Below, one piece after another: positions 1 to 34,842 of a stretch of 34,842 nt of DNA; the first letter of the stretch is position 1, and each line of letters opens with the position of its first letter. A program made the position numbers and the translations under genes. The DNA comes from Natronococcus sp. A-GB7. GTDB lineage: Archaea; Halobacteriota; Halobacteria; Halobacteriales; Natrialbaceae. Under the pieces are notes generated by a model that did not search any database, was not told the DNA's origin, and worked only from the letters and a program-made list of their open reading frames with translations. The stretch lies in NCBI RefSeq assembly GCF_029688865.1, contig NZ_JARUKV010000037.1, forward strand, positions 1 through 34,842, read 5' to 3'.

Positions 1-127
1 TTTGAAAACTAATCGTACTATCCGGCACGGTCCACGGAGATACAAGAAGGAAGCCTACGGTTAAAGACACGAACATATCTGCCATATATCTGCAGAAGAC
101 AACGAAGAGTAGCGGTGTTACGGGTGA

Positions 128-1573
128 TTAGACACCAGGATAGTGATCCGTCCACGGCCGGACTCGTTCAATCGCTGCAGCGACATTCAGTATGTCGGTT
201 TCAGCAAACCGTCCCCCAACGATTTGCAGTCCGACGGGAAGGCCATCATCGGTGAGGCCGGCAGGCACCGACGCCGCAGGATGGCCCGTCAGGTTGAACA
301 CCCACGTCAGCATCGCGTCGGTCGGAACACCCATCACCGACTGTCCGTCGATCTCTGTCGGGTAGCCATCGGCAAGGTGTTTGCCGTATGGTGGGGTAGT
401 AAGCGTCGGTGTCACGAGGACATCGTAGTCTGCGAGGGCGTTTTCGATGCCGTCGTACGCGGCAGTCCGAGGGACGTTCTGCAGTCGCTCAGCGGTAGCA
501 TCGGTTTCCGTTCCGAGTGCGATAGTCGAGCGGACGGTCTCCTCGACGTCCGCCGTCTCGAAGTTGATCTCGTACTGTTCCGCGAGTTGCTGGGCGAACG
601 AGCTGAAAAAGACGCCAACCTGCTCGACGTACGCCATCGACAGTTCTTCGTACGGTGGGAGTGACACGTCCACGGTATCGACGGTTGCGCCAGCAGTCGC
701 GAGGTCAGCAACGACGTCGCCGACCGTCTCACGCACCGCCGGTGCGACCGGTTGGAGATCCAGGTTCGGGCTGTATGCCACCGCGAGGTCATCCGTCGGC
801 CGATCAGTCGCCTTCACGTAGTCCGTCTTCCGGCGGGGCACGCTGAACGGGTCTCGGCTGTCCTGACCCACGAGGACATCGAGGAACACGGCGACGTCCT
901 CGGCAGTCCGGGCCATCGGACCGCTGACGAAAAACGGCGAATGCGTACTAAAACCGTCACTCGGGGCGCGTTCGGGAACGAGTCCGAACGTCGGCTTGAG
1001 GCCGATGACGTTACAGCAGGCGGCGGGCACGCGGAGCGACCCGCCGATATCTGACCCGGTTGCGAGTTGTACTGCGCCTGCCGCGAGTGCAGCCGCCGAT
1101 CCGCCGGAGGATCCTCCAGCGGATCGGTCGTGGTCGAACGGTGTCGGTGTGGCGCCGGCGACGCGGTTCTCCGTCTTGATAGTATGGCCGAGGGCTGGTG
1201 TGTTGGTGGTACCGACGATAATTGCACCAGCAGCCTCCAACCGTTCGACCACGATGGAATCCTCCTCGGCGACGTTGTCGGCCAGCGGTGCGAGTCCCAT
1301 CGTATTTCGAACACCGGCTTTCCGGCTCCGGAGATCCTTGATGGCAACCGGGACGCCGTGAAGCGGACCGAGGTCCTCGTTGCGATCGGCCGCCCGGTCG
1401 GCCTCACGAGCACGCTTACGAGCCGAGTCCCCGATGACCGTAATGAACGCGTTTAACTCCGCAGTTGCCTCGATTCGTTCCAGCACCGTCTCAACGAGTT
1501 CCAGAGAGGACAGCGTTCCGTCACGCACTGTGGTTGCGAGTTCGCGAGCCGACCGTCCCCTGAGAATTGACAT
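128..1573 (-). CDS. Amidase signature family enzyme (GatA-like amidohydrolase)
   Basis: An amidase-signature hydrolase that should cleave a C-N amide bond in the cytoplasm; the substrate cannot be told from sequence. Numbering from a TTG two codons upstream of the chosen ATG, the Lys-cisSer-Ser triad is visible: K81 in V-A-I-K-D-L, S157 in the G-G-S-S-G-G-S signature, and nucleophile S181 in G-G-S-L-R, with the 24-residue spacing usual in GatA. About 481 aa is full length for the family. I chose the ATG at 1573 because a T-rich TATA-like segment lies about 30 nt upstream, which fits a leaderless transcript. It has no gatB or gatC neighbour, so a tRNA amidotransferase role is unlikely; a stand-alone amide, nitrile-pathway or aryl-amide hydrolase fits better. 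Confidence 0.9.
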   Translation of the reverse strand: MSILRGRSARELATTVRDGTLSSLELVETVLERIEATAELNAFITVIGDSARKRAREADRAADRNEDLGPLHGVPVAIKDLRSRKAGVRNTMGLAPLADNVAEEDSIVVERLEAAGAIIVGTTNTPALGHTIKTENRVAGATPTPFDHDRSAGGSSGGSAAALAAGAVQLATGSDIGGSLRVPAACCNVIGLKPTFGLVPERAPSDGFSTHSPFFVSGPMARTAEDVAVFLDVLVGQDSRDPFSVPRRKTDYVKATDRPTDDLAVAYSPNLDLQPVAPAVRETVGDVVADLATAGATVDTVDVSLPPYEELSMAYVEQVGVFFSSFAQQLAEQYEINFETADVEETVRSTIALGTETDATAERLQNVPRTAAYDGIENALADYDVLVTPTLTTPPYGKHLADGYPTEIDGQSVMGVPTDAMLTWVFNLTGHPAASVPAGLTDDGLPVGLQIVGGRFAETDILNVAAAIERVRPWTDHYPGV

Positions 1574-1935
1574 GTACAACTATTATAATAGATGGGGGAT
1601 AAAGACTCGTATCAGTTCTCGAATTTATAGCCTTCAGGGTTCACGTTGATTCGGACGACTCGTCCGGGCAATACACAATATCGACCGAGGGTAAAGGGCG
1701 GGCCCTGTTTCAATCTCGAGCGGAGCCGACCGACCGGACTGGTGGTAGACTGCAGGAACCGATAGCGAGGACGGCTGCCGATAGAGAGCCCCTTCGGATA
1801 CGCTATATAAGGACCTCCTCAACTAAGCGAGGATAACTCACCCGTGTTTGGCTCCTCTGTTTGCATACAAGAGATCAGCCGATCGTGTCTACTACTCGAA
1901 AACCGGTATGCGGGAATCACACTCGAGGGACATCC
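1574..1935. other. Intergenic region without a convincing gene
   Basis: Short open frames occur on both strands, but none has haloarchaeal acidic composition or a recognisable domain. A strong TATA-like element (GCTATATAAGG) lies near 1802-1812. It could serve either strand, but I see no plausible start that pairs with it. Base composition is more AT-rich than in the flanking genes. Confidence 0.5.
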
Positions 1936-2271
1936 TCACGCCCTGTCGGCGTGGTGGTCGAGCGGAACAGTACGCTTTCGGGTTATCTCGTTCAGATACG
2001 GCTCGAGTTCGGTGACCTCTCTCAGAACGATGGCTCCAGTTCGCTGGTCGTATTCGATTACACCGTGATCTGCGAGGCGGGGGAGATGATTGTGATGCAA
2101 CTCGAGTCTCGCCTGCTCCTGCTGCAGTTCGTCTGCATTGTTTCGTCGACGAGCAGCCAACTGCTGGGAGAGAACCCCTACGTTAGACCGCCCACCATTT
2201 TCGAGGAGTTCCTCGACGATATGTTGACGATCCGCGTTCGCCAGTAGGTTGAGCGCCGTTTGGGAGTCCAT
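1936..2271 (-). CDS. DUF7344-type helix-turn-helix protein
   Basis: A 111-aa haloarchaeal regulator-like protein. It opens with A-L-N-L-L-A-N-A-D-R-Q-H-I-V-E-E-L-L, the first helix typical of small haloarchaeal winged-helix (DUF7344-type) domains. An L-x-H-N-H-L-P-R-L-A-D-H-G-V-I-E-Y-D segment at about residues 78-95 reads as the recognition helix plus wing. There is no membrane segment or sensor domain. A TTATTTT box about 30 nt upstream of the ATG supports this start and a nearly leaderless mRNA. The family assignment is from memory of the pattern; DNA targets are unknown. A second protein of the same type lies at 27407-27763. Confidence 0.7.
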   Translation of the reverse strand: MDSQTALNLLANADRQHIVEELLENGGRSNVGVLSQQLAARRRNNADELQQEQARLELHHNHLPRLADHGVIEYDQRTGAIVLREVTELEPYLNEITRKRTVPLDHHADRA

Positions 2272-2967
2272 AGTTGGACCTTGTGGACGAATGTGGAAAA
2301 TAACGGCCCCAAATTGAATAAGAAGGCTTTCCTGAAGATTTCAGAGCCGATTAACGATAGAATCGGCATTATAGTCGGAGATTCGACGAGGCGCTGTTCG
2401 ACCGAATGTAACTCAACATCAGTCTCGTCTAACGCGAGCGGTAGTCTGATCCGGTCGTTCCTGCCACGTTCGTTGGAGAAACTCACCGATCCAGTGAGAG
2501 CGTTCCACCGTGTCGATGAACGCACCGAAAGGACAACCGATCGAACTGCTATCGCTAAACAGTCGTCTTGGAAGTCGAGACCACCTCGACTAACTCTCAG
2601 TACGGTCATCCGCACGGGGAGGGTCTTCGAGGACTGTGCCGATGAATAGACAACGGCTACCGGACTGGTGTCCACGGCAATATCGGAGTGACGACTGACG
2701 GCGGGACCGTGGATCAGCTTGGCGTTTCTGTAACGCGGCTGCTAGAGGAGTGCCAGCATGGAGGGACAGTTCTCGAGGCTTCGATCGGAAAGGGAGATTT
2801 GTGAAGCGAAGTACCTCTCGAGGTCGTAATCTCGGACGAAGCTGCACAGGACCGACTCGGCCGACTCTCGACGGAGGTATCCGACCGGGATCGAGGTCGA
2901 ATCGTTGTGTGAGCGAAGCTTCCGTGGAGGGGCTCGATCGACCCTTGTGATCGGTTCGGTTGGCTTC
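2272..2967. other. Long stretch without a supported gene
   Basis: About 0.7 kb between the DUF7344 gene and the end of the histidine kinase gene. Open frames exist on both strands, but their composition is rich in Ser, Arg and Thr rather than acidic, and no motif stands out. It may hold decayed coding sequence; I could not connect it to a family. Confidence 0.4.
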
Positions 2968-4167
2968 TCAGGCCGATGGCGGACTGTTCCGTGTGGCCTT
3001 CCTGTTAGTTACCGCTGGCAGTGTAAACACAAACGTCGATCCTTCCCCCGGTTCGGATTCGACCCAGATCTTGCCGCCGTGGCGTTCGACGATACGTCGA
3101 CAGAGTGCAAGTCCGATCCCGCTTCCGACGTGTTCTTCGTGGCTATGAAGTCGCTGAAACACCTCGAAGATCTGGTCTTGAGCGTCCGAATCGATCCCAA
3201 TCCCCCTGTCGTGGACCGAAATGATCCACTCCTCACCGTTTCGCTCAGCGGAAATATCGATTTGCGGCGGTTCGTTGCCGCTGTACTCGATCCCGTTCGA
3301 GATGAGGTTTTGGAAGAGCTGGTGTAGCTGGTTTGCATCCCCTTTGACGCGCGGTAGCGCCACAGCCTCGATCGTCGCGTTGCTTTCCTCAATTTGTAGT
3401 TCGAGATCTTGCAGGCTCTCAGAAAGTACCGTATCGAGATCAACCGGCTCGAGTGGTTTGCCTCGCGTATCTACCCGCGAGTATTTGAGTAATCCCTCGA
3501 TCATCGAACTCATGCGCTCCGATCCACTGATTGCGTACTCGAGAAACTCTCTACCATCCTCGTCGAACTCGTCGCTATACCGCCTCTCGATGAGCTGTAA
3601 GTAACTCGAAACCATTCGGAGTGGCTCCTGAAGGTCGTGAGATGCAGCATATGCAAACTGCTCGAGACGCTTATTCGACTTCTCGAGGCGCTTGTTCGAC
3701 TCTTCGAGTTGGTCTTGTATCTGTTTCAGTTTGCGGTTTTGACGTTCGAGTTCGAAAGCGTTCGTTTTCGCTTTCGCAGCGTTCGTTCCGATGCCGAATC
3801 CAGCAACGGCACTGAATCCCGTAAGGATAGGAACCAACCGATTTGGTTCTACGATACTGGTATCGGGCTGAACGTGATAGAGTGTGAGGAATACGAACAT
3901 CGTTCCGATACCCACGAAGCACCATTTTGCGATGGTCGAATAGAACCGAGGATGAACTTCCGTCACTGGTAGCCGATAGCCACCTACCAGGAGGACAAGA
4001 CCTGAGCCACCGATAAAAATGGTTATCACGAAAATTGGGATGAGTGGCGTCCCCGACATTGCGTGTACGGCTGCCCGTCCGATCGCAATGAGGATGTAGA
4101 GCGAGCCGAGGATTAGCACAAGCCTCCTTCCGTCAAGACTAGAAGAGAACCTGCTCGAGTAATCCAT
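2968..4167 (-). CDS. Membrane sensor histidine kinase (HisKA-HATPase), four TM helices
   Basis: A 399-aa two-component sensor kinase. Four hydrophobic segments at about residues 15-33, 41-62, 81-99 and 111-128 form the membrane part. A heptad-like coiled linker follows (about 138-172), then the H-box F-A-Y-A-A-S-H-D-L-Q-E-P-L with phospho-acceptor H177. The catalytic domain has N-L-I-S-N-G (N box), H-D-R-G-I-G-I-D (G1) and G-S-G-I-G-L-A-L (G2), and ends with the usual W-V-E-S-E-P-G-E-G-S-T-F. There is no PAS or GAF domain, so any signal is probably sensed by the membrane segments. No response regulator gene is adjacent, so the partner is encoded elsewhere, as is common in haloarchaea. Confidence 0.92.
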   Translation of the reverse strand: MDYSSRFSSSLDGRRLVLILGSLYILIAIGRAAVHAMSGTPLIPIFVITIFIGGSGLVLLVGGYRLPVTEVHPRFYSTIAKWCFVGIGTMFVFLTLYHVQPDTSIVEPNRLVPILTGFSAVAGFGIGTNAAKAKTNAFELERQNRKLKQIQDQLEESNKRLEKSNKRLEQFAYAASHDLQEPLRMVSSYLQLIERRYSDEFDEDGREFLEYAISGSERMSSMIEGLLKYSRVDTRGKPLEPVDLDTVLSESLQDLELQIEESNATIEAVALPRVKGDANQLHQLFQNLISNGIEYSGNEPPQIDISAERNGEEWIISVHDRGIGIDSDAQDQIFEVFQRLHSHEEHVGSGIGLALCRRIVERHGGKIWVESEPGEGSTFVFTLPAVTNRKATRNSPPSA

Positions 4168-4812
4168 CGGGATGAACGAAGGAGCAAGAGGGAAATAACC
4201 GTTCTGCCTGTTGAACGCTTTTCGAACGTTTCATTTACAATGTAAGATGGTTAGTTAACCACTCAAATAGAAGGAATTGTAACGGTCGTACTATCGGGGG
4301 AGTACCGGTGTCGAAGGACGAGCAAGCGTGTATTCGGGACGGACACGGCGTCAGTTGATCGTGTAGCGGCCGATCCGTCCCAAGCCGAGGGAGCGTTCGA
4401 GACGCCACCAGCGGTCGCTGACGACGCTCCCAAATCCGCAGTCCACATTTCCGTTCGACGGTCGATCGAACAGCCTACGCATGGCTGTGATGCGAACCTT
4501 GCAGTCCGAGGATCTGCAACCGACTCGAGAGATTGTCTCGTTCCCTGCGTACTGGTCGGCTCACCCTATGTCACCGCTCGAGCACCCCAGTAACTCGCCT
4601 GCGAAGGCGAACACCGAGAGCCCCGACCCGATGAACTCCGCTACGCTCTAGGTACGCTTCGCGCCTGAGCAGCCGTTCTCCGATCTTCAACCGGCAGTTG
4701 ACCGAATCGTTCGGGTGCTTCCCACAACAGAAGGTCGTCTCCCACAAATAAGTCGTCGTCGGCGACTCGGATCGCTCGAGAACGGGGGCGTCCTCGTTCG
4801 ATCGGGCCTGTC
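4168..4812. other. Intergenic stretch; possible coding debris only
   Basis: About 0.65 kb between the histidine kinase start and the carotenoid oxygenase stop. Near 4565-4770 on the minus strand there are short runs with haloarchaeal-looking acidic composition, split over more than one frame. They could be remnants of a decayed gene. I cannot identify a parent family and see no start with a promoter. Confidence 0.4.
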
Positions 4813-6231
4813 TCACAGCTCCGGAAAGAACCGACCGTGGAAGCCGAACGGAACGGCATGTGGGAGGGGTGCACGCGCTCTCTCGACTAACGTTTCCGCA
4901 TCGAACACGAGCAGCATCGATCGCTCCCGTCGGGTGTCTAGTGCCGTCGCGACCACGACGCCATCGTCCTCAGCGGTCCCGCCGGGGCGGTGAACCATCC
5001 GCGGCTCTTCGACGTAGACGCCCCGTTCCCACCATTCCGTCGCGGTTCCCCGTTCGACGTCGAGTTTGACCAGTCCGTTTGCGCCTTTCCTGTCGGTCGC
5101 CTGTGCGTACGCGTACCGATACCGTCGGCCCCGAACCGGCTTCGGAACCGTTGGGAGCTCCATCCCGCCGTCGTACCGCTCGAAGCGTCGGACGCGTCCC
5201 TCATCGGGACGGAGTCGAAATCGAACGAACTGACCGTCGGGAGCCGCGGCGAAGCCGCCCTGCGAAAGCGCATCGAATGCGAGCGCCCGGACGATCTCGT
5301 CGTCGTCGAACGCAACGAGGTCGAGCACTAGCTCGTCGTCATCTTCGTAGGCGTTGACGTGGTGAAACGTAAAGAACGGCGACGTTTCCAGCGTCCCGAC
5401 GAGCGTTTCGGCGTCCCGATCGACGACGATAAACCTGCTTGGGGCCCCTTCGTCGTACTCGAGAAGATCGAGGAATCCTTTCTTCCACGGGGCCAGTGCC
5501 TTCGCTATCGCGATCCGGAGCGGCGTTTCCACGATGATAATATGCGAGTCGGTGATCGAACAGTCGTGGACGTACCCGGGGCCGGCGGCCGGAACGGTAG
5601 CGACGTGGGTTCGGCCGGCACGACCGGACGGGATCCGGTAGAAGTGATACTTTGGGAAGCGTCCGAACTCCGTACTGTAGCCGATCGTTTCCTCGCGATC
5701 GGGATCGACCCGGAGGTGGGCTGTCGCCAGATGCTCCGGAACGTCGTCGCGCCAGCGAAACTCGCCGCGGGTCTCGAGCGTTACTGGGTCGAACGCGATC
5801 CGTCGCGGTACCTCGGTGAGCGCGACGAAGTGCTCGCCGAGTCGGGCAACGTGGACGTTCGCGTTGTCCGTCGATTCGGGCGGTCCGAGCGACCGGAGCC
5901 ACCGCAGGGTCCGGCGGAGCGAATCGCCACCGGTTGCGAACTCCGTGGCGCCGTGGCCGGAGTCGGCGGCCGCGTACGCGTCGGTCCGCAGGAACCGGTT
6001 CGTATACGAAACGGTGCCGTCCGCGAACCCGTAGCGGCGGAGCATCGCTAGGCCGTCGAACCAGTGGGTCGCACGCTCGCCGCCGAACTCGAACCGTCCC
6101 GGTCCGTTCCGGATCAATGCCCCTGAGAGCCACGGTGGAACGGTGCCATCGATCGGCAGCCGTCGGTTGGCGTACTCGGTGTCGACCGTTCGAAACCCGA
6201 GTTCGTAGGCGCAGTCGATTGCGTTCGACAT
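4813..6231 (-). CDS. Carotenoid cleavage oxygenase (RPE65/CCO family)
   Basis: A 472-aa non-haem iron dioxygenase that should cleave a carotenoid or apocarotenoid double bond. The four family iron ligands are present: H172 (A-T-A-H-L-R-V-D-P), H222 (V-H-D-C-S-I-T), H290 or H291 (F-H-H-V-N-A-Y-E) and H465 (F-G-F-H-G-R-F-F-P). The N-terminal G-A-L-I-R-N-G-P-G-R motif and the seven-bladed-propeller length are typical. The frame stays open to an ATG at 6429, but homology-like sequence begins at the ATG at 6231, which has a GGGGTGG just upstream; I prefer that start. In haloarchaea retinal is usually made by Brp/Blh, so this may be a second retinal or apocarotenoid route. No opsin gene is in the window. 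Confidence 0.9.
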   Translation of the reverse strand: MSNAIDCAYELGFRTVDTEYANRRLPIDGTVPPWLSGALIRNGPGRFEFGGERATHWFDGLAMLRRYGFADGTVSYTNRFLRTDAYAAADSGHGATEFATGGDSLRRTLRWLRSLGPPESTDNANVHVARLGEHFVALTEVPRRIAFDPVTLETRGEFRWRDDVPEHLATAHLRVDPDREETIGYSTEFGRFPKYHFYRIPSGRAGRTHVATVPAAGPGYVHDCSITDSHIIIVETPLRIAIAKALAPWKKGFLDLLEYDEGAPSRFIVVDRDAETLVGTLETSPFFTFHHVNAYEDDDELVLDLVAFDDDEIVRALAFDALSQGGFAAAPDGQFVRFRLRPDEGRVRRFERYDGGMELPTVPKPVRGRRYRYAYAQATDRKGANGLVKLDVERGTATEWWERGVYVEEPRMVHRPGGTAEDDGVVVATALDTRRERSMLLVFDAETLVERARAPLPHAVPFGFHGRFFPEL

Positions 6232-6232
6232 A

Positions 6233-6248
6233 CCACCCCATTGGGTGG
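6233..6248 (-). promoter_or_regulatory. Inverted repeat covering the ribosome-binding site of the carotenoid oxygenase
   Basis: CCACCC and GGGTGG arms separated by four bases form a perfect 6-bp dyad. On the mRNA the 3' arm contains the GGGGUGG Shine-Dalgarno-like sequence and ends one base before the AUG at 6231. It could mask the ribosome-binding site or act as a protein operator. The structure is seen in the sequence; a regulatory role is inference. Confidence 0.4.
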
Positions 6249-6425
6249 ATAGACGATCAATCCGCGGGAAGCAGCACCGACCGAGAAAGGTGGATTCGCG
6301 GAGCTGTGAGCCGACCGACCAGTTCGGGCTGGGATGGAGCAGGACACCGTCATCGAGATTCCACTCGGAGGCTGACTGCCGGGAGAAGACCTGTCCCCGG
6401 ACGTACTTTTCGAACAGCCCGACCG

Positions 6426-6614
6426 TCATCGGTCGACCTCGATACGGCAGGACGGCAGCGAGTCGCCGAATCGGACGGCGGTAGCATCGTACAAATAGAC
6501 CGGCTCGGATGCTGGATCGGCCTCGACGGTACAGGACCTACACGGTTTTGTTCCAGGGAGTTGAGGTGCGACGAGACGGTCCAGGAGATCGAAATGACTG
6601 CACGTATGGGTCAT
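6426..6614 (-). CDS. Small Cys-containing hypothetical protein upstream of the carotenoid oxygenase
   Basis: A 62-aa ORF with C5, a C-R-S-C pair at about 26-29 and a further Cys near 56, which could bind a metal. Its TGA overlaps, as ATGA, an ATG at 6429 that is in frame with the carotenoid oxygenase. This either means a coupled operon with a longer oxygenase N-terminus, or is coincidence. I do not recognise a family. A weak TATA-like CATATACG lies about 45 nt upstream. Its frame is the most protein-like one in this stretch, but it could still be spurious. Confidence 0.35.
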   Translation of the reverse strand: MTHTCSHFDLLDRLVAPQLPGTKPCRSCTVEADPASEPVYLYDATAVRFGDSLPSCRIEVDR

Positions 6615-6744
6615 CTTACGACGTAATAGAGAAGATACCGGAACCAATCAACGTATATGGATCCAGAGTAGAAGAGATTGACATATGGTTTCGACGACTG
6701 GAACAGTTCGACCGCGATCCCAGGCGAGGAGTCAGTAATCCAGG

Positions 6745-7017
6745 ATGGTTGCTGACGACATTCGGATGAAACGCAAGATTCAGCAACTGGGGTCGTCGAC
6801 GCTGGCTGTCACCCTTCCGGCGGATTGGGCCCGAGAACACGGCGCAGAGAAGGGTGATGAACTCCTCATCCAGAACGACGAGAGCGGTGGCTCGCTTCTG
6901 ATTGTCCCTGATTCGCCGAAAACCCAAGACGAGGTCGTCGTGGTCGATGCCGACCCCCTCGATCCGTCTGCCCTCGAGCATTTTCCGGGTCGGTGTCGGC
7001 TAGTCTGTCCGAGGTAG
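6745..7017 (+). CDS. Truncated AbrB/PhoU-type transcription regulator
   Basis: The first about 55 residues look like the SpoVT/AbrB swapped-hairpin domain found at the N-terminus of haloarchaeal PhoU-family phosphate regulators: K-I-Q-Q-L-G-S-S-T-L-A-V-T-L-P-A-D-W-A, then G-D-E-L-L-I and L-I-V-P-D. Those proteins usually run past 300 aa, but this frame stops at 90 aa after S-A-L-E, just where the PhoU helical part should begin. The sequence after the stop shows no PhoU repeat in any frame. It may be a stand-alone DNA-binding domain or a 3'-deleted remnant. The internal ATG at 6766 is an equally good start. Confidence 0.6.
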   Translation: MVADDIRMKRKIQQLGSSTLAVTLPADWAREHGAEKGDELLIQNDESGGSLLIVPDSPKTQDEVVVVDADPLDPSALEHFPGRCRLVCPR

Positions 7018-7109
7018 TCGCCATAGCCCTCTCGAGCAATGAGTGATCCTCCAGCACGCGACGTGAGGATGGTCGATGCGCTGGCTCACAGTATCTGATT
7101 ATGTAGTAC

Positions 7110-7724
7110 TCACCGCAAGTGATCGAGACTACCGCGGTGCTCACGCTGCATAATTTCGCCTACGAATCGCCGGAGGGTATCGGTGAGTTCAGCTTCGGTG
7201 TCGTACGTTTCGATCCGCAGATCCCACCGTACTTTCGCCGACCGAATCATCGCACTCGTTACGTTGTCTTCGTGGACGAAGACAAGCCGGTCACCGTGGG
7301 TTTCTGCGAGAGTGGTAAGAACGCTTCCAGCTTCCTCGCCGATACCGAAATTGTGTCCAAGAAAGGGAACGACGAACGCGGTGGCATTGCTACACCGCGT
7401 GTACTCGATACTCTGGGTCACTGCATCCACATCGTTCGTATCGATATCAACGTCGAGAGCCAGAAACGCGTTTACTCCGGGCGTAGTCCGAAGCTCCCCT
7501 TGTACTCGTCGTAGGAGTGCCTGTGCCTCGTCAATGTCGGCTTTATTTTGGAAGAGCTTCCGAAGCGGACCAGGAAGGTCGTCGGTATCGATCTCTCGGC
7601 GTTCCTCCTCGCTCAGGACGTAGTTGAGATTGAACGACTTGTACGGACCCATCAGATAAAACAGGAACCGATCGTATTTGACGTCTCCCAGCCGATCGGC
7701 GATTCGGTTTCGTGTAATTTCCAT
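7110..7724 (-). CDS. DUF7509-type haloarchaeal protein
   Basis: A 204-aa protein I match from memory to the haloarchaeal DUF7509 pattern: Y-D-R-F-L-F-Y-L-M-G-P-Y-K near the start, a D-E-A-Q-A-L-L-R-R-V-Q-G segment, A-L-D-V-D-I-D-T in the middle, and F-V-V-P-F-L-G-H-N-F-G-I-G-E-E-A-G-S. The latter resembles a nucleotide- or ligand-binding loop in a Rossmann-like alpha/beta protein, but no function is established that I know of. The frame extends upstream to 7820. I chose the ATG at 7724 because a strong TATA box (CTTTTATATAC) is centred 26 nt upstream, implying a leaderless mRNA. It diverges from the HTH gene at 7822. Confidence 0.8.
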   Translation of the reverse strand: MEITRNRIADRLGDVKYDRFLFYLMGPYKSFNLNYVLSEEERREIDTDDLPGPLRKLFQNKADIDEAQALLRRVQGELRTTPGVNAFLALDVDIDTNDVDAVTQSIEYTRCSNATAFVVPFLGHNFGIGEEAGSVLTTLAETHGDRLVFVHEDNVTSAMIRSAKVRWDLRIETYDTEAELTDTLRRFVGEIMQREHRGSLDHLR

Positions 7725-7744
7725 GGAGTTTGCTCTTCTCCACA

Positions 7745-7755
7745 GTATATAAAAG
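7745..7755 (-). promoter_or_regulatory. TATA box of the DUF7509-type gene
   Basis: On the minus strand this reads CTTTTATATAC, a near-ideal haloarchaeal TATA element. Its centre is 26 nt from the ATG at 7724, so transcription should start at or next to the start codon. Confidence 0.7.
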
Positions 7756-7821
7756 AGAGTGTTTTCGAGAAGTGCTGGCTTGACAACGACTAAGAGCCTT
7801 CCGCTCGTCTTTCGAAGCAAG

Positions 7822-8232
7822 ATGGCTACGAACTCTCACGCTGCTAATGGGGAGGTCCCGGATGATCCGGAAGAGCTGTTGCCCAACGATAGCATCCTTT
7901 CTCTGGATGAGTACCTCGAGATGCATGCTGCCGTCGGACACCGAACCCGATACGAGATCCTTTACCGACTCGTTCACGGTGGAGAGATGAGTCCCAAGGA
8001 ACTCGAGGAGGCAATGCAGGTCGACGACAGTACCCTTCACTACCACCTCAACAAACTTCTCGATGTGAGTCTCGTTGAGAAGCGACAGCGCACCGAACGA
8101 GGACAGGACGGGTTGTACACGTACTATCGAGCGACGGTCTTCGGAGCGGTCACGCTTACGGAAGGTGTAGACGAACTGATCCGCGGCGAACAGGCGTTTG
8201 GAGAGATGTACGACAGTTCAGTCGAGGAATGA
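7822..8232 (+). CDS. ArsR-like winged-helix transcription regulator
   Basis: A 136-aa regulator. The winged-helix core reads H-A-A-V-G-H-R-T-R-Y-E-I-L-Y-R-L-V-H (helix 1), M-S-P-K-E-L-E-E-A-M (helix 2), S-T-L-H-Y-H-L-N-K-L-L-D (recognition helix) and L-V-E-K-R-Q-R plus the wing. An extra helical C-terminus probably dimerises. It lacks the Cys metal site of classical ArsR. The start is the ATG at 7822 rather than the upstream in-frame ATG at 7759, which would overlap the divergent promoter. Being head-to-head with the DUF7509-type gene, it may regulate that gene and itself; this is inference. Confidence 0.85.
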   Translation: MATNSHAANGEVPDDPEELLPNDSILSLDEYLEMHAAVGHRTRYEILYRLVHGGEMSPKELEEAMQVDDSTLHYHLNKLLDVSLVEKRQRTERGQDGLYTYYRATVFGAVTLTEGVDELIRGEQAFGEMYDSSVEE

Positions 8233-8510
8233 CGTTCGGACCGACGTCTTCTACGGTCTGACGACCGTGGTACTGTGCCTGCTCTGTGTATAAATTTCTC
8301 TTCGTTTCCGATCGCAATTGTCGCTATGCGTACCTGGAACCAATCGTCGTCTTTCATAAGCGCAGCAAAGAAGCCTATGTAAGTGCAGAGCATTTGCTGC
8401 TACTCACCCATGAGCTCCACGACTGGACCCGGATCTTGTCGAGTTCGGCAACTCAAATTCCACGTAGACCGGTACGATCAAGCGAGTTACGACGGTTGCA
8501 GTTTGCCGAA

Positions 8511-10379
8511 ATGAACGTTCTGATGTTCGGTGCAGGGCCCCTAGGCAGTCTGAAAGCCGCACGACTCCACGAGGCGGGACACGACGTCTCGCTGCTCGCC
8601 AGGGGACAGCGACTCGAGCAGCTGAAAGAACACGGAGTCGTCATCCACGAGGAAGGCACTGACGAGGCGGAAGTCGCTCACGTCGACGTGGTAGCGTCGT
8701 TCGAGCCCGACGACGACTACGATCTCGTCCTGGTCGTCATGGGAGAACAGCAAGCGGTACAGATCCTCGATACGCTGGCGGAAAACGAGCACGTCCCGAC
8801 GTTCCTCTTCATGGGGAACAACGTGAGTGGCCCTGGTGAAATGGTTCGGGCGCTCGGAAGCGAGCGCGTGATGCTGGGCTTTCCGTACCCCGGTGGAAAA
8901 CGCGACGGACACGTCGTGCGTGTGCTCCCGATCAACGAGGACGAAAGCTACACCGTTCCGATCGGGGAGGTCGACGGGACGATTCGTTCCAGAACTCGAG
9001 AAGTAGCCGCAGTGCTCGCGGACATGCGAGGGTACGATGTCGAAATTCGGACGGACATGGACGAGTGGCTGAAATACCACGTCGCGTTGCTTATGTCCGG
9101 CCTCGTCCCCGCGCTGTATGCCGCTGAGACGAGTATGAAACAACTAGGTGAAACCAGAGACCTGCTGGTGCTTTCGGTTCGTGCGACGAAGGAAGCGCTT
9201 CGAGGGTTACGTGACGCAGGGTATTCACCCAGTCCGCCGGTCGTCAGGGGCTTCGAGTACGTCCCGGAGCCGATCTGCGTCTGGGCCATCGGCTGGCTCA
9301 TGCGAAACGAGTACGCGAAGGTTTCGGTCGAAGGGCACGCCCGTGACGGCCGAGACGAAATGACGTACCTGTTCGACGAGTTGTGCGTAATTATCGACCA
9401 GTCGGATGTAGATACGGACGCGATCGATCGGTTAGCTCCGTACTACGATCCCGACACACCACCGTATCCCGACGGAAAACGGGACATTTCGATGAACTGG
9501 GGTGGCCTCGTCGCTCCTGCACTCGGGGTTGGGACGCTCGCACTCGCTTTCCGACACTTGCGCTCGAGAGCAAGCGCTGATTCCGCGGCCGAACGCGAGT
9601 CAAGGGGTGTCCAGTATGAGGTGGTCGGGCCTGAAGACGCGACCGCGGTAGTGTTCACCCACGGATTCGCCCTCGACCGCGAGACGTGGCGAGAACAGGT
9701 CGCTACGCTGTCGGAGTCGTATCGAGTACTCTCGTGGAACCTTCCCGGGTGTGGCAAATCTGCGGAATCGAGTGATCCGGTACGATTCGACGTCGCCTCT
9801 CGGCGATTGCTTGACGCACTGGACGACGAAGGGATCGACCGAGCCGTTCTGGTGGGTCAGTCGATGGGGAGTTTGTTGAGCCAGTATATTGCCTCCCACT
9901 ACCCCGACCGCGTTCGAGCACTTGTTCACGTTGGGGGCTTCCCATTACATGAGGGATTTTCCAGACCCATGATCGAACTGATGGGGTTGCACGCGAGGGC
10001 ACTGAAGTTCATGCCCGAACGAGCGCTGTACGACGTGTTTGGTCGGTTGGTGGCTCGCACTCCCGAGGCCAGACAGTACGTGAAACAGACGAGTGCACGT
10101 ACTGGAAAAGAGAACATGGTCTCTCTCGAACGAGGACTCCTCGAAGATATCGAGGAAGGGATCCCCGAACTCACCGACGTTCCTCAATTAGTCGTGGTCG
10201 GTGAACACGAGTACTTCCCGCTCCGGAAAAAAGCAAAAGAGTGGAGCGAACGACTCCCCAACAGCGTGTACACGACAGTGCCAGATGCAGGACACATTGC
10301 AAACCACGATGCACCGACGGAGTTCAACGAAATGCTGATTTCGTTTCTGGAAACACTGGATCAATCTACATCTGAATGA
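8511..10379 (+). CDS. Fusion of PanE/ApbA-like reductase and alpha/beta hydrolase
   Basis: A 622-aa two-domain protein. Residues 1 to about 325 are a ketopantoate-reductase-like NAD(P)H oxidoreductase: G-A-G-P-L-G at 7-12, a Rossmann fold, and K188 in W-L-K-Y-H at the place of the family catalytic lysine. A hydrophobic stretch at 331-348 may be a linker or membrane anchor. Residues about 365-622 are an alpha/beta hydrolase: oxyanion H-G at 384-385, nucleophile S451 in G-Q-S-M-G-S, an acid near G-E-H-E (564-567) and H595 in A-G-H-I. The frame extends upstream to 8286, but the reductase fold begins at the ATG at 8511. Substrates are unknown; the fusion suggests one domain makes what the other consumes. 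It stands alone, followed by a hairpin. Confidence 0.88.
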   Translation: MNVLMFGAGPLGSLKAARLHEAGHDVSLLARGQRLEQLKEHGVVIHEEGTDEAEVAHVDVVASFEPDDDYDLVLVVMGEQQAVQILDTLAENEHVPTFLFMGNNVSGPGEMVRALGSERVMLGFPYPGGKRDGHVVRVLPINEDESYTVPIGEVDGTIRSRTREVAAVLADMRGYDVEIRTDMDEWLKYHVALLMSGLVPALYAAETSMKQLGETRDLLVLSVRATKEALRGLRDAGYSPSPPVVRGFEYVPEPICVWAIGWLMRNEYAKVSVEGHARDGRDEMTYLFDELCVIIDQSDVDTDAIDRLAPYYDPDTPPYPDGKRDISMNWGGLVAPALGVGTLALAFRHLRSRASADSAAERESRGVQYEVVGPEDATAVVFTHGFALDRETWREQVATLSESYRVLSWNLPGCGKSAESSDPVRFDVASRRLLDALDDEGIDRAVLVGQSMGSLLSQYIASHYPDRVRALVHVGGFPLHEGFSRPMIELMGLHARALKFMPERALYDVFGRLVARTPEARQYVKQTSARTGKENMVSLERGLLEDIEEGIPELTDVPQLVVVGEHEYFPLRKKAKEWSERLPNSVYTTVPDAGHIANHDAPTEFNEMLISFLETLDQSTSE

Positions 10380-10381
10380 CA

Positions 10382-10404
10382 CCGTCTTCCCGGTCGGAAG
10401 ACGG
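10382..10404 (+). terminator. Perfect 9-bp hairpin after the reductase-hydrolase gene
   Basis: CCGTCTTCC (10382-10390) and GGAAGACGG (10396-10404) are exact inverted repeats with a 5-nt loop, starting two bases past the stop codon. No T-run follows, so a classical intrinsic terminator is unlikely; RNA 3'-end stabilisation is possible. Confidence 0.4.
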
Positions 10405-10515
10405 GAATTTCATCGCGTGAACTCGATCCAGTTCCACGACCACACTGCTGTGCTGGTCTCGGTTCCGGTTGCTCTTTTTGTAGCCACCCACCTGGCCACT
10501 CTGCCCGCCAATCCA

Positions 10516-10557
10516 ATCTTAGATAAGACTCTTAGCTAAGATGGACGTCTAAGATTA
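10516..10557. repeat. Nested inverted-repeat cluster (CTTAG/CTAAG)
   Basis: AATCTTAGA at 10516-10524 is exactly inverted as TCTAAGATT at 10549-10557, and a perfect 10-bp palindrome CTTAGCTAAG sits between at 10531-10540. It lies between two convergent genes in a locally AT-rich patch. It could be a bidirectional RNA-processing structure, an operator-like site or the end of an old mobile element. Confidence 0.5.
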
Positions 10558-10776
10558 TTGTATGAGTTACATGGCGTAGCTCGAGACGAGAACAGGACGA
10601 CTCCCGGGAGTATCAACACCACGTTCGTCGACGCGGCCCAGCAGTCGCGCTCGTAGCGAGAGGAGCGTCCGGAAACGCCCGGAACGTGAGAATCGGTTCG
10701 CCGCTCGAGTGCGTCCACAGCCGTCGGCTTCCGGGCGAAACATGCCCGAGTCGATTCGTGCGTCCGGCTGTCTCCT

Positions 10777-11148
10777 TCAGCCCTCGGTCGGGAACGTCTC
10801 GTGGAGCAGATCGTGTGCGTCACCGAGCCCGTCGACGACGCTCTCCCCCTGGGCTCGTAGCCGACGGACGGCGCGCTCGGCGTCGCGAACGGCCAGTAGT
10901 CGACCGCGGGTGTAATTGTACTCCGGATCGTCGGCGTCCATCGACGCGACGGTCTCCTCGAGGTCGACGAGCGCGGCGTCGAGGTGGCGTTCGATCTCCG
11001 CGAGGCTCTTCGCTTCGGCGAGCCCCTCGATGGGACCCTCGAGATGGCCCTCGAGTTCCTTCTCCGCGTGGTCGCGGGCGTGCTCGTCCTCGACGCCGAG
11101 GACGGTCATCAGTCCGAGTCGAAGCGCTTCGATTTCGTGACAGCTCAT
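10777..11148 (-). CDS. DUF3209-type protein at the end of the cobalamin operon
   Basis: A 123-aa all-helical acidic protein beginning M-S-C-H-E-I-E-A-L-R-L-G. It fits my recollection of the DUF3209 family, which I associate with cbiX in haloarchaeal cobalamin clusters. No catalytic motif is evident. The N-terminal C3-H4 and further His residues (H23, H27, H35) could bind a metal, but that is speculation. It is the last gene of the leftward operon, 63 bp after cbiX. Its position suggests an accessory role in cobalt handling or the cobaltochelatase step. Confidence 0.75.
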   Translation of the reverse strand: MSCHEIEALRLGLMTVLGVEDEHARDHAEKELEGHLEGPIEGLAEAKSLAEIERHLDAALVDLEETVASMDADDPEYNYTRGRLLAVRDAERAVRRLRAQGESVVDGLGDAHDLLHETFPTEG

Positions 11149-11211
11149 ATGGATTTTCGTGTGTAGTGTGTCGGTGTCGTTCGTTTCGAGCGGGCTGCGC
11201 GTCAGGTTGTT

Positions 11212-12438
11212 CTACAGGGTCTGATCGACGAGATCACTGACGAGACGGTCTCGCTCCAGATGGTCGGAAACGATCCGGTCGGCGTCTTCGGCCGCGACGT
11301 CGCCGTACCAGATCCCGTCGGGGTAGACCGCGACCATCGGCCCGTCGCCGCAGCGACCCAGACACGACGAGCGGGTGATGCGGACGTCGCAGTGCTCGGC
11401 GTCGCGAGCCTCCTGGCGGATGCGTTCGAGCACCGCGGACGACCCCATGTCGGCACAGGTCCGGTTCGTACAGACCGCGACGTGTTTTTCCGGCGCGTCG
11501 TGGCTGTGGGGCTCGTCGTCGACGTCGTCCCGATCGGCGTGTGCCTCCTGGTGGGCCAGCGCGCGCAGCATGGCTCGCGCGCCGCCGACGTCCTCCTCGT
11601 ACCCCTCGAGATCGACCTTGTACTTGCACGTGTCACAGGACATCTCGACGCTGTCGGTGCGCCCCTCCTGCCAGCGGTCGGCGAGGACGTCGAGCAGCCG
11701 GGAGTCCGTTCCGAGGGGATCGCCGGCGAGCGCGTCGACGTACGGGTACTGGTCGTCGAACTCGCTCGTCCAGTCCCGAACGCGCTGCGTGAGAACGCCG
11801 TCTCCGAGCATGTACGGCAGGACGACGACCGCATCCGGACGGTGCTTCGAGAGCCCGTGCAGCGTGTCCTCGAGCGTGGGTTCGGTGACGCCGACGAACG
11901 TCGCTTCGGCACGGTCGAACGTCCGCCCCTCGTACAGCAGCCGGGCGAGCTTGTGGACGTCGCCGTTCGCGTCGGGGTCGCTCGAGCCCCGACCACAGAG
12001 GACGACGGCGACGTCGTCCGCCGTTCGGTCGACGTCCAGTTCGGCCTCGACCGCACGAGCCCGATCGTCGAGCAGGTCGAGTATCGCCGGGTGGATGCCC
12101 AGATGTGACCCGTTGTCGATCTCGAGGGCGTGTGCCGCCCGCGCCCGCTCGATCGCCAGCGGCACGTCGTTTTTGACGTGACTCGCGGCAAACAGCGAGC
12201 AGTGGACGACCGTCACCCGCGACACGAGCGTCGCGAGCTCCGCGAACGCCTCGTCGATCGACGGCGCCGCGAGTTCGAGAAACGCGACGTCGACCGGGAT
12301 CCCCAGCCGCGACTCGAGGTCGGCGGCCAGCTTCCGTACTTGCTGGTTCGACTTCTCCCGACGGGAGCCGTGACCGATCAGCAAAACCGCCTCGTCGTCG
12401 AACGCCGCCGCAGGCGCGGTGTCGTCTGGCGTACTCAT
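11212..12438 (-). CDS. cbiX: CbiX sirohydrochlorin cobaltochelatase with C-terminal [2Fe-2S] ferredoxin domain
   Basis: A 408-aa class II chelatase that should insert Co2+ into sirohydrochlorin. The first CbiX domain (about 15-125) has H-G-S-R with H23 and S-L-F-A-A-S-H-V-K-N with H87, the two metal-binding His. The second domain (about 140-260) has lost both: it reads G-R-G-S-S-D and L-P-Y-M-L-G-D-G, so only the N-terminal half looks active. After a C-D-T-C pair (268, 271) and a His-bearing linker, a thioredoxin-like [2Fe-2S] ferredoxin domain carries C323, C328, C359 and C363 (S-C-L-G-R-C). The frame runs upstream to 12582; the ATG at 12438 precedes the first CbiX strand. It lies 58 bp after the LAGLIDADG-like gene. 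Confidence 0.92.
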   Translation of the reverse strand: MSTPDDTAPAAAFDDEAVLLIGHGSRREKSNQQVRKLAADLESRLGIPVDVAFLELAAPSIDEAFAELATLVSRVTVVHCSLFAASHVKNDVPLAIERARAAHALEIDNGSHLGIHPAILDLLDDRARAVEAELDVDRTADDVAVVLCGRGSSDPDANGDVHKLARLLYEGRTFDRAEATFVGVTEPTLEDTLHGLSKHRPDAVVVLPYMLGDGVLTQRVRDWTSEFDDQYPYVDALAGDPLGTDSRLLDVLADRWQEGRTDSVEMSCDTCKYKVDLEGYEEDVGGARAMLRALAHQEAHADRDDVDDEPHSHDAPEKHVAVCTNRTCADMGSSAVLERIRQEARDAEHCDVRITRSSCLGRCGDGPMVAVYPDGIWYGDVAAEDADRIVSDHLERDRLVSDLVDQTL

Positions 12439-12496
12439 CTCGGTCTCGTGGGTGTTCTTTCGTCGGTGATGGTCATGGTCGGATCTCGATCGTGGG

Positions 12497-13234
12497 TTAC
12501 GGCTCGTCGTACGCCTCGGCCTGCTCGAGACTCCGCTCGAGCTTGCGGCGACGACTCGGTGCGTAGAGTCCGGTCTCCGCACAGTCCTCGTAGAGCCACG
12601 CTCCGAACGCGGGCGCGTCGTCGTCGTCGATCCCGAACCAGTAGCCGCCCGAGGAGGTCTCCGAGAGATCGTCGACGGACGCCTCGACTGGACACGCCGC
12701 GATCAGCTCCCGGGTCAACTCGAGCAGGTCCCGGTCGTCGTGGACGAACGAGATCCCGACGGTGCCGCTCGAGGATTTGAAACAGATCGTGCCACAGCCC
12801 TCGAGAAGTCCTCTGAGCAGCTCTCGGTCGCACCCGCTGAACGCGCCGAACCGGTAGTTCCCGCGGCCGTCGACGGGAAGTCCGAGTGCGCCGCTGCGAC
12901 CGAGCAGTCCCTCGGTACCGTCCGCGTGGTCCTCGCCGCTCCCTTTCCCGTCGTCCCCGATCGAGAGCGTGTACTCGTCCTCGGTGCGGGTGATCGACGC
13001 GTCGTGGGCGTACTCGCGGCTCGTCGTCTCGTGCTCGAGGTCGCCGCCAGCAATGGCCGCGAGCACCCGTGCAGAGCGCTCGTCGTTAGTGGTGACCTCG
13101 ATGTTGCTGTCTGAAACCTCCCCGCTCCCGGCGACGTGGCCCCAGAAGTACGCGCTCGCGGGGTGACCCGCCAGCGGATCCGCGGGAGCTTCGATCTCGA
13201 GGGCGGCGTCCTCCTGCTCGACCGACTCGCTCAT
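12497..13234 (-). CDS. LAGLIDADG-fold-like protein of the cobalamin operon, nuclease residues missing
   Basis: A 245-aa protein of unassigned function. Two helix-plus-sheet repeats resemble a double-motif LAGLIDADG protein: Y-F-W-G-H-V-A-G-S-G-E-V at 29-40 and L-L-R-G-L-L-E-G-C-G-T-I at 139-150. Each is followed by strands (I-E-V-T-T-N-D and V-G-I-S-F-V-H-D-D) and helices, and the second half ends in F-G-A-W-L-Y-E-D and a basic S-R-R-R-K-L-E. In homing endonucleases the motif ends in an acidic residue (G-D-G); here it is G-S-G and G-C-G, so DNA cleavage is unlikely. The start overlaps the ferredoxin stop (ATGA) behind a GGAGGTGG, so it is co-translated with B12 genes. It may be a domesticated binding protein or a regulator; the fold call is mine. 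Confidence 0.7.
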   Translation of the reverse strand: MSESVEQEDAALEIEAPADPLAGHPASAYFWGHVAGSGEVSDSNIEVTTNDERSARVLAAIAGGDLEHETTSREYAHDASITRTEDEYTLSIGDDGKGSGEDHADGTEGLLGRSGALGLPVDGRGNYRFGAFSGCDRELLRGLLEGCGTICFKSSSGTVGISFVHDDRDLLELTRELIAACPVEASVDDLSETSSGGYWFGIDDDDAPAFGAWLYEDCAETGLYAPSRRRKLERSLEQAEAYDEP

Positions 13235-13497
13235 CCGTCCACCTCCTCGACGACGATGGCGTCGGTCGGGCAGGCCGCGGCGGCTTGCCGGGCCTCGTCG
13301 ATGCGGTCGTCGTCGAACGTCGCGACGACCCGGTCGGCGGTATCGGTCACGTCGCCCTCGCAGTCGTAGATCGGATCCGCGTCGGGATCGATCGTCGCGA
13401 GGCCGTCCTCGCCCTCGACGAAGCGCGGATCGCGCGTCAGGCAGGCGAAGATACCGTCGCAGGCGTCCTTCTCGATGGTGATCTCGTAGCGTGACAT
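13231..13497 (-). CDS. Small [3Fe-4S]/[4Fe-4S]-type ferredoxin of the cobalamin operon
   Basis: An 88-aa acidic ferredoxin. Cluster cysteines C13 and C19 (C-D-G-I-F-A-C) and C76 (A-A-A-C-P-T-D-A-I) match single-cluster ferredoxins with one ligand position lost, which usually means a [3Fe-4S] centre. C46 lies in an inserted loop and could be the fourth ligand. It sits between cbiH and the LAGLIDADG-like gene with a 15-bp gap upstream and ATGA coupling downstream. In this setting it probably donates electrons to a corrin-ring reduction or ring-contraction step; no CbiJ or CobK reductase is seen in the window. Confidence 0.85.
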   Translation of the reverse strand: MSRYEITIEKDACDGIFACLTRDPRFVEGEDGLATIDPDADPIYDCEGDVTDTADRVVATFDDDRIDEARQAAAACPTDAIVVEEVDG

Positions 13498-13512
13498 TGG
13501 ATTGTCTCGTAG

Positions 13513-14550
13513 TTAGTAGTCGTACTTCGTCTCGTAGCCCCGCGGCGTCACCATCCGGTCGTCCCAGACGTAGGTGTCCTCAGTGCCGACGAGGATCGTG
13601 GTCGTCATGTCGATAATCTCGCTCTCTCCCAGCTCCTCGAGTTCGCCGAGTTCGGTGATCAGCACCTGCTCGTCCTCGCGGCCGGCGCCGTGGACGATGC
13701 CGACGGGCGTCTCCTCGTCCCGGTGGGTGGTGAGGATCTCGCAGCACTTCCGGAAGTTCTCCCGGCGCTTGCGGCTCCAGGGGTTGTAGATCGTGATCGT
13801 GAAGTTCTCGCTCGCCACGGAGTGCAGCCGCGACTCGATCTCGGGCATCGGCACGAGGTGATCCGACAGCGAGACCGAGACGGTGTCGTTGACGAGGGGA
13901 GCGCCCAGCCGGGCCGCACAGGACTGGGCCGCCGGAACGCCCGGAACGACGTCGAACTCGACCATCGACGCCGTCGCGCCCTTGGACTCGAGGATTTCGA
14001 GTGCGAGCCCGGCCAGCGCGTAGACGTTCGGGTCGCCGCTGCCGACGATGGCGACGTCGTTGCCCGCCAGCGTGCGATCGATCGACTCCTCCGTGCGGGA
14101 CACTTCGCCGCACATCGGTGTGTCGTAGATCTCGTCGGCCTGCTCGGTGATCTCGTCCGGAATGAGTTCGATGTAGGTGGTGTAACCGACGATGTGGTCG
14201 GCCTCGAGCAGCGCCGCCTTGGCGCGTTCGGTCATCCCCTCGGCGTGGCCGGGGCCGAGCCCGACGGCCGTCAGCTGGCCGGGCTCGGCGTCGAAGTCCG
14301 CGACGGTGGCGCCGACCTCCTGCTCGTGGGAGTCGCTCTCGTCGTCGGCATTCGAGGCGCCGCACGAACTCGAGGACGAGGCGGAACTCGACGCGCCACA
14401 CTTCGAGCCGCTCGAGTCGTCCGTACTGCTCGAGGCGCCGCAGTTGCTGCTCGAGGCGGTCCCCGCGTCGGTGGCGGTCTCGCTCGTATCGCTCGAGGAG
14501 GCGCCGCAGTTGGAAGTCGATTCGTCGTCGGTGTTGGTATCCGTACTCAT
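13513..14550 (-). CDS. cbiH: CbiH/CobJ-type precorrin-3B C17-methyltransferase with Cys-repeat N-terminus
   Basis: A 345-aa SAM-dependent tetrapyrrole methylase that should methylate C17 and drive ring contraction. The catalytic part begins near residue 88 with T-A-V-G-L-G-P-G. It has G-S-G-D-P-N-V-Y-A-L, V-V-P-G-V-P-A-A-Q and I-Y-N-P-W-S-R-K-R-R, typical of CbiH. About 85 residues precede it: a Ser/Thr/Asp-rich tail with four C-G-A-S-S/N units whose Cys are at 15, 37, 51 and 63. That tail is not part of the family and may bind metal or a cluster. The gene starts 8 bp after the second cbiH. Which paralogue carries the C17 activity cannot be told here. Confidence 0.9.
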   Translation of the reverse strand: MSTDTNTDDESTSNCGASSSDTSETATDAGTASSSNCGASSSTDDSSGSKCGASSSASSSSSCGASNADDESDSHEQEVGATVADFDAEPGQLTAVGLGPGHAEGMTERAKAALLEADHIVGYTTYIELIPDEITEQADEIYDTPMCGEVSRTEESIDRTLAGNDVAIVGSGDPNVYALAGLALEILESKGATASMVEFDVVPGVPAAQSCAARLGAPLVNDTVSVSLSDHLVPMPEIESRLHSVASENFTITIYNPWSRKRRENFRKCCEILTTHRDEETPVGIVHGAGREDEQVLITELGELEELGESEIIDMTTTILVGTEDTYVWDDRMVTPRGYETKYDY

Positions 14551-14558
14551 AGCTGTGA

Positions 14559-15455
14559 TCAGAAGTCCTCGACGTCGCGCCCGCCGCGGGGCGTGACGAG
14601 GTACGTTCGGTCGTCGTTGCTCCAGGTCTCGGTCTCGTGGTTGCCGACGATCAGCGAGGTGCCCATCCCCGAGACCTTGTCGTCGTGGTCGGCGGCCTCG
14701 CCCAGCGTCGTGATGAACTCGCTCTCACCGTTGCGACCCGCATCGGCGCGGCCGGCGTCGTTGACGATCGCGACGCGGGCGTCGTCGGTCCGTTCCTCGC
14801 GAACGATCTCGACCGCCTTCTCGTAGTTGCGCCAGCAGTTGTACAGCACGATCACGAAATCCGACACTGCGGCCGCCCGCAGTTTCTCCTCGATCTCGTC
14901 CCAGCCGCGCCACTTGTCCGACAGCGAGACGGTACAGAAGTCGTTACACAGCGGCGCGCCGACGTTGGCCGAGCCGCCGAGCGCGGCCGTCATTCCGGGG
15001 ACGATCTCGATCGGAACGTCGGTCGCATCCTCCTCGTCGGCCATCTTGAAGATGAGGTCCGACTTGCCGTACACCGAGGGGTCGCCTCCCGAGACGTGGG
15101 CGACGTCTTTCCCCTCGCGGACGTAGTCGAACGCCGCGCGGGCGAGTTCGATCTGCCGTCCCATCGTCGAGCGGACGATCTCCTGTTCGAAGCCGTCGTC
15201 TCGAGTCGCGATACCGTCCTCGTCCGTTCGCTCCTCCGAGGGGATCGTCCCGTCGGCTCGCAGGAACTCCTGGTAGAGACTCGAGGCGATGACGACGTCG
15301 GCGGTCTCGATCACTCGCTTCGCCTTCACCGTCATGTGGTCCGGGAGCCCGGGGCCGATGCCGACCACCGAGAGGGTGCCGTGGTCGTCGGGGGTGCCGC
15401 CGGTCGCACCGTCCGCCGCCGCGCCGAGTTCGCCGCCGTCGGCGTCCGAACTCAT
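14559..15455 (-). CDS. cbiH: Second CbiH/CobJ-like precorrin methyltransferase
   Basis: A 298-aa tetrapyrrole methylase and paralogue of the neighbouring cbiH. Motifs are V-V-G-I-G-P-G near 29-35, S-G-G-D-P-S-V-Y-G, I-V-P-G-M-T-A-A-L-G-G and V-L-Y-N-C-W-R-N-Y. About 27 acidic, Gly-rich residues precede the fold. The ATG at 15455 overlaps the cbiG stop as ATGA; the longer frame to 15755 is antisense-like and overlaps cbiG. Two cbiH genes side by side is, to my knowledge, usual in haloarchaeal clusters. One may cover a step otherwise done by a missing methyltransferase such as CbiD/CobF, but that is inference. Confidence 0.88.
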   Translation of the reverse strand: MSSDADGGELGAAADGATGGTPDDHGTLSVVGIGPGLPDHMTVKAKRVIETADVVIASSLYQEFLRADGTIPSEERTDEDGIATRDDGFEQEIVRSTMGRQIELARAAFDYVREGKDVAHVSGGDPSVYGKSDLIFKMADEEDATDVPIEIVPGMTAALGGSANVGAPLCNDFCTVSLSDKWRGWDEIEEKLRAAAVSDFVIVLYNCWRNYEKAVEIVREERTDDARVAIVNDAGRADAGRNGESEFITTLGEAADHDDKVSGMGTSLIVGNHETETWSNDDRTYLVTPRGGRDVEDF

Positions 15456-16447
15456 CGACCGACCGCCACCGTGACCTCGTTCTCGTAGCCGATCTTCTCG
15501 AGCACCAGTTCCCGCTCGGCGCCGCCCGCGATGGCACTGGCCTCGGAGACGCCCGGCCAGCCGATCAGCTCCTTGGACTTCGAGGGCGTCGGCCCCTCGT
15601 GTTCGAGCAGCGTCTCCTTGTCGAAGACCACGACCCCGAGGTCGAGTTCTTGCGCGGCTGCGAGCAGCCCCTCCTCCTCTTCCTTCCGGGTCGCGGTGGC
15701 GACGAACTCGACGTCCGAGAGCTCGTAGTCGGTCCGCTCGAGGGCCGCCTCCCACGCCTCAAGGAACGACTCCGCGCTCGCGCCGGAGACGCTGCCCGTG
15801 CCGAGGACGACGCCCTCCTCTTTGTTGCGCTTGAGGACGGTGACGTCGTCGCCGACCAGCACTGCCCGGGGACCCTCGAGCCGAGCCACGGGACCCAGCT
15901 CGTCGTCGAGCACGGCGAGGTTGGTCTTGACCGTCGAGTCGCCGTTGACAACGTGGGCGTCCATCGCCTTCGCCTTCGACTCGACGCCCTGCTTGCCCGC
16001 GGCCTCGCTGGCCGTGGTCATCGCAGGGACGGCACCCATCGTCGCCAGGTCCTGGGCGACCTGGTTGGCGCCGTGGTGACCGCCCGTGATCGGGATCGCC
16101 CACGTCAGCTCCTCGTCGACGACACAGATAGCGGGGTCGTCCCACTTGTCCTCGAGCAGGCCCGCGGTCTTGCGCATCGCGATCCCGGAGGCCATCAGCC
16201 CGACGAAGCAGTCGTACTCGCCCCAGTGGTCGGCGAAGACGTCGCCGTGATACTCGAGGATCTCGATCGACTCGTAGCGATCCTCGAGTTCGTCCTTGAT
16301 CTCCTCGGCGGTCTCCATCTTCCGCTCGAAGGCGACGATCGCGATCTCCTCGGCTACCTCGCCGTCCGAATCGGGCGTCGAACAGTGGCCGCCGGAATCC
16401 GTACTCGAGTCGTCCGTCCCGTCCGCGTTTTCAGTTCCTGAACTCAT
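15452..16447 (-). CDS. cbiG: CbiG cobalt-precorrin-5A hydrolase
   Basis: A 331-aa protein that opens the delta-lactone of cobalt-precorrin-5A with loss of acetaldehyde. Family features are L-M-A-S-G-I-A-M-R, D-P-A-I-C-V-V-D-E, I-T-G-G-H-H-G-A-N-Q-V-A, and the C-terminal domain G-T-G-S-V-S-G-A-S-A-E-S with E-A-S-A-I-A-G-G-A. The first 30 residues are an acidic Ser/Gly-rich tail holding H21-C22. CbiG marks the anaerobic (early cobalt) route. Its ATG overlaps the stop of the 40-aa ORF, and its stop overlaps the next cbiH start, so it is translationally coupled on both sides. Confidence 0.93.
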   Translation of the reverse strand: MSSGTENADGTDDSSTDSGGHCSTPDSDGEVAEEIAIVAFERKMETAEEIKDELEDRYESIEILEYHGDVFADHWGEYDCFVGLMASGIAMRKTAGLLEDKWDDPAICVVDEELTWAIPITGGHHGANQVAQDLATMGAVPAMTTASEAAGKQGVESKAKAMDAHVVNGDSTVKTNLAVLDDELGPVARLEGPRAVLVGDDVTVLKRNKEEGVVLGTGSVSGASAESFLEAWEAALERTDYELSDVEFVATATRKEEEEGLLAAAQELDLGVVVFDKETLLEHEGPTPSKSKELIGWPGVSEASAIAGGAERELVLEKIGYENEVTVAVGR

Positions 16448-16566
16448 TGTCGAACCTCCGTCGTAGCGAAATCGTCCATCTCACGTCGAATCGCCCCGAT
16501 CGGACCACCGCGGGGGTGGGCCCTTTCATCGTGTTCGCGGTACCGCACCCGACTCACCTCAGTCAT
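16444..16566 (-). CDS. 40-aa ORF locked between cbiF and cbiG
   Basis: A 40-codon ORF whose ATG overlaps the end of cbiF (the TGA of cbiF lies inside its first codons) and whose TGA overlaps the cbiG ATG as ATGA. It therefore fills the cbiF-cbiG gap exactly and would relay ribosomes between the two. The peptide is Arg-rich (8 of 40) with two His, no Cys and no membrane segment, unlike its acidic neighbours. I recognise no family. It may be a real small protein or only a coupling ORF that keeps ribosomes on the message. Confidence 0.55.
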   Translation of the reverse strand: MTEVSRVRYREHDERAHPRGGPIGAIRREMDDFATTEVRQ

Positions 16567-17494
16567 CGCCCGCCTCCGGCTCGCTCGTGTTTTCGGCCGA
16601 GCTTCCGGAAGAACCCCGATTGGCCCAGTCACCGTAGAGATACGAGCGCTCGTAGCCCGCCCCGGTCACGGCGTCGCCGATGACGACCAGCGCCGAGGCC
16701 CGATACCCGGCTTCTTCGACCCTGTCGGCGATATCGCCGATCGATCCGACGATCACGTCCTCGTCGGGCCAGGAGGCGTGGTAGATCACGCCGACGGGGG
16801 TTTCGGGGTCGTGGCCGTCCTCGAGCAGCCGATCCATCGTGTCCCGAACGGCGTGAGTGCCGAGGTAGATGCAGGTCGTCACGTCGCCCATCTCGACGAA
16901 CTCGGAGATGTGATCCTCCTCCTCGCTCAGGGTCTTGCCCTGCGGGCGGGTGAACGCGACGTGGTTCGCGACCTCGTTGAGCGTCAGCTGCGTCCGGAGG
17001 GTGGCGCTCGCGGCGAACGCCGAGGTGACGCCGGGCACGAAGTACGTCGGCACGCCCTCGTGCTCCAAGGCGTCCATCTGCTCGAGCGCGGCCCCGTAGA
17101 TGGCGGGGTCGCCGCTGTGGAGCCGGACCACGTTTCGACCCTCCTCGTGGGCGTCTCGCATCAGCGGGATCAGCTCCTCGAGGTCCTTCCCCACGGAATT
17201 GACGAGCTCCGCGTGATCGCAGTACGCCTCGAGCAGTTCGCTGTTGACCAGCGAGCCGGCGTGGACCACGAGGTCGCTCTCCTCGAGCAGTTCCCTCCCG
17301 GCCACCGTCAGTAGCCGCGGATCGCCGGGGCCGGCGCCGACGAAGGGGATCCCCGCCTGTTCGTCGGCGGCGCTGTGGTCGAAGACCCGGTCGTCCAGTT
17401 CCTCCCGACGGCGCTCGCCCTGCGCGTCGATCGCGCTCTGCGGGTCGCCGTCGTCCGCGGCTCCGTCGTCGTCCGTCTCGGTCGTCTCACCCAT
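16559..17494 (-). CDS. cbiF: CbiF cobalt-precorrin-4 C11-methyltransferase
   Basis: A 311-aa SAM-dependent methylase of the corrin ring. It has P-F-V-G-A-G-P-G-D-P at 50-59, R-L-H-S-G-D-P-A-I-Y-G-A, V-P-G-V-T-S-A-F-A-A, T-R-P-Q-G and I-Y-L-G-T-H-A, which together are diagnostic for CbiF/CobM. It carries about 48 extra acidic N-terminal residues and an acidic Ser-rich C-terminal tail compared with bacterial CbiF. The ATG overlaps the last base of the cbiL stop (TGATG). Confidence 0.93.
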   Translation of the reverse strand: MGETTETDDDGAADDGDPQSAIDAQGERRREELDDRVFDHSAADEQAGIPFVGAGPGDPRLLTVAGRELLEESDLVVHAGSLVNSELLEAYCDHAELVNSVGKDLEELIPLMRDAHEEGRNVVRLHSGDPAIYGAALEQMDALEHEGVPTYFVPGVTSAFAASATLRTQLTLNEVANHVAFTRPQGKTLSEEEDHISEFVEMGDVTTCIYLGTHAVRDTMDRLLEDGHDPETPVGVIYHASWPDEDVIVGSIGDIADRVEEAGYRASALVVIGDAVTGAGYERSYLYGDWANRGSSGSSAENTSEPEAGDD

Positions 17495-18429
17495 CAGTAC
17501 CAGTGCTCGCTACAGTCGCCGTGTTCACAGCCCTCGGCGCGCTCGAGATCGACGAGCGTGCCGTCGACGTCCGAATCCTCCGGCAGGGACCGAAACTCGA
17601 CGCCTCGCTCGCGATCGGACGACGTCTCGCCTGCCGACGATCGCCCCGCGACGGTCGGCTCGCCGCCGTCCGCGATCGACTCGCCGTTCGACGTCGCGTC
17701 GTCGGGTTCGGTATCGCCGTCGCTCGAGGGACCGTCCGTCCGATCAGTCCGGAAGGCCGCCGTCGCCTGCTCGATCTCGAGGTCGGCCTTCTCGGCGTAG
17801 GCCAGCGTATAGTAGTCCCGTTCGTCGATCTCGTGGGGGTCGTCGGTCACCAGCGTCTCGCCCTGTTCCATGAACAGTCGGCGGCCGTAGGTCACCTCGT
17901 AACCCGCCTCGAGGAGGCCTGCGTGGGTCGCCGGCGCGTCGGTCACCTTGAACAGGATCATCCGATCGGGTCCCGTCGGGCTCGCGCCCTTGGCTGCCTC
18001 CCGGAGCGAGAGCCCCGCCCCGGCCTCGATCTCGACGCCCAGCGCGGTCGCGAAGGCCGTCACGGCGCTGACGCCGGGGACGATCTCGAGGTCGACGTCG
18101 GGGTGGAAGGCGTCGATCGTTCGACGCAGGTGCCCGAACGTCGAGTAGACGTTCGGATCGCCGAGCGTGACGAAGGCGACGTCGCCCTCGCGGGCGTTCG
18201 GCGCGATCTCCGCCGCGGCCTCCTTCCAGGCCGTCCGAAGCTTCTCCTCGTCTCTTGTCATCGGAAACTCGAGGTCGCCGATCCGCTCCTCGGGAACGTG
18301 CTCGAGCGCGACCGATCGCGAGAGCCGACCGGGCGAGTAGACGACATCCGCGTCCTCAAGGACCCGCTTTCCTCGGACCGTCACGAGGTCGGCCTCGCCG
18401 GGGCCGAGCCCGACGCCGTAGAGGGTCAT
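17494..18429 (-). CDS. cbiL: CbiL cobalt-precorrin-2 C20-methyltransferase with Cys/His C-terminal tail
   Basis: A 311-aa SAM methylase. L-Y-G-V-G-L-G-P-G-E-A-D-L-V-T at the N-terminus, V-Y-S-P-G-R, T-L-G-D-P-N-V-Y-S-T-F and V-P-G-V-S-A-V-T-A-F-A identify CbiL/CobI. The usual fold ends near residue 225. A Ser/Asp/Gly-rich tail of roughly 85 residues follows and ends C-E-H-G-D-C-S-E-H-W-Y (301-311), a compact Cys2-His2-like set that could bind a metal. The start overlaps the cbiT stop as ATGA. Confidence 0.93.
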   Translation of the reverse strand: MTLYGVGLGPGEADLVTVRGKRVLEDADVVYSPGRLSRSVALEHVPEERIGDLEFPMTRDEEKLRTAWKEAAAEIAPNAREGDVAFVTLGDPNVYSTFGHLRRTIDAFHPDVDLEIVPGVSAVTAFATALGVEIEAGAGLSLREAAKGASPTGPDRMILFKVTDAPATHAGLLEAGYEVTYGRRLFMEQGETLVTDDPHEIDERDYYTLAYAEKADLEIEQATAAFRTDRTDGPSSDGDTEPDDATSNGESIADGGEPTVAGRSSAGETSSDRERGVEFRSLPEDSDVDGTLVDLERAEGCEHGDCSEHWY

Positions 18430-19037
18430 CGCTGTGATCCCCCACCGTCGGCGGCGACTTGCTTTCCGTCGTCTCCGTCCGCGTCGTTGTCGGTCGCGCC
18501 GCCGACCAGCATGTACACCGGGTTCTCCGCGTCGAAGCTCGTCGCACCGGCGAGTTCGTAGCCGTGACTCACCTGGAACTGGACGACCTCCTCGAGGAGG
18601 TCGCGCTCCCGGAACGCCTCGGTCGCCCGACCGGCGACCTCGAGGCGCGAGACGTTCATTACGACGCGATCAACGCCCGTCTCCGCGGCGCGATCGAGGA
18701 CGGCCTCGAAGTTGCGGCTCCCGCCGAGAAAGAGCGCGTCGGCGTCCTCGGGCAGCCCCTCGGGGGCCTCCGCGTTTCGTAGCTCGACGTCGGCCCGCAC
18801 CGAGTCGGCGTTCGCCGCGAGATTCTTCTCGGTCGTCTCGAGCCGTTCGCCTTTCCGCTCGAGCGCGGTCACGCGCCCCGCCCGCCGCGCGGCCTCGATC
18901 GTGACGGCGCCCGTACAGGAGCCGACCTCGACGAAGTGGTCGTCCGCCCCGAGCGCGAGCTTCGAGAGGGTGACGGCCCGGACCTCCGCCTTCGTCGGCC
19001 CGGCTTTCGCATCATGTGGCAGCGCAATCGGTGGCAT
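18426..19037 (-). CDS. cbiT: CbiT cobalt-precorrin-6B C15-methyltransferase (decarboxylating)
   Basis: A 203-aa Rossmann methyltransferase that methylates C15 and decarboxylates the C12 acetate. G-P-T-K-A-E-V-R-A near residue 13 and SAM motif F-V-E-V-G-S-C-T-G-A-V-T-I-E at 35-48 match CbiT; the usual G-C-G-T-G is G-S-C-T-G here. F-L-G-G-S-R-N and V-M-N-V-S-R-L-E also fit. It is the first gene of the leftward operon. A TTTTAG box about 29 nt upstream suggests a leaderless start at the ATG at 19037; an in-frame GTG lies one codon earlier. Confidence 0.93.
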   Translation of the reverse strand: MPPIALPHDAKAGPTKAEVRAVTLSKLALGADDHFVEVGSCTGAVTIEAARRAGRVTALERKGERLETTEKNLAANADSVRADVELRNAEAPEGLPEDADALFLGGSRNFEAVLDRAAETGVDRVVMNVSRLEVAGRATEAFRERDLLEEVVQFQVSHGYELAGATSFDAENPVYMLVGGATDNDADGDDGKQVAADGGGSQR

Positions 19038-19200
19038 CACCCGTGGATGACTGGCGCCTCCACTAAAACAATTGTGGTTGGTTTAGATCAACTGCTATTG
19101 GGCATTCTGAGTTTCGGTAGCGAAATTTTCGTTGTGTTTCGGGATGATTAAGGGGAACGCGAGGATGGGCGTCGGAATCGGAAAGCGGAGCCGGCGACCG
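19038..19200 (-). promoter_or_regulatory. Promoter region of the cbiT-to-DUF3209 operon
   Basis: 163 bp between the cbiE stop and the cbiT start. A TATA-like TGTTTTAGTG is centred about 29 nt upstream of the cbiT ATG. The region is AT-richer than the genes. I see no obvious cobalamin riboswitch and no strong dyad, so the control element, if any, is not visible. Confidence 0.5.
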
Positions 19201-19992
19201 CTACACGGGTTGTCGCACCGCGAGCACCACCAGATCCGAGAACGGAGTGTCCTCCCGTCCGCTACCGCCCGCGTATTCGGACAGTTCGGCCAGCGTAAAC
19301 CGGTGGAGCCGCTCGTCCTCGTGGGTCAGGTTCTCACAGACCAGCGCCTCGAGCTCGGGGTCGGCGCCGCGCTCGAGCAGCAACACTGCGAGGTCGCCGG
19401 GCATCCGATCGAACGGTCGGGGGAGCGCGAGCAGGTGGCGGTCGTCCTCGACGACGGCCCTCGCGAGTCGGTCGACGTCGGCCTCGAGGTCGCCGCTCTT
19501 GTGCAGCGTGACGAACTCGGCGTCCTCCATCGGCGTTCGAGCCCGACTCGCGGCTACCTGCAGCGAGGAGATGCCGGGGACGACCCGAACGGGTGTCTCA
19601 GGCGCCTCGCGCTCCACCGTATCTTGCACCTTCCCGACGAACTGGTAGCCCGAGTGGTTCGGATCGCCCATCGCTACGGCGGTTCCGGACTCGCCGGCAG
19701 CGACGCGCTCGCCGAACGCCTCGAGCGCCTCGGCCTCGTCCCGGTAGCCACAGGTCAGCAACTCGGCGTCGGTCAGCTCCTCGACAAACTCGACGACGGT
19801 CGCGAAGCCGACGACGACGTCGGCCTCCCGGATCGCGCGCTCGCCGCGGGGCGTGAGGAACTCCTGATTGCCGGGACCGACGCCGACGGCGTAGACGGGA
19901 TTGTCGGTCTCCTCGTCGATGTCCGGCTCCGCGCTCCCGGCCGCGAACGTCGCCGGATCGGGCCCCGCCTCGAGGTCGTACTCGTCGCTCAT
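19201..19992 (-). CDS. cbiE: CbiE cobalt-precorrin-7 C5-methyltransferase
   Basis: A 263-aa SAM methylase. After about 30 acidic residues come V-Y-A-V-G-V-G-P-G-N at 33-42, A-D-V-V-V-G-F, M-G-D-P-N-H-S-G-Y at 108-116 and V-V-P-G-I-S-S-L-Q, which distinguish CbiE from the other methylases here. The frame stays open to 20277 but overlaps cbiC there; the ATG at 19992 overlaps the cbiC stop (ATGA). CbiE and CbiT are separate proteins here, not fused as in CobL, and lie in two adjacent operons. Confidence 0.9.
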   Translation of the reverse strand: MSDEYDLEAGPDPATFAAGSAEPDIDEETDNPVYAVGVGPGNQEFLTPRGERAIREADVVVGFATVVEFVEELTDAELLTCGYRDEAEALEAFGERVAAGESGTAVAMGDPNHSGYQFVGKVQDTVEREAPETPVRVVPGISSLQVAASRARTPMEDAEFVTLHKSGDLEADVDRLARAVVEDDRHLLALPRPFDRMPGDLAVLLLERGADPELEALVCENLTHEDERLHRFTLAELSEYAGGSGREDTPFSDLVVLAVRQPV

Positions 19993-20789
19993 CGGTCCTC
20001 GTCGTCCTCGGTCGCGCCGTCGGTCGCCCGGGCGGCTCGCGTCTCGGCCGCGAGATCCAGCTCGAGCTCGCCCGTTCGAACGTCTTTGGCGACGTGGATC
20101 AGCTCGTTCGTCAGCGCCGCCGCCAGGCCGCTCCCGCCGCGGCGACCGACGTTTGTTATCGCCGGGACGCCGTACTCCTCGCTGACCTCGCGGATCCGCT
20201 GGCGGCTCTCCTCGGCTTTCACGAAGCCGACGGGCGTCGCGACGATCACCGCTGGACGGGTTCCGTCCTCGATGCAATCGGCGAGCGCGAACGCCGCCGT
20301 CGGCGCGTTGCCGACCACGGCGATCGCCCCCTCGTAGACGCCGCGCTTGTCAAGTTCGAGCACCGACGCCGCGGTACGGGTCATCCCCGTCTCCTTCGCG
20401 AGTTCGGCGCCGTTGCCGATCGCCTTGCGGGTCTCGCAGTCGTGACCGCGACCCGTGATCCCGGCTTTGGCCATCGTGATGTCGGTCACGATGGGCGCCT
20501 TCTCGAGGACGGCTCGAGCGCCCGCCCGAACGGGGGTGTCCTCGTCGTCGCCGATCTCGTCGCTGCCGGTGAACTCGAGTAAGTGCTGGAACTCGATGTC
20601 GCCCATCGAGTGGACCGACTTCTGGCGGACCCGGTCGGCGAGCGTCTCGTCCGGAACGAACTCCCTGACGATGTCCATGCTCGTCTCGGCGATCTCCATC
20701 GCGTTCTGGGTGGTCGCGCCCAGATCGGCGTACTCCTGGTCGAAGTCGGAGCCCTCCGCCGCGCCGGTCGGTCGCGCGCCCTCAGTCAT
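19989..20789 (-). CDS. cbiC: CbiC precorrin-8X methylmutase
   Basis: A 266-aa enzyme that moves a methyl from C11 to C12, giving the hydrogenobyrinate or cobyrinate ring. R-Q-K-S-V-H at 55-60 supplies the catalytic His (H60). P-I-V-T-D-I-T-M-A-K-A-G-I, V-V-G-N-A-P-T-A and V-A-T-P-V-G-F-V matches the family closely. It has an acidic, halophile-type C-terminal tail. Its start overlaps the cobN stop by 8 bp. Confidence 0.93.
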   Translation of the reverse strand: MTEGARPTGAAEGSDFDQEYADLGATTQNAMEIAETSMDIVREFVPDETLADRVRQKSVHSMGDIEFQHLLEFTGSDEIGDDEDTPVRAGARAVLEKAPIVTDITMAKAGITGRGHDCETRKAIGNGAELAKETGMTRTAASVLELDKRGVYEGAIAVVGNAPTAAFALADCIEDGTRPAVIVATPVGFVKAEESRQRIREVSEEYGVPAITNVGRRGGSGLAAALTNELIHVAKDVRTGELELDLAAETRAARATDGATEDDEDR

Positions 20790-23700
20790 CGTTCGCCACC
20801 CCCGCGCCGACGGCCTCGTTGGTCGTCCGGGCCTCGAGGTCGCCCTCGACCGCGAGGTTCAGATCGCGCAGGCGGTCGACGGTCTCCTCGTCGGCGTCCC
20901 AGAGGTCTCGCTCGATCGCCTCGAGCAGCGTGTCGGTGATCGACTCGAGGGCCCACGGGTTGACGTCGCGCATCCATTCTTGCCGATCCTCGTCAAAGGC
21001 GAACTTCTCGGCGACCTCGTTCCAGAGCGTGTCGCTCACGACGCCCGTCGTGGCGTCCCAGCCGAGCGTCACGTCGACGGTCGTCGAGAGGTCGCCCGCG
21101 CCCTTGTAGCCGTGCTCCTCCATCGACTCGAGCCAGTCGGGGTTGAGCACCCGCGAGCGCATCGCCTTGCGGACCTTCTCCTCGTTCGTGTAGACGTCGA
21201 CGTTGTCCGGGTCCGAGGAGTCCCCGACGTAGGAGGCGGGCTCCTCGCCCGCGATCTCGCTCACCGCCGAGATGAAGCCGCCGTGGAACGCGTACCAGTC
21301 CGAGGAGTCGAACTCGTCCTGTTCCATCGTGTCCTCGATCTTCACGGTGACGTCGACGCTCGAGAGGCGACGTTCGAAGGCGTCGTGGGCGTCCGAGACC
21401 CGACCGCGGGAGCCCATGGCGTACCCGCCCCACTGGACGTACACCTCGGCGAGGTCCGAGCGGTCGTCCCAGTTGCCCTCGTCGACGGCCTTGTTCGTCC
21501 CGGCGCCGTAGCCGCCCGGCTTCGTCGTGAAGACGCGGTGTTTGGCGGCCTCGCGGGCCTCGGACTCCTCCAGCCCTGCTTCCTGCTCGAGCTCCGCCTG
21601 CTCCTCCTCGACGTGCTTCTTGACGTAGTTCATTTCGTGGGGTTCGTCGAGGTCGACCACGGCGTCGACCGCATCGTGGATGACCCCGGCCGCGGCGGGG
21701 AAGGCGTCCCGGAACAGCCCCGAGACCCGCGTCGTCACGTCGACCCGCGGCCTGTCGAGCTCCTCGAGGGGGATCGGTTCGACGTCGTCGATCCGACCCG
21801 CGTCGGTCCAGACGGGTTCGACGCCCATCATCGCGAGCACCTGAGCGATCGTCTCGCCGCGGGTGCGAACCGTCGGGGTGCCCCAGGCGACGACGCCGAT
21901 TTCTTCGGGGTACTCGCCGTCCTCGGCGCGGTGACGCTCGAGCACTCCCTCCGCCACCTCGCGGCCGACCTGCCAGGCAGGTTTGGCGGGAACCTTCCGG
22001 GGATCCAGCGTGTAGAAGTTCCGCGCCGTCGGCAGCAGATCGACCCCGCCGCGAGTCGGCGCACCCGATCCCCCAGGCGGAACGTACTCGCCCGAGAGGG
22101 CGTCGGCGGTCCGAGGGACCTCGTCCTCGGACGCCTGCACGCGAGGCTGGGCCTCCTCGCAGATGTAGGCCAGCACCTCCCGGAGGTCGTCGTGGGCGCC
22201 CGACGTCGCACGGGCGTCGCCGATCGTCTCGATGTCGACGACGAGCAGGTTCATGTTCACCTCGTCCTCCGGTCCAGCACCCCGCTCGGACTCGGGAATG
22301 TCGAACCCGTGTTCGGCCAACGTCTCGACCAGTTCGAGGCTCGTCTCCCGCACCTCGTCGGCGGCCTCGGCGTAGGTCATGCCCAGTTCGTCGTCGTACT
22401 CGCCGGGCGCGTTCAGCATCGCCTCGTAGTCCACTCCGAGGACGCCCGCGACGCTCTCGCGGAGGCTCGGCGCACCGGGGTTCTCGAGTCGAGTGAGCGC
22501 GACGAGGTACTCGACGAGGCGGTCGTCGGCCGGCGGCTCGGACATCGTGTGCAGCCCCAGCCGGATCTGGGTCGATTTGACGTCGGTGAGGTACTCGTGG
22601 ACGCGTTCGACGAGGTCGTCGATCTCGACCTCGTCACCCTCCACGTCGCCCTCAGCGAGCGTCGAACCGGCTTCGTCGGGGCCGCGAACGTCCGCCTTCT
22701 CGTCGATCGTCCCCGAGATGCCGAGTTCGACGGCGAGGTCCAGTTCCTCGACCGTCTCCCGGACGAGCGCCTCGAGGTGCTCGCCGTCGTCCGCGCGCGC
22801 ATCCTCCATCCCGGCCTCGCGGTACTGGTTCGCGAGTTCCTCGAGTTCGGCCAGCTCGTCGTAGGTGCCGGCGGCCCGCATCACGGGCGTGAGGTAGTCG
22901 ACGATCGCCGCGTACGATCGACGCTTCGCCTGGGTCCCCTCGCCGGGGTTGTTGACGATGTAGGGGTAGACGTTCGGGATATCGTCGATCAGCTGATCCG
23001 GCGCGCTCTCGCCGTTGAGGCCGACCGTTTTGCCGGGGAGCCACTCGAGGCTGCCGTGGGTTCCCAGGTGGACCACCCCGTCGGCGCCGAACTCGTTGCG
23101 CAGCCAACCGTAGAACGCGTAGTAGTCGTGGGGCGGCTGCAGGTCGGAGTCGTGGTAGACCTTCGAGGGATCCATCCCGAACCCGCGCGGGGGCTGGACT
23201 GTCACCAGCACGTTTCCGAACTCGACGCCGGGAATCGCGAACGGGCGGTCCGGAACCTCGCCCCACTCCTCGAGGACATTCTCTTGGAACCGCTCGTCGG
23301 CGTCGGCGAACCACTCGCCGTACTGGTCGGTCGAGACCACGTCGACCGACAGCTCGCGGACGTCCTCGGGGGCGACCCAGCGGTCCTCGAGCGTCAGTTG
23401 CGAGGTCAGTTTCTCGACCAGTGTCTGCCCGTCCTCGGGCAACTCGCCGTCCAGGTCGTATCCACGAGCGTCGAGCTCCTCGAGCAGGTTCACGGTCGAC
23501 TCGGGCGAGTCGAGACCGAACGCGGTCCCGATCCCGTCGTCGCTCGGCGGGTAGTTGTGCAGGACGACCGCGACCCGCTTGTCCTCGTTAGACGTGTGGC
23601 GCAGCTTCGCCCAGTTGACCGCCAGCCGGGTCGCGTGGTCGACCCGATCCTCGATCGGAAAGTGGTGTTTCGGCGCCGATCCGATCCCGGCCTCGTCGTC

Positions 23701-24678
23701 GGTGCGTTCCTTCCCCGAGATGGGATGCGTGATGACGTTGCCGTCGAACTCCGGCAGCGCGACCGAGAGCGCGAGCTCGAACCCCATGACGCCCGTATCG
23801 CTGGATTCGTAGCGCGATCGGGACCGCATCGTCGTGACCGTCTGCAGGACGGGGACGCCGAGGCGATCGAGGAAGACGTCCTCGGCGGAGTCGCCCTCGT
23901 CGCTCGCCGAACGGCCGCGCTCGTCCATCGACAGCGAGAACATAAAGGAGGAGAGCACGGCGTCGACGACCGGTTCGCCACCATCGTCGATGAGCCATTC
24001 ATCCGTCACCCACTCCGCGTCCTCCTGTTCCTCCGTATCGGTGGCGGGGTTGCAGAAGATCGGCACGGCGTTCGCGCCCTGCTCCTCGAGCGCCCGGACC
24101 TGGGCGTCGACGTAGCGGGTGTTCTCGTGGGTCCAGTGCGATTCGTAGAACCAGATCGCGACCGTCGGCCGGCCGGGATCGTGGGTCTCGAGCAATTCCT
24201 CGTAGCCGACGCCCGGATAGTCGGGGTGGTAGACGCCCTCGGTGGGGAGTTCGGTCGGCTCCTCGTACCCGAGTTCGCGGTCGCCGTACTCGCTCGCGAG
24301 GAACCGACAGCAGTTCTCGACGTTGATCGTGCCCCCCCGATCGAGGTACTCAGATACCTGCTCGCGGTGCTCGGCGGCCACCGTCGTATCCTCGAGGGCG
24401 AAGGCGTCGCCGGTCGCCTTGACGATCAACGGGACGCTCGCCTCCTCGAGTGCGCCCGTCGCGTAGTCGTAACCCGGCATACTGTCCTCGGCGCCGTGCA
24501 GCCAGAAGATCGCCGCGTCGGCGTCGCGCAGTTCCTCCACGAACGCCTCGATCGCAGCCTCGTCCTCGAGGTCGCTCTCCGAGCGAACGACCAGCTCGAC
24601 GTCCTCGAGGCGCTGAGCCGCGCGTCCGATCGATCCGAGCTCGTTCTCCGTCGCCGTGTAGATCCCGATTCGTGCCAT
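20782..24678 (-). CDS. cobN: CobN-type cobaltochelatase large subunit
   Basis: A 1298-aa subunit of the ATP-dependent chelatase that inserts Co2+ late, into hydrogenobyrinate a,c-diamide in the aerobic route. CobN/ChlH landmarks in order: H-N-Y-P-P-S-D-D-G-I-G near 371, G-F-G-M-D-P-S-K, H-L-G-T-H-G-S-L-E-W-L-P-G-K near 532, N-P-G-E-G-T-Q-A-K-R-R, W-G-T-P-T-V-R-T-R-G near 931, and G-A-G-T-N-K-A-V with Y-V-Q-W-G-G-Y-A-M-G near 1056-1088. Length is normal for CobN. It heads a leftward operon with cbiC and cbiE and is divergent to the ChlI/ChlD-like gene, its expected ATPase partner. Confidence 0.95.
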   Translation of the reverse strand: MARIGIYTATENELGSIGRAAQRLEDVELVVRSESDLEDEAAIEAFVEELRDADAAIFWLHGAEDSMPGYDYATGALEEASVPLIVKATGDAFALEDTTVAAEHREQVSEYLDRGGTINVENCCRFLASEYGDRELGYEEPTELPTEGVYHPDYPGVGYEELLETHDPGRPTVAIWFYESHWTHENTRYVDAQVRALEEQGANAVPIFCNPATDTEEQEDAEWVTDEWLIDDGGEPVVDAVLSSFMFSLSMDERGRSASDEGDSAEDVFLDRLGVPVLQTVTTMRSRSRYESSDTGVMGFELALSVALPEFDGNVITHPISGKERTDDEAGIGSAPKHHFPIEDRVDHATRLAVNWAKLRHTSNEDKRVAVVLHNYPPSDDGIGTAFGLDSPESTVNLLEELDARGYDLDGELPEDGQTLVEKLTSQLTLEDRWVAPEDVRELSVDVVSTDQYGEWFADADERFQENVLEEWGEVPDRPFAIPGVEFGNVLVTVQPPRGFGMDPSKVYHDSDLQPPHDYYAFYGWLRNEFGADGVVHLGTHGSLEWLPGKTVGLNGESAPDQLIDDIPNVYPYIVNNPGEGTQAKRRSYAAIVDYLTPVMRAAGTYDELAELEELANQYREAGMEDARADDGEHLEALVRETVEELDLAVELGISGTIDEKADVRGPDEAGSTLAEGDVEGDEVEIDDLVERVHEYLTDVKSTQIRLGLHTMSEPPADDRLVEYLVALTRLENPGAPSLRESVAGVLGVDYEAMLNAPGEYDDELGMTYAEAADEVRETSLELVETLAEHGFDIPESERGAGPEDEVNMNLLVVDIETIGDARATSGAHDDLREVLAYICEEAQPRVQASEDEVPRTADALSGEYVPPGGSGAPTRGGVDLLPTARNFYTLDPRKVPAKPAWQVGREVAEGVLERHRAEDGEYPEEIGVVAWGTPTVRTRGETIAQVLAMMGVEPVWTDAGRIDDVEPIPLEELDRPRVDVTTRVSGLFRDAFPAAAGVIHDAVDAVVDLDEPHEMNYVKKHVEEEQAELEQEAGLEESEAREAAKHRVFTTKPGGYGAGTNKAVDEGNWDDRSDLAEVYVQWGGYAMGSRGRVSDAHDAFERRLSSVDVTVKIEDTMEQDEFDSSDWYAFHGGFISAVSEIAGEEPASYVGDSSDPDNVDVYTNEEKVRKAMRSRVLNPDWLESMEEHGYKGAGDLSTTVDVTLGWDATTGVVSDTLWNEVAEKFAFDEDRQEWMRDVNPWALESITDTLLEAIERDLWDADEETVDRLRDLNLAVEGDLEARTTNEAVGAGVANDD

Positions 24679-24712
24679 CGAATTTTTAAACCTCTATTGT
24701 ATTAGCGCAACT
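24679..24712. promoter_or_regulatory. 34-bp divergent promoter of cobN and the ChlID-type gene
   Basis: The two ATGs are separated by only 34 bp. Rightward, TTTTTAAA at about 24684-24691 is 25 nt before the ATG at 24713. Leftward, CTAATACAAT is centred about 25 nt before the ATG at 24678. Both messages should be leaderless, and the two TATA regions share the same short segment, so one bound protein could control both chelatase subunits. Confidence 0.6.
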
Positions 24713-26902
24713 ATGGTTGCAAACGCCGGGGGCAAAAAGCTGTCGTCGACCCCGTTTCCGGCGATCGTCGGCCAGTCGGAGCTCAAGCGTGCGCTGTTGA
24801 CGATCGCTGCGAACGACACACTCGACGGCGCGTTGATCGTCGGCGAGAAGGGGACGGCGAAGTCGACCGCCGTCCGAGGACTCGCCGATCTCCTCCCCGA
24901 ACAGCGCGCCGTCGCGGACTGCCGGTACGGCTGTGCGCCTGACGACCCGACGCTGCAGTGTGCGAGCTGTCGAGAGCGCGATTCCGACGAACTGCCCGTC
25001 GAGACGCGTCCTGTGCCGCTGGTCACGCTCCCCCTCGGGGCGACCCGCGACCGGATCGTGGGAACGCTCTCGGTCGAGGACGCCCTCGCAGGCGAGGCCG
25101 AGTTCGATCCCGGGCTGTTGGCCCGGGCGAACCGCGGCATCCTCTACGTCGACGAGGTCAACCTGCTCGACGATCATCTCGTCGACGTCGTTCTGGACGC
25201 GGCAGCCAGCGGCGTCAACACCGTCGAACGGGACGGGATCAGCGTCTCTCATCCCGCCGAGTTCACGCTAGTTGGAACGATGAACCCCGAGGAGGGCGAC
25301 CTGCGCCCACAGCTTCGGGACCGGTTCGCCCTCCGGGCGACCGTCGAGGGCTGCCGAGACGTCGCGGATCGGGTCGAGATCATCGACCAGGCGATCGGCC
25401 GCAGCGCCGATCCGAACCCGACAGAGTACGCCGACGCCGTCGATCGACTCGGCGAGACCGTAGCCGGCGCGCGCGACCGCCTGTCCCACGTCGAGCTCCC
25501 CGACGAGTTCAAGGCCGAGATCGCCGAACTCTGCCTCGAGGCCGGGATCGACGGCCACCGCGGCGACATCGCGACGGCCAGGACCGCGAGGACGCTGGCC
25601 GCCCTCGAGAACCGAACGACCGTGATCGAGTCGGACGTTCGCGAGGCAGCCACCTACACGCTGCCACACCGCCTCCGGAGCACGCCGTTCGAGGACGAAC
25701 CGGAGCTCGAGGACCTGCTCGAGGATCGGTTCGACGAGGAGTCGCCCGACGAGACGGACGGAAGCGACGAGGAAGGCGGAGACGGCGAGGGCGAACCCGA
25801 ATCAGAGGACGCCCGGGAGGACGAACCCGACGCCGACGGAGACCACGACCGCGACCGCGACGAGCCCGCTGAGACCGACGGCAGCTCGGATCGCTCGGAC
25901 GGCCCGAACGGCGACGAGCGCGACGGAACGGAGCGCGGACGGCGACCGACCGAGGACGACCGTTCGGCTTCGGCCGAGGCAGGACGAGCGGTCCCGAGCG
26001 ATCGGGACGGATCGGACGGTGAGAACGAGGATCGCACAGAACCGAACGACGACGGTACCGATACCGAATCGAACGAGAACGGTGGGGACGCTCAGCCGCT
26101 CGCTCCCGGTCGTCGTGCCGAGATCGGCGACGCGAGCGCGCCGGCGCTCGAGACACCCGAGGCTACGGGCGACCGCCGTGCCCGTACGGAAGGGAGCCGA
26201 ACGACCGTTGAGCCGGACACCGACAACCGGGGAGCCCGCGTCAGGACCAAACCCGCGGCGGACGACGGCCCGATCGACGCCGCGGCGTCGGTCCGGTCCG
26301 CCGCGATCCGTGGCGCGTCGGACGTCGAGACGGACGATCTACGCCGGTCCGTTCGGGCCGGGGAAACGTCGACGACGATCGTCTTCGCCGTCGACGCGAG
26401 CGCGTCGATGCGGCCTGCGATGCGAACCGCCAAGGGCGTCGTCCTCGAGCTGTTACGAGACAGCTACCAGCACCGCGACGAGGTCGCGTTCGTCGCGTTC
26501 GCGGGCGACGACGCCGACGTACTGCTCCCGCCGACCGACAGCGTCTCCCTCGCTGCGCGTCATCTCAAGGAGCTGCCGTCAGGTGACCGAACGCCGCTGC
26601 CCGCCGGCCTCGAGACCGCCCGGGCGGTCCTCGAGCGCTCGACGTCGGAGGCTGCCGTCGTCGTCCTCGTCACCGACGGCAGGGCGAACGTCGCCGACGG
26701 AAGCCCGACGGAGGCGACACGGGAGGCGGCCCGACGGCTTGGAAGTGTTGGACCGGAACTCGTCGTCGTCGACGCCGGCGACGGCTCCCGTGCCGGACTC
26801 TCGGCGCTCGTCGCCGACGAGGCCGACGGCGAACGCGTTCCGCTGTCGTCCCTCTCGCCCGAACTGGTTCGTTCCGCTTCCGAGTCAGCGGATCCCGAGT
26901 AA
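24713..26902 (+). CDS. ChlI/ChlD fusion ATPase-VWA subunit of cobaltochelatase
   Basis: A 729-aa AAA+ plus von Willebrand A protein that should power CobN. Walker A is G-E-K-G-T-A-K-S-T at 44-52, Walker B I-L-Y-V-D-E at 143-148, followed by G-T-M-N-P-E-E-G-D-L-R-P-Q-L-R-D-R-F. A C-x3-C ... C-x2-C set (C70, C74, C83, C86) lies in the first domain. A long Asp/Glu/Arg-rich linker (about 340-500) follows, then the VWA domain with MIDAS D561-x-S563-x-S565, a later T-P-L-P-A-G-L and V-T-D-G-R-A-N. It fuses the I and D subunits of Mg-chelatase. Divergence from cobN argues for cobalt; no bacteriochlorophyll genes are present. Confidence 0.93.
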   Translation: MVANAGGKKLSSTPFPAIVGQSELKRALLTIAANDTLDGALIVGEKGTAKSTAVRGLADLLPEQRAVADCRYGCAPDDPTLQCASCRERDSDELPVETRPVPLVTLPLGATRDRIVGTLSVEDALAGEAEFDPGLLARANRGILYVDEVNLLDDHLVDVVLDAAASGVNTVERDGISVSHPAEFTLVGTMNPEEGDLRPQLRDRFALRATVEGCRDVADRVEIIDQAIGRSADPNPTEYADAVDRLGETVAGARDRLSHVELPDEFKAEIAELCLEAGIDGHRGDIATARTARTLAALENRTTVIESDVREAATYTLPHRLRSTPFEDEPELEDLLEDRFDEESPDETDGSDEEGGDGEGEPESEDAREDEPDADGDHDRDRDEPAETDGSSDRSDGPNGDERDGTERGRRPTEDDRSASAEAGRAVPSDRDGSDGENEDRTEPNDDGTDTESNENGGDAQPLAPGRRAEIGDASAPALETPEATGDRRARTEGSRTTVEPDTDNRGARVRTKPAADDGPIDAAASVRSAAIRGASDVETDDLRRSVRAGETSTTIVFAVDASASMRPAMRTAKGVVLELLRDSYQHRDEVAFVAFAGDDADVLLPPTDSVSLAARHLKELPSGDRTPLPAGLETARAVLERSTSEAAVVVLVTDGRANVADGSPTEATREAARRLGSVGPELVVVDAGDGSRAGLSALVADEADGERVPLSSLSPELVRSASESADPE

Positions 26903-27012
26903 CGCGTCTCGAGAACTGCCCGTTCGAAATGAACGACACCGTTATTAATGTTCGGAGCTTGAAAGGTATGAGAGTACAGCGATCACGCGTCGTTCCGCGC
27001 TCTCTCCCTACC

Positions 27013-27231
27013 ATGGAATCCAATCACTCTCCTCACTCCTCCAGGGATGCAACAGCAGCATTCGAGCACGATCTTCAGGATCTGGTTCTCACCGCGTTCG
27101 GACACGGGGCGTCCGTCGAAGGAACGTGGGAGATCGTCGCTCCGGCCGCTGATGCCCCGAATTGGGACGTAACGATTGAAAAGGATACTCCGGACGACCG
27201 CCGCTTCGAGCCGACAGCTCTCGAGGAGTAG
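27013..27231 (+). CDS. Small hypothetical haloarchaeal protein
   Basis: A 72-aa acidic protein with a compact patterned second half (G-A-S-V-E-G-T-W-E-I then W-D-V-T-I-E-K), suggesting a small beta-rich domain. I do not recognise a family. Two starts are possible: the ATG at 27013, where the acidic sequence begins, and the in-frame ATG at 26968, about 23 nt after a TTATTAATG box. The latter fits a leaderless mRNA but adds a basic N-terminus. It follows the chelatase gene by about 110 bp on the same strand. Confidence 0.55.
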   Translation: MESNHSPHSSRDATAAFEHDLQDLVLTAFGHGASVEGTWEIVAPAADAPNWDVTIEKDTPDDRRFEPTALEE

Positions 27232-27301
27232 GTTACCGATTCGAAGACGTCGTCAACGAACACCAAAACTCTCCGTCTGAGAGCTGGGTACTAACAACAA
27301 A

Positions 27302-27333
27302 GTTTATAATCGTAGTTACCCCATCCGGGGGTA
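27302..27333 (+). promoter_or_regulatory. TATA-like box and dyad upstream of the DUF7344-type gene at 27407
   Basis: GTTTATAATC at about 27302-27311 is followed by TACCCC (27317-27322) and its exact inverse GGGGTA (27328-27333). A dyad placed just downstream of a TATA box would overlap the transcription start, a usual place for a repressor operator in archaea. The next start codon is about 70 nt further on. Confidence 0.4.
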
Positions 27334-27406
27334 GACGTACTCTACTGACGTCGGCCTTCGAGAGGTGTTGGCTCGGTGCTGTATCGGTGTAGTACCTCAC
27401 TCGCCT

Positions 27407-27763
27407 ATGATGCCCCACGCCCGCGGTCCGAACCAACCGGACGAGAATCGCTCCGAAATTACCCCGACGGAACTCTTCGTAGCGTTCTCACACGCACGTC
27501 GCCAAAAGACGGTCGCCTACTTGGCACAGAAAGCCGCGGCCATTTCGCTGGGAGATCTCGCCGAATACATCGCGATCGCGGAGGAGAACCCGTCGTACGA
27601 GTGGTACGAGCGGATCCTCACCGATCTGGCACATCATCATCTACCGCTGTTGCGGGAGATGGAGCTCGTCGACTACGACCGAGAGAGCGAGTCGGTGCAA
27701 CTGGCCGTCGAACGATCCGTAGTAACGCCGTACCTGGATCTCGCCGGCTATACCGGTGTCTAA
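27407..27763 (+). CDS. DUF7344-type helix-turn-helix protein
   Basis: A 118-aa winged-helix-like protein. L-F-V-A-F-S-H-A-R-R-Q-K-T-V-A-Y-L is the first helix, S-L-G-D-L-A-E-Y-I-A-I-A-E-E the second, and L-A-H-H-H-L-P-L-L-R-E-M-E-L-V-D-Y-D the recognition helix and wing. The layout matches the protein at 1936-2271, with the same H-x-H-L-P-x-L motif. Adjacent ATGs at 27407 and 27410 are both possible starts. It is probably a DNA-binding regulator; no partner gene is obvious. Confidence 0.75.
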   Translation: MMPHARGPNQPDENRSEITPTELFVAFSHARRQKTVAYLAQKAAAISLGDLAEYIAIAEENPSYEWYERILTDLAHHHLPLLREMELVDYDRESESVQLAVERSVVTPYLDLAGYTGV

Positions 27764-27890
27764 GTGGGCGTTCAGCTGTCGAGTAGGACCCCTATTCGAT
27801 TCATGAGTCAAAGAACGGCAGGAACAGCCCCCCCGAATACTCACTCGGGATTTCGCTCGAGACCGTACAGACGGCCAGCTCATCGCACTG

Positions 27891-28106
27891 ATGCGCCGCG
27901 CCGGTGTCCGTCACTCGAGAATCGCCTCACGATGCCTCCGAGAGCGTACCGTATCCGACGTGGCTTACGGCTCGAGGATTGGTGACGAAGACGCCGTCGT
28001 GTTCAGTGGTACTCTCACGCCGTTCGGTGCCTACACACGGATCATCCTACCGGAGACTCGACTCCGAGACTTCGTGATGGCAAAAGAGTACGGTGCGGCT
28101 AACTGA
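27891..28106 (+). CDS. Hypothetical protein, possibly the 3' part of a decayed gene
   Basis: 71 codons with a convincing C-terminal half (D-E-D-A-V-V-F-S-G-T-L-T-P-F-G then I-L-P-E-T-R-L-R-D-F-V). The frame is open and protein-like for about 30 codons upstream of the ATG but has no start there, being closed by a TGA near 27805. It may have lost its 5' end. I recognise no family. Confidence 0.35.
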   Translation: MRRAGVRHSRIASRCLRERTVSDVAYGSRIGDEDAVVFSGTLTPFGAYTRIILPETRLRDFVMAKEYGAAN

Positions 28107-28218
28107 TTTAGTTACACCCATCAGAAATCTAATTCAGTCGGACTACGCCTAATCCACACAGATCATCCGAACTATCGACCGTCCTTATTACTCCGTTCGG
28201 CCGTAGCTGAGTTGCATT

Positions 28219-28563
28219 ATGACAGATCGAACCCTTACCCGTCGCCGGATGGTGTCACTCGTCGGCGTGGGTACAGTAGTGGGAGTGGCAGGCTGCGGAG
28301 ATCTCGGAGACGGAGGAGCGGGAGAGACGGAGGAGGACGAAACGAGCACTGACGGGGACGAAGACGGCGGAGCGAACGGGGACGATCCGGGGGAGGAAGT
28401 CAGTGACGACGAGAGTAACGGTGACGACGGCAGCGACGACGAGGACGGAATCGGAGCCGACGACGGAGACGATGATGCCGAAATTCAGGAGGTCGAGGGG
28501 TACGGCCGCGACTCTGGCGCCGAGGACGAGGGCGACGAAGGGGGTGGAGAGAACGGGACGTAG
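28219..28563 (+). CDS. Tat-exported acidic lipoprotein
   Basis: A 114-aa protein with a twin-arginine signal (T-R-R-R-M-V-S-L-V-G) and lipobox V-A-G-C, lipidation at C26, so it should be folded in the cytoplasm, exported by Tat and anchored outside. The mature part is almost all Asp, Glu, Gly and Ser with no folded domain visible. It may be truncated: haloarchaeal lipoproteins of this type normally carry a domain after the acidic spacer, and this one stops about 100 bp before the integrase remnant. A second such lipoprotein is at 32030-33478. Confidence 0.7.
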   Translation: MTDRTLTRRRMVSLVGVGTVVGVAGCGDLGDGGAGETEEDETSTDGDEDGGANGDDPGEEVSDDESNGDDGSDDEDGIGADDGDDDAEIQEVEGYGRDSGAEDEGDEGGGENGT

Positions 28564-28665
28564 CCGGCGTTTCAGAACTCGCCGAGGATCGAGAGCTCGG
28601 ACGGTCGCAATCGTTCACATCCTCCCCGTTCTGAAGGGCCGAGCTTGCCCCTTGACTTTCCGTAA

Positions 28666-28941
28666 CCTGAACCGGACAACGCCGACGTCGACGACCTCGC
28701 GCCCGCCGTCTGCCATCGCTGTGATCGAGAGACTCCACGGGAAAACGACGTCTGCGTCTGGTGTGGTGCAGCGCTCAGCCAGCGTGCCATCGACGAGGAC
28801 GACGAACTCGAGCGTCGCTGGATGAAGTCCGCCGGTGCTGTCAGCGAGGCCGAAAACCTCTCGCTCGACGACGTCATGGAGGCGCGGGACGCCGTCGACG
28901 ACAACGCCGCGCTCCGGCGGCTGCTCCTTGGTGACGACTGA
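28666..28941 (+). pseudogene. C-terminal zinc-ribbon fragment of a tyrosine integrase
   Basis: Open for 91 codons after a TAA at 28663, with no start codon near its 5' end. It encodes C-H-R-C-D-R-E-T-P-R-E-N-D-V-C-V-W-C-G (two C-x2-C pairs at 16/19 and 30/33) and an acidic helical tail ending in G-D-D-stop. This arrangement is what I know from the C-termini of haloarchaeal XerC/D-type phage integrases. The catalytic R-H-R-Y domain is absent: the sequence upstream leads straight into the lipoprotein gene. It ends 9 bp before the end of a convergent gene. The family call rests on pattern recognition. Confidence 0.55.
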
Positions 28942-28950
28942 GGTCGACAT

Positions 28951-29100
28951 CTAGTCGCCACCTCCGTCGGCAATCTCGAGGATCCGCTCGATGTCATCCG
29001 CGATTGGAAGGTCGGACTCGGCGATTCGCTCGAATAGCTCTCGGTTCTCCTCGACGGTCTCTTTCGCTTCGGCTTCGGGATCTGGGATTTTCGTGCTCAT
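28951..29100 (-). CDS. Small acidic proviral-type protein
   Basis: A 49-aa ORF, strongly acidic and helical, ending A-D-G-G-G-D. Its ATG overlaps the TGA of the upstream gene (ATGA), so it belongs to the leftward operon. The D-G-G codons contain GGAGGTGG, a perfect Shine-Dalgarno-like sequence, followed by TAG and directly by another ATG. No family is recognised. Confidence 0.55.
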   Translation of the reverse strand: MSTKIPDPEAEAKETVEENRELFERIAESDLPIADDIERILEIADGGGD

Positions 29101-29384
29101 CGTGGAACCTCGAGCTGATTGCGGACGTACGCTTGCTCGGTCTCTGGGCGGTCACTGAGGGCGATACAGGTTCGAACACAGCCGTCGTGCTCGATGAAGA
29201 CGACGTCTCCTTCAGGGTGGTAGTAGGCCGTGCTTCCCTCCTCGGCGCTCGGATAATGGACTGGCTCCGCCTCGTCGAATGCGCCGCGAGGATCGGTCCA
29301 GGGCGCTTGCGAGCGGTCGAACCACATCTCACTGACGTGGTTGCCCCAGCGTTCGGCCAGTTCAGTATCGGGAGTCGTGTTCAC
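29097..29384 (-). CDS. Hypothetical proviral-type protein
   Basis: A 95-aa acidic protein starting with GTG that overlaps the preceding TGA (GTGA), with GGGGGTGA about 10 nt upstream. It contains M-W-F-D-R-S, Y-Y-H-P-E-G-D-V-V-F-I-E-H-D-G-C and C-I-A-L; the Cys and His residues may bind a metal, but no ribbon pattern is complete. It has the look of small accessory proteins in haloarchaeal proviruses; function unknown. Confidence 0.6.
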   Translation of the reverse strand: MNTTPDTELAERWGNHVSEMWFDRSQAPWTDPRGAFDEAEPVHYPSAEEGSTAYYHPEGDVVFIEHDGCVRTCIALSDRPETEQAYVRNQLEVPR

Positions 29385-30925
29385 TGCGAGTCACCCCCGT
29401 CGCGTTTGAACTCTGCTGGATCGGACCCATGGGCTCCCACCCCGGTGCTTCCGGAGTTCGAAATCATCCGAACATCGGTGTTCTCGTTGACGCGCTGGAG
29501 GATCGATGCACGCCAAGTGTGGCTGACTGCTGATTGGAGGGCTGCGTCGACCTCCGGGTTCTCGACCTCTTCTTGGAGAGCCTCGAGTGTCGAGCAGACG
29601 TCGTCGATCTCCTCGACGGTATCACGGTCACCGATCTGGAGCTCGCCGTCCGGCCCTTCGGTGATCGTCTCGCGTCGGTAGACCTCCTCAAGGTTGCCGC
29701 CGTCTGTCCGGAGTTCGCGATCTTCGCTCGGCCGTTGACTGGTGGTCTCTCTCTGGAGAATGACTGGGCAAGTGCTGCCAAAGCCAATAGGTAGCGAGGT
29801 TATGTCCCCTAGCGCACCTACCACATAGTATGGGAGACAACACCAATTCGTCGAACTCCGATGGAATAGATGCAGCCGAAGAAGAGATTGACGAAGAGCC
29901 AGAGGCCGGTCTCGGGCCAGGTGCTGACGACGAAGAAGACGAGGAGTCAGAAGATGCCGAGTCCGCCGACGAGAACTAACCGCTGAGAACTGGGCACGGC
30001 CACCGTCGGTAACCGGAACCGACGTCTCGTCATCCTCGTCGTCTTGATCGAACCCGTTCTCAGCGAGGATATCGGCCGGCGATCGGCCGTACTTCGATTG
30101 GTCCTCCTCGATCTCGAGCACCCGCTTTGCGCAGGCCTTGCAGAGTCGATCGTGAAGCTCCGTGTCAGGGATGTTATCGGGGTCGAACGTCCATGGTGTC
30201 GCCGATCGTTCGTACTGGCACGCCGAGTCAGGATCGTCGCGAGTGCAGTTCTCGGCGGGGATATGGATCGCCGACGCTCGTCGGCCCTGGAACTGAATCC
30301 AGAACGGGACAGTTTCGCGAATAGCGTCGACATCGATGTGGTAGCCGCCATCGGTGACGAGATTGTCAGCGCGATCAGTGTCTGTGGGTACTGAAATCCT
30401 TTTGCTCGCAGATAGCCAAGACACGCCTATGGACGCATTTCTGACTCTCTCTTTAGAGTGGGTTATCACCCATATCGACGATGCTGCGTTCGTGATTGCG
30501 CTCCTGGAAGGAGCGTATATCTTGTTCTGGATCAGCCTAGCGAAGTATCGTGGCAAATAGGACCGATCGGTACCACCGTCGGTCATTAGCTTGCTCGCGC
30601 GTTCGAAGGTCGCGTCCGCAGGAACCGTCTCTCGACGTGGCCCCTCAAGTTCGGTGACACAATCTTCGCAGACTGGGGCGTCGTACTTCTCCGGGACGTA
30701 ACGGAGATCCTTGGCGCTGCGCTTGAGTGGTGTTTCGATCTCGGTTCCGCACGCGCACTCGTGAGTCTGACCGTCGAACTCTGTACTGGCATGCCAGCGA
30801 TCGTTCTCGAGGATCCAGCGGTCGATATTGTGGTCAGCAGGGGTGCCGATTCGGTCCTCGAGATCTTCGAGCCGACAGCGCTGGCACAGGTAAGGCCGGC
30901 TTCCACAATTCGAGCAGTTACTCAT
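29381..30925 (-). CDS. Composite 514-codon ORF of zinc-ribbon proviral proteins joined by T-D-G-G motifs
   Basis: One open frame that reads like three proteins in series. Part A (1-118) has C-S-N-C and C-Q-R-C (C4, C7, C14, C17) and a second ribbon H-E-C-A-C-G with C-E-D-C. Part B (about 178-309) has Cys/His pairs including C227, C236 and L-C-K-A-C. Part C (about 390-514) is acidic and helical. Residues 119-177 and 310-390 between them are not protein-like and are antisense to two small plus-strand ORFs. T-D-G-G occurs at 115-118, 191-194, 306-309 and 407-410, and D-G-G at 509-511. B and C lack ATG or GTG starts in frame, so this may be a gene with insertions, or separate genes fused by chance-open sequence. 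The start at 30925 overlaps the upstream stop (ATGA). Confidence 0.5.
   Translation of the reverse strand: MSNCSNCGSRPYLCQRCRLEDLEDRIGTPADHNIDRWILENDRWHASTEFDGQTHECACGTEIETPLKRSAKDLRYVPEKYDAPVCEDCVTELEGPRRETVPADATFERASKLMTDGGTDRSYLPRYFARLIQNKIYAPSRSAITNAASSIWVITHSKERVRNASIGVSWLSASKRISVPTDTDRADNLVTDGGYHIDVDAIRETVPFWIQFQGRRASAIHIPAENCTRDDPDSACQYERSATPWTFDPDNIPDTELHDRLCKACAKRVLEIEEDQSKYGRSPADILAENGFDQDDEDDETSVPVTDGGRAQFSAVSSRRRTRHLLTPRLLRRQHLARDRPLALRQSLLRLHLFHRSSTNWCCLPYYVVGALGDITSLPIGFGSTCPVILQRETTSQRPSEDRELRTDGGNLEEVYRRETITEGPDGELQIGDRDTVEEIDDVCSTLEALQEEVENPEVDAALQSAVSHTWRASILQRVNENTDVRMISNSGSTGVGAHGSDPAEFKRDGGDSQ
29830..29979 (+). CDS. Antisense acidic microprotein
   Basis: A 49-aa ORF that is almost entirely Asp, Glu, Ser, Ala and Gly, antisense to the non-protein-like segment of the long minus-strand frame. 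An AT-containing GGTTATGT lies about 28 nt upstream of the ATG, consistent with a leaderless transcript. There is no signal peptide or Cys. It could be a DNA-mimic-like or disordered accessory protein, but nothing proves function. Confidence 0.45.
   Translation: MGDNTNSSNSDGIDAAEEEIDEEPEAGLGPGADDEEDEESEDAESADEN
30429..30560 (+). CDS. Antisense membrane microprotein
   Basis: A 43-aa ORF with one hydrophobic segment at about 20-38 (F-V-I-A-L-L-E-G-A-Y-I-L-F-W-I-S-L-A) and a basic end A-K-Y-R-G-K, predicted single-pass. GAAATCCTTTT about 30 nt upstream of the ATG is a plausible TATA element for a leaderless mRNA. It lies between two T-D-G-G-coding sites of the opposite strand. Its size and topology would fit a phage membrane factor or toxin-like peptide; that is speculation. 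Confidence 0.5.
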   Translation: MDAFLTLSLEWVITHIDDAAFVIALLEGAYILFWISLAKYRGK

Positions 30926-31187
30926 CGGAACCGGCCTCCATCATGGGTCGAGCAATCAGAACCTCCTCGATGCTGTCATCGACGGGGTTATTGGCGTCGG
31001 TCGTCGACCGCTCAACTGGACGGGACTGGGCTCCTGTCCGATCTCCCGTCCATGCTGCCGCCTGGAGACGCGGCAGCATTTTCAGCAAGCGATCAATGTC
31101 CGTAGTGGCATCTCGGCCCTCTGGCTGGCCGGCTGTTCTGCGTTCCGTGGGACAACGGTTTTTGTCCCTGCTGTCGTCGTTTGACAT
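30918..31187 (-). CDS. First gene of the leftward proviral operon, hypothetical
   Basis: An 89-aa protein beginning M-S-N-D-D-S-R-D-K-N, rich in Arg, Asp and Thr, with a short helical segment I-D-R-L-L-K-M-L-P-R-L-Q and an acidic C-terminus. It has no known domain. I chose the ATG at 31187 over the one at 31205 because the acidic sequence begins here. It ends with ATGA overlapping the next start. About 90 nt of highly structured leader separate it from a TATA box, so it is probably the first translated gene of the operon. Confidence 0.6.
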   Translation of the reverse strand: MSNDDSRDKNRCPTERRTAGQPEGRDATTDIDRLLKMLPRLQAAAWTGDRTGAQSRPVERSTTDANNPVDDSIEEVLIARPMMEAGSDE

Positions 31188-31210
31188 GGCTTCTGAAACC
31201 CTCACTGGGG

Positions 31211-31278
31211 ATGGAAGCCACCCCGGCGTGTCTCTAGCACGCCGGACGCGTTTTGCATCCGGGAGGGTAGGCTTCCGT
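31211..31278 (-). ncRNA. Structured 5' leader of the proviral operon
   Basis: Outer arms GGAAGCC (31213-31219) and GGCTTCC (31270-31276), extended by ACCC/GGGT, enclose an 8-bp hairpin CCGGCGTG (31223-31230) / CACGCCGG (31238-31245). On the minus strand the base of this structure is about 26-28 nt after a TAATATTAA box at about 31302-31310, so the mRNA should begin at the foot of the stem and carry it as its 5' end. A cis-regulatory RNA is possible; an old mobile-element end is the alternative. Confidence 0.5.
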
Positions 31279-31301
31279 CAGGTAGTACCTACTGCGGCGA
31301 C

Positions 31302-31310
31302 TTAATATTA
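31302..31310 (-). promoter_or_regulatory. TATA-like box of the leftward proviral operon
   Basis: The minus strand reads TAATATTAA, AT-only in a GC-rich setting, about 26-28 nt before the foot of the leader stem and some 120 nt before the ATG at 31187. Confidence 0.5.
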
Positions 31311-31322
31311 CCGACGCTTAGG

Positions 31323-31347
31323 TACCTCTGCTAAGTCAGCAGGGGTA
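31323..31347 (+). promoter_or_regulatory. Operator-like 10-bp dyad between the divergent proviral promoters
   Basis: TACCTCTGCT (31323-31332) and AGCAGGGGTA (31338-31347) pair over ten positions with one G-T mismatch and a 5-nt spacer. It lies just upstream of TATTATATG and CATATATC boxes that serve the repressor gene, and about 15 bp from the leftward TATA. That is the expected position for a repressor controlling both directions. Confidence 0.5.
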
Positions 31348-31383
31348 TTATATGACATCACACCGTTGGTAACATATATCCTT

Positions 31384-31731
31384 ATGACCAAGTACGAGCT
31401 AATGCGGCTCTCCCTCCCGACCGACCGGCTCATTCTCGAAACGCTGCTTGAAGGTCGGAATCTAGCTGCGAACATCGCTGAAAGTGTTGACCGGAGTCGA
31501 AACTACCTCAACCAGCGGATGGCGCTGCTTCACGACTACGGGCTTGTCGCAAAGGTCGGTCCGGTCGAGGGAACCGGGCTCTACGAAATTACGCCGAAGG
31601 GAGTTGCTGCCTTGCGGCTGATCGACGAATACGAGGAAGGTCCTGAATTCGAGAACCTCGTCCAAGAACGCGCGGAGCTGATCGAGGTCCGTCCCCCGAA
31701 GGTCGTCGATGAGGGCGCCGACGAATCCTAA
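31384..31731 (+). CDS. Winged-helix regulator of the phiH1-repressor / MarR-like type
   Basis: A 115-aa DNA-binding protein. L-S-L-P-T-D-R-L-I-L-E-T-L-L-E begins the domain, A-A-N-I-A-E-S-V-D-R-S-R-N-Y-L-N-Q-R-M is the helix-turn-helix, and L-H-D-Y-G-L-V-A-K-V-G-P with G-L-Y-E-I-T-P-K-G forms the wing, as in haloarchaeal proviral repressors. An acidic helical tail follows. The ATG at 31384 matches the usual family N-terminus. The ATG at 31402 is an alternative, exactly 26 nt after a CATATATC box. It probably represses the leftward operon and itself through the dyad at 31323-31347. Confidence 0.8.
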   Translation: MTKYELMRLSLPTDRLILETLLEGRNLAANIAESVDRSRNYLNQRMALLHDYGLVAKVGPVEGTGLYEITPKGVAALRLIDEYEEGPEFENLVQERAELIEVRPPKVVDEGADES

Positions 31732-32029
31732 TACTAAATCGCTCGTTCCCGACATAGGACTCTCCCCTTCGAGGAGTGAATTGTTAAATACCCCTTGGAA
31801 TTCCGAATGTTGAGGTCACCACCTTCCTTCAAGATGGCGACCGTCAGTAAGGACCTGACTGGATTCTGACATTGAGTCCCTTGTCGTCAGTCTGGATCTT
31901 CCTACTTAAAAGTAAAATCGCTCAAGTCCTCGCTTGGAAGTTTCGAACTCAAAAATGATATCAAAAATACAAATGTCTCCCAATACGCTTTGGGATTAGG
32001 ATTATCGGACAGTATATTTTATATTACTT
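31732..32029. other. AT-rich intergenic region before the acidic lipoprotein
   Basis: About 300 bp, clearly AT-richer than the rest of the window, with stop codons in all frames and no gene. The last 30 bp hold GTATATTTTATATTA directly before the lipoprotein start, too close to the ATG for a standard TATA box unless transcription starts inside the gene. Confidence 0.5.
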
Positions 32030-33478
32030 ATGCACAGGCGAACTATTCTAACTGGGTCTGGTGTTGTGGTTTCTGCAACTCTTGCCGGGTGCGCCCAATC
32101 ACCTGACGACGATGAGTCAGACTTTGAGGAAACAGATGATGACGAGGAGAACGGGTCCGCCGACGATTCTGAAACAGAACTCGAGAACGATGATGACGAT
32201 GAGGAAGAGTCAGATGACGAATCTGCATCTGAAGAAGAGGAAGACGAACCCGAAGAACCTGGGGACGACGAAGAACAACCCGAGGACTCGGAAGAAGATG
32301 ACCCCGACGAACCGGAAGAAGAGGTAGAGGAAAACGACGAGGAGTCCAATTCCGAAGAAGGGGAAGACTCTGAAGAGCAATCTGAAGGGCCTGAAAGCGA
32401 AGAAGACGAGGACTCTGGGTCAGAGGGTCAAGAGGAAGAACCCGAAGAAATAGAAGATGAGGAGCCGGAAACGGAGGACCCAGACGAAGAACCTGAAGAG
32501 TCCGAGGAAGAGCCCGAACCAGAGGACCAAGACGAAGAACTTGAAGACTCTGAGGAGGAAGAGGAACCAGAAGAGGCGTCCGAACCAGAGGATCAGGACG
32601 AAGAGGAACCCGACGAGGAGTCCGAGTCAGAGGACCTGGACGAAGAATCTGAGGAGGAATCCGAGCCTGAAGAACAAGACGAAGAGTCCGAAGAGACTGA
32701 AAGCGAAGAGGGATCAGAAGAAGAGCCCGAGTCAGAGGACCAGGATGAAGAACCGGAAGAAGAGCCCGAGTCAGAGGACCAGGATGAAGAACCGGAAGAA
32801 GAGTCCGAGCCAGAAGACGAGGATGAAGAATCTGAAGATGAGGGCTCGGAAGAGGAGGACCAGGACGAAGGACCCGAAGAATCTGAAGAGGAATCCGAAC
32901 CTGAAGACAAAGAAGGCGAGGAACCCGAAGAAGACACTGAAGAGACAGAGGACGAAGAGGATAGTGACGAGAGTGGGGACGAAGAAGAGGAATCCGAACC
33001 CGAAGACGAAGAAGATGAGGAATCTGAAGAAGACACCGAAGAGTCAGACGGGGAAGAGGATAGTGACGAGAGTGAGGACGACAGCGACGAGGACACGGAT
33101 GAAGACGATTCCAATGGAGACGATGGTAATGGAATCTCCCCCGAGGAAATGGAGGGACAGATCCAGTACGCCGATGAAGAGGACGAAGAAGTGCTTGAGG
33201 TTACGGACCACGGAATAGAATGGGCCAGCTCCGATGCACAGGACGACTGCCTGATCAACTATTCGCTTGAAAATGTGTCTGACTCTCAGGAGATGAACGT
33301 TCACTACGCAGGGACTCTTTTGGACGAAAACGGAGGAACGATTAGCAATATGGATAGTATGGTGTTTTTGGATCCTGGTGAGTCTTCAAGTGGCCATCTG
33401 GAGGCATACGGATGCGATGAGGCAGCTGATTACCGGATTTCGCTCAGCATCGTCCATCGTAGTGAAGTATCTGACTAG
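32030..33478 (+). CDS. Giant acidic repeat lipoprotein (Tat, lipobox)
   Basis: A 482-aa protein. M-H-R-R plus a hydrophobic stretch and L-A-G-C give a Tat-type lipoprotein signal with lipidation at C21. Residues about 25-365 are nearly pure Glu, Asp, Ser and Pro in irregular repeats such as E-E-P-E-S-E-D-Q-D-E. The last about 110 residues form a folded domain with two Cys (D-D-C-L-I-N-Y-S-L and A-Y-G-C-D-E-A-A-D-Y), patterned like an FxLYD or immunoglobulin-like beta sandwich. The acidic stretch probably holds this domain away from the membrane through the S-layer. Codon use is AT-richer than in the cobalamin genes. Array length may vary between strains. Confidence 0.8.
   Translation: MHRRTILTGSGVVVSATLAGCAQSPDDDESDFEETDDDEENGSADDSETELENDDDDEEESDDESASEEEEDEPEEPGDDEEQPEDSEEDDPDEPEEEVEENDEESNSEEGEDSEEQSEGPESEEDEDSGSEGQEEEPEEIEDEEPETEDPDEEPEESEEEPEPEDQDEELEDSEEEEEPEEASEPEDQDEEEPDEESESEDLDEESEEESEPEEQDEESEETESEEGSEEEPESEDQDEEPEEEPESEDQDEEPEEESEPEDEDEESEDEGSEEEDQDEGPEESEEESEPEDKEGEEPEEDTEETEDEEDSDESGDEEEESEPEDEEDEESEEDTEESDGEEDSDESEDDSDEDTDEDDSNGDDGNGISPEEMEGQIQYADEEDEEVLEVTDHGIEWASSDAQDDCLINYSLENVSDSQEMNVHYAGTLLDENGGTISNMDSMVFLDPGESSSGHLEAYGCDEAADYRISLSIVHRSEVSD
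32718..32795 (+). repeat. 39-bp tandem repeat in the acidic lipoprotein gene
   Basis: Two consecutive 39-bp units (32718-32756 and 32757-32795), identical or nearly so, each encode 13 acidic residues. A third diverged copy follows. Exact repetition at DNA level points to recent duplication by slippage or recombination. Confidence 0.75.
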
Positions 33479-33539
33479 AACGAGTGTGACCGATACGACT
33501 GACGTTGGCTAAACCGACCAATTTCGAAGCTCTCGTAGA

Positions 33540-34604
33540 CTATTTCGAGCAGAATACTTCGGTTCCAACTCTCGCGATAGGTTTGACGTCAGTATCCACT
33601 ACCCAGTAGAGTCGGTCTCGAGTCGGCCCATCGTAATTGATGAGATCGTAAGCCTGGAGCTTCGGCAGCTTCCCGCGGCGCGCCCGTTTTCCGAGTGGCT
33701 GCACCGGTGAGCCGGAGTACACTACATCGGCACTCGCCTCGTAGCGATCGTGTAACTCCTTGCCTGTGATCTCGCCGGCGTCGTGGATGATTGCGTACAG
33801 TACTTGATGATGATACGGTAGCGACTGCAGATTCAACCTCCGGATCCGGCGCTTCGCCCGCTCGTAGGAATCTTCGACGTCGCGATCACGGATCCGGCGG
33901 TGCCCGCGCTCGTGTGCGAGTTCAGCGGCAGCTCGGAGTGACTGGATCCCCTCGCGAGCGACGCCGGCGACCTCGTCGGCGATCGCCTCGAGTTGCTCTC
34001 GCCTCACAGGATCGCCATGCAACCCTTGTTGTGCTCGGCGTTCGAGGATATCCGCGAGCTCGTCGACACCGTAGCGGTCGAGTTCGAGATGGCCCTGATC
34101 GAGGCGGTGACCATCGGTTACATCGAGGCGCGAAAGCCAGTCAGTCGCGTCGTGAACGATCGCGACGACAGTCACGTTCTCGATTGCGAGTAGCTCACCG
34201 ATCGCGTTCGTCTGCGGAAGATCTTCACCTTCGTCTAGGACGACGATCGTCTCGCCAGTGATCGCATTGCGAAGTTGTCGACAGACGTCGGTCGTCGGAA
34301 GTGTCTGCGGGACATCGTTCGGGCCTTCCGGGTGCTCCTTGAGGATACACCGGAATACGTCGCCGGTTGTTTTCCCGAGCGAGTCAACGAACACGCGGGT
34401 GATATCGGTCTGTGTCTCGAGATGGTTGACTGCGTTCCGTGCGAGTAGCGTCTTCCCCACACCGCTGGGTCCGGAAATCAGAACGTCCGATGCTCGAGGG
34501 TGTGTCGTTGTAAAGCGTCGGAGTAACTGTTCGGTTTCAGCCTCCCTGTGCAACGGATCTGGCGGCAAAAAAGAATCGTCAAAGACCCGAGTATCAGCGA
34601 TCAT
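33540..34604 (-). CDS. Orc1/Cdc6-family AAA+ replication initiator
   Basis: A 354-aa initiator-like ATPase. Walker A is G-P-S-G-V-G-K-T at 45-52 and Walker B V-V-L-D-E-G at 121-126. A lid domain carries G-I-Q-S-L-R-A-A (219-226, sensor-2-like R224). A winged-helix C-terminus begins near 262 (L-P-Y-H-H-Q-V-L-Y-A-I-I) and has P-L-G-K-R-A-R-R-G-K-L. The N-terminal D-D-S-F-L-P-P-D-P-L-H-R-E is typical of Orc1/Cdc6. The ATG at 34604 is 26 nt after a CTTTATAACC box; the frame runs on to 34685. As an orphan beside a proviral remnant it may belong to an accessory replicon rather than a chromosomal origin. Confidence 0.92.
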   Translation of the reverse strand: MIADTRVFDDSFLPPDPLHREAETEQLLRRFTTTHPRASDVLISGPSGVGKTLLARNAVNHLETQTDITRVFVDSLGKTTGDVFRCILKEHPEGPNDVPQTLPTTDVCRQLRNAITGETIVVLDEGEDLPQTNAIGELLAIENVTVVAIVHDATDWLSRLDVTDGHRLDQGHLELDRYGVDELADILERRAQQGLHGDPVRREQLEAIADEVAGVAREGIQSLRAAAELAHERGHRRIRDRDVEDSYERAKRRIRRLNLQSLPYHHQVLYAIIHDAGEITGKELHDRYEASADVVYSGSPVQPLGKRARRGKLPKLQAYDLINYDGPTRDRLYWVVDTDVKPIARVGTEVFCSK

Positions 34605-34625
34605 ACCAATCTGGTCTATTTGATA

Positions 34626-34635
34626 GGTTATAAAG
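34626..34635 (-). promoter_or_regulatory. TATA box of the orc1/cdc6 gene
   Basis: The minus strand reads CTTTATAACC, centred about 26 nt from the ATG at 34604, consistent with a leaderless transcript and supporting that start. Confidence 0.65.
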
Positions 34636-34789
34636 GCTGCTTGTAATTCCGAATGTGACTCGAGAAACAATGGGGTTGCGATCACTCGAGCCGGAACTGG
34701 TCTCGCCAGTAGCCAATTTTTGAGGGAGTCATGGAACGGTTCGCATAGTCCTTTTCGATTACCCGACAGACGGTACGTACAGGCGGACC

Positions 34790-34842
34790 ATGTATCAGTT
34801 CGGTCCGACCGCTCTTCCTGCGGTGGCGTGTGCTGTCGACCG
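34790..34842 (+). CDS. Possible 5' end of a gene running off the window
   Basis: An ATG at 34790 opens a frame to the edge (M-Y-Q-F-G-P-T-A-L-P-A-V). CTTTTCGATTA about 34 nt upstream could be its TATA box. Too little is visible to name it. Confidence 0.25.
   Translation, partial: MYQFGPTALPAVACAVD

Follow-up and report, generated by a model that had tools for sequence, protein, structure and literature searches.

Gene organisation of the locus

The window analysed here is the whole stretch of 34,842 nt from Natronococcus sp. A-GB7 (NZ_JARUKV010000037.1), to which all coordinates given without a locus prefix refer. Within it, the genes predicted to encode CbiH2, a ferredoxin, a protein hereafter called LAGL, the early cobaltochelatase CbiX in its long form and a DUF3209 protein follow each other in the direction of transcription (Table 1). 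The start codon of LAGL overlaps the stop codon of the ferredoxin gene in the tetranucleotide ATGA (13231-13234) and cbiX lies directly downstream; both the coupling and the position before cbiX had been described correctly in an earlier reading of this DNA (the sequence-only reading).

Table 1. Genes, domains, motifs and residues considered at the LAGL locus.
Feature	Coordinates	Strand	Evidence
LAGL (P0001), nuclease-dead double-LAGLIDADG protein, 245 aa	12497..13234	-	ORF, AF2 model, Foldseek PDB, 128 homologues
First LAGLIDADG motif YFWGHVAGSGEV, residues 29-40; catalytic-acid position Ser37 (13124-13126)	13115..13150	-	sequence
Second LAGLIDADG motif LLRGLLEGCGTI, residues 139-150; catalytic-acid position Cys147 (12794-12796)	12785..12820	-	sequence
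Cys151, invariant, forms CxxxC with Cys147	12782..12784	-	128/128 homologues
His77, invariant, loop between strands 65-74 and 82-93	13004..13006	-	128/128 homologues; model secondary structure
Ferredoxin, single-cluster (Fer4_15), ATGA-coupled to LAGL	13231..13497	-	Pfam PF13459 E 1e-13; Cys13, 19, 76 in 76/76
Long CbiX, early cobaltochelatase, 408 aa, start ATG at 12438	11212..12438	-	Pfam CbiX E 3.7e-45
CbiX MxCxxC motif (MSCDTC, residues 266-271), Fe-S site in CbiXL	11626..11643	-	sequence; PMC7689651
C-terminal thioredoxin-like [2Fe-2S] domain of long CbiX, in the place of the poly-His tail	11263..11493	-	PF01257 E 4.3e-8, residues 316-392; comparison of CbiX forms
DUF3209 companion gene	10777..11148	-	PF11483 E 6e-52; conservation; fold = TTHB059 2ehw
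CbiH2 (precorrin-3B C17-methyltransferase family), Cys-repeat N-terminal tail	13513..14550	-	TIGR01466 E 2.3e-90
Four CGAS repeats (Cys 15, 37, 51, 63) of the CbiH2 N-terminal tail	14353..14508	-	sequence

The order cbiH1 - cbiH2 - ferredoxin - LAGL - cbiX was kept in all 79 named loci, 76 of which carry the DUF3209 gene after cbiX. The synteny of LAGL with cbiX that had been expected across haloarchaea was therefore recovered. Furthermore, dN/dS values of 0.14-0.33 in comparison to close relatives indicate that LAGL is under purifying selection, and together with the fixed gene order they bear out the view that LAGL is a stable member of the cobalamin operon and not a stray homing endonuclease. 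Among the 393 genomes of the phylum searched, LAGL is confined to one order, and its annotated relatives are named “cobalamin biosynthesis protein” or “hypothetical protein”.

Predicted fold of LAGL

The AlphaFold model of LAGL, computed from a 61-row alignment (mean pLDDT 84.9, pTM 0.83), consists of two alpha-beta-beta-alpha-beta-beta units with a low-confidence linker at about residues 97-118. The first unit comprises helix 25-37, two strands, helix 52-62 and two further strands, the second helix 136-147, two strands, helix 168-179, one strand and a final helix. In the Foldseek comparison with the PDB all 45 best matches were LAGLIDADG proteins, 34 of them at E<=0.001, with WhiA (3hyi, 3.5e-6) ranking before I-Tsp061I, I-DmoI, the bI3 maturase and inteins. 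The double-LAGLIDADG topology proposed by the sequence-only reading is thus present in the model. Since the TM-scores are moderate (about 0.47), the assignment of the predicted fold to the double-LAGLIDADG class is regarded as secure, while that of its nearest member is not.

The sequence of LAGL gave a weak, sub-threshold match to the Pfam family LAGLIDADG_3 (PF14528; E 0.1), which is matched by 31 of 61 homologues (best E 2.2e-4); single-sequence searches of NCBIfam and of the PDB (phmmer) gave no match. The profile search of the PDB sequences yielded nothing beyond chance matches to an extracellular nuclease (E 0.45).

The rank of WhiA as top fold match would fit a protein that binds DNA and regulates the cobalamin cluster in the manner of WhiA, a role that the sequence-only reading had put forward. 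However, WhiA binds DNA via a separate helix-turn-helix (HTH) domain (PMC3781837), whereas the LAGL model ends in a single helix (226-243) without an HTH domain, and no HTH family was matched in Pfam. The net charge of LAGL (-0.135 per residue) is furthermore similar to that of the neighbouring enzymes, the gene is situated inside the operon and translationally coupled, and its loss goes with the type of CbiX, not with the cluster as such (see below). The proposed regulatory role is therefore unsupported and appears quite improbable, although the bare LAGLIDADG saddle might bind DNA by itself.

Loss of the catalytic acids and conserved residues

Both LAGLIDADG motifs are found at residues 29-40 and 139-150 as had been described from the sequence. 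The accompanying claim that the catalytic acids are replaced by serine and cysteine holds for Ser37 and Cys147 of the Natronococcus sp. A-GB7 protein; Ser37 is not a feature of the whole family, as position 37 is occupied by Ser in 69, Asp in 27, Gly in 14, Asn in 10 and Ala in 8 of the 128 homologues. Position 147, by contrast with this partial retention of an acid, is Cys in 126 homologues, Ser in one and Ala in one, and never Asp or Glu, so that no homologue has a complete pair of cleavage acids, in line with the loss proposed by the sequence-only reading. Presumably, position 147 is the place where the catalytic metal is held in the LAGLIDADG fold and position 151 belongs to the first saddle strand.

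Besides Cys151 and His77, the residues Glu145, Ser162, Tyr215, Arg228 and Lys231 are invariant in all 128 homologues and Arg141 is nearly so. Two homologues, L058 (Ser) and L154 (Ala), represent natural variants that lack Cys147 and keep Cys151.

The LAGLIDADG fold and the aspartate retained at motif 1 in some lineages might be taken as signs that LAGL is a homing endonuclease, active now or until recently, whose place in the operon is fortuitous. Since motif 2 is never acidic, a normal nuclease is ruled out and we rejected this reading. The purifying selection likewise speaks against it, as does the occurrence of LAGL as a free-standing gene in one fixed slot in 79/79 loci, without an intron or intein and without scattered insertion sites; an active nuclease at this place is hardly conceivable. 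LAGL is a conserved, nuclease-dead, haloarchaeal family.

Co-occurrence of LAGL with the forms of CbiX

In the 392 genomes of the order, a cobalamin-cluster cbiX was detected in 200 and LAGL in 193, all of them within those 200. A set of 146 genomes of the order contained 55 with a long CbiX, of which 54 possess LAGL, and LAGL was never found without a long CbiX. The form of CbiX in LAGL carriers was checked at 159 loci (as against 193 LAGL-bearing genomes): the [2Fe-2S] domain is present at 156, and at the remaining three CbiX is either degenerate or truncated where a contig ends.

The seven genomes with cbiX and without LAGL (G020, G045, G047, G116, G528, G600 and G643) belong to four genera in four families. 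All seven encode a short CbiX that lacks the [2Fe-2S] domain and carries a poly-His tail with 12-40 histidines after the Cys motif. LAGL is thus strictly retained with the long CbiX and mutually exclusive with the poly-His-tailed CbiX, an association whose Fisher values are inflated by the kinship among the genomes. Among the roles offered by the sequence-only reading, these data favour the link to the chelatase or to cobalt.

In the CbiX tree the short forms f12 and f4 group together, that of G045 stands apart or joins them weakly, and the short form of G020 pairs with the long form of the same genome (87/91 support), so that the exceptions may derive from perhaps two or three origins. The cluster of G020 has the order cbiH2 - ferredoxin - short His-tailed cbiX - long cbiX - DUF3209 and contains no LAGL; in the four congeners of G020 the same slot is filled by LAGL. 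The second CbiX of G020 in this slot (L140:3703-4644) evolves fast, ends in a poly-His tail and is devoid of the [2Fe-2S] domain. Probably it arose by duplication of the long CbiX and thus independently of the other short forms. No other single observation hints as strongly as the G020 slot that LAGL and the His-tailed CbiX are interchangeable.

Outside the haloarchaea, Thermus possesses a long CbiX and DUF3209 with neither LAGL nor a His tail, which marks LAGL as a haloarchaeal addition that is not needed by the long CbiX everywhere.

The cobalamin cluster of G046 is dispersed over three contigs, and LAGL, the ferredoxin and the long CbiX are all kept. Its LAGL gene lies between two genes of the cation-efflux family (PF01545) and a rhodanese gene, in the same orientation and with short gaps, and the encoded protein is divergent (34% identity) and retains C147 and C151. 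This region (L159:10444-13453) is located away from the cobalamin genes.

The distribution of LAGL also bears on the proposal that the missing CbiD and CbiJ steps are supplied by genes without an assigned function in the cobalamin cluster of haloarchaea (PMC8305020). HVO_B0055 of Haloferax volcanii, one of the four unassigned cluster genes considered for these two gaps (PMC8305020), occupies the position of LAGL between a ferredoxin-type gene and cbiX1, and is equated with LAGL by gene order only. An assignment of LAGL to one of the two gaps would agree with this published synteny and with the absence of the CbiD (PF01888) and CbiJ (PF02571) profiles in 61/61 relatives. However, G020, G045 and G047 lack CbiD, CbiJ and LAGL alike; in G045 and G116, where LAGL is absent, cbiC, E, T, L, F, G, H1 and H2 are all retained, and the stretches of G047 that were read hold cbiC, E, G, H1 and H2. 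The gaps are thus bridged without LAGL in three genomes, which makes LAGL an improbable candidate for the missing ring enzyme, provided that the genomes without LAGL do synthesise B12 and did not gain some unrecognised substitute. Taking furthermore into account that LAGL matched neither CbiD nor CbiJ in Pfam and that its predicted fold is neither that of a methyltransferase nor that of a nucleotide-binding reductase, such an enzymatic function seems very unlikely.

Cysteine-bearing neighbours of LAGL

At LAGL-bearing loci CbiH2 possesses a low-complexity N-terminal tail with one to five Cys motifs, mostly CGAS or CGGS repeats, which may serve as a Cys-based metal-holding or docking tail. Tail cysteines were found in CbiH2 of every LAGL-bearing locus listed, including the Halonotius-type loci with a single GGCTA. 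In the six genomes whose sole CbiX is short, CbiH2 had no CGAS-type repeats, and the adjacent ferredoxin and DUF3209 were missing as well. The ferredoxin, LAGL, the long CbiX, DUF3209 and the Cys-tailed CbiH2 therefore go together, as opposed to one His-tailed CbiX.

The DUF3209 protein of haloarchaea has the invariant residues Cys3, His27, His55, His112 and His116, based on which it may be a rival candidate for a metal carrier or chaperone. Its fold search returned only its own structural-genomics relative TTHB059 (2ehw). The DUF3209 gene follows the gene of the long CbiX both in haloarchaea and in Thermus thermophilus (L181:7102-7464).

Two genomes, G560 and G708, encode a long CbiX with the [2Fe-2S] domain and without a recognisable MxCxxC motif (L167:1507-2685 and L168:1492-2685). 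Their LAGL proteins are only about 40% identical to that of Natronococcus sp. A-GB7.

A literature search on DUF3209, and on LAGLIDADG proteins in connection with cobalamin, returned nothing relevant.

Putative role in cobalt insertion

From the retention of LAGL with the long CbiX we infer that LAGL takes part in cobalt insertion. Our preferred explanation, to which we assign a probability of roughly 0.45, is that LAGL represents a domesticated, nuclease-dead double-LAGLIDADG accessory of early cobalt insertion in haloarchaea, working together with the long CbiX and its [2Fe-2S] domain. The place between the paired LAGLIDADG helices where the nuclease formerly held its metal would have been rebuilt as a thiolate site formed by Cys147, Cys151 and possibly His77. 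The two cysteines are putative ligands of cobalt or of a cluster, which is speculative and derived from their conservation in the alignment; the site would bind Co2+ or a metallocluster and hand it to CbiX. In the genomes without LAGL the poly-His tail of the short CbiX might do the same job. The extension of CbiXL contains both an Fe-S centre and a region rich in His, and is dispensable for the insertion itself; it has been proposed to store metal and to deliver it, and in the Co-CobW form of the cobalt chaperone CobW three thiols serve as ligands (PMC7689651). The setting of LAGL among cation-efflux genes in G046 likewise speaks for a link to metal. Most speculatively, the ferredoxin, the [2Fe-2S] domain of CbiX, the Cys tail of CbiH2 and DUF3209 could belong to the same delivery kit.

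Several observations stand against a role in cobalt insertion: the long CbiX and DUF3209 of Thermus manage without LAGL, DUF3209 with its invariant Cys and His residues competes for the part of the chaperone, the G046 homologue is divergent, and the exceptions amount to seven genomes only, of few origins.

The same cysteines might instead be redox or cluster ligands. LAGL would then act as a redox or substrate partner, either holding sirohydrochlorin or a cobalt-corrinoid intermediate in its saddle or coupling electrons from the ferredoxin to CbiX or CbiH2. This would be in accordance with the gene immediately upstream, which encodes a ferredoxin with conserved cysteines, and with the [2Fe-2S] domain of the long CbiX, and the residues Arg228, Lys231 and Arg141 could grip the carboxylates of a tetrapyrrole. 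The displacement of LAGL by a His-tailed CbiX, however, points to metal supply more than to redox chemistry, and we know of no LAGLIDADG protein with a tetrapyrrole-binding or redox-partner role. We consider such a function unlikely.

Within the preferred reading of LAGL as an accessory of cobalt insertion, a bolder version holds that a homing-endonuclease fold was converted into a cobalt-delivery protein, its two-metal site becoming a thiolate cobalt site that feeds the B12 chelatase and replaces the poly-His storage. This version is doubtful; if true, cobalt delivery would give the LAGLIDADG fold a task unrelated to nucleic acids, inside a Cys-based kit.

To our knowledge, few domesticated LAGLIDADG proteins have been recognised, and those known to us act on nucleic acids or form part of a regulator. 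LAGL is a domesticated LAGLIDADG protein tied to a metal-insertion enzyme, which suggests that the fold was recruited to help handle cobalt. New in the present analysis are the comparative data on LAGL and the CbiX forms that support the link to the chelatase. If, as these data indicate, LAGL has its place in cobalt insertion, probably together with the ferredoxin and DUF3209, the missing ring enzymes should be sought elsewhere.

Comparison with known systems

WhiA/DUF199 (3hyi, 3hyj) resembles LAGL in having a degenerate double-LAGLIDADG domain that lacks the nuclease residues and is fixed in the host genome. It differs by its C-terminal HTH domain and its function as a regulator in Gram-positive bacteria, whereas LAGL is characterised by the absence of an HTH domain, a conserved CxxxC motif and the link to the cobaltochelatase. 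The monomeric archaeal LAGLIDADG endonucleases I-DmoI and I-Tsp061I, the next-best matches in the PDB, share the single-chain two-repeat fold; they are mobile and possess two catalytic acids, in contrast to the never acidic second position of LAGL.

The His-rich C-terminal extension of CbiXL from Bacillus megaterium has a proposed function in the storage and delivery of metal at the same chelation step (PMC7689651), and the poly-His tail of CbiX is the alternative to LAGL in haloarchaea as judged by their mutual exclusion. However, this tail is a low-complexity poly-His stretch on the enzyme itself and is unrelated to LAGL in fold. CobW, a GTPase of the late CobNST route without homology to LAGL, may be comparable by analogy, the proposed likeness being the thiolate-based supply of Co2+ to a B12 cobaltochelatase.
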